From the NCBI RefSeq assembly GCF_003386095.1, contig NZ_QREG01000010.1, forward strand, positions 137,269-196,160: a DNA stretch of 58,892 bases, read 5' to 3'. The notes below the pieces were generated by a model. It was not told the DNA's origin, ran no database searches, and saw nothing but the letters and a program-made list of their open reading frames with translations. This stretch comes from Marinoscillum furvescens DSM 4134 (GTDB taxonomy: Bacteria; Bacteroidota; Bacteroidia; Cytophagales; Cyclobacteriaceae). This document shows, piece after piece, positions 1-58,892 of this stretch; position 1 is the first letter of the stretch; each line of letters opens with the position of its first letter. The position numbers were made by a program, and so were the translations under genes.

Positions 1-236
1 TTTTTGAGACTAAAGTCCAAATTGTAATATGTAACCTACTAGATTTTGAGTGTTATCTCAATTACAATCTCATTATTCATAAAGGTATTTGTAATTCATC
101 ACGTCAAAACTTAAAAAGTACTACACTTAACACCGTAATGTGCCATGGCTTATCTATTATGGATCATAATTTAGCCTCAGGAGTCAAGTTTTGAGCGTTA
201 TTTGTTATGAGCTAACACTATCACTCACTATAAAAC
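1..236. other. AT-rich leader region with no recognisable gene
   Basis: No convincing coding frame is visible. A stop codon (TAA at 231-233) lies in frame directly before the first usable start of the efflux permease, so the promoter and leader of that operon must lie here. I could not pick out a clear promoter box. Confidence 0.5.
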
Positions 237-3200
237 TTGAACCAGCCTTCATTCACATCTGCCTTTTCCATCCTCACGTTGTTTACCGTATTGGTGATCA
301 TCGGCCTGGCGCTGGTACCTAAGCTGCAGCTTAGGCTGCTGCCCAGCCGCTATGAGCCGTCGGTATACGTGTACTTTGGTATGCGGGATGCCAGTGCCAT
401 CGTGGTGGACAATGAGGTGACCAGCAAGCTGGAAGGAGCCTTCTCGAGGATACCTGCCCTAAAAAAGTTGGAATCACGCACCCGTGCTGGTGGGGGCAGC
501 CTGGTGCTGCGCTTCCACGAAGATGCAGACATGGATGCGGTGAGGTTTGAGGTGGCCACCATCGTACGCCAGTTGTATCCTCAGCTTCCAGAGGGGGTGA
601 GCTATCCGTACATCGGGATGAGTAGCCAGGAGGACGAAGACCGCCCTGAGCGGCTGATGAGCTTTACACTCACCGGCAAAGACCCCAACCCAGTAGTAGG
701 ACAGTGGGCAGAAGAGCACCTGGTACCTGCCTTTTCAGAAGTAGCAGGAGTACACGAAGTGGCGGTGTATGGAGCGTTTCCCTATGAGTGGGAGCTCACC
801 TATAGGCGGTCCGTGCTAGACAAGCTAGGCTTGAAGCCCTCAGACATACGCAAACAAATCCGCCAGTATTATCAGACGCGCGATCTTGGAGGCATATATG
901 AGGAGTCCACAGGAAGTGACGTGTTAAGTTACATTCCTGTAAAATTTCAGGGAATGAGCAGCCATACGTTTGCTGCCAGCGACCTCCAGATTAGTCACAA
1001 GGGCAGGCTGTTTCGGTTGACCGACCTGGTAGAAGTCAAGCGGCAGGAAGCTGCTCCATCACACTATGAGCGCATCAATGGACTGCATGCTATCAACATC
1101 CTGGTCACCGCACGGGGGTCAGCTAATTTTATCTCCAGTGCCAATGCCCTGAAGCAGGAGGCCCTGCGACTTGCCACCTCTTTGCCAGACGGTTATAGCC
1201 TACAGATGACCTATGATGCCTCTGAGTTTATCAGCAAGGAGCTCCAAAACATCCTGTGGAGAATAGCAGCAGCAGTAGGCATATTGTTGGTATTTGTTTT
1301 CCTGGTTAGCCGCAGTTGGAGATATCTGGCCGTGATCGGATTGTCCATTCTTATCAATATCGTGGTGGCTTTTATTGCATACTACTACCTGGGGCTCACC
1401 ATACACATCTATTCGCTGGCGGGTATAGCCATTTCGCTGGGCATTATCATGGACAATACCATTGTGATGACGGATCAGCTTCGACATGGAAAAGGAATCA
1501 GTGTGATTCGAGCTATTGTAGCGGCCACTCTGACCACCATAGGGTCGCTGGTGGTGGTGTTTTTTCTAGATGCGCAAACACAACTAAAACTCGTAGACTT
1601 TACCCTGGCCATGGTCATAAACCTATCGGTCTCATTGGTGATCACATTCTTTTTTATTCCCGCACTCATGCAGCAGGTGCCGCTGCGTAAGCGGCCGATG
1701 GCCAAAAGATTCCGAAAAAGCCGACGCATAGTACGTTTTAGCCACCTGTATGCCAGATTGATCTATTGGCTGAAAGGCAAGCGCTGGCTCTTATGGCTGA
1801 TCCTGATCCTCGGGTTTGGATTGCCGACATTCCTGATGCCCAACCACCTCAAAGGGGAAGCCTTCTATGTCCGCTGGTACAATGAGGTCTTTGGCTCGGC
1901 GATGTATACCGAGCACATTCGGCCGGTAAGCGATGTGGCGGTAGGCGGTGTGTTACGGCTGTTTTTAGACAACACCAAAGGCAAAAAATTCAATAGGTCC
2001 AATGACCGTACCGTGCTGCACGTGGCAGGGGTCATGGACGATGGCACTACACTGGAGCAAACCAATGCCGTATTCGGGCGGATTGAAAATTTCTTGTTGC
2101 AGTATGAAGAAATTGAGCAGTTTAATACTTCCATCCGCAGCCCATCCGCAGCCCGCATCAGTGTGCAGTTTACCCAGGAGGCAGAGGCATCCGGTTTTCC
2201 GCATCAGCTAAAAAGCGAGGTAGAGCGCTTCTGCATCGATCTGGGCAGCGCCGACTGGAAAATAAGTGGTGTAGGCAGGGCCTTTGACAATTCGCTCAAT
2301 GAAGCCAGGCGTAACAACCGCATGGTGCTTTATGGCTATAACCTGGACCAGCTCAAGGGGTATGCTGCAAAACTGAGTGACTACCTGAAAGAAATTCAGC
2401 GTGTAGACGATGAATCCATTTTTATCAATGGACGGGCTACCTATGAGGCCAAGATTCGCCGTGAATATGAGCTGGACTTTGACCTGGACTACATGCGGCG
2501 CACGGGCATCTCAGCAGGAGGAGTCTTGAGTCGGCTGCAGCAAATGTCTGCCGACCGTGACAGGGTGATGGCCGTCAGCCATGGAGGCAGCCATGAGCAG
2601 GTATACCTTACAGAGGCCCATGCCACAGTGCCCGATTTGTGGGGGTTTTACCATCGCCCACTACACCTTACAGAGGAGCGGTTTACCAAACTACATCACT
2701 ATGGTGATTTTGTGAAAAAACGACGACAAGAGCTGATCAACAAAGAAAATATGCAGTATACCATGGTGGTCGAATTTGACTTTATTGGCAGCTGGGGGCA
2801 GCAAAAGTATTTTCTGGGGCAGGTGATGGATCGGCTGGAGCAGCAGCTGCCCATCGGGTATTCCGTAAAAACACTCAACTACTCAGGTGGGCGCTGGGGC
2901 AAGGAGGATGAAAGCAATAAGCGGCTGTGGCTTGTACTGCTGGTGGTGGTCATCATCTATTTTGTCAGTGCTGTAGTGTTTGGCTCTTTGATCCAACCTC
3001 TGATGGTGATTTTACTTATTCCGGTGAGCTTCATGGGGGCATTTCTTACCTTTTACCTGTTCGATTTACCTTTTGATGAAGGCGGGTTTGCCGCACTCAT
3101 TCTCCTAAGTGGCCTCACGGTCAATTCGGTGATCTACATTCTCAATGACCTCAATTCTTTAAGAAAACAATACCCCAGACGCACACAGGAGCAGCTCTAT

Positions 3201-3416
3201 TTAAAGGCCTATCACCAGAAGATCATTCCTATCGTGCTCACGATCCTGTCTACAGCGCTGGGGCTGGTACCCTTTCTCATTGAAGGGTCAGCCGGAGTGT
3301 TTTGGACATCATTATCCGCAGGTACCATAGGTGGCCTGATCGCCTCTATGCTCGGAATCTGGGGGGTGTTGCCTGTATTTGTAAAGCGAAGTGTCGCAAA
3401 AAGAAATAACCGCTAA
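237..3416 (+). CDS. RND-family efflux permease (AcrB/HAE-1 type), first of two
   Basis: Inner-membrane proton-driven pump subunit of a tripartite efflux system. The 1059-residue length, an N-terminal transmembrane helix (about residues 10-28), two large periplasmic loops and two blocks of helices (about 340-490 and 890-1045) match the RND superfamily. The fourth-helix proton-relay segment reads IIMDNTIV, keeping the first relay Asp with Asn in the second place, as in many Bacteroidota pumps. The only start that fits is TTG at 237, because TAA at 231 is in frame just upstream. It heads a run of same-strand genes: adaptor (15 bp gap), TolC-like channel (3 bp gap), second permease (8 bp overlap). 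Substrate is unknown; drugs, bile-like compounds or lipids are possible. Confidence 0.9.
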   Translation: MNQPSFTSAFSILTLFTVLVIIGLALVPKLQLRLLPSRYEPSVYVYFGMRDASAIVVDNEVTSKLEGAFSRIPALKKLESRTRAGGGSLVLRFHEDADMDAVRFEVATIVRQLYPQLPEGVSYPYIGMSSQEDEDRPERLMSFTLTGKDPNPVVGQWAEEHLVPAFSEVAGVHEVAVYGAFPYEWELTYRRSVLDKLGLKPSDIRKQIRQYYQTRDLGGIYEESTGSDVLSYIPVKFQGMSSHTFAASDLQISHKGRLFRLTDLVEVKRQEAAPSHYERINGLHAINILVTARGSANFISSANALKQEALRLATSLPDGYSLQMTYDASEFISKELQNILWRIAAAVGILLVFVFLVSRSWRYLAVIGLSILINIVVAFIAYYYLGLTIHIYSLAGIAISLGIIMDNTIVMTDQLRHGKGISVIRAIVAATLTTIGSLVVVFFLDAQTQLKLVDFTLAMVINLSVSLVITFFFIPALMQQVPLRKRPMAKRFRKSRRIVRFSHLYARLIYWLKGKRWLLWLILILGFGLPTFLMPNHLKGEAFYVRWYNEVFGSAMYTEHIRPVSDVAVGGVLRLFLDNTKGKKFNRSNDRTVLHVAGVMDDGTTLEQTNAVFGRIENFLLQYEEIEQFNTSIRSPSAARISVQFTQEAEASGFPHQLKSEVERFCIDLGSADWKISGVGRAFDNSLNEARRNNRMVLYGYNLDQLKGYAAKLSDYLKEIQRVDDESIFINGRATYEAKIRREYELDFDLDYMRRTGISAGGVLSRLQQMSADRDRVMAVSHGGSHEQVYLTEAHATVPDLWGFYHRPLHLTEERFTKLHHYGDFVKKRRQELINKENMQYTMVVEFDFIGSWGQQKYFLGQVMDRLEQQLPIGYSVKTLNYSGGRWGKEDESNKRLWLVLLVVVIIYFVSAVVFGSLIQPLMVILLIPVSFMGAFLTFYLFDLPFDEGGFAALILLSGLTVNSVIYILNDLNSLRKQYPRRTQEQLYLKAYHQKIIPIVLTILSTALGLVPFLIEGSAGVFWTSLSAGTIGGLIASMLGIWGVLPVFVKRSVAKRNNR

Positions 3417-3431
3417 AGAAATGACTATTCT

Positions 3432-4535
3432 ATGACCAATCTAGGAAAGAAAACTCATCAAAAGGCCGCAGGGCCTACATTCATCGGCCTGTGCTTGCTG
3501 GGGCTGTGTATTGCCAGTTGTCAGGGAGAGGCCAAATCGTCACTGGCCATGGCCAGACCCAGCTATGAGGAAGACCGCACCGTGGTAGTCACGAGCCAGG
3601 TAAAAGAAGGAGACTTTTTTAAAGAATATGAAAACAATGGCGTGCTGGAAGCCCGGCACAAAGCTACGGTGGTCATGAAAGAGGCAGGGATGATTGAGGC
3701 ACTGCATGTCAGCAATGGCGACCGGGTACAAAAAGGGCAGCTACTTGCGGAAATAGCCAATGATCAGCAAAGGTATGCCCTCGAGCGTGCCACGCGCAAC
3801 TTGCAAAAGGCTCGTCTGGAGCTGGCCACACTGCTCATAGAGCAGGGGTACACATTGGCAGATTCGGCCAATGTACCTGAGCAGGTATGGCAGCGTGCAC
3901 TGATCAAGTCCGGCTGTCTGGATGCAATCAACGAACAGCAGCTAGCAGCCCTGCGTCTGGCCAACACCCGCATCACTGCACCATTTGACGGTATAGTAGC
4001 AGACCTGCAGGTACGCTTGCACAACCAGTCCGACCAGTACAAATTCTTTTGCTTGCTCATCGATGACCGCTACTTCCAGGTGGAGTTTTCCATATTGGAA
4101 GCTGAGCTGTTAGAAATGGAAAAAGGCATGGCCGTAGAAGTGCGACCATTTGCTGTGGAGGATTACATGATAGCTGGTACGCTGAGTACGATCAACCCAA
4201 AGGTAGAAGATAATGGCATGATGAAGGTAACTGCCACCGTGCCCAATACCGATGGCCGACTGGCCGAAGGAATGAACGTAAAAGTGCTGGTGCGCAAACT
4301 GGTGGGCCGTAGGACGTATGTGCCAAAAGAAGCTGTGACTCTGAGGCAGGAGCGGCATGTGGTGTTTACCCACCGCAGTGATACGGCCTATTGGAACTAC
4401 GTAAAAGTAGGGCCGACCAATTCCCGCTATACGGTCATCAAAAAAGGGGTTAGCCCGGGAGATGAAGTCGTGATAGAAGGGCACTTTAACCTGGCGCACC
4501 TTGCCACAGTGGAAGTCATAGACCAAAAACAGTAA
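3432..4535 (+). CDS. RND efflux periplasmic adaptor (membrane fusion protein), lipoprotein
   Basis: Bridges the inner-membrane pump to the outer-membrane channel. The N-terminus has a lipoprotein signal ending in LCIASC, so the mature protein is probably anchored by a lipidated Cys near residue 30. The HlyD/AcrA layout is visible: a biotinyl-lipoyl-like half (EAGMIEALHVSNGDRVQKGQLLAEI, split here as EAGMIEALHV then NGDRVQKGQLL), a short alpha-hairpin (about 115-165), the second lipoyl half (NTRITAPFDGIVADLQV), then beta-barrel and membrane-proximal domains. At 367 residues it has the usual family length. It lies between the first permease and the TolC-like gene, so it presumably serves one or both permeases. 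Confidence 0.92.
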   Translation: MTNLGKKTHQKAAGPTFIGLCLLGLCIASCQGEAKSSLAMARPSYEEDRTVVVTSQVKEGDFFKEYENNGVLEARHKATVVMKEAGMIEALHVSNGDRVQKGQLLAEIANDQQRYALERATRNLQKARLELATLLIEQGYTLADSANVPEQVWQRALIKSGCLDAINEQQLAALRLANTRITAPFDGIVADLQVRLHNQSDQYKFFCLLIDDRYFQVEFSILEAELLEMEKGMAVEVRPFAVEDYMIAGTLSTINPKVEDNGMMKVTATVPNTDGRLAEGMNVKVLVRKLVGRRTYVPKEAVTLRQERHVVFTHRSDTAYWNYVKVGPTNSRYTVIKKGVSPGDEVVIEGHFNLAHLATVEVIDQKQ

Positions 4536-4538
4536 GCC

Positions 4539-6026
4539 ATGACTTTGAAGCCAATTTGGATGACCATCCTACTGCTGGTAGTTGGCAGGTTTACGGGCTT
4601 ACAGGCTCAGCAGATACACCTTACCATGCAGGAAGCGGTGGCTATGGCTGTAGAGCAGTCGTTCGATGCTTACAGTAGCCAGTACCAGTTTCAGCTCAGC
4701 AAGTTCAATTACCTGGATACTCGAAAGCTTTTGCATCCGGAGATTCGCTTTTCCGCTACAGCGGTAAACTATACCCGTGCGATCCAGGAGCAGTGGAACT
4801 CCGATCAGCAGCAGTTTTTGCCCTATGACGTCCAGCGACTGATCAACTCGGGCAGCATCACGCTCAACCAACCGGTTTGGTTTACCGGAGGCTCGTTAAA
4901 TATATCGTCGAGCCTTAGGCGCAACCAGACCTTTGCCGAAAATGGCAATACGCTAAACTATATCTCGGCGCCTGTGGGGGTGAGCTACCGCCAAAACTTC
5001 AATCAGCCCAACTATTATAAATGGAATCGGACCATTGGCAACCTGCAGTTTGAACAGGCGCAGGGAGATTTGGCCAGAAGCCAGGAAGCCGTAAGGGTGC
5101 GGGCTGTCAGCATGTTTTTCGATGTGCTCATCGCCCAAAACCAGGTGGAGATTGCCAGGCTGAGTAAACTCAATGCCGACTCGCTGCAGTGGATGGCCGA
5201 ACAAAAAAATGCCATTTTTGCTATCTCCAGAGCCGATTACCTCAATCTGGAACTGCAGCAGTCCAATTCGGAGATTGCGTATCAAAAGGCCCGGATCCGA
5301 CTGGTCAACTTACGCAATGCGTTTACCACTTTTCTAGGCCTTTCACGCGATGTTGAGCTGGTGTGCCAGGTGCCGGATAAGGTCCCTGTTATCAGCATCA
5401 GTGCGCTGGACGCACTGGATAAAGTGCACGCCAATAACCCCGAACTGCTCCGCATCCGGCGTGCCATTCTGGAAGCAGAACGTTCGCTGGAAGCTGCACG
5501 GCGGCAGCCATACAATGTAAGCCTACAGGCCAATGTTGGTTACAATCAAAACCGAAACCAAATCGACGCAGCCTATCGCGATCTGCTCGACCAGCAAGGC
5601 GTATCGCTGAGTGTCAGCATTCCCATCTATGATGGTGGCCGGCTGTCGCGCAATGTCCAACGCGCACGAGTCAGCCAGGAGTACCAGCAAAAGTCGCTAC
5701 GTCAAACACGCCTGGAGCTCGAAAACGAAATCCTTCAGCAGGTGAACAATTTTGAGGTTTCGGCTTCACAGATCGAGAGCTATGCCAAGTCCGATACCCT
5801 GGGCCAGGTAGTCTATGAAGCCACCAGAGAGCGCTTTGTGCTGGGCAAGGCTTCTATCGTAGACATGATCAATGCAGAGGAGCGCAGGCAAGCAGCTCGG
5901 CTCAGCTACCTGAGCCAGCTGCAAAGCTTCTGGACGCAATACTATGTCATCCGTCAGCTATGCCTGTATGACTTTATCACTCAGCAAGATTTGGTAACCC
6001 TTATAAACCAGCGGTCCGATGATTAG
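4539..6026 (+). CDS. TolC-family outer-membrane efflux channel
   Basis: Outer-membrane/periplasmic duct that completes the efflux pump. It is 495 residues with a signal peptide (about 1-23, ending LQAQ). Two repeated outer-membrane efflux protein halves are visible: long heptad-rich helices rich in Gln/Ala/Arg (about 200-265 and 400-480) separated by strand segments such as VSLSVSIPIYDGGRLSRNVQRA, written here in parts as VSLSVSIPIYDGG, the typical second-half strand. The gene starts 3 bp after the adaptor and its stop overlaps the next permease by 8 bp, suggesting translational coupling. Confidence 0.9.
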   Translation: MTLKPIWMTILLLVVGRFTGLQAQQIHLTMQEAVAMAVEQSFDAYSSQYQFQLSKFNYLDTRKLLHPEIRFSATAVNYTRAIQEQWNSDQQQFLPYDVQRLINSGSITLNQPVWFTGGSLNISSSLRRNQTFAENGNTLNYISAPVGVSYRQNFNQPNYYKWNRTIGNLQFEQAQGDLARSQEAVRVRAVSMFFDVLIAQNQVEIARLSKLNADSLQWMAEQKNAIFAISRADYLNLELQQSNSEIAYQKARIRLVNLRNAFTTFLGLSRDVELVCQVPDKVPVISISALDALDKVHANNPELLRIRRAILEAERSLEAARRQPYNVSLQANVGYNQNRNQIDAAYRDLLDQQGVSLSVSIPIYDGGRLSRNVQRARVSQEYQQKSLRQTRLELENEILQQVNNFEVSASQIESYAKSDTLGQVVYEATRERFVLGKASIVDMINAEERRQAARLSYLSQLQSFWTQYYVIRQLCLYDFITQQDLVTLINQRSDD

Positions 6027-9000
6027 GTTTTTGGTAGACCGGCCAGTATCGGTAATCATGGTGTTTATAGCCATTGTGGTATTGGGGGCAGTATCGTTTC
6101 AGCAAATACCTGTTTCACTCATGCCGGATGTAGAAATCCCCGAGATCACCATACAGGTAGCTGCTCCTGAGCAATCAGCCCACCAGGTGGAGGAAAACTA
6201 CATCCACCTGATACGCAGGCAGCTGCTGCAAGTAGGACATCTGGCTGATATGGAAAGTTATGCTTACAATGAGTATGGCTATATCCGCCTCAAATTTGAC
6301 TATGGTACCCGGCTGCATTATGCTTTTATAGAAGTAAATGAAAAGATAGATGCACTGATGCAACGCATGCCCGAGGGATTTGAACGTCCCAGGGTTATCA
6401 AAGCTTCTGCAACGGATATCCCGGTTTTTTACCTCACCCTGGCGCTCAAAGATCAAAATACCGACGGCCTGGGCAACCGGTTTATGGAACTCAGCGAATT
6501 TGCAGAGCAAGTCATCAAGAGGAGGATAGAGCAGCTCGATGAAGTGGCCATGGTGGACATCAGCGGGATGGAATATCCCGAAATCCATGTGGAAGTAGAC
6601 CTGCAAAAGTTGGGGGCACTGGGGATGGATCCCTGGGTGCTAAAGAAAACCATGGAAGAAAACAACCTTAGCTCTAGCAACATCAAAGTGCGAAACGGGC
6701 TGTATGAGTTCAATGTCAAATACAGTAGCCTGCTCACCAACAGACACGACATAGAAAACCTGATGCTACGTAGTGGAGGCAGGGTCTTTAAACTTTCGGA
6801 AATAGCAACGATTACGGTTGTTCCACGATCCTCCAAGGGTTTTGTGCTGGATAAGACAGGCAAAGCCATATCCATGGCCGTTATCAAAAAATCTAATGCC
6901 CGCATGGAGCAGCTGAGGGAGCGTACAGATGAACTGTTGGAAGCCATCCGTACAGATTATCCTCGAATCACTATAGAGCAAAACCGTAATCAAACACAAC
7001 TATTAGCCTACGCCATCTCCAGTTTGAAAAGTAGTTTGTGGATAGGAGGCACGTTAGCCTTTCTGGTACTGCTGGTGTTTCTCAATGATTTTCGCTCACC
7101 GCTACTCATTGGTATCTCTATACCTGTGAGCTTGGTGATCAGCCTTTTGTTTTTCTACTTACTCGGCATTTCCATCAATGTAATTTCACTTTCCGGACTC
7201 ATAGTGGGGATCGGTCTGATGATCGATAATTCCATTATCGTAATTGACAACATCGGGCAGCATATCGCCCGCAGAGAGTCGGCTGTACACCAGGCCAGTG
7301 CGTCTGCTACCACTGAGGTCATTGCGCCGCTGCTCAGTTCGGCAATGACCACCTGCGCGGTTTTTGTGCCACTCATATTTCTGGGAGGCATCGCTGGGGC
7401 ACTTTTTTACGATCAGGCATTGTCCATCACCATAGGGCTGGCATCATCGCTGGTGGTGTCTGTTGCGCTTATTCCGGTGCTGTATGTGGTGCTGGGGCAG
7501 CAAAAGGTGCTTTCGCGAAAATGGTCCAGACGAGAAGGAAGTCGATTGGCAAATACTTACGAGCTTGGCTATCAGTGGGTGATGGGTCATCAAAAGGTGT
7601 TTGTAGGTGCTACCATCATCCTGTTACTGGTAGGTATGCTGGCTTATAGGGTGTTGCCCAAAGAGCGCTTTCCGGCTATGGAAAAGTCGGAGCTATTGAT
7701 CGCAATCGATTGGAACGAAAGCATTACCAAAGCTGAAAATGGAAAACGCGTGACTCAGCTGGTGCAGGAGGTAGACAGCCTTTTGCTATCTGTGTCGGCT
7801 ATGGTGGGAGAGCAGTGGTTTTTGCTAGACCATACCGCCAACCTTTCTGGCACTCAGGCCAGTATTTTCCTGGAGTGCCAGTCTGCAGATGGAGTACGTA
7901 CGCTCCGCGAGCAGGTAGTTCCCTGGGTAGCGCAAAATTATCCGGAGGCCGCTCTGGAGTTGAAAGCGCCTGAAAGCATCTTCGATCGGGTGTTTGGTAA
8001 TGGCCAGGCACCAGTAGAGGTGCGCCTAACCGCCGAAAACAGCACAGGGCTGCCTGATCCGGAAAAAGTCCGAAGCGTCGAAAGTCTGATTAAGCGTCAG
8101 ACTGGAATGCCTTCTGAAAGCAAGCAGGCATTGCAGCAGGTTTATGAGCTCAGACCTCACTTTGAAAAGCTGTTGCTCTATGAAGTAGGCGTAGACCGGC
8201 TGATGGGAGTGCTGCAGGTTGCGCTGGGGAGGTTTCCGGCCTTTCAGCTCAAGCAAGGGCAGTACGAAGTGCCTGTAGTGATTACCGAGCGCACCAAAGA
8301 CCTACATAGCATACTGTCCCAAACCCTGGTGCCTTCTCGTAAGGGTGCGCAAATTCCTGCTAGTGAGCTGGTGGAAGTACATATTGCGGTAGATTATAAA
8401 GGATACACGGGCGATAAGTCTGGGGCTTATGTTCCGCTGGACTATCAGGTTTCTGAAAAGGGTGCAGATCATTTCATAGCCTCGGTAAAACGGTTGATAG
8501 CAGCCGATGGCCAGCTAAAGGCCTCGTTTGCGGGCAGCGTACTCGATAGCCGACTACTCATTTCGGAACTATGGGTGACATTTTTAGTGGCGTTGCTGTT
8601 GCTGTATTTCATTCTGGCTTCTCAGTTTGAATCGCTCCTTCAGCCTTTGATCGTGTTTTTGGAGCTGCCCATTGGGGTGGCCAGCGCCCTGGTAGCCTTG
8701 TGGGGGTTTGGCCAAAGCATCAACCTGATGTCACTGATTGGCATCATCGTGATGTCTGGCATCATTATCAACGATTCCATCTTAAAGATCGACACCATCA
8801 ACAGACTTAGAAAAGCGGGACATTCCGTAGATACGGCTATACAAATGGCCGGAAAGCGCCGGTTAAAGGCGATCATCATGACAAGTGCCACCACTATACT
8901 GGCCATGGTACCTTTCTTATGGGGGCAGGACATGGGAGCCGTTCTCCAACGCCCACTGGCAGTAGCCGTGATTGGGGGCATGCTCATCGGGACTTTCGTG

Positions 9001-9078
9001 AGCCTTTATTTTATACCAGTGGCCTATAAGCTGATTTATAGTAGTCTCAAAGCATCTAAGCAAAATGAAGCACACTAA
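6019..9078 (+). CDS. RND-family efflux permease, second of two
   Basis: Second inner-membrane RND pump subunit, 1019 residues. It starts MIRFLVDRPVSVIMVF, a classic RND N-terminal helix preceded by a short cytoplasmic Arg-rich segment. The relay-helix segment reads GLMIDNSIIVID, with an Asp-Asn pair as in the first permease. Helix blocks lie at about 335-480 and 850-1010 with periplasmic domains between. The ATG overlaps the TolC-like stop by 8 bp, and its own end overlaps the signal peptidase by 14 bp. Two different permeases with one adaptor and one channel recall MdtABC, where two pumps form a mixed trimer. Whether that happens here is inference. Confidence 0.9.
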   Translation: MIRFLVDRPVSVIMVFIAIVVLGAVSFQQIPVSLMPDVEIPEITIQVAAPEQSAHQVEENYIHLIRRQLLQVGHLADMESYAYNEYGYIRLKFDYGTRLHYAFIEVNEKIDALMQRMPEGFERPRVIKASATDIPVFYLTLALKDQNTDGLGNRFMELSEFAEQVIKRRIEQLDEVAMVDISGMEYPEIHVEVDLQKLGALGMDPWVLKKTMEENNLSSSNIKVRNGLYEFNVKYSSLLTNRHDIENLMLRSGGRVFKLSEIATITVVPRSSKGFVLDKTGKAISMAVIKKSNARMEQLRERTDELLEAIRTDYPRITIEQNRNQTQLLAYAISSLKSSLWIGGTLAFLVLLVFLNDFRSPLLIGISIPVSLVISLLFFYLLGISINVISLSGLIVGIGLMIDNSIIVIDNIGQHIARRESAVHQASASATTEVIAPLLSSAMTTCAVFVPLIFLGGIAGALFYDQALSITIGLASSLVVSVALIPVLYVVLGQQKVLSRKWSRREGSRLANTYELGYQWVMGHQKVFVGATIILLLVGMLAYRVLPKERFPAMEKSELLIAIDWNESITKAENGKRVTQLVQEVDSLLLSVSAMVGEQWFLLDHTANLSGTQASIFLECQSADGVRTLREQVVPWVAQNYPEAALELKAPESIFDRVFGNGQAPVEVRLTAENSTGLPDPEKVRSVESLIKRQTGMPSESKQALQQVYELRPHFEKLLLYEVGVDRLMGVLQVALGRFPAFQLKQGQYEVPVVITERTKDLHSILSQTLVPSRKGAQIPASELVEVHIAVDYKGYTGDKSGAYVPLDYQVSEKGADHFIASVKRLIAADGQLKASFAGSVLDSRLLISELWVTFLVALLLLYFILASQFESLLQPLIVFLELPIGVASALVALWGFGQSINLMSLIGIIVMSGIIINDSILKIDTINRLRKAGHSVDTAIQMAGKRRLKAIIMTSATTILAMVPFLWGQDMGAVLQRPLAVAVIGGMLIGTFVSLYFIPVAYKLIYSSLKASKQNEAH

Positions 9079-10204
9079 GGTCACTCGTAAACTTTTCATG
9101 AGCTGTTTATGGGCCTTTCTTGCGTATTGGACCGGCATATGGTGGGGACTAATATGGGCAGGTCTCGCGCTAGTATCAATAACACTGGCTCGCTGGCAAC
9201 CGTATCAATCTCTGCAACATGGAATCATTTATCGTGGCTACAGATATGTCAAATTGGTCATACTTACGGTATTTGCTGCACTGGCTGTACGTGTGTTTTT
9301 ACTTGGTATCTATGCCATTCCCAGTGGCTCTATGGAGTCAGCTATCAAGCCCGGTGACGTGGTGCTGATGGAAAGGTGGACCTTCGGACCCCGGCGACCA
9401 GCCTCGCTCGCAGAAGTTCCAAATCTGGGAAATTTGCTGGCGCTTGTTCCAGAGTTACACCGTTGGTTTTCCCAGCACACCCTTCCTCCAAAGCGGTTGG
9501 CAGGTATAGGCTCAATAGACCGGGGTGATATAGTCGTATTTGATCACCCTCAGAGCGATATTGTGATGATCAAACGTGTAGTAGGATTGCCAGGAGATAC
9601 CCTGGCGCTGGTGCACGGTACGGTCACCATCAGTGGAGTCCCATCGGACCCAGTAGGCGGCACTCGCATAAAATGGCATATTGAAGATGATACTTTGTCA
9701 ACAAATGTAGGCGGAAGAAGCAGGTACTATGGTGGTGCCTTGAGACTTACCTGGCAAGAGGCACTTGATATGATGGATAGCTTATCCGTGGAGCTGAGGC
9801 CTGAGCATAAGCAGGTTGGTAAAGGGATGTATCCCAAAAGCAAAAACGTGCAAAGCACTTTGGACGACTGGACCCCTCCAACCATTCCACAAAAAGGACT
9901 TACCGTGACTCTAACAGAAGATAACCTGGAGTGGTACCTGCCGCTTATCATATTACAGGAAGGTGCAAGTTTCGAGCGCTCACAGCATACAGGGTTCTAC
10001 TATATCAATGGAGCATTTACAGACATGTACACTTTTAAGCAAGATTATTTTCTGGTGTTTGGCGATAACCGTTACAACTCCAAAGATTCCAGGTATTGGG
10101 GTTTTTTACCAGCAGATCACATCCATGGAGTAGTGCCACTGGTACTGTTTTCTACCGCAAAATACCAGCCATATGGAACGCGCAGAACCTTTAAGAAACT
10201 TTGA
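9065..10204 (+). CDS. lepB: Signal peptidase I (S26 family)
   Basis: Membrane serine protease that removes signal peptides from Sec-exported proteins. Two N-terminal membrane segments (about 10-40 and 61-83) precede the catalytic motif PSGSM, with nucleophile Ser89, and the general-base Lys170 in MIKRVVGLPGD. The C-terminal box GDNRYNSKDSRYWG is present near residue 350. At 379 residues it is longer than E. coli LepB but typical for Bacteroidota, with a variable insertion between the Lys motif and the GDN box. It overlaps the preceding permease by 14 bp and so is probably translated from the efflux transcript, an unusual pairing. No other LepB is visible in the window. Confidence 0.93.
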   Translation: MKHTKVTRKLFMSCLWAFLAYWTGIWWGLIWAGLALVSITLARWQPYQSLQHGIIYRGYRYVKLVILTVFAALAVRVFLLGIYAIPSGSMESAIKPGDVVLMERWTFGPRRPASLAEVPNLGNLLALVPELHRWFSQHTLPPKRLAGIGSIDRGDIVVFDHPQSDIVMIKRVVGLPGDTLALVHGTVTISGVPSDPVGGTRIKWHIEDDTLSTNVGGRSRYYGGALRLTWQEALDMMDSLSVELRPEHKQVGKGMYPKSKNVQSTLDDWTPPTIPQKGLTVTLTEDNLEWYLPLIILQEGASFERSQHTGFYYINGAFTDMYTFKQDYFLVFGDNRYNSKDSRYWGFLPADHIHGVVPLVLFSTAKYQPYGTRRTFKKL

Positions 10205-10346
10205 GCTGTGGCCGTAAAAAAGCCCACAAACAAAGAAATGCACGATAATTGATATCCTCAGAATCATAGCTGATACAGTTTGCTGCGGTGATGTTCGAAT
10301 ATTGTGTAGTAGCATCGAAAGGTGCTGTACCTTGAAACGAGCAACT

Positions 10347-11942
10347 ATGAAAAATACATTGTCCCTTGTTTTTCTCCTGTTCGGAGTGGCATTAGGTCAT
10401 CTGGTCAGCGCTGAAGTACGCGTGCACGGTCTTTTCAGCGATGGCATGGTATTGCAGCGCAATTCCCAGGCGCCCGTGTGGGGCTGGGCTGCACCTGGCG
10501 AACAGGTGATAGTCACCGCTAGCTGGGGAGCACGCGCTGAAACAGTGGCTAGTGCAGATAGCAGCTGGCAGGTACAGCTGGCTACTCCAGAAGCAGGTGG
10601 ACCCTTTGAGCTAACTATTGCTGGTCAGAATACCCTGACCATCAGCGATGTGTGGACGGGGGAAGTGTGGCTGTGCACCGGTCAGTCCAATATGGATTTT
10701 ACGATGAGTCAGCTCACCAAAGATGCTCGAGAGCCTAAATATCAGCCTTTGGTGGACTATATAAGAAAGGAAATAGCTACGGCTTCAGATACTCTGATTC
10801 GCCATATCGAAGTGCCACGCCGAACTTCCATAGCGAAAGAGGAAAAAGATTTTTCGGCAGACTGGCGCAGTGTGGGGCCGGAGCAGACGGGTAAAATCTC
10901 TGCTACGGCCTATTTTTTTGCGCGAAAGCTGCGCAAGGCATTAAATGTGCCCGTGGGACTGGTAGAATGCTCGTGGGGTGGCACGCGTATACAGCCGTGG
11001 ATTCCAGTGGAGGCGTATCGGCAACATCCTGATTTACGCACTTATTTTGAAAACAACCGCAAACACATTCGCCGAATCATTGACAGTGTGAGTGTGGAGG
11101 ATTTTAAGGACGTGGAGTTCGAAGCACGATTTGCCGCATGGCAGGCGAGCGATCGCTCAGACAGTCGGCCATGGCCCCGCGTGCATCCGCAAAACGATAA
11201 GCAGGTGCCTGCCACGCTCTACAATGGGATGCTGGCAGCGGTGGTTCCTTACCGCATCGCTGGAGCCCTGTGGTATCAGGGAGAAAGCAACTCCCACTTC
11301 AAGGAGGAGGAGCATGAGCTGTATTTCAAAACACTCATCAGCAGCTGGCGCGCTGCCTGGAATCAGGGAGCATTTCCTTTTTACTATGTGCAGCTGGCCA
11401 ACTATGAAGCACGAGACAAACGATCGGATGGAGGCTGGGCCATGGTGAATGACGCGATGCGCCGCGGGCTGGAGCTACCCAATACAGGGATGGCAGTACT
11501 CACAGACATAGGTGAGGCCAAAGATGTACACCCGCACAACAAAATGGATGTAGGCGATCGCCTCGCTCGCTGGGCACTGGCCAAAAATTATGGAGTAGAC
11601 GTGGAAGCGGTAAGTGGCCCGCTATTTTCTGCTGTAAAGCACAAAAAAGGCAGGTCTATCGTGAAGTTTGAGCAGGTAGGCTCAGGGCTCATGGTGGGAC
11701 AGAAGCACCTGATGGAGCCAACAAAAGAAGTAGATGAGCCCCTGGTGGGTTTTGAAATAGCAGGTAGTGATGGCGTGTGGTACCCGGCAGAGGCTACGAT
11801 TGCTGGCAAAGACAAAGTAATGGTCAGCAGCGATCAGGTACAGGAGCCGGTAGCAGTACGGTTTGCCTGGTCGTCCAACCCTGAAGGCATCAACCTTTAC
11901 AACCGTGAGGGGTTGCCTGCAGCCACTTTCACTACGCCATAA
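10347..11942 (+). CDS. Sialate O-acetylesterase-like carbohydrate esterase (SASA family)
   Basis: Secreted SGNH-type esterase that removes acetyl groups from sugars. From ATG 10347 it is 531 residues with a signal peptide (cleavage near LVSA, about residue 22). A longer in-frame start at 10302 would place Cys-rich residues before the signal peptide and is rejected. Motifs: TGQSNM with nucleophile Ser114, WYQGESNSH (oxyanion block), and DIGEAKDVHPHNK carrying the acid/base Asp-His pair. It precedes the lyase gene by 19 bp, so the two are probably co-transcribed. In this setting the substrate is more likely an acetylated plant or algal polysaccharide than sialic acid; that is inference from context. 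Confidence 0.88.
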   Translation: MKNTLSLVFLLFGVALGHLVSAEVRVHGLFSDGMVLQRNSQAPVWGWAAPGEQVIVTASWGARAETVASADSSWQVQLATPEAGGPFELTIAGQNTLTISDVWTGEVWLCTGQSNMDFTMSQLTKDAREPKYQPLVDYIRKEIATASDTLIRHIEVPRRTSIAKEEKDFSADWRSVGPEQTGKISATAYFFARKLRKALNVPVGLVECSWGGTRIQPWIPVEAYRQHPDLRTYFENNRKHIRRIIDSVSVEDFKDVEFEARFAAWQASDRSDSRPWPRVHPQNDKQVPATLYNGMLAAVVPYRIAGALWYQGESNSHFKEEEHELYFKTLISSWRAAWNQGAFPFYYVQLANYEARDKRSDGGWAMVNDAMRRGLELPNTGMAVLTDIGEAKDVHPHNKMDVGDRLARWALAKNYGVDVEAVSGPLFSAVKHKKGRSIVKFEQVGSGLMVGQKHLMEPTKEVDEPLVGFEIAGSDGVWYPAEATIAGKDKVMVSSDQVQEPVAVRFAWSSNPEGINLYNREGLPAATFTTP

Positions 11943-11961
11943 TCCTTCAACCTTAATAGTT

Positions 11962-14421
11962 ATGTTTAGAATTTTTGCAGCGATTGCCTTGCAGTTGATT
12001 GTGCTGGTTGGTCTACAAGCTGAAGTCAGCCAAAAGGTATCCCGTTCTGGGCAGGCCGGAGCGGTAATTAGGTATCCGTTTTCTTTTACTAACGATAGTG
12101 AGCAGCCCAAAACTTATTCACTGGTCATCTCCAATCCACGATTGCTAGCTTGTACCTATGAGCTGGCTCGTGATGAAGTGACTCTATCACCTGGAGCGAG
12201 TTATAAAGGAGAGTTGGCAGTAACAGTTAGTGATCGAATCCCTCCGGGAGCCTTTGAGGAGGCTACTTTGCGGATATCGAGTGAAGGTATGTTAACAGGT
12301 ACATTTCAGTTCATCACGGTCCGCGCCAAACCTCACCCGTATTTACTCGTGACGGACGAGCTAATCGCCGAAGCAAAAGCAAAAATGGCCAACCATGCCT
12401 GGGCATCGGCGGCATTTGAGCAGGTGAAAAAAGAAGCCCTAAGCTATCGCATACCTGAGCGAAAGGTCATCACCAAAGCACGAAATACGCTGGAATGGTC
12501 GAGTTTTAATTACAAAGCCAATACCACGGAAGAGGTTTTTAAAAAAGTGCTGGTATGGAAATTTGCGGGTAGTGAAGCCTTGCGCGATGAGGTTTTGGGT
12601 TTTGTTAGAGCCGTTTGTGATCCTAAAGAAGGCTATGTCGCTGTGGGCGCCGCTACTACCGGGGTGCAGGTTCATGAAGGCAATTTCTTTCTTTACCTGG
12701 CTGCCATCTGTGACGTGCTGTATGGTGAGGGGCTTTTGTCTGATACTGACAAGGCCAATATAGCAGCTACCTTTCGTCACTACATCAGCCTACAGGGCGA
12801 AGACCTGACAGGGGAAGCCATCATGAACCATGAAGCCAGCGCACTGACAGGAGCAGTATTTGCGGCGCTTTTTATGGAAGACATGGCCACACTAGATCAT
12901 CTAATGGAAACGGAAGGCGGCCTGATCGATCAGCTGGCCAAGGGCACCATGCCTGATGGATGGTGGTTTGAAAGTACCGTAAACTATAGCTATGTGGTGG
13001 TGGAGCGCTTTACCCTGCTGGCACAGGCTTTTGAAAACTATGGCTGGAACTTCTTTGATCGGCGATTTCCTATTCGCTACAAAAGCAAAGACTATGACAA
13101 TGCCAAAGAGGGCTTTACAGGCATGAAGTTCGATGTGTGGGGACCTATGAACCAAAACACCATAGGTTTCGAAGAGATGTACACAGGCCACATCCCCTTG
13201 ATGGACGAAAAAGCCTATGTAGTTTCCAGCAATGACTCCAAAGCCACAGGCCCACACCCTTTTTATGAACTGGCTTACCGACATTTTCCTAAAGACGAAA
13301 TAGCGTGGGTGCTGCACCATTCAGAGCGAATGGGGTGGGAGGCACTGCTCTACGGGGTGCCTGAGCTGCCTGATGTACAGGACCCGAGAAGTAAATCTAC
13401 CTACGTGCCCAATGTAGGAATCACGGCATTGCGTTCACAAAAACCGGGTAGAAGTGCTGCCGATCAGATCCAGGCTTATGTAAAGTACGGAACGCATGGC
13501 GGCTGGCATGGTCATTTTGATCGGACGGGAATGTTGGCTCTGGATCGTTATGGACATAAGTACTTTGGGACGGAAATGACCTGGTACGGCTATGGCAATC
13601 CTGGCTATAAAGAATGTGTGCAGACCTCTGCTACGCACAACATGGTAGTGGTGGATGGCCTGCAGCAAGAAGCCTTGCCCTCAGAGCAGCTGCTCTTTTA
13701 TGCAGGTGATCTGATGCAGGTCAGTGCAGTGGAGACGGTCGCCCGCTGGCGAAAAATCCCTACCTGGAACATCGATAAGTTTCCGCCCTGGGATGATAAG
13801 GGTTATGCCGAAGGTTTTGAACATGTACAGCAGCGCAGAATCACCGTAGTGACGGATGACTATGTGGTACTGGCAGACTATGTAAACGCTTCACAGCGCC
13901 ACCAATACGACTGGCTGATACATCCCGTAGGCTTTCAGGGAATGACCAATGCATCCAAAAAAGGACCATTGCAACCCCAGTTGGAAACCGCCTTTGACTC
14001 ACCCTACAAGTATTTCAACAATGCGCAGTGGTATCGCATGAAAGGAGGTACGGTAGTGAGTTTTCAGGAAAAAGCTATGAAACTGGATGTGCATACACTA
14101 TGGCCACAAAAGGCTGATGTGTTCATAGCCGAATACCCAAATGCGGGCCGTCATCAGGGCATTCGTAACAATCCGGACCGCAGCACCTTCGGAGTGAGTG
14201 TCAATGCAAAGGAAACCGTGTTCTTAACCATCTTGGAGCCTTACAAAGGGACATCAGCTCTTCGCAGCGTTAGCGCACCCAATCAAGGTGAAGTGATCGT
14301 TACGCTGGCAGACGGGAGAAAGCAGGAGGTACGGATCGAGGGGTTAGGCATGGATGACCCGAAAGTTTCCATCCGGGAATGGCAAGATGGCGAACTGCAG
14401 AGAAGTGAAAGCACCAGATAG
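11962..14421 (+). CDS. Heparinase II/III-family polysaccharide lyase
   Basis: Predicted periplasmic or surface lyase that cleaves uronic-acid polysaccharides by beta-elimination. From ATG 11962 it is 819 residues with a signal peptide (about 1-20). After a short beta-domain comes an (alpha/alpha) toroid (about 105-400) containing MNHEAS and DGWWFESTVNYSY, in which the Asn, His and Tyr positions are typical of the active site. Then comes the heparinase II/III beta-sandwich (about 480-800) with GGWHGHFD and SATHNMVVVDG, hallmark metal/catalytic His motifs. An earlier in-frame start at 11863 would overlap the esterase and lacks a signal peptide. The exact PL family cannot be set by eye; PL15, 17, 38 or 40-like enzymes share this fold. 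The GH88 enzyme at 46236 would act on its products. Confidence 0.82.
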   Translation: MFRIFAAIALQLIVLVGLQAEVSQKVSRSGQAGAVIRYPFSFTNDSEQPKTYSLVISNPRLLACTYELARDEVTLSPGASYKGELAVTVSDRIPPGAFEEATLRISSEGMLTGTFQFITVRAKPHPYLLVTDELIAEAKAKMANHAWASAAFEQVKKEALSYRIPERKVITKARNTLEWSSFNYKANTTEEVFKKVLVWKFAGSEALRDEVLGFVRAVCDPKEGYVAVGAATTGVQVHEGNFFLYLAAICDVLYGEGLLSDTDKANIAATFRHYISLQGEDLTGEAIMNHEASALTGAVFAALFMEDMATLDHLMETEGGLIDQLAKGTMPDGWWFESTVNYSYVVVERFTLLAQAFENYGWNFFDRRFPIRYKSKDYDNAKEGFTGMKFDVWGPMNQNTIGFEEMYTGHIPLMDEKAYVVSSNDSKATGPHPFYELAYRHFPKDEIAWVLHHSERMGWEALLYGVPELPDVQDPRSKSTYVPNVGITALRSQKPGRSAADQIQAYVKYGTHGGWHGHFDRTGMLALDRYGHKYFGTEMTWYGYGNPGYKECVQTSATHNMVVVDGLQQEALPSEQLLFYAGDLMQVSAVETVARWRKIPTWNIDKFPPWDDKGYAEGFEHVQQRRITVVTDDYVVLADYVNASQRHQYDWLIHPVGFQGMTNASKKGPLQPQLETAFDSPYKYFNNAQWYRMKGGTVVSFQEKAMKLDVHTLWPQKADVFIAEYPNAGRHQGIRNNPDRSTFGVSVNAKETVFLTILEPYKGTSALRSVSAPNQGEVIVTLADGRKQEVRIEGLGMDDPKVSIREWQDGELQRSESTR

Positions 14422-14757
14422 TGAGTGGTAACAGTACATCTAAACGCAAACAATCCTGATGAAACGGGCTGGGCAAGGGGGGTGAAATAATTCAAAAAAG
14501 ATAAAAAAATGCCCTCAATAAGCGTAAAACGAACGAATGAATCATGAGTTATCACATCAGAACCATCAGTTATACACTTCATTTGGGCTAGCTCCGATCT
14601 TGCAAAAGAGTCTGATAGTCGTATGATCAGCTACTAATGTTCGAGGGATCTGACAGCAGTCATAAAACTCATAGAAGAACGCTTGGCTTCAGGCATATGT
14701 AACCCGCTCGGTTAAATCCGGGATTTTAAAAATTTTTTGCTAAAGATTGAATGTAAA
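14422..14757. other. 336-bp intergenic region before the fucosidase
   Basis: No coding frame with recognisable content. The stretch is AT-rich toward the fucosidase start. It presumably holds the fucosidase promoter, but no strong terminator hairpin or operator palindrome stands out. Confidence 0.4.
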
Positions 14758-16122
14758 ATGAGAAAACTGACGAACTACTTACTGGTAGCTGTTCTGCTAA
14801 TCGGAGCGGCCTGTAAGTCTACTCCTCCTAAGAAGCCCCAATTAAGTATATCTGAAGACCAACGGATGGAATGGTGGCGTGATGCCGGTTTTGGCATGTT
14901 CATTCACTGGGGACTCTATGCCATACCTGCGGGAGTATATAAAGGAGATACCGTACGTGGCAATGCGGAATGGATCATGGATAAGCTGGATATTCCGGTG
15001 AAGGAATATGAGCAATTTGCCAGTCAGTTTAACCCCGTGAAGTTTGATGCCGAAAAGTGGGTGTCAATAGCTAAAGATGCGGGCATGAAATACATTGTCA
15101 TTACTTCCAAGCACCACGAAGGGTTTTGCCTTTGGGATTCCAAAACCACAGATTATGACGTAATGGAGGCATCACCTTTCAACCGTGATATCATCAAAGA
15201 ACTGGCCGAGGCTTGCCGCCGGGAAGGCATCAAGTTTTGTGTGTACTACTCTATAGTAGACTGGCACCACCCGCAGGCACAGGCGCCATTGTTTCCAAAC
15301 TACAATGCTGGTCAGCGTGACTCCACGGTATTCAACCCGGACTTTCCCAAGTACTATGAAAACTACCTGAAACCACAGGTAAAGGAGCTCCTCACCGAAT
15401 ACGGAGATATTGGCGTGGTATGGTTTGACGGTGACTGGATCCCAGATTATACCACCGAAATGGGAAAAGAATTGTACAGCTTTATCCGTGACTTACAGCC
15501 ACAAACGATCGTCAACAACCGTGTAGACAAAGGTCGTGCAGGGATGAGTGGTATGAACAAAGAAGGCGTTTACGCGGGTGATTTCGGTACACCCGAAAAA
15601 GAAATACCCGATACGGGCATGGATGGTGTAGACTGGGAGTCTTGCCTTACCATGAACGGAAGCTGGGGCTTTAAGTCTACAGACCACAACTGGAAAAGTG
15701 AAAAAACACTGATTCATAACCTGGTAGAGATTGTCTCTAAAGGTGGTAACCTGCTGCTCAATGTAGGGCCTACTGCTGAGGGTGAAATACCTCAGGCTAG
15801 TGTGGAGCGCCTTGCTGCTATGGGTGACTGGGTAGAGGTAAACGGAGAATCCATCTACGGTGCCGAAGCTAGTCCATTCGAAAAACCAGAGTGGGGACGC
15901 TACACGATCAAAGACAATGTATTGTATGCGCACGTGTTTGACTGGCCAGCAGACGGAAAGTTAGCCTTGCACCCAGAGGTAAACCCCGGACGTGTAAGCT
16001 TGCTGGCAGACGAGAGCGCTACCTTGAAGTTTGACGGAGCTAATGCAACAGTAGAGCTGCCTGAGCAGGCACCAGATGATGCTGTGTCCGTGATTAAAAT
16101 AGAACTTAAAAACGCATTATAA
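14758..16122 (+). CDS. Alpha-L-fucosidase, GH29, lipoprotein
   Basis: Retaining exo-glycosidase releasing L-fucose. From ATG 14758 it is 454 residues with a lipoprotein signal (LLIGAAC, Cys19), so it is probably membrane-anchored. GH29 landmarks: FIHWGLYAIPAG (about 48-59), VITSKHHEGFCLWDS (about 114-128) with the conserved His pair, and VVWFDGDW, where Asp224 is the expected nucleophile. A small C-terminal beta-domain follows (about 370-454). An alternative TTG start 21 bp upstream adds residues before the signal peptide and is unlikely. It lies between the lyase gene and the SusCD operon and is followed by a strong terminator. Confidence 0.94.
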   Translation: MRKLTNYLLVAVLLIGAACKSTPPKKPQLSISEDQRMEWWRDAGFGMFIHWGLYAIPAGVYKGDTVRGNAEWIMDKLDIPVKEYEQFASQFNPVKFDAEKWVSIAKDAGMKYIVITSKHHEGFCLWDSKTTDYDVMEASPFNRDIIKELAEACRREGIKFCVYYSIVDWHHPQAQAPLFPNYNAGQRDSTVFNPDFPKYYENYLKPQVKELLTEYGDIGVVWFDGDWIPDYTTEMGKELYSFIRDLQPQTIVNNRVDKGRAGMSGMNKEGVYAGDFGTPEKEIPDTGMDGVDWESCLTMNGSWGFKSTDHNWKSEKTLIHNLVEIVSKGGNLLLNVGPTAEGEIPQASVERLAAMGDWVEVNGESIYGAEASPFEKPEWGRYTIKDNVLYAHVFDWPADGKLALHPEVNPGRVSLLADESATLKFDGANATVELPEQAPDDAVSVIKIELKNAL

Positions 16123-16168
16123 ACGCACAAAATGATATTATTCTTTCTTTTTAGTTAGTTGTATCGCA

Positions 16169-16234
16169 AGGGGCTGACTCAGAGGTAAAATGACTTTCAC
16201 ACAAGTAATTGCACTTAAGTCAGCCCCTTTTTTA
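16169..16234 (+). terminator. Rho-independent terminator after the fucosidase
   Basis: Arms AGGGGCTGACT (16169-16179) and AGTCAGCCCCT (16218-16228) are perfectly complementary over 11 bp with a 38-nt loop. They are followed by a run of T. The long loop is unusual but the stem and T-run are clear. Confidence 0.75.
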
Positions 16235-16342
16235 AAGTGTATTTGTTTCTAGTAGTTCATAGATATCAGCAGTTTGGAGATTGATTAACGACCTGCTGCT
16301 GAGTGTTGGTTTATTTAGTTAATCTACTCATATCTTTTACCG

Positions 16343-16374
16343 AAGCACAGCTCTCATCCGGCTGTGCTTTTTTA
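16343..16374 (+). terminator. Second terminator-like hairpin
   Basis: AAGCACAGC (16343-16351) pairs with GCTGTGCTT (16361-16369), loop 9 nt, followed by seven T. It follows the first terminator by about 110 bp with no gene between, so it may end a short RNA or act as a backup terminator. Confidence 0.6.
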
Positions 16375-17002
16375 TTTGCCTACAAAAGCGCCACACGCAA
16401 CATCCCGGCAAAGACCTATTAAATGAAAGCCACCGATTTGCAATGGGTACCTATTAAGCTCAAATAGTAGTGAGTCTCTATCCAGGCTTAGACTGCCTTG
16501 CACTGTCTCTGTGGGCTTTAAACTGGTCAGCGCTGTTGGGTCTCGATACATTATCAGAAATGCAGGCAGACGCCATGTCAGGAGCCAGGAGTAGTAAAAT
16601 GCCCTATACATAGCATTATATAACATTGGGTAAGTGACTTCCCTGGTCTGATCTGCACGGATTTATAACTGCTTAGGTGAGGCTGCCAGGTTTTACTGCC
16701 TGTGTCGCCATGCTAAATCACTGATATCCGCCTTTTTCACAGGGCTTTACCCGCACCTTTTAACCATTCTAAGGGTATTGCTATAAATGTTTTCTGCAAA
16801 AGGTGTACAGATACCTCTAAATGTTCAATTGTAGCCATTTTAAAGCGATTTTAGAGCCATGAGTCATGTGTTTTGGGACATGATTTAAACTCAAAATTTG
16901 GGTTGTGAGCTAATCTTACAGATATGATTTCGAGGTGTGACCGTCCAATCTGGCCATACCGATTAGTCACTTTGAAACTCTAACTCTAAAACTAAAAAAC
17001 GT
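16375..17002. other. Gene-poor region upstream of the SusCD operon
   Basis: About 630 bp. One minus-strand open frame (16372-16626, 84 codons) exists but has no signal, motif or family resemblance that I recognise, and it overlaps the terminator hairpin, so I do not call it a gene. The right part should hold the SusC promoter and leader. No sigma/anti-sigma pair or two-component regulator is encoded here. Confidence 0.4.
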
Positions 17003-17101
17003 ATGATGACAACACTGTTACAATTACGGAATCACCTTTTTCATGGAGGCAGGCATCTGGCTGTTTCATTCGTGAAATCAATCACCTTAAATGCGATCTA
17101 A
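17003..17101 (+). CDS. Possible 32-residue leader ORF just before SusC
   Basis: ATG 17003 to TAA 17101 encodes a basic, His-containing 32-residue peptide (starts MMTTLLQLRNHLF, ends ITLNAI). It ends 2 bp before the SusC ATG in a different frame. The tight spacing suggests either a leader peptide coupled to SusC translation or chance. There is no homology I can name. Confidence 0.25.
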   Translation: MMTTLLQLRNHLFHGGRHLAVSFVKSITLNAI

Positions 17102-17103
17102 CT

Positions 17104-20100
17104 ATGGAAGCTCAATTGAATTGGTTGAATAATAAACTTTCTATGAGACTCGCTTTGACTTTTGTTGTATTTGCTGTTTCTGTGAGTATCGCAGCGGCAC
17201 AGTCTGTTACAGTAAAGGGAAAGGTGACTGATGAAAATGGAGAAGGCTTACCTGGGGCTACGGTCCTGGAGAAAGGAACGACAAACGGTACAGTTACTGA
17301 TATCACTGGAGAGTACTCTCTTAAAGTAGAGTCCGATGCAGTTATCGCTTACTCTTTTGTGGGGTATTCCACTCAGGAGATTGCAGTAAAAGGATCTACA
17401 ACTATAGATGTGTCCTTAGAGTTGGATACGGATGCTTTGGAAGAAGTAGTAGTTGTAGGATTTGGTACTCAAAAGAAAGAAGCAGTAGTAGGGGCTATGT
17501 CCTCTGTGAAACCATCCGAACTAAAGGTACCCTCCAGTAACCTGACTACAGCATTGGCCGGACGTGTGTCTGGTGTGGTAGCATATCAAAACAGTGGGGA
17601 GCCTGGAGAAGACAATGCTCAGTTCTTCGTAAGAGGTGTGGCATCTTTCAATGATCAAAACGATCCTTTGATCCTGATTGATGGGGTGCAGCTGACTTCA
17701 AGTGATTTGGCACGTCTTCAGCCAGATGATATCGAAAGCTTTGCAGTACTAAAGGATCCTACCACTACGGCGATTTATGGTGCCAAAGGTGCCAACGGAG
17801 TAATCCTGGTAACTACCAAATCTGGTGAAGAAGGACCTGCCAGAGTGAGCTTGCGTATGGAGCAGTCTGTAAGTGAGCCTGTGTCAGTGATAGACCTGGC
17901 AGACCCGGTTACTTATATGAACCTCCACAATGAGGCCAGCAGAACACGTGATGGCTTCAACGTATACACCCTGCAAAACATAGCAGGTGTAGAAAACGGT
18001 GGCAACCCTAACATCTATCCGGCCACTGACTGGTACGATGCACTTTTCAAAGACTATGCATCTACCCGCAGAGTAAACCTCAACGTACGTGGTGGAGGTA
18101 GCCGGGTAAGATACTATGTGGCAGGATCATTTACTCAGGATAATGGCCTGCTGAAGGTAGACGACAGAAACAATTTTACCAATGGCATAGACCTGAAGCG
18201 ATACCTGCTCAGATCAAACGTAAACGTAGATCTTCATGAGAATACAGAAATGATCGTACGTTTGCATTCTACTATCGACGATTATAGAGGACCTCTACCC
18301 GGTGGTAACGCATTCTACAAAGCAGCAGTAAGAACTAGCCCTACAAGATTCCCGGCTACTTACGACTTGCCTCCAGAGCTTCAGGGGCTTCCGCATATTC
18401 CGTTTGGAAATGCCCTGCCTCCAGCTGGTAGCAACATCGTATACGATGATGAAGGGTCACTGCCTGTGTGGTTTAACCCTTACGCAGAATTGCAGCGTGG
18501 TTATAGAGATTACCGAAATACCCTCTCACTCGTACAGTTTGAGTTAAAGCAAAAGTTAGATTTCCTGATCCCGGGACTGAGCGCCAGAGCGCTAGTAAAC
18601 GCTAACTCTACCTCTTTCTTCGAGAACAGACGTTCGTACGCTCCGTTTTTCTACCGCTTGCAGACTTACGATCCGGCTACAGAAGAGTACAAGCTGCTCC
18701 GTACTGCACAAGGCGGAGGGGGTGAGTCTCTAGAGCTTTTGGGTACTGGTGAGCGAAAAAATAACTCCGTATTCTACATGGAGTCTGCGCTCAACTACTA
18801 CCAGACGTTTGCCGAAAAGCACAATGTGTCTGGATTGCTCGTGTTTACTGCTCGTGAATACCTGGACGGTAACGCAAACTCTGTGCAGAACTCACTGCCT
18901 AGCAGAAACCTGACGCTGGCAGGTAGATACAACTACGATTTTGACAACCGCTACTTTGCGGAGTTTAACTTTGGCTACAATGGATCTGAGCGATTTGCAC
19001 GAAACAACCGATTCGGTTTCTTCCCATCGTTTGGTCTGGGCTGGTTGGCATCTGACGAGCCTTTCCTAAGTGGACTCAATCCTTTCATCAGCCGATTGAA
19101 GCTGAGAGCTTCTTTTGGATGGGTGGGTAACGACAGAATCGGTAACAACCGAAACGATCGTTTCTTCTACTTATCAGAAGTTAACCTCAATCACGGTGGA
19201 CAAGGATACCTGTTTGGACAGGAGCTCAACAACTTCATCCCTGGTGTATCTATCAGCCGCTACGCAAACCCACTAGTAACCTGGGAACGTTCCAGAAAAG
19301 CTAACATCGGTTTGGAGCTAAACTTTGCAGATGATGCGATTCAGTTTAGAACAGACATCTTCCACGAGCTGAGAACCAGCATCCTGCAAGAGCGTGCGGA
19401 TATCCCATCTACGCTTGGACTGCAGGCTGATCTCAAAACCAACGTAGGAGAGGTGACAGCACACGGTATAGATGCCTCTATTGATGTCAACCACTACTTC
19501 AACAACGAATTTTGGATTACCGGTAGAGGTACATTTGTATACTCAGACAACCAATTCAAAGTTTACGAAGAAGCCAACTACGGAGCACTTGGAGCACCAT
19601 GGACATCCAATGTGGGCAAAAATGTAAATGTGAAGCACGGACTCATCGCAGAGCGCTTGTTTGTAGATGACGAAGAGGCCCTCAACTCGCCGATTCAGAT
19701 GGGTAGAGTACCAGGTATAGACTATGGAGGAGGTGATATCAAATACAAAGACCTCAATGGTGATGGTGTGATCTCTGATCTGGACAGAGCACCTATCGGA
19801 AACCCTACCATGCCTAAGGTGACTTATGGCTTTGGTTTCTCAGTAGGCTACAAGCGTTGGGACTTCAGTGCTTTCTTCCAGGGACTCGACGGTGTTTCTT
19901 TCTTCATCAACCCTGAGGAGACCGGTCCATTCCTTACCTACTATGATGACGACATCATAGATGTAGAAAACAATGGCAACGGATGGAGTAACGGTATTTT
20001 GATTGAGAATGGCCTGATCCAGGCGTTTGCGGACAGCCACTGGTCAGAAGAAAATGGCGATGTATATGCTACCTGGCCAAGACTATCTACCCGACCTGTA

Positions 20101-20355
20101 CTGAACAACAACGAGCTGAGCACCTGGTGGCTGAGAGATGCTTCTTTCCTAAGACTGAAGCAAGTAGAAATCGGCTATGATTTCTTGAAAAACAAGAAAG
20201 ACACAAAAGGTCTGAGAGGCTTGAGAGGCTATGTGTCTGGCACCAACCTGTTGGTTATGAGTGCTTTTGACTTGTGGGATCCGGAGTTGAGAGGTAATGG
20301 ACTGAATTACCCGCTTCAGCGTGTGTTTAATATCGGATTGCTAGCAGATTTTTAA
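17104..20355 (+). CDS. SusC/RagA-type TonB-linked outer-membrane oligosaccharide transporter
   Basis: 22-strand outer-membrane barrel importing oligosaccharides under a SusD lid. It is 1083 residues: signal peptide (about 1-33, ending AAAQ), CarboxypepD_reg-like beta domain (about 36-110, VKGKVTDENGEGLPGATV), TonB-box-like LEEVVVVGFGTQ near 116-127, plug domain (about 128-240) with the SusC signature DIESFAVLKDPTTTAIYGAKGANGVI (seen as DIESFAVLKD then AIYGAKGANGVI), then the barrel ending in terminal Phe. It is directly followed by SusD (9 bp gap). No FecR/anti-sigma interacting extension is visible, so control is probably through the LacI regulator or an unlinked factor. Confidence 0.97.
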   Translation: MEAQLNWLNNKLSMRLALTFVVFAVSVSIAAAQSVTVKGKVTDENGEGLPGATVLEKGTTNGTVTDITGEYSLKVESDAVIAYSFVGYSTQEIAVKGSTTIDVSLELDTDALEEVVVVGFGTQKKEAVVGAMSSVKPSELKVPSSNLTTALAGRVSGVVAYQNSGEPGEDNAQFFVRGVASFNDQNDPLILIDGVQLTSSDLARLQPDDIESFAVLKDPTTTAIYGAKGANGVILVTTKSGEEGPARVSLRMEQSVSEPVSVIDLADPVTYMNLHNEASRTRDGFNVYTLQNIAGVENGGNPNIYPATDWYDALFKDYASTRRVNLNVRGGGSRVRYYVAGSFTQDNGLLKVDDRNNFTNGIDLKRYLLRSNVNVDLHENTEMIVRLHSTIDDYRGPLPGGNAFYKAAVRTSPTRFPATYDLPPELQGLPHIPFGNALPPAGSNIVYDDEGSLPVWFNPYAELQRGYRDYRNTLSLVQFELKQKLDFLIPGLSARALVNANSTSFFENRRSYAPFFYRLQTYDPATEEYKLLRTAQGGGGESLELLGTGERKNNSVFYMESALNYYQTFAEKHNVSGLLVFTAREYLDGNANSVQNSLPSRNLTLAGRYNYDFDNRYFAEFNFGYNGSERFARNNRFGFFPSFGLGWLASDEPFLSGLNPFISRLKLRASFGWVGNDRIGNNRNDRFFYLSEVNLNHGGQGYLFGQELNNFIPGVSISRYANPLVTWERSRKANIGLELNFADDAIQFRTDIFHELRTSILQERADIPSTLGLQADLKTNVGEVTAHGIDASIDVNHYFNNEFWITGRGTFVYSDNQFKVYEEANYGALGAPWTSNVGKNVNVKHGLIAERLFVDDEEALNSPIQMGRVPGIDYGGGDIKYKDLNGDGVISDLDRAPIGNPTMPKVTYGFGFSVGYKRWDFSAFFQGLDGVSFFINPEETGPFLTYYDDDIIDVENNGNGWSNGILIENGLIQAFADSHWSEENGDVYATWPRLSTRPVLNNNELSTWWLRDASFLRLKQVEIGYDFLKNKKDTKGLRGLRGYVSGTNLLVMSAFDLWDPELRGNGLNYPLQRVFNIGLLADF

Positions 20356-20364
20356 AGAGACATT

Positions 20365-22293
20365 ATGAAAACGAAAATAAATATTCGGATTATTGGCCTG
20401 GCAATGCTTGTGTTTTCAAGCGTTTCCTGTGCTGATTTTGTAGACGTAGTACCTGATAATATTGCCGTGATAGAAGATGCCTTCAAAACACGGGATCAGG
20501 CGGAGAACTTCCTGGCATCACTGTATGGCGACTTACCGAGCTTTGCAAGTGAAGTTAACCCCGCACTATTGGCTGGAGATGAGATCGCTGTAAATGACGA
20601 CCAGGCATTCGGTAGAGGTTATTATACCATGCAAAGAGGTGGTCAGGGATATCCCCGTCCGGTTTTAGCTTATATGGGCAGTACAGATCAAAGCAAGGCC
20701 AACTCGGTATCTAACCTGTACATCCCTCTTCGAAACTGTAACATCTTCCTGGAAAATGTGGATTTACCATTTGACCTGACGCTGGGAGAGCGCATTCGCT
20801 GGACAGCAGAGGCCAAATTTCTAAAGGCATACTACCACTTTTACCTCATGCGCATGTACGGTCCCATTCCTATTGTGCGTGAAAACATAGAGGTGAGTGA
20901 AGGAGTAGATGCAGTGCGTGTATCACGTGAGCCAGTAGATGTGGTGACTGACTACATCGTACAGCTTTTGGATGAAGCCATTCCTTACCTGCCGCTGACC
21001 ATCAGCAACCCTGAGGAGATGGGAAGAGCTACAGCGCCAGCTGCAGCAGCTATCAAAGCCAGAGTGCTGATGCTTGCTGCCAGTCCGTTGTTCAACGGAA
21101 ACTCTGACTACAGCGGATTTGTAGATGCTGAAGGTCGTGAGCTTATCAACACTTCTTATGATCCACAAAAGTGGTCTAAAGCGGCTGCCGCTTGTGATTC
21201 AGCCATTATGCTGGCGCACTCTGCAGGGCATTCGCTCTACACGTTCAAGGAAGGACTAGACACCTGGTCAGATACCACCATTTTGGAGTTGTCCATTCGT
21301 GGTAGTGTGACCGACAGATGGAACGAAGAGCTCATCTGGGGTGCCTCAGGACGTACGGTGAGTGGAGGTATGCAGGGCAACTGCCAGGCACGGATCCACC
21401 CAGACCTTACTTCAGAGTACATAGAAAGTGTAGGTAGCAACTGGGCTCCTACCATGCGTATAGCTGAGATGTTTTACTCTCAGAATGGAGTACCTATCGA
21501 AGAAGACCCGTCTTATGACTATACCAATAGGTTTTCACTGCGCGCAGTTACAGAGGCTGACAATGCAGACCTGTACCTAAAAACCGGCGAAGAAACTGCC
21601 ATTCTGCACCAGTTTAGAGAGCCTAGATTCTATGCATCGCTTGGTTTTGACCAGGGCAAGTGGTTTGGCCATGGTATTATCAATCCAGAAGATGCCTATG
21701 TCGTAAATGCCAAAAACAAAGAACTCGCCGGATACTTTGGCGGGGTGCGCTACTCACGTACAGGCTACTGGCCTAAGAAGCTGGTATGGTATACCAACTT
21801 CCAGACCGTGTCTGGTGGTCGTGGATACACGAGCAGACCATACCCATTCCCTGTGGTGCGTCTGGCTGATCTCTACCTCATGTATGCTGAGGCCCTCAAC
21901 GAGTCTGGCCAAACGGGTGCCGCTTATGAGTGGATAGATGCTGTGCGCGAGCGTGCAGGACTAGACGGTGTGGTACAGTCATGGGCCAATCACTCCAACA
22001 ACCCCAGCAAGCCGCTCTCTGCCGAAGGACTCAGAGAAATCATTCAGCGTGAGCGCATGATTGAGTTGGTGTTCGAAGGGCAGCGCTTCTGGGATTTGAG
22101 AAGATGGAAACTGGCTTCTGAGTACCTAAACACTCCGATTAGAGGATGGAACATCTTCGGTGAAGAAACGGAGGACTACTACAAAGTAGTGACCACCGGA
22201 AACTTCCAGTTTTTGAATAGATACTATCTATGGCCAATCTCTGAGCACGATCTGATCACGAATTCGAACCTGATCCAAAGCCCAGGCTGGTGA
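20365..22293 (+). CDS. SusD/RagB-family glycan-binding surface lipoprotein
   Basis: Lid of the SusC transporter that binds glycans at the cell surface. It is 642 residues with lipoprotein signal FSSVSC (Cys22). TPR-type helices surround the SusD fold; recognisable blocks include RWTAEAKFLKAYYHFYLMRMYGPIP (seen as AEAKFLKAYYHFYLMRMYG) and the C-terminal RERMIELVFEGQRFWDLRRWK (seen as ERMIELVFEGQRFWDLRRW), both diagnostic of SusD/RagB. It starts 9 bp after SusC and its stop overlaps the next gene. Confidence 0.96.
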   Translation: MKTKINIRIIGLAMLVFSSVSCADFVDVVPDNIAVIEDAFKTRDQAENFLASLYGDLPSFASEVNPALLAGDEIAVNDDQAFGRGYYTMQRGGQGYPRPVLAYMGSTDQSKANSVSNLYIPLRNCNIFLENVDLPFDLTLGERIRWTAEAKFLKAYYHFYLMRMYGPIPIVRENIEVSEGVDAVRVSREPVDVVTDYIVQLLDEAIPYLPLTISNPEEMGRATAPAAAAIKARVLMLAASPLFNGNSDYSGFVDAEGRELINTSYDPQKWSKAAAACDSAIMLAHSAGHSLYTFKEGLDTWSDTTILELSIRGSVTDRWNEELIWGASGRTVSGGMQGNCQARIHPDLTSEYIESVGSNWAPTMRIAEMFYSQNGVPIEEDPSYDYTNRFSLRAVTEADNADLYLKTGEETAILHQFREPRFYASLGFDQGKWFGHGIINPEDAYVVNAKNKELAGYFGGVRYSRTGYWPKKLVWYTNFQTVSGGRGYTSRPYPFPVVRLADLYLMYAEALNESGQTGAAYEWIDAVRERAGLDGVVQSWANHSNNPSKPLSAEGLREIIQRERMIELVFEGQRFWDLRRWKLASEYLNTPIRGWNIFGEETEDYYKVVTTGNFQFLNRYYLWPISEHDLITNSNLIQSPGW

Positions 22294-23534
22294 TGATTAA
22301 AAACCTGAAAAAAATGAAAAACTTAAGCTATATAATATTATGTGTTGGGCTGGTTTTTTCTTCTTGTGCCGAGGAAGACACAAGAGGAATCAATCGGTCG
22401 GATAGCGAGGCTCCTTCACCCATTAGTAATCCGGTGGTGACCAACCGACCCGGAGGGGCGAAAATTGAGTACAAAATCCCTAAGGATGATGACTTGCTCT
22501 ATGTACAGGCGCAGTATGAGCTTGCTTCTGGCGAAATAGAAGTACGTAAGTCTTCTATTTTCAAAAACTACGTGATAGTGGAAGGGCTGCGCGAAGCAGA
22601 GACTTCTAAGGAAGTGAAGCTGCAGGCTGTGGATCGCAGTGGCAACATGTCTGAGCCTGTTACGGTAGACATCAGTCCCGAAACTGCTCCTATCGATATA
22701 CTCTTTGAGACCATCGAGCTGTTGGGAGACTTTGGTGGAGTGCGTATGAACTATGACAACAGCAACCTCCTAAACGCTGAAATCCAGCTGCATGTGAGGG
22801 ATTCTGTGTCTGGCCTCATGACTTACAATCAGTCTGTGTTTATCAGCAATGATCAGTTCGATTTCCATGTCTTCAGACCGTTTGAGTCTACAGACTCTAT
22901 GGAAGTAGGTGTGCAGATTATTGACCGATGGGACAACGTGACCGAACTAAAAACGGCAATGGTGAAACCACTAAAAGAGGAACAAATACCGCTTTCCAGT
23001 TATGCGGATATTGTGCTCGAAGGTGATCAAATCGCTGCTTTTACGTGGGAGCTGTTTTATCTCTACGACGCAAGTGTAGGTGGCAAGGGCTACCACACCG
23101 GACAATCGGAGCCGGGCCATATCGTGCCACCATATGTAGAGCCCTACCATATGTTTACGCTAGACCTCAAAAAGCCTCGTGTGCTCAGTAGGTTTAAGTT
23201 TTGGCAGCGTCAGGGCTCCAGATGGGCTTACAACCATGGTAACCCTAAATCCTTTGAAATCTGGGGTGTGGATGAGCTGCCTGCTGACAATGGTGCCTCT
23301 ATGGAGAACAATGGCTGGGTACTACTGGTGCCAGATGGTAAGACCATCAAGCCTTCAGGGCTGCCTCCAGGGACCAACTCTGCCGAGGATGTAGCTGCTG
23401 CAGCTGCAGGCCATGAGCTGGCTGTGGTAGACCGTACACCAGTGAGATATGTACGATTTGTATGTTTCGAAAGCTGGTCAGGTGGTAAGTTTTTCCACTT
23501 AATGGAGCTCAATGCCTGGGGCGGTAGCGATTAA
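22293..23534 (+). CDS. Surface lipoprotein with DUF4959/DUF5126/DUF5000-like domains (SusE position)
   Basis: 413 residues from ATG 22293, which overlaps the SusD stop by one base (TGATG). A start at 22314 is also possible and gives the same lipoprotein signal (LVFSSC). After lipidation come fibronectin-like modules (about 45-130, 135-235) and a C-terminal discoidin-like sandwich (about 250-413) with repeated Trp and YVRFVCFESWSGGKFFHLMEL. This architecture is common in the third gene of SusCD operons and is thought to bind the target glycan at the surface. The ligand is unknown. Confidence 0.8.
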   Translation: MIKNLKKMKNLSYIILCVGLVFSSCAEEDTRGINRSDSEAPSPISNPVVTNRPGGAKIEYKIPKDDDLLYVQAQYELASGEIEVRKSSIFKNYVIVEGLREAETSKEVKLQAVDRSGNMSEPVTVDISPETAPIDILFETIELLGDFGGVRMNYDNSNLLNAEIQLHVRDSVSGLMTYNQSVFISNDQFDFHVFRPFESTDSMEVGVQIIDRWDNVTELKTAMVKPLKEEQIPLSSYADIVLEGDQIAAFTWELFYLYDASVGGKGYHTGQSEPGHIVPPYVEPYHMFTLDLKKPRVLSRFKFWQRQGSRWAYNHGNPKSFEIWGVDELPADNGASMENNGWVLLVPDGKTIKPSGLPPGTNSAEDVAAAAAGHELAVVDRTPVRYVRFVCFESWSGGKFFHLMELNAWGGSD

Positions 23535-23552
23535 TCAAAACCTGAACTAAAC

Positions 23553-24251
23553 ATGATTGAAATGAAATTCAAGAATATAAAATCAATGGTGGTTGCCTTA
23601 TGTGCAACCGCCTTGATATCCTGCGAAACTACCAGCGAGACGTTCGCTGAGTTTTCGACCATACCTGAGGTGATTTACATCGGTAAAGCCGATTCTGTGA
23701 TGGTATCTCATGGATACGAAGAGTTGGAGTTGGGCATACGGTTCAATTCGGACCCCAAAATCACAGCAGGAATGGTGCTGATAGATGGTACAGATTCTTC
23801 GAAGTTTGAGATAACCCGCAAAAATGATGGCGTGGATACCGCGTATCACAAGTTTGCGATACCTGAAGGGCAATACTCGCTGGCTGTATACATGCTAGAT
23901 GATGACGGCAATAAGTCAGTGTCTAAGGAAGTGGCGGCCATCTCTTATGGCCCCAACTATCAAAGTGTACTGCTTGCCAGAAAGGTAAACTCTGTAAGCA
24001 TAGCTTCGGATTCATTGAGTGTGAAATGGGCTACAGCTGACCCTGTTTCTGGTATAGTGTCTTCTCAGATCACTTACCCGGATGCTAGTGGCAGCACTGT
24101 GACCGTAGTAGTGCCTAATGACGAAACAGAAACCAAAATAGGTGATTTTCAGGCTGGACGTACGCTCGAAGTACAGAGCTTCTACCATCCTACAGAAAGC
24201 GCTTACTATGACTTCCCTAGCGAAGTAGATGAGCACGCTATACCTGAATAG
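23553..24251 (+). CDS. DUF4998-like lipoprotein, last gene of the SusCD operon
   Basis: 232 residues, with a lipoprotein signal ending ATALISC (Cys about 24). The mature part begins with a beta-strand-rich domain (IPEVIYIGKADSVMVSHG) typical of DUF4998 proteins found beside SusCD, followed by a fibronectin-like segment (about 140-225). It is probably another surface glycan-binding or accessory lipoprotein. It lies 18 bp after the previous gene and is followed by a strong terminator, so it closes the operon. No catalytic motif is visible. Confidence 0.7.
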   Translation: MIEMKFKNIKSMVVALCATALISCETTSETFAEFSTIPEVIYIGKADSVMVSHGYEELELGIRFNSDPKITAGMVLIDGTDSSKFEITRKNDGVDTAYHKFAIPEGQYSLAVYMLDDDGNKSVSKEVAAISYGPNYQSVLLARKVNSVSIASDSLSVKWATADPVSGIVSSQITYPDASGSTVTVVVPNDETETKIGDFQAGRTLEVQSFYHPTESAYYDFPSEVDEHAIPE

Positions 24252-24274
24252 TTAATAAAATTGCAGTTTACCAG

Positions 24275-24305
24275 AAAGGGCTATCGGGAGGTAGCCCTTT
24301 TTTTG
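24275..24305 (+). terminator. Rho-independent terminator of the SusCD operon
   Basis: AAAGGGCTA (24275-24283) pairs perfectly with TAGCCCTTT (24292-24300), loop 8 nt, followed by a run of T to 24304. Confidence 0.85.
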
Positions 24306-24363
24306 TCCTATCAGCTGCCTTCTGGCGCTTTTGCCCTTTGGCATTCCAAGGCCTTGCTCCACA

Positions 24364-24615
24364 GAGCTACGTGCTCTCCGGCTAGCTACCACTCCCAATA
24401 GCACCGCTACCGGGCGGATATTGATAGCTACCAGCTATCCATGAGACCTACCAGGCCGCAGGTCACAGCTACGGCTCAGCAATCACAGCTACCGACCCAC
24501 AAGTGACAGCTACCACCTATAAACGGCAGCTACGGGCTGAAAAACGACAGCTACCACGTAAAAATCACAGCTACGGGCTGAAAAGTGGCAGCTACGGCCA
24601 AAAAACCGCAGCTAC
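24364..24615. repeat. Helically phased array of 13 CAGCTAC-like cores
   Basis: GCTAC (once CCTAC) occurs with its first base at 24366, 24385, 24406, 24427, 24447, 24468, 24488, 24509, 24529, 24550, 24570, 24591 and 24611. The intervals are 19, 21, 21, 20, 21, 20, 21, 20, 21, 20, 21 and 20 bp. The last eight cores are all CAGCTAC. The spacer right half is increasingly A-rich (runs of 4-6 A) toward the right end. The alternation of 20 and 21 gives a 41-bp higher-order unit, which is not a multiple of 3, so the array is not coding. It sits between a plus-strand terminator and the 3' end of the convergent haloperoxidase gene. Nothing in the known feature types explains it. Confidence 0.85.
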
Positions 24616-24667
24616 GGCGTAGGCGTCAGGGTGTGGGCTATCCGACAGCCTGCGGTATGCACATGGC

Positions 24668-27600
24668 TTATTGGATCAGTACTTTCACTGTATGGTGGCG
24701 GGTCTTTAGCAGGTATAGGCCAGGGCTGAGTCTGGGCAAGGCTACGCTCCATGCTCCTGCACCAGTAGGCTGCACCTGCTGTAGTCGGTAGCATTTGCCC
24801 TGCATGTCTACCAGCGTGAGGTCACTGATGGCCGCTGCTGTGCAGTTGGTGAGGGTCAGTGTTTCACCGCTTGATGCAGGGTTGGGGTATAGGCTCACCT
24901 GACCGCCAGATGTGGCGCCCAGCACAGTAGGGACAAAGTAAGATGTACCATGCTCAAACGCCTGAACACCGATTTTTTCGCCGATCAGGCGGCCGGGGAT
25001 ATCATCTACAGGCGGGTGTATACCTCCCCATATACGCGACAGGCTGCACTGGTCGGAAGCATCGCGGTAGGTAGCCCACTGCAGTACCACATTCTGGCTG
25101 GGGCCTTCTTCAAAGACAAGAAATTCATTTTTTCGTGCTACAAACTCTCCCATACCTCCGGGGAAATAAGCGTCTCCGGTGATCAGGGTGAGCATCTCTG
25201 CTGCAGCACGCGAAAAGGTAGAGTGCCCAGACACATAGCCTGCAAATGGTGGCGTCACGAAAGAGGGGCGTTGGTAGGGCCACCAGTTTTCGGCCAGGAT
25301 CCAGCCCACACCAGCCTGATCATAGCGGGTGTCTTTGATGGCAGAGTGGCCTTTCCAGCTTTTGAGTTTGATTTTTCCCACATGGGACCGGTCTTCACCC
25401 GCCAGTGGGTCGTCAGTACCTACCAGCTCTATAAAGCCCGGCACCAGCGGTATGCCACCAGCATCATAGCTGGGTAGGCTGGGGTCAGTACTTTGGCCTC
25501 TTGCTGCCATATACCTGATCGCCGATATGGGGCGCACATAGTCGTACCAGCCCTTGATGCTCCATGCGGTGATGGCGGCATCATGCATGGCTCCACCCAG
25601 CAGAAAGTAGGATTTCACATCCCACTCCAGGTTTCCCAGTTCAGGGCCCTTGCCTTGTAGTTTTTTTACAAGCGCCGGATGGTCACTTACGTAGTTGAGT
25701 AGTGTAAACCAGTGGCCTGGAGGGGTTTCAGAGTCGGGGCCATCTGCCCAAAACTCCGCCAGTACACGTGTGTAGTCGCCCCTGGGGACCAGCTGCTCTT
25801 CATAGGGTAGGTTGGTGTGTGGGTTTTTTGCGTAGCCTTTGCTCACGTCTCCACCAGCGGTATACTGGTAAAACTGATTGTATTGATCAAAAGCCGTAGG
25901 GAGGTCTTCCAGCGCTATATTGCCCATACTGCGAGGTGAGATGTCCCACAGCACCCCATCCGTAGGGTCCAGGTGTGAGCTCCATAGGGCTACCAGGGCG
26001 AAGTTCCACTGAAACAGCTCGGAGGATACAGTCTCCTGCATGGTGTCTAGCAGGGGAGGTGCTCCCGGATCAAAGTGCACCCGGTATTCACCGTCATTGC
26101 GGGTATGCACTGCCGCCTGATGGTCTGCCAGAGCAAAGCCCTGCACGGTGCCCCATTCCGGGCTTAAAAACTCCGGCGTGTTGCCAGCTACAGGGTTGCC
26201 AGCCTGGTCTATAAAGGTGCGAAGCTGCAGTGGCTGCCATCGGTTGGGGGCGCTCATGCTGGCATTGCCCGGGTTGTGTGGCACCAATGGAGCATTTGCA
26301 GGCTCATAAAAGGCATTGTCATACCCCGTACTTTCTCTGGCGCCATCCGTTTGGCCGTATTGGATGAGCTCCTGAGCAATGAAGTTTCCCAGTGCGGCAG
26401 GACCATCATCAGGGTTGGTGGCTGTATAGTTCGGGTCATAGCCGAGGTTTTGCATCAGCTGGTCCATGAGCCGATAGGTCTCATGCCTTCCCGGTGAGTG
26501 GGCAAAGCGGTGTTTGAGCAGCCGATATACCGCATAGCTCATGGTTTGGCGTAGGTTTTCCTCACTAGCTGCAGGCCTTTGGCTGGGAAAGGTACTTTGG
26601 TAGTTGCCTACCACATTGCCCAGCAGGTAGGGTTGTGCTTTTTCGGGGTGGTAGAGTGCCCAGGCGTCATACATGGCCACACTTGCGTGAAAGAGGTTGC
26701 GGGCATGCACCGTGGGTCTGGCATAGTCGCTGCGGATGGCTTCCAGCAGCACTTCATTCCATAGCCTGGCTATACTATGGCTGGTGTCACTGGTGCTGGC
26801 ATGGAGGCTGATGGCCAAATGCGACCCCTCACTGTGGCAGTTTTGGTCAGCTGCGGTTAGTTGCACAAGCCCCGATGCTCCCAGGCCCCATTTTACGCGA
26901 ATGCGGCTCGTGCTTTGTCCTTCGATGATGGTACCTCCGGTCACCGTCCAGTGGTAGTCAGTAAGCGATGCTTCGGGATAGCTATAAGATTCGGTAGCCA
27001 GGTTTGCCGGCTGAGGATTACCGCTGATCGGGTGAGAGGGCAGGTAGCTGCAGGTGTTGTTGTAGCCTGTGGCATTGGGGTCGTAGTTGCATGATTTGGG
27101 GTCTGGGCAGCCCAGCACCTTGCTAGCGCCCACATCGAGTAGCTCAGGAGCAGCACCTTCGCGGAGGAGATAGGATTGGTTGATTTCCAGGCCCGATAGT
27201 TCCTGAACGCCTCCCAGCGGCCAGGTGATTTTTAGTTGGGTGATTTGGGTAGCTGTACCCAGCCCAAAGTGTACTGGCTTTAAGTTTTGGGCCATAAAAT
27301 CCGCACCGGTAAAATAGCGGTGCTGTACGCCCTGGTCGGTAGTGAGCTCCAGCCGTGTGCCTATAGCACTACGGTTAGACTGTGAGCCCTCCAGCCAGAG
27401 CTGCAGCCAGCCTTTGTTAGCCGGGGTAGAGTCCTGCAGTAGGGTGTTTTCATAAAAATGCATGATGTCGTCACTGTTGCTGATGAGCACATCCTGGTCG
27501 CCATCATTGTCATAGTCAAACACCGCCAGGCCATTGGCATTGCCTTCCCTTTCCAGGCCCCAGGTGGTAGTAGCATTAGAAAACCTCAGGGTGTCGCTAT

Positions 27601-28681
27601 CCAGGTGGTTTTCGTACAGGTAGTTTTCTGCTGCAGATACAAAGCCATTCACTACAAAGAGGTCTTCATCCGCGTCATGGTCAAAATCAAAAAACTCCGT
27701 TCCCCAGGCCCATCCGGTTTCCCATATATCCAGCGCCTCGGCAGCATCGGTATAGGTGCCATCCCCGTTGTTTAGGTAAAACGCACTGCTGATGATGTCG
27801 CTGATGTACATGTCAAACTGCCCATCGTTGTTTGGATCACCATAGGCTATGCCCATGTCGTCATTGTCGCCAGCCACCTGATATTCAGCAGCCCTGTCTA
27901 CAAAGCCCGCTTCGCCGGTGTTGATATACAGCCGATTGACCAGCCCAAAATCATTGGCCACCATCAGGTCCATGAGGCCGTCCTCGTTGGCATCCAGAGG
28001 GTAGCTCATCCAGGAGGGATCAAAGTTGGATTGTTCGTTTGCAGGATAATACTGCGACTCGTGTAGGCCTTCCGCTCTGGTGACTTCCGTAAATGTGCCG
28101 TCCTGATTATTGCGGTAGAGCATATTACTGGCGCAGCCACCCCACTTGGAGATGTACAGGTCCAAAAAACCGTCGTTGTTGTAGTCAAACCAGGTAGCCC
28201 CTACATTCCAGCAGTTGTTGGTTTCCGGCAGGTTGCTTTGTGCAGTGATGTCAAAAAACTGAAGGTTTCCCATGTTTTGGTAGAGCTGCACATGGTATAC
28301 GCTAGTGAGCAGCAGGTCGGGCAGCCCGTCATTGTTAAAGTCACCCCAGGAGGCGCCGCCTTTCATACCCGGGTATTGCCCAAAGGGTAGCTCACCATAG
28401 TCAAAGGCGCTGTAGATGCCCGATGCCTCGGTAATGTCTGTAAAGGTGCCGTCATTGTTGTTGAGATACAGGCGGCTTTCCATGCCCTGTGCGGATTGCT
28501 CCATGTCCTGCCTCACTACTGCAAATAAGTCCAGGTCAAAGTCTCCGTCTATGTCAGCCAGAGCTATGCCATTGATGTCTTTTACCTGATCCAGCCCGGC
28601 TTGCCGCTCTATGGGTCTGAATCCCTGGCTAAACAAGGTGATGCCGTGTAGGATGAACGTAAGAGCCAGTAAATGTTTCAT
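24668..28681 (-). CDS. FG-GAP/ASPIC protein fused to a vanadium-haloperoxidase-like PAP2 domain, T9SS substrate
   Basis: Large secreted protein of 1337 residues. Order: signal peptide (about 1-19); FG-GAP/VCBS repeats with Ca-binding DxDxDxD-like loops (about 25-410, for example DIDGDFDLDLF and DYDNDGDQDVL); ASPIC/UnbV-like domain (about 430-510); a small Cys-containing and PKD-like linker (about 525-625); haloperoxidase/PAP2 domain (about 640-1250); T9SS C-terminal domain (about 1262-1337, LYPNPASSGE). All three vanadate/phosphate-site motifs are seen: K1043-x6-R1050-P, S1151-G-H1153, and S-R-x5-H1222-x3-D. It could be a haloperoxidase or an acid phosphatase; the sequence alone does not decide. 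It is a monocistronic minus-strand gene that converges on the SusCD operon. Confidence 0.88.
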   Translation of the reverse strand: MKHLLALTFILHGITLFSQGFRPIERQAGLDQVKDINGIALADIDGDFDLDLFAVVRQDMEQSAQGMESRLYLNNNDGTFTDITEASGIYSAFDYGELPFGQYPGMKGGASWGDFNNDGLPDLLLTSVYHVQLYQNMGNLQFFDITAQSNLPETNNCWNVGATWFDYNNDGFLDLYISKWGGCASNMLYRNNQDGTFTEVTRAEGLHESQYYPANEQSNFDPSWMSYPLDANEDGLMDLMVANDFGLVNRLYINTGEAGFVDRAAEYQVAGDNDDMGIAYGDPNNDGQFDMYISDIISSAFYLNNGDGTYTDAAEALDIWETGWAWGTEFFDFDHDADEDLFVVNGFVSAAENYLYENHLDSDTLRFSNATTTWGLEREGNANGLAVFDYDNDGDQDVLISNSDDIMHFYENTLLQDSTPANKGWLQLWLEGSQSNRSAIGTRLELTTDQGVQHRYFTGADFMAQNLKPVHFGLGTATQITQLKITWPLGGVQELSGLEINQSYLLREGAAPELLDVGASKVLGCPDPKSCNYDPNATGYNNTCSYLPSHPISGNPQPANLATESYSYPEASLTDYHWTVTGGTIIEGQSTSRIRVKWGLGASGLVQLTAADQNCHSEGSHLAISLHASTSDTSHSIARLWNEVLLEAIRSDYARPTVHARNLFHASVAMYDAWALYHPEKAQPYLLGNVVGNYQSTFPSQRPAASEENLRQTMSYAVYRLLKHRFAHSPGRHETYRLMDQLMQNLGYDPNYTATNPDDGPAALGNFIAQELIQYGQTDGARESTGYDNAFYEPANAPLVPHNPGNASMSAPNRWQPLQLRTFIDQAGNPVAGNTPEFLSPEWGTVQGFALADHQAAVHTRNDGEYRVHFDPGAPPLLDTMQETVSSELFQWNFALVALWSSHLDPTDGVLWDISPRSMGNIALEDLPTAFDQYNQFYQYTAGGDVSKGYAKNPHTNLPYEEQLVPRGDYTRVLAEFWADGPDSETPPGHWFTLLNYVSDHPALVKKLQGKGPELGNLEWDVKSYFLLGGAMHDAAITAWSIKGWYDYVRPISAIRYMAARGQSTDPSLPSYDAGGIPLVPGFIELVGTDDPLAGEDRSHVGKIKLKSWKGHSAIKDTRYDQAGVGWILAENWWPYQRPSFVTPPFAGYVSGHSTFSRAAAEMLTLITGDAYFPGGMGEFVARKNEFLVFEEGPSQNVVLQWATYRDASDQCSLSRIWGGIHPPVDDIPGRLIGEKIGVQAFEHGTSYFVPTVLGATSGGQVSLYPNPASSGETLTLTNCTAAAISDLTLVDMQGKCYRLQQVQPTGAGAWSVALPRLSPGLYLLKTRHHTVKVLIQ

Positions 28682-28766
28682 CTTAATCGTATTGGTACGG
28701 AGGTTGAGTGGGGTATAGGCGCCAGCTTACATGGGTAGGGCAATATGTGGTATTTAAAGCAAAAAA

Positions 28767-28793
28767 GCCCGGTATTCGATGTGAATACCGGGC
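28767..28793 (-). terminator. Terminator of the modular T9SS gene
   Basis: GCCCGGTATTC (28767-28777) and GAATACCGGGC (28783-28793) are perfectly complementary over 11 bp with a 5-nt loop. Read on the minus strand the hairpin is followed by six T (28766-28761), so it ends transcription of the gene that stops at 28917. Confidence 0.88.
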
Positions 28794-28916
28794 GATCTTA
28801 ACCAAACTACTTACATTTTAGCTTTCACAGCTAGTCAGTTTTGTAAAGAAAGCTCCAGGTCCCTGGGACCCGGAGCGATTTTGACAATTACCTGGTAATT
28901 GTCCGCCTTAGTATTC

Positions 28917-31900
28917 TTAGTGCTTCACCAAGCGAATAGCTGCAAGATTTTCTATGTTGATGAAGTACACGCCAGCTTCCAGATCCGTCACATCGATTTG
29001 CTGGTTGATCACCGGCTTGGTGATTTCCAGTCCACCGAGGTTGATGATACGCACTTCGTTTACGTTTTGTACGCCAGTCAGCGTGACGATACCCACCGTA
29101 GGGTTAGGGTATACGGCCAGTTCCACATGAGGAGTGCTTAGTGGCTCAAGTGTGAAGTTTACAGCGTAGGTCTGTGTAGTGCTTCCATCCTGAGCAGTGA
29201 CTACTATAGTCGTAGCTCCCGGCAGGGAAGTAGCTGCAGTGATTTCTACAGTAGCATTGGCGTCAGTAGCTGTAGCAGCCACAGTAGGTACAGTAGTGGT
29301 GCCAGTAGCCAGTTCCAGCTCATAAGAGAGCGTGGCAGCATCAAATCCCGTGATGGTGGTACCATCCACAGTAAGGTCAGCCAGCGTAGCGTCCGTTGCA
29401 GGAGCTTCTACCTTGAAGTCTACCGTATACGTGCTCGCAGTACTTCCATCCTGAGCAGTCACCACCACTGTAGTAGCGCCCGGTAGGGAGGTAGCAGCAG
29501 TGATTTCTACAGTAGCGTTCGCGTCGTTGGCAGTAGCTGCTACCGTAGGTACCACAGTAGTGCCATAAGCCAGCGTCACTTCATAGGAGAGCGTAGCAGC
29601 ATCAAATCCCGCCACAGCTTCACCGTCTACAGTAAGGCTTGCTAGTGTAGCATCAGTAGAAGGATCTGCAATTTTAAAGTTTACGGTATACGTCTGTGTG
29701 CTACCATCTTGTGCGGTCACTACTACAGTAGTAGATCCCGGTAGTTCTGTAGCTGCGTTTACTTCTATGGATGCCTTTACATGATTCGCCGCTGCTGTAA
29801 TGGTAGGTACTACTGTGGTACCATAAGCAAGGGTAGTATCATAAGTCAAGGTAGCTGCCGCAAATCCCGGGTAAGCGTTACCGTCTATACTCAAACTAGC
29901 TAGTGTAGCATCGTCTGACGCTTTTTCAGCCACTTTGAAATTCACAGAATACGTTTTTTTGGTTTGGCCGTCTTCTGCCGTAACCTCCACAGTGGTGGTG
30001 CCTGGCAATGACTGAGCCTCAGTTACTACCACAGTAGCACCCTCGTGAGCCGCATTTGCAGCTATGGTAGGTACTGTAGTAGTGCCAAATGCCAATGTGG
30101 TGTCATACTCCAATACCGCTGCATCAAATCCCGCATAAGCTGCCCCATCAATGGTCATAGAGGCCAAGGTAGCATCATCAGAAGGAGCTGCCACAGTAAA
30201 GTTTACCGAGTAGGTGTTTGAAGTCGCTGCGCCTAAATCGTATCCGGATACTACAACCGTAGCTGTACCAGGAAGTTCTGTTGCCTGGTTGATTTCTACT
30301 GTAGATTCAGATGCCAGGGCAGTGCCCGCCACTGTTGGAATTGTAGTGGTTCCAAATGGTAGAACCAAATCGTAGTTCACTACCGTAGAATCAAACCCTT
30401 CGACGGTTGTTCCGTCTACTGTCAAGTCCGAAAGTGTATTCGGTGTGTAGTCATCACGGTCGTCATTGCCATCGTCTCGGGTAACAGCTGCAAGCTGAAT
30501 GTCTTCTTCAGTGGTAAACGTCCCGATCCAATCCAGGTGTATGCCGGTCCATGCCTCTGCAGCTACTAGTTTAAATTCTAGTCGATTACTCGCAATATCA
30601 TATGCGGAAATTTCGTCTCCATTTCCTACACCTTCAGTAGCTTGAGCCTTCCAGGTAGCCCATGGCTCGGCAGCATCTGTATCTACTATTTTCCAGTACA
30701 TTACGCGGTTGCCCTTTTCGGTAATGAACGTGTGTATGATAAACTCATCGGTTTTTCCGGTTTTCATATCCGTACTTGCTCCATTGCCAGCACCAGCTGC
30801 ATTTCCAGGAGCTGCAAATTCCATGTAAAACTGAATGTCATGGCCACCGCCAGCAGTATCTATGTCAAATGTGGTAGGAAAGTCTCCAGCAAACTTTACC
30901 GCAAAGTAATTGTCGGTATAAGGGTTGATTACGAATGACTCGGTAGAACCATCCTCAAATCCATACTCAAAATCATGTCTTGTATCCTCTGCTCCAGTCC
31001 AGTTGAAATGGCCATTTTCATAGGTTCCTTTACCTCTTTCGATTCTCGCCAGGTCTCCTTCGCCTGTTGTAAAGGAATCGAAAAATTGAGGAGATTTTTC
31101 ATTGACAGAAAAGTTAACGAAATAGGTAAGCGTTATCGCCTGATTAGGTGATGTTACCACTACTTCGGCAGTTCCAGGTAGACTACCTGATTGAGTGATG
31201 TTAATGGTTGCACTGGCATTTGAAGCTACCGCTGCCACTGTGGGGGGAGTAGAAGTACCTTCAGGTAGACGCACGTCATAACTATACTTATTCTCATTGA
31301 AATCTGGGACCGATACCCCATCATAGGTTAGCTCAGATAGTCTGGCATTTGAGTCCAAATCTTCATCTGGATCATTTTCACCGTCATCTTTTCCAATGGC
31401 CATCGCTTCTATTTCAGCTACCGATGAAAAAGTGCCCACCCAGTCCAGGTTCAATCCAAATGGTTCGTTTCCTATGAATTTAAGCTCAATGCGGTGTGCA
31501 TATAAATCAACGGCTGTCCCATTTTGTGCCAAAGAGTCCCATTCGTTCCATACTTCATTTCCACCATCAGTGATCTTAAAATAGATGACTTCATTCCCTG
31601 CATCAGTTTTGAATTTGCTTAGCTTGAACGTATTGCTAAATGAAACCTCAGTGATTGTACTATTGCCACCATATTCAGAAGGTGAGGCTGAAATGTTGTT
31701 AAAATAAAATTGAAGGGCATGTTGTTCGCCCTCAGCTGTATCTAGATCGATATTAGGTGAAAAGGCCCCGAAAGCTTTTACTGCAAAGTAAACATCTGTG
31801 CTAGCATTGAGCATAAAGCTGGAGTCACCGGCAGCATCAGAGAAGCCATATTCGTAATCATGTCGCACTGCTTCTGTGGTGTATAACAAATGCCCATTTG

Positions 31901-32060
31901 TAAATTCGGGGGTTTTTCCCGCAATTTTAGAAGCAGCATTATGTATGCTATCGGTAAAATTGACGAAGAAGTTCCCCGTGATTTGGGACCATCCAGCGAA
32001 GCTTACACAAAGAAGTAATGTAAGCATCAACATTTTCTTGTTTAAGTAAGAGTGTCTCAT
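28917..32060 (-). CDS. Modular T9SS surface protein with tandem cadherin-like beta-sandwich modules
   Basis: 1047 residues, signal peptide (about 1-25). It contains two copies of an about 200-residue jelly-roll-like domain (about 27-225 and 320-530), each with FAVK, a WVGTF or WIGTF segment and an acidic DDGxxDxD tail. It also carries six about 85-residue beta modules: one after the first domain and five in tandem (about 540-970). Each module follows the pattern ATLASLTVDG, GFDAATLSYE, TTVVPTVAA, LPGATTVVVTAQDGS. The C-terminus (about 975-1047, LAVYPNPTVGIVTLTG) is a T9SS sorting domain. No enzyme motif is visible; adhesion or glycan binding is plausible. It shares its large domain with the protein at 32449-35550, so the two are paralogous neighbours. 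Confidence 0.82.
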   Translation of the reverse strand: MRHSYLNKKMLMLTLLLCVSFAGWSQITGNFFVNFTDSIHNAASKIAGKTPEFTNGHLLYTTEAVRHDYEYGFSDAAGDSSFMLNASTDVYFAVKAFGAFSPNIDLDTAEGEQHALQFYFNNISASPSEYGGNSTITEVSFSNTFKLSKFKTDAGNEVIYFKITDGGNEVWNEWDSLAQNGTAVDLYAHRIELKFIGNEPFGLNLDWVGTFSSVAEIEAMAIGKDDGENDPDEDLDSNARLSELTYDGVSVPDFNENKYSYDVRLPEGTSTPPTVAAVASNASATINITQSGSLPGTAEVVVTSPNQAITLTYFVNFSVNEKSPQFFDSFTTGEGDLARIERGKGTYENGHFNWTGAEDTRHDFEYGFEDGSTESFVINPYTDNYFAVKFAGDFPTTFDIDTAGGGHDIQFYMEFAAPGNAAGAGNGASTDMKTGKTDEFIIHTFITEKGNRVMYWKIVDTDAAEPWATWKAQATEGVGNGDEISAYDIASNRLEFKLVAAEAWTGIHLDWIGTFTTEEDIQLAAVTRDDGNDDRDDYTPNTLSDLTVDGTTVEGFDSTVVNYDLVLPFGTTTIPTVAGTALASESTVEINQATELPGTATVVVSGYDLGAATSNTYSVNFTVAAPSDDATLASMTIDGAAYAGFDAAVLEYDTTLAFGTTTVPTIAANAAHEGATVVVTEAQSLPGTTTVEVTAEDGQTKKTYSVNFKVAEKASDDATLASLSIDGNAYPGFAAATLTYDTTLAYGTTVVPTITAAANHVKASIEVNAATELPGSTTVVVTAQDGSTQTYTVNFKIADPSTDATLASLTVDGEAVAGFDAATLSYEVTLAYGTTVVPTVAATANDANATVEITAATSLPGATTVVVTAQDGSTASTYTVDFKVEAPATDATLADLTVDGTTITGFDAATLSYELELATGTTTVPTVAATATDANATVEITAATSLPGATTIVVTAQDGSTTQTYAVNFTLEPLSTPHVELAVYPNPTVGIVTLTGVQNVNEVRIINLGGLEITKPVINQQIDVTDLEAGVYFINIENLAAIRLVKH

Positions 32061-32192
32061 TTAAAGAAAGGGTTAGTTTATGAAATAGTGACCATTTTGA
32101 TGTTGATAAAAGTACTGGCATGTGTTAGCTGGCACTATCAACCATGGTGCTAAGGCTTGTCACTAATGCCCATTTATGCCGGGCAGTAGGGG

Positions 32193-32225
32193 AAAAGTCC
32201 CCAAGCCAGGGGCTTAGGGACTTTT
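32193..32225 (-). terminator. Terminator after the PID-CTERM small gene
   Basis: On the minus strand AAAAGTCCCTAAGCC pairs with GGCTTGGGGACTTTT (one mismatch, 3-nt loop), with the T-rich right arm acting as the T-run. It lies 22 bp after the stop at 32248. Confidence 0.7.
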
Positions 32226-32247
32226 GATTAAAAACAAACCGTATGAA

Positions 32248-32418
32248 TTAGCCTTTTCGGCTGTCGCGCAGCTTCTTGATGCCATAGGCACCACCTGCAG
32301 CGAGCAAGATCGAGAGCCCTCCATCTATAGGAGTGGCTGGGGGCGCACCCTGTGCCAGAGCTGGCACCAGTGCGCTGATCAGTAAACCGAGTGTTAGTAG
32401 GATATGTATCTTTTTCAT
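32248..32418 (-). CDS. Small PID-CTERM-like sorted protein, 56 residues
   Basis: Reading minus from ATG 32418 to TAA 32248 gives a 56-residue protein: signal peptide (MKKIHILLTLGLLISALVPA, cleavage near ALAQG), a short linker, the motif PPATPIDGG, a hydrophobic helix (LSILLAAGGAYGI) and a basic tail (KKLRDSRKG). The order PID motif, helix, basic tail is that of the PID-CTERM sorting tails known from Bacteroidota and is analogous in layout to exosortase/sortase signals. It lies between two paralogous T9SS genes, 31 bp before the first stop of the upstream gene and followed by its own terminator. The function of these mini-proteins is not known. Confidence 0.75.
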   Translation of the reverse strand: MKKIHILLTLGLLISALVPALAQGAPPATPIDGGLSILLAAGGAYGIKKLRDSRKG

Positions 32419-32448
32419 CTTATTACTTAGGTTAAATGGACGTTGGAT

Positions 32449-35400
32449 TTAGAATAAAAACTTGCGAGTGATCTGCCCGTCTGCAGTGAATACTTTCAGG
32501 ATTTTGATACCTTCATTTTGCACCGGGATGATCAGTTGCTTCGTTTGCAGTGTGAGTTCGTTTTGCGACAGCACACTTCCAGAAAGATCATACAGTACAT
32601 AGCCCTGTACGCTTACTTCTTTGCCAAATGAAAGCTCAATGCGGTCTTCCAGTGTTTTGAAAACCGTGTGTAGCGCTTTGTCAGCTGCCAAAATAGACTT
32701 AGTACCATAGGTCAGTCTAAATCGGTTTTGGTTGTTGCCCTTAGTGGCCTGGAAAGTGATGTTTTGCACCTCGCTGAGGTTGTAGTTTTTACCTGTTTGC
32801 AGGTCGGTAAGGGTGAAGGTAAAATCATCTGTGAGGCCTGTAAGTGCTGCCACACTGAGGGTAAGCTCAGTATCTACTGACAGGTTAAAAGCAAGCTCTG
32901 TGCTGGTGCCCTCCACTACTGGCAGTCCCTGGATAGCCATAGGCTGATCGTCCATGAGGCTGTATAGCGCTATGTCGCTGTTTCCAAAAAGCTTAGCAGC
33001 ATCATAGCCACGGTCATTGGCCAGTGTAGCGTCTTCACGCAATCCGATAAGCGTTTCATTGTAAAGACTACCATCTGCAGAAGTGAGCGCCAGTTTTAAG
33101 TTTAGCTCATGCGCGTCGGCTTTGCGGAAAAAGCTAGCGTCATCATTATGGCCAGATACGCGCATTGCTTCAGTAAATGTGACATCAGCAGTACCCTGAG
33201 CAGCTACTTTTACAAAGAAGCCCTGCATGGCACCGATGTTGCCATTGTAAGAACCTCCGTTCGGGCCAGCGGCTACAGCTCCAAGGTTGGTTACCGTGAG
33301 GTAATCACTGTTGGTGCCCTGGCTACCATCATTTTTGTCATCCCATAGGTAGATGGCCGCATCCAGGTTGGTATTGGCATCTATAAAAGCCTGCGTGCTA
33401 ATGGCTGCAGCATAGGGGTTGCTGAGTAAGTTCCAACCCTGTTCACTGGCAGTACCAGCAGAGTAGGTGAGTCCTGCTACGGTTACGTTTCCACTGTTAG
33501 GTGTTCCAGTAAGCGAAATGCTGCTCTGGCCAGCCTGTGCATAGCCTACCCCAGCCTGTAGCTGAGTAGCTGCCGCATTTGCCCATCGTGCACCGCCCTC
33601 AGCACTGTACGCCTGCGTTTCGTCATAGCTGTATACAGTTGAGCCAAGGTTTGCGCCAGTGATGGCAGGGTCTGACACTACAGGCGAGCCTACAAAGCTG
33701 TAACCAAGTGCAGAACCGTTGGTATTTCTATTGAGTGTGACATTGGCCACATTCATGCCTTCGTAAGTAAGTAGTGATGCACCAGAAGCAATGTTCACCG
33801 CTCCGGATCCGGCCAGGTCACCTTTTACGTCCAGTGTACCTGATGTGATCGACAGGTCGCTGGTGCCTACATTGAGAGCTGCACAGGTAAACCCTGCACC
33901 TGTATAGTTGGCATTGAGGGTAGCTGGTACATCCTCAGTTACTGATGCTGACCAGTTGGCTCCGTCCCAGGTTACCGCCTCATCAAAATCTCCATGGCCA
34001 TCATCCATGCCATTAGCAGCGGCTTCTATGTCGGCCACAGTGGTGAAAAAGCCTACAAAGTCGATGTTCCAATCGAATGCCTCAGAGGCGTGGCGGAATT
34101 TGAATTCTATTCTGTTTACCCATACATCATAACTTGACTCTGGATCTCCACCATTCACACCATTTTGGGCATCTAGACTAAAATCAGCCCAGCTGGTGTT
34201 TCCTAAGGAGTCTATCGGTACGTAAATGACTACATTGCCATTGGCTGTAGTATAGTTGTAGTCTGTAAGTGGGTAATCATTGGCGTCTATTGAGCCTGCA
34301 AAACTTACGTCTGAAGAAACAGCTGTATGCTTTAAGTCAACATAAACATCAAAAGGAGTTTGGTCCAATGTAAATCCACCTTGCAAAGCTCCAATGAATT
34401 TAACAGCAAGGTATTTGTCTCTAATTGGGTTTAGCGTCAGGGTTTCGTTAGTTCCATCGATAAATCCATATTGAAAATCCTGGCGGAAGTTTCCTGTGCT
34501 TTCCTCATAGCCTGCTGCCATGAAGTGACCATCGATCGTTTCAAAACTACCAGATTCCAAATCCAATTTCGCATTTTGGTCTGCATCTGAGAAGGTGATT
34601 AGCAGCTGATCGTGTGTGCGATCATAAGCGGTGAAATTCACAGTATGTGTTTGGGTCGTATTGCCGTCAGCAGCAGTTACCTCAATGGTGGCTGTACCTG
34701 GCAAATTACTCGCTTGAGTAGTAGCTGTTATCGTAGCGTTTTGGTCTGAAAGGGTACCGGCAATGGTCGGAGGTGTGGTGGTGCCTTCCGGTAATACAAT
34801 GTCGTATGAGAATACGTTTTCAGAAAACCCTGGGATAGTGGTGCCATCCATCGTAAGGTTAGAAAGCTTAGCATCAGTGCCAATAACTTCGTCGTTATCA
34901 CCTGTGCCATCATCAGCAGTAGCAGCATAAGCCTCTATATCAGCTACGGTTTCGAAAAAACCCATCCAATCTACTGCAAGGTTTACAGCCTGGCTTCCAC
35001 CTTTATACTTAAACTGAAAATTGCTCAACGTAACGTCTCCGTATTCTGCTTCCATCAGTTGGCGCCAGCCTTCTATTCCGAATTGTGGGCTGCCATCGTC
35101 TAGCGTATCTAATTTTACGTAGTAGACCTCATTTCCTGCTGCCGTAGTATAATACCCGTAGGTTTTATGCTCGATTTTTAAGTCTACCGAGTTTTTAGCT
35201 GTGGCCTGGGCAGGTAGAGGTGCAAAATAAACTTCACAAACGGTGTGAACTTCTCCGTCTACTGAACCGCCATTATCTATGTAGTCCTGATCGTTGGGGC
35301 CAAGGGGAGCAGCACCGATGAACTTTACGGCGAAATAACGATCTGTCATGGTATTGAGTGTGAAGTTGCTCCCTCCCCAGGGGTCTCTCAATCGAACTTC

Positions 35401-35550
35401 TCCTCCTGCAGCGGCTGAGCTAGTATAATGCCCATTGGTGTTCGATGAAAAGGTATGAATGAAATTGGTTTGTGCCTGAGAAAAAAATCCCAGCCCTAGC
35501 ATACAGATGAAAACTGCTGCTTTAAACACATGGAGTCTCTGTTTTTTCAT
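32449..35550 (-). CDS. Modular T9SS surface protein related to the 28917-32060 gene
   Basis: 1033 residues, signal peptide (about 1-26, ending SQAQ). It has two copies of the same about 200-residue jelly-roll-like domain as its neighbour (about 28-215 and 310-525; segments YFAVKFIGA, DWMGFFETVADIEA and DFVGFFTTVADIEA) with one cadherin-like module between (about 225-308). Then comes a region of repeated short strands (about 540-660), a WNLLSNPYAAAIS segment (about 735) common in T9SS surface proteins, and a C-terminal T9SS-like domain (about 950-1033). No catalytic motif is seen. It is probably transcribed together with the PID-CTERM gene 30 bp downstream. Confidence 0.8.
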   Translation of the reverse strand: MKKQRLHVFKAAVFICMLGLGFFSQAQTNFIHTFSSNTNGHYTSSAAAGGEVRLRDPWGGSNFTLNTMTDRYFAVKFIGAAPLGPNDQDYIDNGGSVDGEVHTVCEVYFAPLPAQATAKNSVDLKIEHKTYGYYTTAAGNEVYYVKLDTLDDGSPQFGIEGWRQLMEAEYGDVTLSNFQFKYKGGSQAVNLAVDWMGFFETVADIEAYAATADDGTGDNDEVIGTDAKLSNLTMDGTTIPGFSENVFSYDIVLPEGTTTPPTIAGTLSDQNATITATTQASNLPGTATIEVTAADGNTTQTHTVNFTAYDRTHDQLLITFSDADQNAKLDLESGSFETIDGHFMAAGYEESTGNFRQDFQYGFIDGTNETLTLNPIRDKYLAVKFIGALQGGFTLDQTPFDVYVDLKHTAVSSDVSFAGSIDANDYPLTDYNYTTANGNVVIYVPIDSLGNTSWADFSLDAQNGVNGGDPESSYDVWVNRIEFKFRHASEAFDWNIDFVGFFTTVADIEAAANGMDDGHGDFDEAVTWDGANWSASVTEDVPATLNANYTGAGFTCAALNVGTSDLSITSGTLDVKGDLAGSGAVNIASGASLLTYEGMNVANVTLNRNTNGSALGYSFVGSPVVSDPAITGANLGSTVYSYDETQAYSAEGGARWANAAATQLQAGVGYAQAGQSSISLTGTPNSGNVTVAGLTYSAGTASEQGWNLLSNPYAAAISTQAFIDANTNLDAAIYLWDDKNDGSQGTNSDYLTVTNLGAVAAGPNGGSYNGNIGAMQGFFVKVAAQGTADVTFTEAMRVSGHNDDASFFRKADAHELNLKLALTSADGSLYNETLIGLREDATLANDRGYDAAKLFGNSDIALYSLMDDQPMAIQGLPVVEGTSTELAFNLSVDTELTLSVAALTGLTDDFTFTLTDLQTGKNYNLSEVQNITFQATKGNNQNRFRLTYGTKSILAADKALHTVFKTLEDRIELSFGKEVSVQGYVLYDLSGSVLSQNELTLQTKQLIIPVQNEGIKILKVFTADGQITRKFLF

Positions 35551-35974
35551 AAATCATTAGGTTTTAGTTTGGTGATGAGTGACTGGCAAACCGGGTAGTA
35601 CGCTGGTTTGTGACTTCAGATTTTCATCAGATTTTTCAAAGCTATGTCTGAGTGGGGCTTCAAGGCTATCACTTATGGTGCATTACCTGTAGGTTATGGT
35701 CCATTACTGAGGTGAAGAGGTGTCAAATCCTGCAGGAAAATGGCTTTTTGGCATCTAAAAGACAAGGGTCTAGCAATATGTCACCATTGTTTGAAATAAG
35801 GGCTCTTTTTAGGAGAGCTGTAGTTGTAAATGAACCATGTTTTATGCCTTTTGAGTAATAATAAAAATTTGTTATTTGAATTTGAGCCTAGCTTGCTCAT
35901 GTAAAATCAAACGATAGATTAAGAGGGAAGATAGGTTGGGTAAAGGCAATAATTAACACTTAGAAACGAGCAAT
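35551..35974. other. Divergent promoter region with direct and inverted repeats
   Basis: About 420 bp between divergent genes. An inverted repeat CAAACC (35587-35592) / GGTTTG (35605-35610) lies close to the minus-strand gene. A 14-bp direct repeat TTATGGTSCATTAC occurs at 35673-35686 and 35694-35707, exactly 21 bp apart. A 68-codon open frame at 35652 overlaps these and has no recognisable content, so I do not call it. Confidence 0.5.
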
Positions 35975-38344
35975 ATGAACACTAAGATTATACTGTGGTT
36001 AGCCATGAGTTTGTCGTTTTTGGCTTATGGCGGGTATTCTGAAGAAGTGCAACTATACGTAGTAGCGGATGGTGAAAAAATATCAGGTGTCCCCAAATCA
36101 TCCATATTCAAATCGATACCGGATGCCCTGGAAGAGGCTCGTAAGCTAAAATCAGAGGACACGGGTTTACACGTTGTTATACATATAAAAGAGGGGGCAT
36201 ATTACCTGGAGTCTCCATTAGAGATCACTCCAGAGCTCAGCAATCTTACCCTCAAAGGTGAGGGGCCTGAAAGCGTTCGTATCAAAGGGTCACGCTTGTT
36301 AAAACTAAAATGGTCTGAATACGATGGAGACATCATGGTTGCTAAAGTGCCCAAAGACATCAGCTTTGATCAGTTGGTAATCAACGGACATCCTCAGATA
36401 CTGGCGCGCTATCCAAACTATGACGAGTCTGCTAAATACTGGCAGGGATATGCGGCCGATGCTTTATCCAAAGAGCGAATCGCTACCTGGGAAGATCCAA
36501 AGGGTGCGTTTTTTCATGCTTTGCATGGCGGTAGATGGGGCGGTTTTCACTGGCAAGTGACTGGTGTGGATGCCAGCGGGGAGGCTATACTGGAAGGAGG
36601 CCATCAAAACAACAGAGGCTCTCGTCCACATGAGGAGTACCGCATGGTTGAAAATGTGTTCGAAGAGCTAGATAGCCCTGGTGAATGGTATTTGGACCGA
36701 AAAGAAAACAAACTCTATTTCTGGCCACAAAAGGAGGTGTCTTTGAAAAACGCCACTGTAGAGGTGTCCAGCCTTAAAAGCCTCGTGCAAGTAGTAGGTA
36801 CTTTAGACAACCCGGTGCACCATGTGACGATAAGTGGTATCCGGTTTGAGCACACCCGACGTACCCTCATGGAAGATTATGAACCATTGCTGCGTAGCGA
36901 CTGGATGATCTATAGAGGAAGTGCTTTGTTTTTTGAAGGTACCGAGGATTGTAAGGTTACTGATAGTGAATTTGTGCATTTGGGTGGCAATGTGCTGATG
37001 GCTAGCAGCTATAATACTGGTCTGACCATTTCAGGAAATCACATTCATGATTGTGGAGCCAGTGCGGTGTCGTTTATTGGAGATCCTTCGGCGGTACGGT
37101 CACCCTCGTTCAATTACAGAGAATACGTAGACCTGGCAGATATGGACATGCAGCCCGGACCTAAAAATGAGTTGTATCCACGAGAATGCCTGGTAGAAAA
37201 TAACTTGATCTATCGGATAGGTAGGGTAGAAAAACAAACGGCTGGAGTGCAAGTCTCCATGGCGAAGGGCATCACTATAAGCCATAACTCCATCTATGAC
37301 GTGCCCCGAGCAGGTATTAATATAGGCGATGGTACCTGGGGAGGGCACGTGCTGGAGTTCAATGATGTATTCAATACGGTATTGGAAACCAGCGATCATG
37401 GTTCTTTCAACTCCTGGGGGCGGGATCGCTTTTGGCTGCCAAATCGTAAGAAAATGGACAGCATCACTACTGCACATCCAGACCTGTATAAGCTGGATGC
37501 CGTTTATACCACGACTATTCGTAACAACCGATTCCGGTGTGACCATGGATGGGACATAGACCTGGATGATGGCTCTTCTAATTACCACATTTACAACAAC
37601 CTGTGTTTGAATAGTGGTATCAAGCTACGCGAAGGATTTGAACGGGTGGTAGAAAACAATATACTGGTAAACAACTCGCTCCACCCGCACGTGTGGTTTG
37701 CCAACAGTCGGGATGTCTTCACTAACAATATTGTAGGTGATGCTTACCAGGACGTGAGGCTCCTGGGCTGGGGCAAGGAGTTGGATCACAACCTCTTCCC
37801 AACAAAAGAAGCTCTGATGAAATCGCAGATTTATGATCGTGATCTCAACAGTACCTATGGAGACCCGAAGTTTAAAGATCCTGCTAATCTTGACTTTTCA
37901 GTAAAGGAAGGGTCACCTGCCTTCGAAATAGGCTTTGAGAACTTTCCGATGGATCAGTTTGGTGTGCAGATACCAGCGCTCAAGGCCATGGCTAAAACAC
38001 CAGAAGTGCCCGACATGAGTAAAGCTAAAAGTAGCCGTAAAGCCACTCCAGTGGTGGCATGGTTGCGCAATCAGCTCAAAAGTGTGGAATCTGAGCAAGA
38101 ACAATCTGCCTATGGCCTGCCTACAGCAGAGGGTGTAATCGTATTGAGAATTTGGAAGCCCAGTCCGGCAGTGCAGGGCAATGGCTTGCGCAAAGGAGAT
38201 GTGATCCTGTCCGCAGGAGGAGAAAAGATAAAGAACACCTTAGACTTTTTGACGCAAACCAAAAAATATCAGGAACAAGGGGAGATGCAAGTCGTGGTGA
38301 TGCGAAATCAAAGTCCTGAAGAACTTCAGATTCGTTTGAAATAA
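35975..38344 (+). CDS. Right-handed beta-helix protein with C-terminal PDZ domain (GH141-like)
   Basis: 789 residues, signal peptide (about 1-20). Parallel beta-helix rungs run from about 60 to 640 (PbH1-type repeats such as NVLMASSYNTGLTISGNHIHD). A split middle region (GEWYLDRKENKLYFWP) is typical of GH141-like and related beta-helix glycosidases, a family that includes alpha-L-fucosidases. The C-terminus (about 705-789, AEGVIVLRI, NGLRKGDVILSAGGEKI) is a PDZ domain, an uncommon partner for a glycosidase. It stands alone before the next terminator. Fucosidase activity would suit the GH29 gene nearby but is inference. Confidence 0.72.
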   Translation: MNTKIILWLAMSLSFLAYGGYSEEVQLYVVADGEKISGVPKSSIFKSIPDALEEARKLKSEDTGLHVVIHIKEGAYYLESPLEITPELSNLTLKGEGPESVRIKGSRLLKLKWSEYDGDIMVAKVPKDISFDQLVINGHPQILARYPNYDESAKYWQGYAADALSKERIATWEDPKGAFFHALHGGRWGGFHWQVTGVDASGEAILEGGHQNNRGSRPHEEYRMVENVFEELDSPGEWYLDRKENKLYFWPQKEVSLKNATVEVSSLKSLVQVVGTLDNPVHHVTISGIRFEHTRRTLMEDYEPLLRSDWMIYRGSALFFEGTEDCKVTDSEFVHLGGNVLMASSYNTGLTISGNHIHDCGASAVSFIGDPSAVRSPSFNYREYVDLADMDMQPGPKNELYPRECLVENNLIYRIGRVEKQTAGVQVSMAKGITISHNSIYDVPRAGINIGDGTWGGHVLEFNDVFNTVLETSDHGSFNSWGRDRFWLPNRKKMDSITTAHPDLYKLDAVYTTTIRNNRFRCDHGWDIDLDDGSSNYHIYNNLCLNSGIKLREGFERVVENNILVNNSLHPHVWFANSRDVFTNNIVGDAYQDVRLLGWGKELDHNLFPTKEALMKSQIYDRDLNSTYGDPKFKDPANLDFSVKEGSPAFEIGFENFPMDQFGVQIPALKAMAKTPEVPDMSKAKSSRKATPVVAWLRNQLKSVESEQEQSAYGLPTAEGVIVLRIWKPSPAVQGNGLRKGDVILSAGGEKIKNTLDFLTQTKKYQEQGEMQVVVMRNQSPEELQIRLK

Positions 38345-38423
38345 GTATTAAAAGAACACATGATATGGTTAGGCAATGTATTTAGTTAAGTCGATTCAAT
38401 AGTAGTTCTTAGATTAGTTGTTT

Positions 38424-38459
38424 AGAGGTTGCTTTCGTGTGAAGGTAACCTCTTTTTTT
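38424..38459 (+). terminator. Terminator after the beta-helix/PDZ gene
   Basis: AGAGGTT (38424-38430) pairs with AACCTCT (38447-38453), followed by seven T. It lies about 80 bp after the stop. Confidence 0.7.
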
Positions 38460-38746
38460 GTGCACCAAAACACACAGTGGAGGTGCCAAATTCAGAAAAT
38501 GGGACGTTCTACTATTTATTGGTAATATTTTAATTAGAGTCAAAATATTTGCTAAATCAGTAATTTAGCTGTTTTAGCACCTGTGAAAAGTATCAAAATA
38601 TTAATGGGTAATAATTTATAGGTTTTGGGAAGTGTGTGATTTCGGTTTAGGGAAGAGTTGTTCATCTTGATAAAAGAATCGGAGGATTACCAGCTCCGGT
38701 GAGTGGTCTATAAAGGCCATGAAATGTACAACCTAAACCAATTGAT
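38460..38746. other. AT-rich promoter region
   Basis: No gene. A short inverted repeat CGGAG (38680-38684) / CTCCG (38694-38698) lies about 50 bp before the next start and might be an operator or a leader hairpin. Nothing else stands out. Confidence 0.35.
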
Positions 38747-41281
38747 ATGTTAAAACACAGCTACCTATTCAAGTGCTCAAGACAGTTGGCTCAGCGCCTT
38801 TGTCTGATGACTTTTTCTTTGCTAAGTGCCTATGCACTTTCTGCGCAAACTACAGTGTATTCACTGGATGATCTTAAACCTTATCTCGATGATGACAATG
38901 TACACGTAATACTGAGCCCGGGTACGTATACCGTCACTGGAGCTGAAGCATTGAATGGAGATTATCCGGATACGGTGATTATGAACGGTAAGACCAATAA
39001 GGTGCTCTTCCTTTTTAAAGGTAACAATAGCACCTACGATTTCACAGGTGTTACCATCAATGTGGAAACCTCGGTGTTTTCTTCTCTGGGCAATTATGAT
39101 GTCAATGAGATCCAAATCCTTGGTAACAACAATGTGCTGAAAAACCTCACGTTGGTAGATTTGGGATCTGTAGACGATCGCCCTACCAAGCGCGCTCAAA
39201 ACATCGTGATGGATGGCTCAGGCAATCGTATTGAAGGCTTTCATGTCACTGTAAAAGGGTCTTATCCCTATGGTTATGGAGATGCTTTTGGCAAAGGTGG
39301 CAGCTGGACCATCAAGCATTACAAGCACAGTGGCTGTCTCATTAGAGGGGAGTCCAATCATCTGAAAAACTCTACCTTTATTCAGCGCTCTTACGGACAC
39401 TGTTTGTTTATGCAGGCAGCTAGTAATCCGATCATCGAGGGCTGCTACATAGAAGGAGAGATGCGCTCTACTGACGACATGCTCGCGGAGACATCTGGCC
39501 CGGCTTATGACATTGATTTCCAAACAGTGTGGGGCTATCGACTGCCCCCGGGATATATGCTTAGCCTGGGTGAAGGCGGTATTAGAGCATACAACGCCGG
39601 AACTACCCGAATCGATGGAGTGGAGTATCAGCGAGGTACTTCCAACCCTACAGTGCTCAACTGTACCATTAAAAATATGCGTACAGGCGTGGTGCTGGCG
39701 CATGCCTCAGGCACCAAATATGTAGAAGGCTGCTCAGCCATCGGTTGTGAGACAGGCTTTAGCCTGGGATCTAATGGTGATCTGGTCAACTGTAGCGCAG
39801 ATGCCGCTTACGGATGGGTGTATAAAGATGCTTATGACTCCAACAATGGTGTGAATGCTGACATTACTGTTTTGCCACCAAGTGCGCCTTACTACAATGG
39901 CTCTGGGGTGCTGGCTTATATTGGAGGATACAACCATAACATTACACTTCGTAGTTCTGACCCAAATCCCAATCAAGGCATTCAGGTGATGTTTGGCGGA
40001 GATCTGCCCGGTATCCGTTTCCTAAACGGAGCCAATGCCTCGCAAAACAACCATACACCGGATAATGTAACGCTGAATAATTTTACTGGATTTCCTGTAT
40101 TACTGACATCAGGTAGTTCAAACATTAGCGGTCAGTCGTGCGGTACTATTACTGACAATGGCACCTCCAATACCCTGTCACAGTCTACTGCGTGCAATAG
40201 CAATATTGCTTTATTCGGAATGGCTTCACAGTCCTCTACAGGATATGGTGGGGTGGCCAACCGTGCCATCGATGGAGACACCAACGGGAAATGGTCTGGA
40301 AATTCTGTAACGCATACCAACAATGAGGCCAATCCGTGGTGGGAAGTAGCACTGGATACGGTCTATAGCATTGGCGATATCAATATTTTTAACCGTACGG
40401 ATGGCTGCTGCAAGGCCAGGCTTACCAACTTCACTGTATCGGTGATCAATGGCGGCAGCACTACCTTCTCACAGTCTTACACCTCTTATCCGGATCCTTC
40501 CATTACAGTAGATGCGGGAGGAGCTATTGGTGATGTAGTACGTGTACAGCTAGACGATACCAACCCGCTTTCTCTTGCTGAAGTGCAGGTTTTTGAAAGT
40601 GTCAACACCATCACTGTTCAGGAAAATGAAACCGGCTTTTGCGGAGTAGAGGGCACCATCGACAGCAACCATGCCGGACATACCGGAACAGGCTTTGCCA
40701 ATACTACCAATAGTCTTGGGACTGGTATCGACTATGAGATAGACGGTGATGCAGGTGACTATACCTTGGTTTGGCGCTATGCCAGTACTTCTGACCGTCC
40801 GGCGGACCTCATTGTAAACAGTTCCACAGTGGCGAGCAATATTGCCTTTGACCTGACAGGAGCATGGACTTCATGGGCCAATACTGCAGCCGTGACCGTA
40901 AACCTGGCTGCCGGCGTGAAAACGGTAAGATTGGAAGGGGTGACTTCCAGTGGTCTGGCCAATATTGACTATATGGAGGTGACAGGCCCCAATGTGGCAG
41001 CCTCTAGCTGTACTTCTGGTGCCCGCAAGGCGGACACTCAGCCAAAAGTGGCACTGAGCGTATACCCGAACCCTGCTACTGACGTGCTCTATATCGATGC
41101 GCCTGAGCAGCAGTTTAAGCATTATGCTATCTTTTCGTTGGGTGGCCAGCAGCTGCGCCACGGAGTGCTGACGGCCGATCAGCAGAAAATAGATGTAAGT
41201 GGCCTCACTGGCGGTCTTTACATGCTAAAACTGAGCGGAGCAGCTACAAAGACCCAAATGATGAAAGTAGTTGTGAAATAA
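38747..41281 (+). CDS. Beta-helix protein with lectin-like domains and T9SS signal
   Basis: 844 residues. Signal peptide (about 1-33, ending LSAQ) with a longer than usual basic start. Parallel beta-helix domain (about 40-470) with ladders such as NNVLKNLTLVDLG and YGHCLFMQAASNPIIEGCYIEGE. An F5/8-type (fucolectin-like) domain (about 480-620: SQSSTGYGGVANRAIDGD, NRTDGCCKARL) follows, then a CBM6-like sandwich (about 625-745: YTLVWRYAS, LEGVTSSGLANIDYMEV). The T9SS C-terminal domain (about 765-844, LSVYPNPATDVLYI) ends it. Probably a cell-surface or released polysaccharide-active enzyme with carbohydrate-binding arms. The fucolectin-like domain (RTDGCC) fits a fucose-containing target. The family of the helix domain is not clear to me. 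Confidence 0.8.
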   Translation: MLKHSYLFKCSRQLAQRLCLMTFSLLSAYALSAQTTVYSLDDLKPYLDDDNVHVILSPGTYTVTGAEALNGDYPDTVIMNGKTNKVLFLFKGNNSTYDFTGVTINVETSVFSSLGNYDVNEIQILGNNNVLKNLTLVDLGSVDDRPTKRAQNIVMDGSGNRIEGFHVTVKGSYPYGYGDAFGKGGSWTIKHYKHSGCLIRGESNHLKNSTFIQRSYGHCLFMQAASNPIIEGCYIEGEMRSTDDMLAETSGPAYDIDFQTVWGYRLPPGYMLSLGEGGIRAYNAGTTRIDGVEYQRGTSNPTVLNCTIKNMRTGVVLAHASGTKYVEGCSAIGCETGFSLGSNGDLVNCSADAAYGWVYKDAYDSNNGVNADITVLPPSAPYYNGSGVLAYIGGYNHNITLRSSDPNPNQGIQVMFGGDLPGIRFLNGANASQNNHTPDNVTLNNFTGFPVLLTSGSSNISGQSCGTITDNGTSNTLSQSTACNSNIALFGMASQSSTGYGGVANRAIDGDTNGKWSGNSVTHTNNEANPWWEVALDTVYSIGDINIFNRTDGCCKARLTNFTVSVINGGSTTFSQSYTSYPDPSITVDAGGAIGDVVRVQLDDTNPLSLAEVQVFESVNTITVQENETGFCGVEGTIDSNHAGHTGTGFANTTNSLGTGIDYEIDGDAGDYTLVWRYASTSDRPADLIVNSSTVASNIAFDLTGAWTSWANTAAVTVNLAAGVKTVRLEGVTSSGLANIDYMEVTGPNVAASSCTSGARKADTQPKVALSVYPNPATDVLYIDAPEQQFKHYAIFSLGGQQLRHGVLTADQQKIDVSGLTGGLYMLKLSGAATKTQMMKVVVK

Positions 41282-41333
41282 CTTAAAAATCAAGTGTTCT
41301 GTAAAGCACTTCCCTGACTGGGAATGAAGAAAT

Positions 41334-41376
41334 GCAGACCCTGATCCGAAGCTTATGGATTGGGGTCTGCTTTTTT
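41334..41376 (+). terminator. Terminator after the beta-helix/lectin gene
   Basis: GCAGACCC (41334-41341) pairs with GGGTCTGC (41363-41370), extended by an imperfect inner stem GATCC/GGATT, and followed by six T. Confidence 0.82.
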
Positions 41377-41517
41377 ATGCCTTTTTAGAAAAAGAGCATT
41401 AATTGAAAGTATTCGAGACGAAATTCAAAGCACCTCAATGTAAAAAATTACGATATTGCGCCCTCAAAACCGACTGTGCTGTCGGGAGTCTAAATCGTAA
41501 ACTTTTTCAAAAAGAGA

Positions 41518-42432
41518 ATGAACGGAAGTGACAAGCTGTGGGGTATAGACCTGGGCGGAACAAAAATAGAAGGTGTAGTATTGGCAAGTGCGGAAAATCC
41601 AGAAGTATTGTGTCGCCATCGGGTGCCCACCGAAGCTAATCAGGGCTACGAGCACGTACTGGGACAGGTGCAAAAGCTCGTCAATGTACTGCAAAACGAA
41701 ACAGGAGAAAGCCCTCAACGAATAGGGATAGGGACGCCAGGAATCTGTATGCCTTCTACAGGCTTGATGAAAAACTGTAACGCTACCGCTCTCAACGGAA
41801 AGCCTATGAAAGCTGATCTGGAGAAGCTTTTGGGCATTGAAGTACGCATGGCCAATGATGCCAATTGCTTTGCACTGGCTGAAGCCACCATGGGTGCTGT
41901 AAAGCAAGATTTTCCAGACGCCAAGGTGGTGTTTGGCGTAATACTCGGCACAGGAGTAGGAGGAGGTGTGGTAGTAAACGGCCAGCTTATCAACGGCCGA
42001 CATGCCATCGGTGGTGAGTGGGGACACAATTACCTGCCGGGCTTTGAAGGTCGTGACTGTTTTTGTGGTAAAAAAGGAGATAATGAAAGTGTGCTTTCTG
42101 GTCCTTCTCTGGAGTGGTACTATGCGCAGCAGTCGGGACAGCAAAAGCCGCTAAAGGAAATAGTAACGCTTGCGCGCGAAGGAAAAGACGCAGTGGCTGT
42201 AGCTACCCTCGATCGTTTGATTGCCGGCTTTGGGATGGCCATCAGCGTGGTGGTGAATATCCTCGATCCGGATGTAATAGTGATCGGAGGAGGCGTAGGG
42301 AACATTTCAGAGCTTTATACGAAAGGAGTAGAGGCCATTGCACCGAATGTGTTTGACGGCACTTTTGAAGGGGCTGTAGTGAAACCGAAGCTAGGGGATA
42401 GCGCTGGCGTTTTTGGTGCAGCATTTTTGTAG
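41518..42432 (+). CDS. ROK-family sugar kinase with incomplete zinc motif
   Basis: Cytoplasmic ATP-dependent sugar kinase, 304 residues. Visible: phosphate-binding DLGGTK (11-16), NDANC with expected catalytic Asp114, GTGVGGG (144-150), and GGEWGH (165-170). The ROK zinc site normally has His then CxCGxxGC; here His170, Cys181 and Cys183 are kept but the last Cys is Asp188 (CFCGKKGD). This is an oddity: either a different metal geometry or a subgroup lacking zinc. It could be a fructokinase, glucokinase or N-acyl-hexosamine kinase; in this locus it would phosphorylate a monosaccharide released by the glycosidases. It starts well after a terminator, so it has its own promoter. Confidence 0.85.
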   Translation: MNGSDKLWGIDLGGTKIEGVVLASAENPEVLCRHRVPTEANQGYEHVLGQVQKLVNVLQNETGESPQRIGIGTPGICMPSTGLMKNCNATALNGKPMKADLEKLLGIEVRMANDANCFALAEATMGAVKQDFPDAKVVFGVILGTGVGGGVVVNGQLINGRHAIGGEWGHNYLPGFEGRDCFCGKKGDNESVLSGPSLEWYYAQQSGQQKPLKEIVTLAREGKDAVAVATLDRLIAGFGMAISVVVNILDPDVIVIGGGVGNISELYTKGVEAIAPNVFDGTFEGAVVKPKLGDSAGVFGAAFL

Positions 42433-42505
42433 TTTTGAGAAATGAACAAACCTTTGCGCAAGACTCTGGTGGGGTTTTTGTGCGAAGGCCAGCAAATCCT
42501 GACTC

Positions 42506-44857
42506 ATGCAATTTTTCACCAAATCCTGTACACTTTTAGCACTCATAGGAGCGTTTTCGGCCATTGGTCAGTCGCAGTACCAAATTAGTGGGGCAATAGA
42601 AAACGAAAATGAAGAGGCGGTACCATTTGCAAATGTGGTGTTTTTACAAGCCACAGACTCCTCTTTTGTATCGGGCGTGGTGGCAGCGGTGGATGGGCGG
42701 TTTCAGGCTCAGTTAGCACAGGGGTACTACCTTATTCATGTTTCGTACATTGGTTATCGAAAGACCTATACAGCGCCGTTTCTGCTGCAGACAGATACCT
42801 TGTTAAGTGCTATTAGGCTCCAGCCCAACACCCAGCAGATGCAAGAGGTAGTGGTAGAGGCTAAAAAGGTGAATGTAGAGGTGAAGCCAGGCATGACAAC
42901 CTATAACCTGAGCAATACTACGGGGTTGGAGGCGAGCAGCGCTATGGATCTCATGCAAAACATACCTTCTACTGCCGTGGGCATGGATGATGAAGTCACC
43001 TACAGAGGAAGAAAGGTGGCAATTCTGATAGATGGTGTAGCTACCGATGTTGAGAATATTTTAGAGCAAATACCTGCCAGTCAGATTGCCTCCATAGAGG
43101 TAATCAGCAATCCCTCTGCCAAGTATGATGCACGCAATGGAGAGAGTGTGATCAATATTATACTCAAAAAGAATAGCACGATTGGAATAAATGGAAATAT
43201 CGCTGCAACGCTCGGCGGGGACCATTACAAAAAGCTGGCAGCGGGAGCAAACTTCAGTCAAAATAAACTCAAAATAGGGATGTATGGCAATATGCGCTGG
43301 GACGAGCGGCTTGACCGCCAAACAAGCCTGCGTACAGCATACTACGATAACCCAATCCATACCCGCCAGCTATACACAGGAAACATCAACGAAATAGCTC
43401 ATAATTATCGGTTGTCGCTTAGTCAAAAATTTGATGGTGGGGCGTTGGTTCAGGGAAGTATGGCGTTGGGCTTTGCTGACTACAGAAATGACCGGGAGTA
43501 TGCCATATCCAGAACGAGGGCTGATACCGACGAAAGGGTTACGCTTCGTGACCGCCAGGGGCAGGATAGCCGTGCCTGGAATAGGAGCAGCCTGGTATTT
43601 CGTAAGCCTATAGGAGAAAACGCTCTCAAAATTACAGCCAAGGCGGGGTATAGCAGCAGGAAATATGCGTTTGCTTTTGTAGATAGTTTGTTTGTGGGTG
43701 AGCAGGGCTTTCAGCGAATAGCGAGAACCGACAGCATTCAGGATGATTTGATTCCAGATTGGCAGTTGGAGTTACTTGGTGATTATGAGCACACATTGCC
43801 AGGCAGTTTTCAGTTGGACTATGGAGCTTTTGCCAAAAGGCGAATTACCAGTCGCCACTACCAATACTACCGGCTGAAAGACAGCTGGGAGCTGGATAGT
43901 ATACGTAGCAACCGCTATCACTATCTGGATGAGGAGTATGGCGGCTATGTTTTGCTCAATGGTCAGCATCCAGCTCACGAAACCTTTACGTTTACCGTAG
44001 GAGGACGGCTGACTTATACCTCCATAAGACCTGAAGCAGATGGTGTGGATAGCCTGACCACCAATAATTACTGGAGTCTTCAGCCTAGTTTACAGTTATC
44101 CTACCGGCTAAGCGAAACTTCTGGAGTGGCTTTGAGCTATACGCATAAAAACAAAGCGCCGAATTATCGTTTTCTTAATCCCTTTCGCACGATTTATAGT
44201 CCCAGTTTCATGAGTTATGGAAATCCACTTCTAGAGCCTGAGGTGATCCAAACTGTGGAGCTCGAGTACGATAAATCATGGAAAGACAACAAAGTCTTTG
44301 CCAGCAATAGCATTTATTACCGAAATGTATCCAATGCCACTGTAAGGCACCGGTTTGAAGATGATCAGGAGGTGATCAACAACACCTTTGCTAATGTGCC
44401 TTCTATGGGCGCTGTAGGGTTGGAGTCTATTACCCAACTGAAGCTGGTCAAGAAGCTTAAGGTTCAGAATAGCTTGAATGTTTACAATGCAGGGTATACC
44501 ACCTATAACGCAGATCAGGAAGAAATACGCCGTAGAGCTACAAGCCTCACTAGCAAAACCAGTGTGGAATATACCTTGCCCAAAGGCACTTCGGCTAAAG
44601 TGCAATTCAATTGTTTCTCAGATGTGCTCACGGCACAGGGTTCCATGGAAGGATACTATTTCGCAGATGTGTACTTACGTCACCAGCTTTTTGATAAGTC
44701 TGTGAACCTTAACCTTCGTATGGCAGATGTTTTTCACACATGGAAACGCTCAGTTGATGTGGATCAGTCTGAAACATTTGTTTCTGAGAGCATATATACA
44801 AGAAATACTTCCAGATACTATTTGACCATTGCTTATAAGTTTGTTAAGTCTTCTTGA
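42506..44857 (+). CDS. TonB-dependent-receptor-like outer-membrane beta-barrel protein
   Basis: 783 residues, signal peptide (about 1-22). It has a CarboxypepD_reg-like domain (about 26-110), a TonB-box-like stretch MQEVVVEAKKVNV, a plug domain (about 125-225: DLMQNIPSTAVGMDDEVTYRGRKVAILIDG read in parts, and SIEVISNPSAKYDARNGESVINIILKKN likewise) and an outer-membrane beta-barrel family domain (about 300-783). This subgroup lacks a SusD partner and is usually assigned to peptide, metal or small-ligand uptake, or sensing. It lies 73 bp after the ROK gene, likely the same transcript. Substrate unknown. Confidence 0.85.
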   Translation: MQFFTKSCTLLALIGAFSAIGQSQYQISGAIENENEEAVPFANVVFLQATDSSFVSGVVAAVDGRFQAQLAQGYYLIHVSYIGYRKTYTAPFLLQTDTLLSAIRLQPNTQQMQEVVVEAKKVNVEVKPGMTTYNLSNTTGLEASSAMDLMQNIPSTAVGMDDEVTYRGRKVAILIDGVATDVENILEQIPASQIASIEVISNPSAKYDARNGESVINIILKKNSTIGINGNIAATLGGDHYKKLAAGANFSQNKLKIGMYGNMRWDERLDRQTSLRTAYYDNPIHTRQLYTGNINEIAHNYRLSLSQKFDGGALVQGSMALGFADYRNDREYAISRTRADTDERVTLRDRQGQDSRAWNRSSLVFRKPIGENALKITAKAGYSSRKYAFAFVDSLFVGEQGFQRIARTDSIQDDLIPDWQLELLGDYEHTLPGSFQLDYGAFAKRRITSRHYQYYRLKDSWELDSIRSNRYHYLDEEYGGYVLLNGQHPAHETFTFTVGGRLTYTSIRPEADGVDSLTTNNYWSLQPSLQLSYRLSETSGVALSYTHKNKAPNYRFLNPFRTIYSPSFMSYGNPLLEPEVIQTVELEYDKSWKDNKVFASNSIYYRNVSNATVRHRFEDDQEVINNTFANVPSMGAVGLESITQLKLVKKLKVQNSLNVYNAGYTTYNADQEEIRRRATSLTSKTSVEYTLPKGTSAKVQFNCFSDVLTAQGSMEGYYFADVYLRHQLFDKSVNLNLRMADVFHTWKRSVDVDQSETFVSESIYTRNTSRYYLTIAYKFVKSS

Positions 44858-44889
44858 GTAGTGTTCTTGTCAGGTTAGGAAGAGGCAGC

Positions 44890-45933
44890 TTATCCGACTA
44901 ATTGCTTATGAATGGAGCGGTCTGACGATGCACGTACCATTAGTTCGGTATTGAGGACGATGGATTCTGATTTCACTATTTCCTTATTTTTTCTGTGTTT
45001 CAAGACCTGGGTAGCGGCAATTACCCCCATATCTGTGGCCGGATGATAAATAGTGGAGAGCTGAGGTTCAATAATTGAAGATATAGGGTCATTGTTGAAG
45101 CCAATGACGGCAAGTTCTTCAGGAATCTTGATCCCTTTACTTTTGGCCGATTGAATGAGCGAGACCGCAGCTGTATCATTTGCGCTAAATACCCCGTCTG
45201 GGCGCTCATTCAAACCGAAAAGTTGTTCGGCACAGTGATGTCCATCTTCTGCGCTTAATGAACTGTGTAGAATGAGGCTTTCGTCGAGGGGGAGGTTGTG
45301 TTTGGAGAGTGCTGCTATGTAGCCTTTTTGCCGCTCGCTGTACACGTTGCGTATCTGAGAGCCTCCTAGATGCGCGATGCGTTTGCAACCCTGAGTGATC
45401 AGGTGTTCTGTGGCTTTGAAACCTGCATCAAAATTGTCAATGGCGACCAGGTCTGAGTTGAGTTGGTCAGTTACACGGTCTACAAAAACCAGCGGGATGT
45501 CCTTGTTGATAAACTGCTCAAAGTGATCAAACTTTTCGGTTTCCATAGCTAGCGAAATTACTACGCCTTCCACACGCCCTGCGAAAAGTGCCTGTGCGTT
45601 GGCCACTTCCTTCTCGTAGCTGTCCTGAGACTGGGTGATGATGACATTATAACCCGCATCGTTAGCCGCTTGTTCTATCCCGCTTATTAATGATGCAATG
45701 AAGGGCCTGTTGATCCAGGAGATAATTATACCTATGGTGTTGGTTTTGTTATTGCGAAGACTAGCAGCTATGGTGTTGGGTTGATATCCGTATTTTGCAG
45801 CATAGTTTTGAATGGCTTTTTTTGTTTTTTTGCCAATACTCGGGTGATCCTTTAGCGCTCTAGATACGGTAGAAGGAGATACCTTCAGGTGGCTCGCAAT
45901 ATCATAAATAGTTATCTCGCCTTTTTTCTTCAT
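44890..45933 (-). CDS. LacI-family transcriptional regulator
   Basis: 347 residues from ATG 45933; a longer in-frame start at 46056 puts 41 residues before the helix-turn-helix and is unlikely. N-terminal LacI DNA-binding domain: ITIYDIASHLKVSPSTVSRAL (read as ITIYDIASHLKVSPSTVSRA) with hinge helix NTIAASLRNNK, then a periplasmic-binding-protein-like sugar sensor domain (about 63-340). It is transcribed divergently from GH88 and the MFS transporter and converges with the barrel gene (32 bp apart). It most likely controls the GH88-MFS genes and perhaps other carbohydrate genes here in response to a released sugar. Confidence 0.92.
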   Translation of the reverse strand: MKKKGEITIYDIASHLKVSPSTVSRALKDHPSIGKKTKKAIQNYAAKYGYQPNTIAASLRNNKTNTIGIIISWINRPFIASLISGIEQAANDAGYNVIITQSQDSYEKEVANAQALFAGRVEGVVISLAMETEKFDHFEQFINKDIPLVFVDRVTDQLNSDLVAIDNFDAGFKATEHLITQGCKRIAHLGGSQIRNVYSERQKGYIAALSKHNLPLDESLILHSSLSAEDGHHCAEQLFGLNERPDGVFSANDTAAVSLIQSAKSKGIKIPEELAVIGFNNDPISSIIEPQLSTIYHPATDMGVIAATQVLKHRKNKEIVKSESIVLNTELMVRASSDRSIHKQLVG

Positions 45934-46235
45934 TAGAACCTGTTCATTTTTTGGATAGCCTGGTAAATGTACGATCATTTTTAAAAGCGTTTGCTTAGAT
46001 TCACCATTAGATGTACTGCCTACCATTGCCAGGTAATTTGCACTTAAAACTAGCATAGAAGTCTGTCTGAAGCACTTTTGGTCATTTTGTTATCTGCTTT
46101 GAATCATAGTTGATAGTTGTGCGGAGGTGTTCTTACGATCATTGAGTTGTGAAACAAAGCGGGTGCCACGGGCACAATGCCTGGCCTATTCGGACAACAC
46201 CCTTTGTTTTATATCTAAGAATTCGACGATCTAAA
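45934..46235. promoter_or_regulatory. Divergent LacI/GH88 promoter region with operator candidate
   Basis: 302 bp between the divergent regulator and GH88 genes. Within it AAGC-GTTT-GCTT (45985-45996) is an inverted repeat with 4-bp arms, 52 bp before the lacI-type start. It is A/T-flanked with a CG near the centre, as LacI-family operators often are. The match is weak and a single copy was found. Confidence 0.35.
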
Positions 46236-47525
46236 ATGACAATGAACAACCAAATGAAAGGAATTTTCCGCGCCAGACTTGAGCAATTTGGACCGAGTAT
46301 GAGTGTCCTGTTTTTTGCATTGGCTGTAGCCTCTTGCCAACTCAAGCAAAAAGAGGTTTTCAATATAGACGACCAGCTCGATTACTGTGCAGCACAAGCT
46401 GAGCGCACCATAGCCCTCACACCAGATGATGGCAAATCCATACCACGCAATATTGCTCCAAATAGCACCAAGTGGCGTTTTGTGGAGTATCAGGATTGGA
46501 CCAGCGGCTTTTGGCCGGGAGTACTGTGGTACGTATATGAGCATACGCAGGAGCCAGAGTGGAAAGCCCGCGCTCAGCAGTTTAGCGAATACCTCAGACC
46601 TCTTTCGGTGAGCCCTGCCAATGATCACGACCTGGGTTTCCAAGTACACAACAGCTTTGGGCACGGCTACCGCCTCACGGGCAATGAGGATTACAAAAAA
46701 GTGGTGCTGATGACTTCAGACACGCTGGAGACACTTTACAATCCGAATGTGGGTACCATCCTATCCTGGCCACGACCAGTGCCCAATATGGAATGGCCAC
46801 AGCACAACACCATCATGGATAACATGATCAACCTCGAAATGCTTTTCTGGGCTGCTAAAAACGGGGATAACAAAGGCCTCTACGACCTGGCGGTAAGCCA
46901 TGCCGATAAGACAATGGCTAACCATTTTCGTGACGACTATACTTCATACCATGTGGTCGTATATGATACCCTCACGGGTGAAAAGATCAAAGGAGTGACC
47001 CACCAGGGCTATAGCGACGAAAGCATGTGGGCTCGCGGACAGGCGTGGGCCATCTATGGCTATACTATGGTCTATCGTGAGACCGGTGACGAGAAGTACC
47101 TCGACTTTGCGCAGAAGGTAACCAACGTGTACCTCGATCGCTTGCCAGAAGACATGATCACATACTGGGACTTCAATGCGCCCAATATTCCGGATGAACC
47201 TCGTGATGCCTCTGCAGCGGCTGTGGTAGCTTCTGCGCTGATAGAGCTGGCTGGCCATACCAAAGATCCTGAGCTTAGCCGCAGGTACATTACCAGTGCG
47301 CAGGCTATGCTGGAAGAGCTCTCTACAGCTGCTTACCAGAGTCGTGAGCGCAATTCGGCGTTTTTGTTGCACTCTACAGGGCATAAGCCCAACCGCAGTG
47401 AGATTGACTATTCCATTATATATGCGGACTATTACTATATTGAGGCGCTGCTAAGACTGAAAGCTTACTACAACAACGAAGAAGCTATCACGTCTGTACT
47501 GGCATTAAACGAATCAGAATCATAG
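46236..47525 (+). CDS. GH88 unsaturated glucuronyl/galacturonyl hydrolase, lipoprotein
   Basis: Removes the 4,5-unsaturated uronic acid that polysaccharide lyases leave at the non-reducing end. From ATG 46236 it is 429 residues (46254 is also possible) with lipoprotein signal LAVASC (Cys34). The two catalytic Asp of the family are visible: Asp132 in NDHDLGFQ and Asp195 in NTIMDNMINLEMLFW, on an (alpha/alpha)6 barrel. QGYSDESMWARGQAWAIYGY (read as SDESMWARGQAWAIYGY) is also a family hallmark. It is followed 2 bp later by the sugar MFS gene and is divergent from LacI. It links functionally to the heparinase II/III-type lyase at 11962. Confidence 0.93.
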   Translation: MTMNNQMKGIFRARLEQFGPSMSVLFFALAVASCQLKQKEVFNIDDQLDYCAAQAERTIALTPDDGKSIPRNIAPNSTKWRFVEYQDWTSGFWPGVLWYVYEHTQEPEWKARAQQFSEYLRPLSVSPANDHDLGFQVHNSFGHGYRLTGNEDYKKVVLMTSDTLETLYNPNVGTILSWPRPVPNMEWPQHNTIMDNMINLEMLFWAAKNGDNKGLYDLAVSHADKTMANHFRDDYTSYHVVVYDTLTGEKIKGVTHQGYSDESMWARGQAWAIYGYTMVYRETGDEKYLDFAQKVTNVYLDRLPEDMITYWDFNAPNIPDEPRDASAAAVVASALIELAGHTKDPELSRRYITSAQAMLEELSTAAYQSRERNSAFLLHSTGHKPNRSEIDYSIIYADYYYIEALLRLKAYYNNEEAITSVLALNESES

Positions 47526-47527
47526 CT

Positions 47528-48859
47528 ATGAGTTCAAATAAATCTGTGCTGGCTTCAATAGCTGCAGCACTCTCTGGGTTTTTGTTTGGGTTTGATACGG
47601 TAGTCATCTCCGGCGCCAATCTCCCCATTAAAGAACTTTGGCAAACCTCTGACTGGTTTCACGGTACGTTTATCATGTCCATGGCGCTGTGGGGTACAGT
47701 AGTAGGAGCACTGCTGGCCGGTATTCCTACCAATAAGCTTGGTCGCAAAACTACGCTGGTATGGATCGGGGTGTTTTACTTCGTGTCAGCACTGGGTTCG
47801 GCATTGGCACCAGACCCTTACTCGTTTTCTCTGTTTCGCTTTATCGGTGGTTTAGGAGTAGGAGTTTCGTCTATAGCGGCACCTACTTATATCTCTGAAA
47901 TCTCCGCAGCTCATAACCGTGGACGGTTGGGAATCTTGTACCAGTTCAATATCGTATTTGGAATTTTGATCGCCTATGTGTCCAACTACCTGCTCGAAGG
48001 AGTGGGGGGTGAGGCCGACTGGCGTTACATGCTGGGGATAGAAGCTTTGCCAGCGTTGGTTTACACCGTTTTGGTGATGCGTGTGCCGCAAAGTCCACGA
48101 TGGCTGCTACGCCACAGAAGAGATCATGAAGCGGCCCTGGCCGCCGCTACACGGCTCACCAGCAATGCTGCCGCCGCTCAGGAGATGGTAGCAGCAGGTA
48201 CTGTGTCGCCAGAGGAGGCTTCCGCCAAAAAGGCATCGCTTTTTACGGCAAAGTATTCCAAGCCATTGCTTTTGGCTTTTTTGATTGCCTTCTTCAACCA
48301 GGCCAGTGGGATCAACTTTATCCTGTATTACGCACCAGAAATTCTCGAAAAAGCAGGTTTTGGTACTTCAGGCTCTCTGTTTAGCTCCATAGTTATCGGG
48401 CTGATCAACCTGATCTTCACACTCCTGGGTATGGCGCTGATCGACAAGGCCGGTAGAAAACAGCTCATGTACATTGGGTCGTTTGGTTACATTGTGAGTT
48501 TGCTCATGGTGGCCTATGGCTTCTATACAGGCGCAGCGGCAGAGTTTAAGCTTGTATTTATCTTGATGTTTATCGCCTCACATGCCATAGGGCAGGGGGC
48601 AGTTATTTGGATATTTATTTCTGAGATATTCCCCAATCAGGTGCGGGCCTATGGTCAGGCATGGGGTAGTGGTACGCACTGGGTATTTGCGGCGCTGATC
48701 ACCCTTACAGGATCATTGCTGATCAATAGCCTGGAGCCCTGGGTGGCCTTTGCCATCTTTGGTGGGCTGATGTGCCTCCAGCTGGTGTTTGTGCATTTTA
48801 TGATGCCCGAGACCAAAGGTCGATCGCTGGAAGACCTGGAAAAAGAATTGATGGGATAA
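47528..48859 (+). CDS. Sugar-porter-family MFS transporter
   Basis: Inner-membrane proton-coupled monosaccharide importer of 443 residues with 12 predicted helices. Sugar-porter signatures: GFLFGFDTVVISGA in helix 1, NKLGRKTT after helix 2, RFIGGLGVGVSS, PQSPRWLLRH at the end of the first half, NQASGINFILYYAPEI in helix 7, DKAGRKQL, and PETKGRSLEDLE at the C-terminus. It starts 2 bp after GH88, so the pair is co-transcribed, and a perfect terminator follows. The sugar could be the freed uronic-acid derivative, fucose or a hexose; this cannot be settled by sequence. Confidence 0.93.
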   Translation: MSSNKSVLASIAAALSGFLFGFDTVVISGANLPIKELWQTSDWFHGTFIMSMALWGTVVGALLAGIPTNKLGRKTTLVWIGVFYFVSALGSALAPDPYSFSLFRFIGGLGVGVSSIAAPTYISEISAAHNRGRLGILYQFNIVFGILIAYVSNYLLEGVGGEADWRYMLGIEALPALVYTVLVMRVPQSPRWLLRHRRDHEAALAAATRLTSNAAAAQEMVAAGTVSPEEASAKKASLFTAKYSKPLLLAFLIAFFNQASGINFILYYAPEILEKAGFGTSGSLFSSIVIGLINLIFTLLGMALIDKAGRKQLMYIGSFGYIVSLLMVAYGFYTGAAAEFKLVFILMFIASHAIGQGAVIWIFISEIFPNQVRAYGQAWGSGTHWVFAALITLTGSLLINSLEPWVAFAIFGGLMCLQLVFVHFMMPETKGRSLEDLEKELMG

Positions 48860-48886
48860 TCCCAGAATATGTCAAGCAGAAATGTG

Positions 48887-48914
48887 AAAAGGCCACCAAT
48901 TGGTGGCCTTTTTT
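48887..48914 (+). terminator. Terminator after the sugar transporter
   Basis: Perfect palindrome AAAAGGCCACCAAT / ATTGGTGGCCTTTT with no unpaired loop beyond the turn, ending in a run of six T. The symmetrical A- and T-flanks mean it can act in both directions. Confidence 0.88.
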
Positions 48915-49042
48915 GTTGAGACAATTGCTGATGCATGTGCAAGTGAGTTTGAGATAAATGGTATGGGTGCGGTAAGACGTGACTGTAGATTTGTATTTGT
49001 AGCACGTTAAAATGCCAATTCATTATTAATTGACGGTATGAT

Positions 49043-49057
49043 CGGCTATATTAGCCG
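49043..49057. promoter_or_regulatory. Operator-like palindrome before the DUF5060 gene
   Basis: CGGCTA-TAT-TAGCCG is a perfect inverted repeat with 6-bp arms and 3-bp spacer, 76 bp before the ATG at 49133. No T-run follows, so it is more likely a regulator site than a terminator. The regulator is unknown. Confidence 0.4.
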
Positions 49058-49132
49058 TCCCCCCTTCGCACATCTGGTACATAGGTGTGTCATTCGTTTT
49101 TTTTATTTCATAACTTAAGAATTCCAATCTTG

Positions 49133-50917
49133 ATGAAAAATCTCAACCATTGGTGCTGCCTATTGATATTGGCAGTGCTATCTCCGTTGGTTCATGCTCA
49201 ACAACTATCGGGTGAACTCAAAAAATGGCACAAAGTAACCCTAACCTTTGAAGGGCCTGAAGCTTCCGAGTCCGACGAGTTTAACCCTTTTATGAACTAT
49301 CGACTCAATGTCACATTTAAGCATGCCGCCACAGGTAAAGAATACCTCGTTCCGGGATATTTTGCTGCAGATGGCGATGCTGGCAATTCCTCTGCTACTT
49401 CTGGGAATAAATGGAAGGTACATTTTGCACCTGACGAAGAAGGCGCATGGACTTATGTGGTTCAGTTTCGTAAAGGCAATTATGTAGCGGTAAGCGACCG
49501 AAAGGATACCGGGGTAAGCGGCGAATACATGGACGGTGCTACCGGAAGCTTCCAAATAGGCGCTAGCGACAAATCCGGAAGGGATTTTAGAGCCAAAGGA
49601 AGGCTTCAGTATGTAGGTGAGCGGTATTTACGCTTTACCGAAAGTGGTGAGTATTTCCTGAAAAGTGGTGCAGATGCACCAGAAAACCTGTTTGCGTATG
49701 CAGATTTTGATGGCACATTTCACGATGATGGCCACAAAGATCAGCTGGTAAAGACCTATGAAGCACACCTGCGGGACTATCGTGGTGGAGACCCTACCTG
49801 GCAGGATGGCAAAGGAAAAGCACTAATCGGAGCACTCAATTACCTGGCATCTGAAGGCATGAATGCTGTGTCGTTTCTTACGCTCAATATCAAAGGCGAT
49901 GATCAGAATGTATTCCCTTTCACAGACTATGATACTTATGACCGCTATGATGTGTCTAAGCTGGATCAGTGGGAGATTGTGATGGATCATGCGCAGCAGT
50001 TGGGGCTGTTTTTGCATTTCAAAACTCAGGAAGTGGAAAATCAGGGACTGCTGGACAATGGCGGTGTTGGTGCACACCGCAAGCTGTACTACCGGGAGCT
50101 GATCGCACGTTTTGGTCATCACCTGGCCCTCAACTGGAACATGTGTGAAGAGGTGGGTGACTGGGTGAAAAATAATCGCACAGCGCCACAGTTTAAGTAT
50201 CAAAAACTGGCCATGGCTCAATACTTTTATGACCATGACCCCTATCGCCACCATGTAGTGATTCACAATGGAGCCCCTTTTTATGATGTGCTGGGGACAG
50301 AATCAAAATATACAGGTGCATCACTGCAGACTCACCACAAAAATTTTGATCTCGTGCATCCTCACACGCTGAAATGGCTCAAGGCCTCTAAGGAAGCAGG
50401 GAAACAGTGGGCTGTGGCTGTGGACGAGCCAGGCGATGCACAGCACTCACTGGTGCCCGATAAAGATGACCCTGAGCACAACCTGGCCCGACAAAATGCA
50501 CTCTGGGGAGCCCTTACGGCTGGTGCGTGGGGGCTTGAGTGGTATTTTGGCTACAAGCATGACCACAGTGACCTCACCTGTCAGGACTGGCGCTCGCGTG
50601 ACCTGTTTTGGGATCAGTGCAAGATTGCCCTTGACTTTTTCAATGCATTGCCCTTTTGGCAGATGGAGAACCATGACGAGCTACTGAGTACAAAAGATTA
50701 TTGCTTTGCTCAACCAGGCGAGGTGTATGTGGTGTACCTGCGAACAGGTGGAAGTACCGTACTGGACATGCAGACTGAAGGAGATTTTACCATTCAGTGG
50801 TTTAACCCCCGAACCGGTGAATATTTGAAAAAGCCTAAAAAGCTAACCGCAGGAAAAGTAACCCTTGAGGCGCCTAAAAAGGGCGATGACGACTGGGCTG
50901 CATTGATCAAGCGATAA
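49133..50917 (+). CDS. DUF5060-type putative glycoside hydrolase
   Basis: 594 residues from ATG 49133 with signal peptide (about 1-22, ending VHAQ). An N-terminal immunoglobulin-like DUF5060 domain (about 25-140: LKKWHKVTLTFEGPEA, NPFMNYRLNVTF) precedes a TIM-barrel-like region (about 160-500) with candidate acid residues in LNWNMCEEVGDW and WAVAVDEPGDAQHS, where the Glu after strand 4 and Glu after strand 7 positions fit clan-A-like hydrolases. A small C-terminal beta domain (about 515-594: VYVVYLRTGGSTVLDM, IQWFNPRTGEY) resembles the collagen-binding-like tail of DUF4038 enzymes. Family members act on plant or algal polysaccharides; the exact substrate is unknown. It is a single gene with its own upstream palindrome. 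Confidence 0.75.
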   Translation: MKNLNHWCCLLILAVLSPLVHAQQLSGELKKWHKVTLTFEGPEASESDEFNPFMNYRLNVTFKHAATGKEYLVPGYFAADGDAGNSSATSGNKWKVHFAPDEEGAWTYVVQFRKGNYVAVSDRKDTGVSGEYMDGATGSFQIGASDKSGRDFRAKGRLQYVGERYLRFTESGEYFLKSGADAPENLFAYADFDGTFHDDGHKDQLVKTYEAHLRDYRGGDPTWQDGKGKALIGALNYLASEGMNAVSFLTLNIKGDDQNVFPFTDYDTYDRYDVSKLDQWEIVMDHAQQLGLFLHFKTQEVENQGLLDNGGVGAHRKLYYRELIARFGHHLALNWNMCEEVGDWVKNNRTAPQFKYQKLAMAQYFYDHDPYRHHVVIHNGAPFYDVLGTESKYTGASLQTHHKNFDLVHPHTLKWLKASKEAGKQWAVAVDEPGDAQHSLVPDKDDPEHNLARQNALWGALTAGAWGLEWYFGYKHDHSDLTCQDWRSRDLFWDQCKIALDFFNALPFWQMENHDELLSTKDYCFAQPGEVYVVYLRTGGSTVLDMQTEGDFTIQWFNPRTGEYLKKPKKLTAGKVTLEAPKKGDDDWAALIKR

Positions 50918-50969
50918 AGGACATGTGATTGTGTTGTGGTGTTGTGACCTGCGGCTTTGAAGTGTATAT

Positions 50970-50999
50970 GCCGCTGCAGGTGTTGTCACCTGCGGCTAT
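50970..50999. repeat. Hairpin repeat R, copy 1
   Basis: GCCGC-TG-CAGGTG-TTGT-CACCTGCGGC: the arms pair with a 4-nt loop. The same element recurs at 51645 and 51693. A degenerate half copy (GACCTGCGGCTTTGAA) lies just upstream at 50946. Confidence 0.7.
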
Positions 51000-51045
51000 C
51001 AGAAGCACTTTGTTTTAAATGTAGTTAACTTCATCTGGCATGTAG

Positions 51046-51080
51046 AAACCCTGGAGGTTTAGAGAACCTCCAGGGTTTTT
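51046..51080 (+). repeat. Hairpin repeat H, copy 1 (terminator-like)
   Basis: AAACCCTGGAGGTTT (51046-51060) and AACCTCCAGGGTTT (51065-51078) form a 14-bp stem followed by seven T. It looks like a terminator, but the same hairpin with matching flanks recurs at 57498 at the left edge of the second palindrome cluster, so it is better seen as a repeat that can also terminate transcription. Confidence 0.8.
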
Positions 51081-51083
51081 TTG

Positions 51084-51635
51084 TGAGTTGGTGGGTTCAG
51101 CCAGCCTACAGCGTGACAGTCCCGCCTGCGGCGAGGTAAACCCACCTGCGGCAAGGTAAACCCGCCTACAGCGTGGCAGGCCCCCGGTTTTGTCATGTTG
51201 AGTTGGCGGGCGGCTAGTCGTGGACGGCTAGTCGCGGACGGCTGGTCGCGGACGGCCAGTCTCGAAACATTAGGCAAAACCATTTGGGATGTGGTATGAT
51301 GAGTCGGTTCTATCTTTCGACCATGCCTACGGCAGGCAGGCTCAAGATGACCCGACTCAGCGTGACCACCAGTTCCTGGCGACTCGACCATGTCTACGGC
51401 AGGCCCGTTGGTTTTGTCATAGTTAGCTTGGGGGACGCCCAGTCGCGGACGGCCAGTCTCGAACTATCAGACAAAACATTTTGCACTATTGAGTTGGGGG
51501 CTTACCCGTCGAGTCTTATCCTTTTGTGAGGTTTTGACTTGCAGTCGAGTCTTATCCTTCGACCATGCCTTCGGCAGGCAGGCAGGCTCAGGGTGCCTCC
51601 CCAGCTCAAGATGACTCGACCATGCCAACGGCAGG
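51084..51635. repeat. Palindromic repeat cluster 1 (no nuclease)
   Basis: No gene. It contains GCCTGCGGC/GCCTACGGC-type units and two A elements bounded by GGTTTTGTC and GNCAAAAC (51186-51281 and 51410-51477), and a degenerate B element ending in GTGACCACCAGTTC (51362-51375). A 27-bp segment at 51362-51388 differs from one at 57938-57964 in cluster 2 by a single base. Open frames in this stretch are made of repeats and I do not call them. Confidence 0.75.
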
Positions 51636-51644
51636 TCCGCCTTT

Positions 51645-51728
51645 GCCACTGCAGGTGTTGTCACCTGCAGGCATGAAACGTGGCTTTTCTTTGCCGCTGC
51701 AGGGGTTGTCACCTGCGGCTATGAAACG
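51645..51728. repeat. Hairpin repeat R, copies 2 and 3 in tandem
   Basis: Two copies (51645-51680 and 51693-51728), 48 bp apart, of the GCCGC-TGCAGGTG-TTGT-CACCTGCGGC hairpin, each followed by ATGAAACG. They lie just after the stop of the minus-strand PepSY gene and could slow or end its transcription, although no clear T-run follows. Confidence 0.65.
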
Positions 51729-51780
51729 AAGCTTTTCTCCATGTAAATTACAAGTCCATAAATGTCTACGAATATTTGCT

Positions 51781-53031
51781 CTAAGTGGCCTGTAGCTGGA
51801 GTTTACGCTTCCGGTGGCGAATAAATTCGCCTAAGGCAATACACACTACACTAGCTCCAAACATGGGTAGCAGCATACAAAGCGCGGCAAGGCTTATCAA
51901 ATAGGTAGGTTTTACCTGATAGGAATGCCGCTCGGGGATCCCATAGTTGTTGCGCTTGTGCCGAAATGCAAATGCAAGTAATCCAGAGCTGCTGATGATC
52001 ACCAGAAATAGAGCGGTGATAAGTACCAGTGTCCAGTTCCAACTACCAAACTGCCCCTGATGGAAGGCCATGGCCCACATGCGGGCACGCATCAGCATAC
52101 CTACATCGCTCCACTGCAGTCTATCCAGCTCCTGTCCCGTGTACTGGTCCAGATGAATGGCTACCTGATCCGAAAGGTTGGCGTAGTGGGTGTTGTGGAT
52201 GCTGTAAACACCTGTGGGGCCTTTTGGAATGGAGATGGCTACTTCTCCGGGGAGCTGATAGCTCTCGGCGAGGGTTATTACCTCATCAAGTGATAGTGGT
52301 GTGTCAGACGGGGTGGATTGGATACCGCGTCCAGACCACTCCATGGGAAAGCCTGTACGTGTTTGGTCTTGTACCCATTTGAAGCCACCACCCCATACGT
52401 CGGTCCAGGGGAGGCCGCCAGCCAGTATGAGCAGTAGTACTACCGAAAACCAAAAGCCGCTTACCATGTGCAGGTCTCTGAAAAACACTGCCCTGGGGGC
52501 TGCAAATCGGATGCGTACCAGTTTGATCAGGTCTTTGCGCCTGAGCGGTAAAAACAGGTATATCCCTGTGATGATAAGCACTACCAGCCAGCTTCCCACC
52601 AGCTCTATGAGCAAAGTGCCGGGTTTGCCAGCAAGGAGTTCGCCATGGAGCTTGCGTACCTGGTACATGTCAGAGCTGGTAGCCGACCAAACACCCTTTG
52701 CTTTGCCGGTATAGGGGTCCAGATACCAGGTAGACTTGGCGCCAAAGCGCCCGGATACAAAAGCTATGGCTTCATTTTCTCCGGTTGGTAAGAGGATGCT
52801 ATTGATGGGCTTTTCCCATTTTTCTGATGCTATACGGTATTGTTCATCATAACTGAGACGCTGCTCGCCTTTTTGGACCTGACGCAGAGCACGCAGGTCT
52901 TCTGCTTCGTAGGTGTCCTTAAACAGGTAGATGATACCAGTGATGGAGAGCAATAGAATAAAGGGCAGGCAAAAGACACCTCCGATGAGGTGCCATTTCC
53001 AGATCCAGTTGTGGGCTGATTTCGTTCGCAT
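51781..53031 (-). CDS. PepSY-associated transmembrane protein (PiuB-like)
   Basis: Inner-membrane protein of 416 residues with about four to five helices (first at 13-38, then about 140-165, 190-215, 335-360 and 390-410) and PepSY-type periplasmic domains between (WKWHLIGGVFCLPFILLLSITGIIYLF read as WKWHLIGGVFCLPF, and RKLHGELL). Family members pair with TonB receptors for metal or siderophore uptake and may help reduce or release metal ligands. Its ATG at 53031 overlaps the receptor stop by one base (TAATG), so translation is coupled. Confidence 0.85.
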   Translation of the reverse strand: MRTKSAHNWIWKWHLIGGVFCLPFILLLSITGIIYLFKDTYEAEDLRALRQVQKGEQRLSYDEQYRIASEKWEKPINSILLPTGENEAIAFVSGRFGAKSTWYLDPYTGKAKGVWSATSSDMYQVRKLHGELLAGKPGTLLIELVGSWLVVLIITGIYLFLPLRRKDLIKLVRIRFAAPRAVFFRDLHMVSGFWFSVVLLLILAGGLPWTDVWGGGFKWVQDQTRTGFPMEWSGRGIQSTPSDTPLSLDEVITLAESYQLPGEVAISIPKGPTGVYSIHNTHYANLSDQVAIHLDQYTGQELDRLQWSDVGMLMRARMWAMAFHQGQFGSWNWTLVLITALFLVIISSSGLLAFAFRHKRNNYGIPERHSYQVKPTYLISLAALCMLLPMFGASVVCIALGEFIRHRKRKLQLQAT

Positions 53032-55337
53032 TAGTTGGTGCTTTTAAATTGGTAACCGATACTAAGCTGCCAGGTACGGGGGATTCCCAGTGTGTAGGTG
53101 GTGCCCCAGCTGGAAGCACTGGCGCGTGGAGACCAAAGTTCGTCGGAGAGGTTGAGTATGGCAGCCGAAAGCTGAAAGCCTCCAAGCTGATAGCGTGCCC
53201 GCACATTCCACAAACTAAAACCATCATACTGGCGGGTGTTGTCGCTATTCATCCAGTAGGGGCCCAGGTGTTGGTTTTCTAATGACACACCGAGATTAGG
53301 TACGAATGAAGGTTTGTAACTCACCTCCCAATTGTACTGCACATTGGCTCCATGAGGCATTTCGTTGCCACTGTAGTCGTTGCCATTTTCCACGAATGTG
53401 ACAAACTCATGGCGTGCAAAAGCGCCACTCCAGCGAAATGATACCCCTGCCTTATGCGATGCCTGGAGCTGATATTCGATACCACGGCTGGAGGTCTCGC
53501 CGGCATTTCGATTTTGATAGGTGCCATCATCTAGCTGTACGGAGATGATTTGGTTGGTAGCGCTCATCTGGTAGAGCGAGAGGCTGAGGTTTGCTCTAAG
53601 TTGGTCAGAGAGCTGTGCGGCATACCAGCCGCCTACCTCATAGCTATGATAGATGGATGGGTCCAAAGTAGGGACTTTTACCCCATTGTAAAGCTCGCCC
53701 ACTTGCGGAGGCACAAAGCCCTGTGCATAGTTGGCATACATGCCCTTGCTGGGCGAGAGGGTAAGTGTAACGCCTATTTTGGGAGTGATGGCCTGAAAAG
53801 TACTGCGGGCATCTGGTGATCCTGAAAATGCTGATGGTTCCAGGTGGTTGGTATGCAGGTATTGGAACCGGTCATAGCGCAGGGATGCTGAGAGCTGCAG
53901 CTTTTCCAGGGGAGAGAGCTTGAGTGTGGCATAGCTTCCCAGGTTGGTGAGGACGATGCTGTTGTTGGTGAGCAATGAGTCTGGCTGCTCGTAGCTGGTG
54001 TAGGTGCCGTTTTCGTCCCGGTCTACGGAGATGTACTCTTCGAAATAGTCCGTAGGGCTATGGTCTATTGATAAGCCGGCGATGAGCTGCGCATTGAGCT
54101 GTGGTAGCTTTTGTGCATGCTGTAGCAGGGTGCCTATGCTTTCGAAGGAGCGCTCGTTGATGGTGCCTGAAGAAGACCCTGTGGTGCGATCTGTGCGGAT
54201 GCGGTAGGAGGGGATTTGCCCCAGGCGGTTGACTCTGCCAAAGATACGCGCAGTAGTATTGGCATTTGGTGTCCAGTCGTGATGGAGCGTAGCCTGCGCA
54301 CGCAGGGCACTCACCTCGCGGTTGGTAAACGTCTGCTGGCTGGTGACATCTCCTCCGTAAAAGGCTGCACTGTCGAGGCTCCCGGTCATATCGGTGAGGA
54401 GGTAGGCATAGGTGAGTGAGGCATTGAGGTCAGTTTTTGGCGACAGTACCTGCGTCACTTTGAGGGTAGCGCCGTACTTGTTCATGTCGCTATGCTCAAA
54501 ATACCCATTTCGCCGTATGGCGCTGTATCCTGCTACCAGAAAACCGGTGTTACCCTGTGTGGTACTGGCAGAGGCATCCGCGCGGTACAGTCCGTTGGAG
54601 TTGGTGCGAATAGCTGCCTGTGCAGTGGGGGCCAGTGTTGGTTTTTTGGTAATCACGTTGATGACACCTCCGATGGCTTCTGCACCGTAAGTGGAGGATG
54701 CCGGTCCGCGGATGACTTCTATGCTGCTGATAGCTGCCTGATTCAGCTCATTCATGGCATTGTGATTGAATACGCCCGTAGGACGCGTGGGGAGGCCATC
54801 TTCGAGGTAGAGGAATAGTCCCTTGGAGGAAATAGGCTGCCTGATGGCTGTCATGTGCTGCTCGTTGGCCAGGTCGGCCACAAAGACTCCAGGTACTTTG
54901 TTGAGCACCTGATCCAGGGTGTTGGGCGCGGTTTCCTCTATGGTGGTGAGTGAAAGTGTAGAAATGGCTGCAGGCACCTCTGAACGCAGCTCGCGCTCAC
55001 GGTTGGCGGACACGACCACCTGCTCCAGAGCATTGGTGGCGGGCTCCAGCCCAATAGCCGGGGAGGTAAGGAGCTCTTTAGCTGTAAGCTGTAGCGGCTT
55101 GTAGCCCACATAGCTGATTTGTAGGGTAGGGTTTTCCTCTGCAGAGGAAAGAGAAAAAGCGCCCAGGGTGTTGGTAATTGTGCCCTGAGTGGTGTTTACT
55201 ATGAGAATTTCTGCTCCAATGAGCGGTTCACCTGTGCTTTTGTCGGTGATGGATCCTGTGAATGTATTTTGGGCGTATGCCCCTAGAGAATAGCATAGCG
55301 CCAATAAGGCAATGATTCCTTGCTGTATGTTTTTCAT
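53031..55337 (-). CDS. TonB-dependent outer-membrane receptor (metal/siderophore type)
   Basis: 768 residues from ATG 55337; an earlier start at 55505 would place 56 residues before the signal peptide (MKNIQQGIIALLALCYSLGAYA) and is rejected. Domains: CarboxypepD_reg-like (about 24-105), TonB-box-like ALEQVVVSANRE, plug (about 120-230, SIEVIRGPASSTYGAEAIGGVINVITKKP seen in parts), barrel to the C-terminal Phe-rich strand ending QFKSTN. The small Cys-motif protein upstream, the PepSY protein downstream and the COG0523 GTPase further upstream point to metal uptake, perhaps zinc (ZnuD-like), but a siderophore receptor is equally possible by sequence. Confidence 0.85.
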   Translation of the reverse strand: MKNIQQGIIALLALCYSLGAYAQNTFTGSITDKSTGEPLIGAEILIVNTTQGTITNTLGAFSLSSAEENPTLQISYVGYKPLQLTAKELLTSPAIGLEPATNALEQVVVSANRERELRSEVPAAISTLSLTTIEETAPNTLDQVLNKVPGVFVADLANEQHMTAIRQPISSKGLFLYLEDGLPTRPTGVFNHNAMNELNQAAISSIEVIRGPASSTYGAEAIGGVINVITKKPTLAPTAQAAIRTNSNGLYRADASASTTQGNTGFLVAGYSAIRRNGYFEHSDMNKYGATLKVTQVLSPKTDLNASLTYAYLLTDMTGSLDSAAFYGGDVTSQQTFTNREVSALRAQATLHHDWTPNANTTARIFGRVNRLGQIPSYRIRTDRTTGSSSGTINERSFESIGTLLQHAQKLPQLNAQLIAGLSIDHSPTDYFEEYISVDRDENGTYTSYEQPDSLLTNNSIVLTNLGSYATLKLSPLEKLQLSASLRYDRFQYLHTNHLEPSAFSGSPDARSTFQAITPKIGVTLTLSPSKGMYANYAQGFVPPQVGELYNGVKVPTLDPSIYHSYEVGGWYAAQLSDQLRANLSLSLYQMSATNQIISVQLDDGTYQNRNAGETSSRGIEYQLQASHKAGVSFRWSGAFARHEFVTFVENGNDYSGNEMPHGANVQYNWEVSYKPSFVPNLGVSLENQHLGPYWMNSDNTRQYDGFSLWNVRARYQLGGFQLSAAILNLSDELWSPRASASSWGTTYTLGIPRTWQLSIGYQFKSTN

Positions 55338-55364
55338 GTGTATGTACAAAATATGGGGACATGC

Positions 55365-55560
55365 AGGTGGCTGGCACCTGCGCATTTGTCCGGTGTATGA
55401 AATGGAAAAGAAGTGGGTGAGCACCAAATGTGACGAAAGTAGCCGGTGCCGATTGCCGACTAGAGGAAAGGCAGAGCCCTGATCCCGGCAGTCGGTGTAC
55501 GGCATGACGATCCCGTCCCGGTCTGCGAATGCACGCTACCGGTTGTGATGGATGCTCAGA
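55365..55560 (-). promoter_or_regulatory. Possible structured 5' leader of the TonB receptor
   Basis: On the minus strand GTAGCGTGC and GCACCGGCTAC can close a stem (two-base bulge), enclosing a smaller CCGACT/AGTCGG hairpin. A further GCAGGTG/CACCTGC hairpin lies just before the start codon. I could not match it to a cobalamin, TPP, SAM, FMN or other known riboswitch, so it may be chance. Confidence 0.2.
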
Positions 55561-55570
55561 AGGTGCGGGG

Positions 55571-55951
55571 CTAGCCTTGTGGTGGTCGGAAGATTCCTAT
55601 CACCCTGTGAATGGGGGTAGCGTGAGATTCTGGGTGGAGCTTTTGTGCCGACCAGCGGAAAGTAGTGTTTAAATCAATGGGGTGACTATCCGACTGAAAA
55701 AACTGGATTTGCTGGAATTCCTGTGTGGATTGGTCTTCCTGCTCTTGCTGCTCTGCAGCTCTGGATAGCTGATCGTCCAGATAGCACTGGGCTCTACAGA
55801 CGGTGATGGGCTGGTCGCGGTTGATACAAAGCACCTCGGCCAGGTAGTCACGGCGCAGCTCAAAATCCAAATAGATGAGTGGCGTGACCAGTACGCTGCC
55901 CAGGTTGGACAGTGCTATAAGTGCAATTACCGATGACCGTATCCATGTCAT
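55571..55951 (-). CDS. Small exported protein with CINxDxP-C-x3-C motif, linked to TonB receptors
   Basis: 126 residues: an N-terminal hydrophobic segment (about 6-26), then the conserved motif ELRRDYLAEVLCINRDQPITVCRAQCYL (seen in parts; Cys42, Cys52, Cys56), a Gln/Glu-rich helix (about 60-85) and a variable C-terminus. This family of short Bacteroidota proteins is often found directly before metal-linked TonB receptors; its function is unknown. The three Cys could hold a metal ion. It precedes the receptor by 233 bp and follows the GTPase stop with a 91-bp gap that contains GTTGCAAC (55965-55972). Confidence 0.68.
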   Translation of the reverse strand: MTWIRSSVIALIALSNLGSVLVTPLIYLDFELRRDYLAEVLCINRDQPITVCRAQCYLDDQLSRAAEQQEQEDQSTQEFQQIQFFQSDSHPIDLNTTFRWSAQKLHPESHATPIHRVIGIFRPPQG

Positions 55952-55964
55952 GCCGCAAAACTCT

Positions 55965-55972
55965 GTTGCAAC
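55965..55972. promoter_or_regulatory. GTTGCAAC palindrome before the small Cys-motif gene
   Basis: A perfect 8-bp palindrome 14 bp upstream of the ATG at 55951, with a further GCAA (55955-55958) to its left. The TTGCA core matches the two boxes before the COG0523 gene, suggesting the same regulator. Confidence 0.35.
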
Positions 55973-56042
55973 TGTTTTAAATCAAAGCAAAAGGAGGTGA
56001 ATATTTTACCACCATTCAAGTAGAGCAGTTGGGGAGCAACTG

Positions 56043-57269
56043 TCATATGGGCCAATCATCCTGAAAGGTGTTGCCAGACTGCATTCCGATGGCTTCATAG
56101 TCTGTAACGAGGCAGCTGTCCAGCTCTTTGGTGATGCGCTCCTTATCCATGTCCTGCCCGATGAAAACGAGTTCATTCATTCGGTCGCCCCATTGCGAGT
56201 CCCATTTCATTTGGATCTCCCGTTGGTTTTCCAGATACGAGGGGCTCATGGCGCGCTGCTTTAGCGGTACACTTGCCCACCAGCGGCCATACACTTCTGC
56301 TTTGAGCGAACCGCCTGCCTGGCTCCACAGGATGGCTTTGTCTTCACGTGAGGCGATCCAAAAGATGCCTTTGCTGCGAATGATGGTGGTGGGGAAGGAT
56401 TTGCTGACATAGTCCAAAAAACGGGCCGGGTGAAAGGGCCGGGCGTTGCGGTAGACAAATGAGCTGATGCCGTATTCTTCCGTTTCGGGGCTGTGACTGA
56501 TACCTTTTTGTGCCAGCTCCAGTTCCTTTTGCCAGCCAGCCGACTGCTCTGCTTCGTCATAGTCAAACAAACCAGTGTTGAGTATCTCTTTTGGGTCTAT
56601 CTGGCTGTGCTGCGATCGCAGAATTTTGGCTTTCGGGTTGAGCTTATGGAGGGTTTTTTCTAGCAGTCCGAGCTGTTCCGGGCTTACCAGGTCCGTTTTG
56701 TTGAGCAGGATTACATTGGCAAATTCCACCTGATCGGTGAGCAAGTTTACAATGGAGCGCTCGTCTTCTGGGTCATCGGTCATTTTTCGGTCCAGTATAG
56801 AGTCGGCACTGCCAAAATCCTTAAAGAAGTTGAAGGCATCTACTACTGTGACCATGGTGTCGAGCTGACTGATTTGGGTGAGGTCGTACAGCTCGTCGCC
56901 AGTGGCAAAAGAAAACGTCTGAGCTACAGGGATGGGTTCCGAGATGCCGGTACTCTCAATGAGGAGGTAGTCAAACTTGTTCATCTTGGCTAGCTTTTCC
57001 ACTTCGATCATGAGGTCTTCGCGGAGGGTACAGCAGATGCATCCGTTGCTCATTTCCACGAGTTTTTCATCCGTTCGGGAGAGCTGGGCCCCGTTTGCGA
57101 TGAGCTTTTCGTCGATGTTGATCTCGCTCATGTCGTTGACAATCACGGCTACTTTGAGGCCTTGTCGGTTGTTGAGTACATGGTTGAGCAGGGTGGTTTT
57201 TCCTGCTCCAAGAAAGCCACTCAGTACGGTGACGGGTAGTTTTTTCTTTCTTTTTAAAAAATCAATCAT
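56043..57269 (-). CDS. COG0523/CobW-family metallochaperone GTPase (ZigA/ZNG1-like)
   Basis: Cytoplasmic GTP-dependent metal chaperone, 408 residues from ATG 57269; the upstream start at 57344 lies inside the operator-like box and is rejected. Seen: Walker A GFLGAGKT (18-25), metal-binding CICC (77-80, CxCC type), Walker B-like [22 protein letters not shown] for guanine recognition, and a CobW C-terminal domain (about 270-400). In many bacteria this subgroup is induced by zinc starvation and delivers zinc to client enzymes. The neighbouring metal-uptake genes and the TGCAA-N5-TTGCA boxes agree. Confidence 0.9.
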
Positions 57270-57339
57270 CCTGTATGTAGTCGTTTGGGTATTAAAGAGG
57301 CTACTATGGTCTCCTGTGCCTTTGGGTACTTCCTTTAAA

Positions 57340-57394
57340 TGCAATTATGTTGCAAATTAAATTATTCATTTCGTGTAAATGCAATAAAGTTGCG
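57340..57394. promoter_or_regulatory. Two Fur-family-like operator boxes before the COG0523 gene
   Basis: TGCAATTATGTTGCA (57340-57354) and TGCAATAAAGTTGCG (57380-57394) share the pattern AAATGCAATNANGTTGC and lie exactly 40 bp apart, about 70 and 110 bp before the ATG at 57269. Each is an inverted repeat TGCAA-N5-TTGCR. The form and place suggest a Zur-type repressor. Confidence 0.6.
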
Positions 57395-57497
57395 GAAAAG
57401 ATTGCCTGATGAATGAAAAAGCCAGGGTATTGGTGTAGGAGGTGTCTTACAGGGGCCTGTAGCAGGTACTATTTGAGAAAAAGAGTGGGATGTGAAG
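57395..57497. other. Short region between operator and repeat cluster 2
   Basis: About 100 bp without gene or clear structure. The upstream promoter of the COG0523 gene ends here and the repeat cluster begins at the hairpin at 57498. Confidence 0.4.
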
Positions 57498-57532
57498 AAA
57501 CCCTGGAGGTTTTGAAAACCTCCAGGGTTTTT
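57498..57532 (+). repeat. Hairpin repeat H, copy 2
   Basis: AAACCCTGGAGGTTT (57498-57512) pairs with AAACCTCCAGGGTTT (57516-57530). Both the hairpin and its right flank (GGTGGGTT) match copy 1 at 51046, and in both cases an array of GGTTTTGTC-type palindromes follows on the right. Confidence 0.8.
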
Positions 57533-57544
57533 GGGAGGTGGTGG

Positions 57545-57964
57545 GTTTTGTTATGGTGAGTTCGAAAGTTTTGTCATGGTGAAATGGCGGTTTTGTCATA
57601 GTGAGCCCGTCGGTTTTGTCATGGTGAGCCCGTCGAAGCATTAGACAAAACCTTGTGCAGCATCGAACTGGCGGCCTTACCCTTCGACAGGCTCCATGCC
57701 TGCGGCAGGTAAACAAGGTGACCACCAGTTCGAGGTGACCCGACCATGCCTCCGCAGGCCCGCCTCCGGCGTGGTGAGCCCGTTGGTTTTGTCATGGTGA
57801 GTTGGCGGTTTTGTCATAGTGAGCCCGTCGGTTTTGTCATGGTGAGCCTGCCTCTGTCGGCAGACAGGCCCGTCGAAGCATTAGACAAAACCATGTGCAG
57901 CATCGAACTGGCGGTCTGACCCTTCGACGGGCTCAGGGTGACCACCAGTTCCAGGCGACTCGAC
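57545..57964. repeat. Palindromic repeat cluster 2 (downstream of the GIY-YIG gene)
   Basis: Seven copies of TTTTGTYATRGTGA. Two A elements run from GGTTTTGTC to GACAAAACC (57612-57652 and 57830-57892). Each is followed by a B element bounded by GAACTGGCGG and ACCACCAGTTC (57665-57731 and 57905-57951), with an inner CCCTTCGAC(A/G)GGCTC core. No gene is present; open frames here are built from the repeats. Confidence 0.85.
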
Positions 57965-58020
57965 TCAGGGTTGATCTACCAGCCTGAGATTAAAATCGAG
58001 TAATGATGTTTTCTTAGTTT

Positions 58021-58323
58021 TTAGTCCTCCTTAGATTTCAGCGAGTAGTTTTTTGCTAATTCAGGAAGGAGGTCCCAATTACGTGCGATAAGCGCTTCTT
58101 TCTTTTCTCTGCGCCAACCTTTGATTTGCTTTTCGAAATCAATGGCGTGGTTTACATTTTGAAAATATTCTTGAAATACGAGTTTCACTGGTCGTCTATT
58201 GAAGGTATATGACTTTGGGTCTAATCCTTCATGGTGTTCAGATAGCCTTCTTTCCAGATTATTGGTCATGCCTACGTAGTAAGCTCCATTGTGACATTCC
58301 AAGATGTAAACTGCGTATCTCAT
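58021..58323 (-). CDS. Small GIY-YIG nuclease (UPF0213-like)
   Basis: Single-domain endonuclease of 100 residues from ATG 58323; the longer in-frame start at 58494 runs through the palindromic repeats and is rejected. Motifs: YAVYILECHNGAYYVGMT (GIY/YIG equivalents YIL and YVG), Arg in NLERRLSEHHEG, and the later Glu in AIDFEKQIKGWRREKK, a standard set for this fold. It stands alone, flanked on both sides by the same palindromic repeats (57498-57964 and 58368-58470). Free-standing members of this family have no settled function; the repeat context suggests an association with them. Confidence 0.88.
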   Translation of the reverse strand: MRYAVYILECHNGAYYVGMTNNLERRLSEHHEGLDPKSYTFNRRPVKLVFQEYFQNVNHAIDFEKQIKGWRREKKEALIARNWDLLPELAKNYSLKSKED

Positions 58324-58367
58324 AAAAGGATCATTAATGAAAACATTAAAAATAACTTTTAAAGAAT

Positions 58368-58470
58368 TTTTGTCATAGTGTGCCCGTCGGTTTTGTCTTG
58401 GTGAGCCCGCCTCCGGCATGGCAGGCCGGTTGGTTTTGTCATGTTGATTTGGCGGTTTTGTCATGCTGAG
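58368..58470. repeat. Palindromic repeat cluster 2, part upstream of the GIY-YIG gene
   Basis: Four further copies of TTTTGTC followed by ATRGTG-, TTGGTGAG-, ATGTTGA- or ATGCTGAG-like tails, together with GCCCGTCGG and GCCTCCGGC units as in the downstream part. No closing GACAAAACC was seen here, so it may be a truncated or rearranged edge. Confidence 0.7.
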
Positions 58471-58499
58471 AAGTAACAGTTTTGCAAACCGCACAAAAT

Positions 58500-58695
58500 G
58501 AGGTGACGTTTAATACTAGAGCTGCGCAATATGTCCGTACTAGGGAATAGTGCTTGTATGCCTGTTGCTGAGCCTGGATGGAAGAAAAGAGTCACAAATT
58601 ATGGTGCTTCATATTTTTATGAATGCCCGGTCGGTAGTCTGTCACAGTGTTAATTTCTTTCAGCGCAGCATTTTACATCTTTAGCAGTATTATTT
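58500..58695 (+). ncRNA. Candidate IS110 left end and bridge-RNA region
   Basis: About 195 bp of non-coding DNA directly before the IS110 transposase. In IS110-group elements the non-coding left end just upstream of the recombinase specifies a structured guide (bridge) RNA of roughly this size. I could not trace the loops or the element boundary by eye; this rests on position. Confidence 0.3.
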
Positions 58696-58892
58696 ATGAA
58701 AAAGATTAGGGAAAACTGCGCAGGGATTGATATTGGCGCTAAGAACATTTTTGTCTCTATCAAAAATGGGGAGGTTCGTGTATTTGAAACCTTCACTTCT
58801 GGATTAAGAGAGGCTGTTGAGTATTTGATTACCAACAAGGTTGAAACTGTTGCGATGGAAGCTACAGGAGTTTATTGGGTGATTCTTTACGA
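58696..58892 (+). mobile_element. IS110-family transposase, 5' part (cut by window end)
   Basis: ATG 58696 opens a frame running off the window (65 residues seen). It begins with GIDIGAKNIFVSI, the first Asp of the DEDD RuvC-like site in IS110 recombinases, and has VAMEATGVYW near residue 53, which supplies the conserved Glu and the typical EATGxYW block. Both are diagnostic of IS110. The C-terminal Tnp_20 half with the catalytic Ser lies beyond the window, so intactness is unknown. Confidence 0.92.

Follow-up and report, generated by a model that had tools for sequence, protein, structure and literature searches.

The phased repeat array described here, which lies between two convergent genes of Marinoscillum furvescens DSM 4134, is a gene-less array of the PQLLE system. 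We think it fairly probable that it is an orphan member of a two-part chromosomal system of the Bacteroidota, in which a protein of the PQLLE superfamily is paired with helically phased arrays of its own, putatively bound, motif. The window (the whole stretch of 58,892 nucleotides that was analyzed, G000:C10:137269-196160) comes from a genome of 5.96 Mb in 62 contigs. An earlier note on this DNA did not include the link to a gene family. The evidence in hand consists of the arrays and their phasing, the conservation of the motif between arrays and genera, the gene linkage, the co-variation with the protein, and the two-fold build of the protein; from it we infer direct binding, side-by-side assembly, regulation, and bridging or marking.

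Re-reading of the window confirmed the array as first observed. All 13 [GC]CTAC cores were recovered in their order, with starts at 24366, 24385, 24406, 24427, 24447 (the single CCTAC variant), 24468, 24488, 24509, 24529, 24550, 24570, 24591, and 24611, and the intervals of 19, 21, 21, 20, 21, 20, 21, 20, 21, 20, 21, and 20 bp are those given before. Each unit is made up of CAGCTAC and a spacer of 13 to 14 bp. Chains of [GC]CTAC at 19 to 21 bp reach 13 members at the array, 1 in either remaining part of the + strand, and 3 on the - strand, and the longest chain in 2,000 dinucleotide shuffles of 24341-24640 was 0, 1, or 2. A 250-bp scan of the autocorrelation at lags 15 to 65 gave z>5 only in the segments starting at 24351, 24401, and 24451, with a maximum at lag 41 (z=10.5). 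The flanking genes do converge on the array (Table 1), and the ORFs preceding the left one are, we assume, TonB/SusD-like. The earlier argument against coding holds for arrays of this kind, since none of the periods 20.5, 41, and 43 bp is a multiple of three. Rfam gave no match anywhere in the window at gathering thresholds.

Table 1. Coordinates of the window array and its surroundings
Feature	Coordinates	Strand	Description
Left flanking ORF	23553..24251	+	232 aa; thought to lie outside the array system
Hairpin and T-run, terminator-like	24277..24306	+	between left gene and array; read by eye from the sequence
Whole phased array	24361..24615	+	13 units, each 19-21 bp long; unit consensus approximately TSACAGCTACCASSYAAAAA(G)
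Decayed block	24361..24465	+	five 5'-most units with imperfect cores (one CCTAC); phase largely retained
Well-kept block	24466..24615	+	3'-most units; eight perfect CAGCTAC cores in 20/21 alternation; spacers mostly A-rich
Right flanking ORF	24668..28681	-	1337 aa; thought to lie outside the array system

The earlier note had made much depend on whether similar arrays occur elsewhere in the genome. A two-core pattern search uncovered two more with the window core, at 316.1 kb of contig C3 and 32.8 kb of contig C35. A sequence model, R1, built from these three arrays finds them and nothing else in the genome with E below 0.2; it matches the well-kept block at 37.9 to 60.2 bits, and both the window and C35 arrays at E of about 1e-15, values to be read with the knowledge that R1 was built from them, the core having first been found by an independent pattern. 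The window array shares its core and phase with the C35 array; the latter immediately precedes a PQLLE gene, a same-strand ORF of 218 aa that starts 45 bp after the last core. Alternating 20/21 arrays of the CAGCTAC unit were also found by a scan of public genomes for three phased cores, two in Ekhidna lutea and one in Reichenbachiella agariperforans, and one array in each species has its last core 42 to 43 bp before a homologous 216-aa ORF. Across three genera, the last core of one array is thus 42 to 45 bp from the start codon of the homologous gene.

Arrays matching R1 are present in 3 of the 196 genomes of the taxonomic family, namely this one (three arrays), G188 (three), and G198 (one), in a scan whose stricter filters lose weak matches. 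PQLLE matches are more widespread, occurring in 28 of the 196, including all three with the window core (100, 61, and 54% identity); the other 25 do not have the window core, and our preferred reading accounts for them by other cores. The three-core pattern scan returned at least 113 stretches from the public genome collection and a viral scan returned 103, all of which were tested for mixed intervals of 19 to 22 bp. The PQLLE HMM matched ORFs of stretches L066, L120, and L140, and one in L074 weakly (16 bits). Fifteen stretches labeled Bacteroidota were judged by eye to be, for the most part, either 7-bp tandem repeats or coding repeats. In the Dehalococcoidia sequence OX638353.1, four places (L053, L056, L109, and L122) hold a dispersed repeat in which CAGCTAC occurs three times, spaced by 20 and 21 bp; with three cores each, these seem unrelated.

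The linked proteins belong to NCBIfam family NF052641, the “PQLLE family,” scoring 263.8 (C35), 253.0 (Ekhidna), and 244.8 bits (Reichenbachiella) against a curated cut-off of 80. The family match as returned gives no function and does not mention arrays, and a Pfam search of the three proteins gave no family above cut-off and one below-cut-off match, to HTH_28 (E=0.14). The system is patchy, since at E≤0.001 NF052641 has matches in 15 of the 395 phylum genomes (six pass the cut-off) and in no genome of a control set of 14. With the Ekhidna protein as the query, 72,556 plasmid and 50,697 phage records and an IMG/VR scan contained no relatives.

Linkage was tested at 58 PQLLE loci by upstream periodicity irrespective of sequence. 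Between -430 and -30, the combined z is 22.6 at lag 42 for 47 distant paralogs, which have more peaks at lags 84, 21, and 126. For 10 close homologs, it reaches 20.1 and 15.1 at lags 21 and 42, respectively; the maximum for 53 far-upstream controls is 5.2, at lag 78. The periodic signal peaks 180 to 360 bp upstream of the start codon and is almost gone beyond about 600 bp and within the gene. Individually, 39 of 56 loci have upstream arrays phased at 41 to 43 bp at p≤0.005, the smallest value possible with the 200 shuffles used, and 45 at p<0.05, while 11 have no significant array (L269 and L285, with broken or very short ORFs, were omitted). The main period is 42 bp in 27 of 38 loci, 41 bp in 9, and 43 bp in 2, all close to whole turns, and a 21-bp sub-period is common. 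When the 80 nearest ORFs of the 58 loci, which include downstream ORFs for part of the loci, were compared with each other, the sole recurrence was one near-identical pair of loci. Upstream of one superfamily gene (L368), three unlike phased arrays seem by eye to follow each other from about 100 to 790 bp, as if the motif had been replaced over time.

A second subfamily lies under the NF052641 cut-off. The PQLLE HMM weakly matches own-genome proteins on contigs C19, C4, and C20 and an Aquimarina protein (L140) adjoining a 21-bp array, and the four score 29.3 to 38.7 bits with NF052641; a profile of them has relatives in 13 of the 395 phylum genomes. Loci were chosen by protein profile and not by arrays, with the seeds excluded, and 26 of 27 were testable (L430 has no upstream DNA). 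Arrays lie upstream of 21 of the 26 at p≤0.005 and of 24 at p<0.05, leaving two without a significant array; with three genes viewed earlier set aside, the counts are 18 and 21 of 23. At lags 21, 42, and 63, the combined z is 35.4, 33.7, and 27.0, respectively. The core of the C4 gene recurs in seven own-genome arrays, with one weak single match at C20, and the C19 core matches strongly at its own gene only, with one weak match at C4 (E=0.003). In five C4-core arrays (L359, L406, L407, L408, and L411), the palindromic unit GCCCGCCTGCCGGCGAGGCAG or close variants replaces some units, in phase in L359. The 21-bp array of the Aquimarina locus, on the - strand, stands directly before the superfamily gene, and one frame is open from the array into the gene.

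Both halves of the PQLLE protein, each of about 105 residues, are homologous to one another (hhalign probability 99.1, E=1.4e-18 over 104 columns), and an AlphaFold model from two sequences is all-alpha, with pLDDT 84.7 and pTM 0.62. The Aquimarina relative has a similar helix order in a single-sequence prediction of low confidence (61.5). Foldseek found no PDB chain or viral model at E≤0.001. Net charge is negative in 16 of 54 PQLLE proteins, and the C19, C4, and C20 relatives have a pI of 4.8 to 4.9; such acidity is unusual for a DNA binder and counts against our preferred reading.

The note had argued that the phased sites are kept by selection and are not recent duplicates, and the spacers bear this out. 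Among 56 units chosen by exact heptamer from seven CAGCTACC arrays and compared at 13 non-core positions, 206 pairs within arrays have an identity of 0.490, 431 pairs from different arrays of one genome 0.495, and 903 pairs from different genomes 0.472, so that spacers are equally alike at all three levels. Unit identity in the seven own-genome arrays with the C4 core is 0.657 within and 0.640 between arrays. The criteria used to pick units (an exact heptamer, a core chain, or 11 or more of 21 consensus matches) inflate core conservation but do not affect the within/between comparison in the same way. The best register between any two arrays gives 0.65, where all registers together have a mean of 0.46 (sd 0.07), and the order of units is therefore not clearly copied. 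That the arrays are neutral minisatellites made by replication slippage appears extremely improbable. Slippage would suit two observations, a pair of identical 20-bp units at C35 and the high uniformity of array L279, but units from different genera resemble each other as much as units of a single array do, the arrays are tied to one protein superfamily, and the 20/21 alternation keeps phase.

Array similarity rises with protein identity over 38 loci (Mantel r=0.474, reached in 0 of 2,000 permutations), these being the 39 significant loci less L270, which is absent from the protein alignment. Profile similarity is 0.42 for pairs above 60% protein identity and 0.21 to 0.23 for paralogs below 40%, about the value for permuted columns (0.205, sd 0.047); profiles were used since an exact-6-mer test for “private” cores was too insensitive. 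Shared ancestry of the gene and its array accounts for part of the Mantel result. One congener, with a 71% identical protein, has the altered core GACATCTCCC, whereas two other genera, at 54 to 61%, retain CAGCTACC; the congener protein differs at only eight positions where the three CAGCTACC proteins agree. It is very unlikely that some other DNA-binding protein occupies the arrays and that the PQLLE gene is merely one of its targets: the PQLLE protein has no recognized DNA-binding domain, which favors this view, but paralog-specific cores follow PQLLE divergence, and no other gene recurs beside the arrays among the 80 nearest ORFs.

Gene-less arrays are a regular component of the system, the window array being one of them, because own-genome protein searches gave, among the matches listed, no superfamily match near the C3 array, the window array, or six further arrays with the C4 core. 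An HMM scan of the ORFs at L406-L414 gave one 16-bit match only, to an unrelated-looking ORF that we take to be threonine-synthase-like. A link to convergent gaps, which the note had raised among other options, finds no support as a general rule; eight other gene-less arrays (L406-L413) lie in six co-directional gaps, one divergent gap, and one position at a contig end. Eight of 14 own-genome arrays (C2, C3, C5, C14, C17, C19, C32, and C35) are less than 10 kb from a contig end, and the repeats perhaps break the assembly. Near a gene-less CAGCTACC array of Ekhidna lutea (L413), two ORFs at 3856-5115 presumably encode Y1 REP-associated transposases.

At C3, the space between gcvP and a lipoprotein ORF measures about 410 bp and is taken up by the array. 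Among five congeners, two share the gene pair, with gaps of some 10-20 and 50-60 bp, and two have other DNA behind gcvP; from this comparison the array appears to have been gained at that site, or lost twice. For the window gap, congeners offer no clean empty site, matches to the right-hand gene being 58 to 67% identical and without shared surroundings in the DNA viewed. Such a gain could be expected if the PQLLE gene and its array formed a selfish or mobile cassette and orphan arrays were remnants of gene loss or partial insertion, as could the patchy distribution, the presence of up to at least 15 matches per genome, and the lack of recurring neighbors. Broken gene copies also exist, at G000:C1:342455-342775 and at L285, the latter still with a clear phased array with a CAGATCA-like core. 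We nevertheless regard a cassette as unlikely: among the matches listed, none to PQLLE lies near own-genome orphan arrays, the single weak HMM match at L406-L414 and the plasmid, phage, and IMG/VR collections speak against it, and in orphan arrays also the core is retained while spacers have diverged, with no pair of arrays showing clearly copied unit order.

Folding calculations bear on another possibility, that the arrays work as transcribed RNA, either as structures in the leader of the PQLLE mRNA or as a separate RNA, bound by the protein or by another factor. The - strand of the window array folds at z=-6.71, with 0 of 200 shuffles as good (the + strand has z=-1.66), and does so because GUAGCUGY can pair with itself by way of G-U pairing. 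The 65 arrays have a mean z of about -1.5 on each strand, compared to -0.62 and -0.46 in 54 controls, but only 10 (sense) and 12 (antisense) of the 65 have z<-3, with 1 and 2 of the 54 controls; the signal across arrays in general is weak. The 20/21 alternation, as if whole DNA turns were being kept, argues against RNA, as do the terminator-like hairpins that precede the window and C3 arrays in their convergent gaps and the orientation of the L406 array, which is antisense to both neighbors. An RNA role is quite improbable on these grounds, and weaker than the reading as DNA sites.

The earlier interpretation of the window array as an iteron-like or partition-type platform is partly supported: the phased two-turn repeats make it the best analogy, but neither an adjacent Rep initiator gene nor a motor gene emerged from the neighboring ORFs compared. 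In the sections available of one account, plasmid iterons (RK2, P1, and R6K) are direct repeats of 17 to 22 bp, about two turns, that are bound cooperatively, with cooperativity abolished by a half-turn shift, and an origin has two to seven of them, read by winged-helix Rep proteins (PMC4980987). PQLLE arrays share the two-turn repeats in helical phase but, compared with what those sections describe, are chromosomal, contain about 5 to 19 units, number several per genome, and go with a protein that is all-alpha, has a two-fold build, and does not match Rep. Pfam gave no family above cut-off for the linked protein, and no neighbor recurs among the neighbors compared with each other. As described in the part seen of PMC5016525, plasmid centromeres of types Ib, II, and III partition systems (omega/ParG, ParR-parC, and TubR-tubC) place the repeat site upstream of the operon, and the centromere-binding protein is also a repressor (type Ib and TubR) and can form helical assemblies on DNA; PQLLE arrays, too, lie upstream of a gene, whose product would be the binding protein. 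Unlike partition systems, PQLLE loci have no recurring neighbor or motor gene (ParA, ParM, or TubZ) among the 80 nearest ORFs of the 58 loci, with downstream ORFs for part of them; they also occur as several paralogs in one genome, with scattered arrays that have no gene beside them. For the PQLLE protein, Pfam gave neither an RHH nor an HTH family above cut-off.

TAACTGA direct repeats, reported from Beggiatoaceae, Cyanobacteria, and five Bacteroidetes (MacGregor 2015, PMC4679880), are likewise intergenic repeated heptamers, often upstream of genes. In the portion of that paper on which we draw, the heptamer is invariant and, in the main organism, usually sits no more than several nucleotides from a start codon; a translational role is proposed and no cognate gene family described. 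The arrays here differ in unit (CAGCTAC with spacers of 13 to 14 bp in the window array), in spacing, and in gene linkage. We could assign neither the arrays nor the protein family to a known kind, and the system is apparently new to the literature; the literature searched, which covered few subscription papers and no bioRxiv preprints, contained no account of PQLLE/NF052641 arrays or like phased repeats.

In the reading that we prefer, in which the PQLLE protein binds phased arrays of its own motif, one array lies directly upstream of the PQLLE gene and others in unrelated intergenic gaps, the arrays beyond the gene probably being binding sites for the same protein. Each helical half of about 105 residues would read one 21-bp unit of two turns and one protein would cover about 42 bp, or four turns, which is the simplest reading of the 41- to 43-bp period, the 21-bp sub-period, and the two homologous halves; in CAGCTACC arrays both half-sites would share one core. 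Copies of the protein would stack side by side along one face of the helix, controlling expression of their own gene at the linked array and bridging or marking chromosomal sites at the orphan arrays. The chances seem about even that we are dealing with a patchy, phylum-wide class of nucleoprotein structures, in which duplicated all-helical proteins without a known DNA-binding fold each recognize a 21-bp motif of their own, repeated about 5 to 19 times per array and read along one face of B-DNA. Members would co-evolve with their linked arrays and, in some cases, with gene-less arrays in trans, giving several separate “addresses” per genome for organizing or marking the chromosome.

A family without known function thereby gains a concrete DNA partner and a testable mechanism. 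If true, the reading would bring a fold new to sequence-specific DNA recognition, the dozens of natural protein-motif pairs could serve to work out a recognition code, and the 41-, 42-, and 43-bp arrays beside different paralogs would be natural variants of helical phasing. Orphan arrays that anchor or mark sites would raise a new question in Bacteroidota chromosome organization; if binding amounts to ordinary autoregulation alone, the system would stand closer to known kinds.

The window contains other repeats as well. A different intergenic repeat of period 23, GGTTTTGTCATGGTGAGCCCGTC, occupies 57544-57848, and short arrays of period 20 (CCCGCCTGCGGCAAGGTAAA, 2.3 copies) and period 14 (GCGGACGGCTAGTC, four copies) lie at 51121-51261. 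A 261-bp tandem repeat is found at 29178-29744, within the 1047-aa ORF at 28917-32060 on the - strand.
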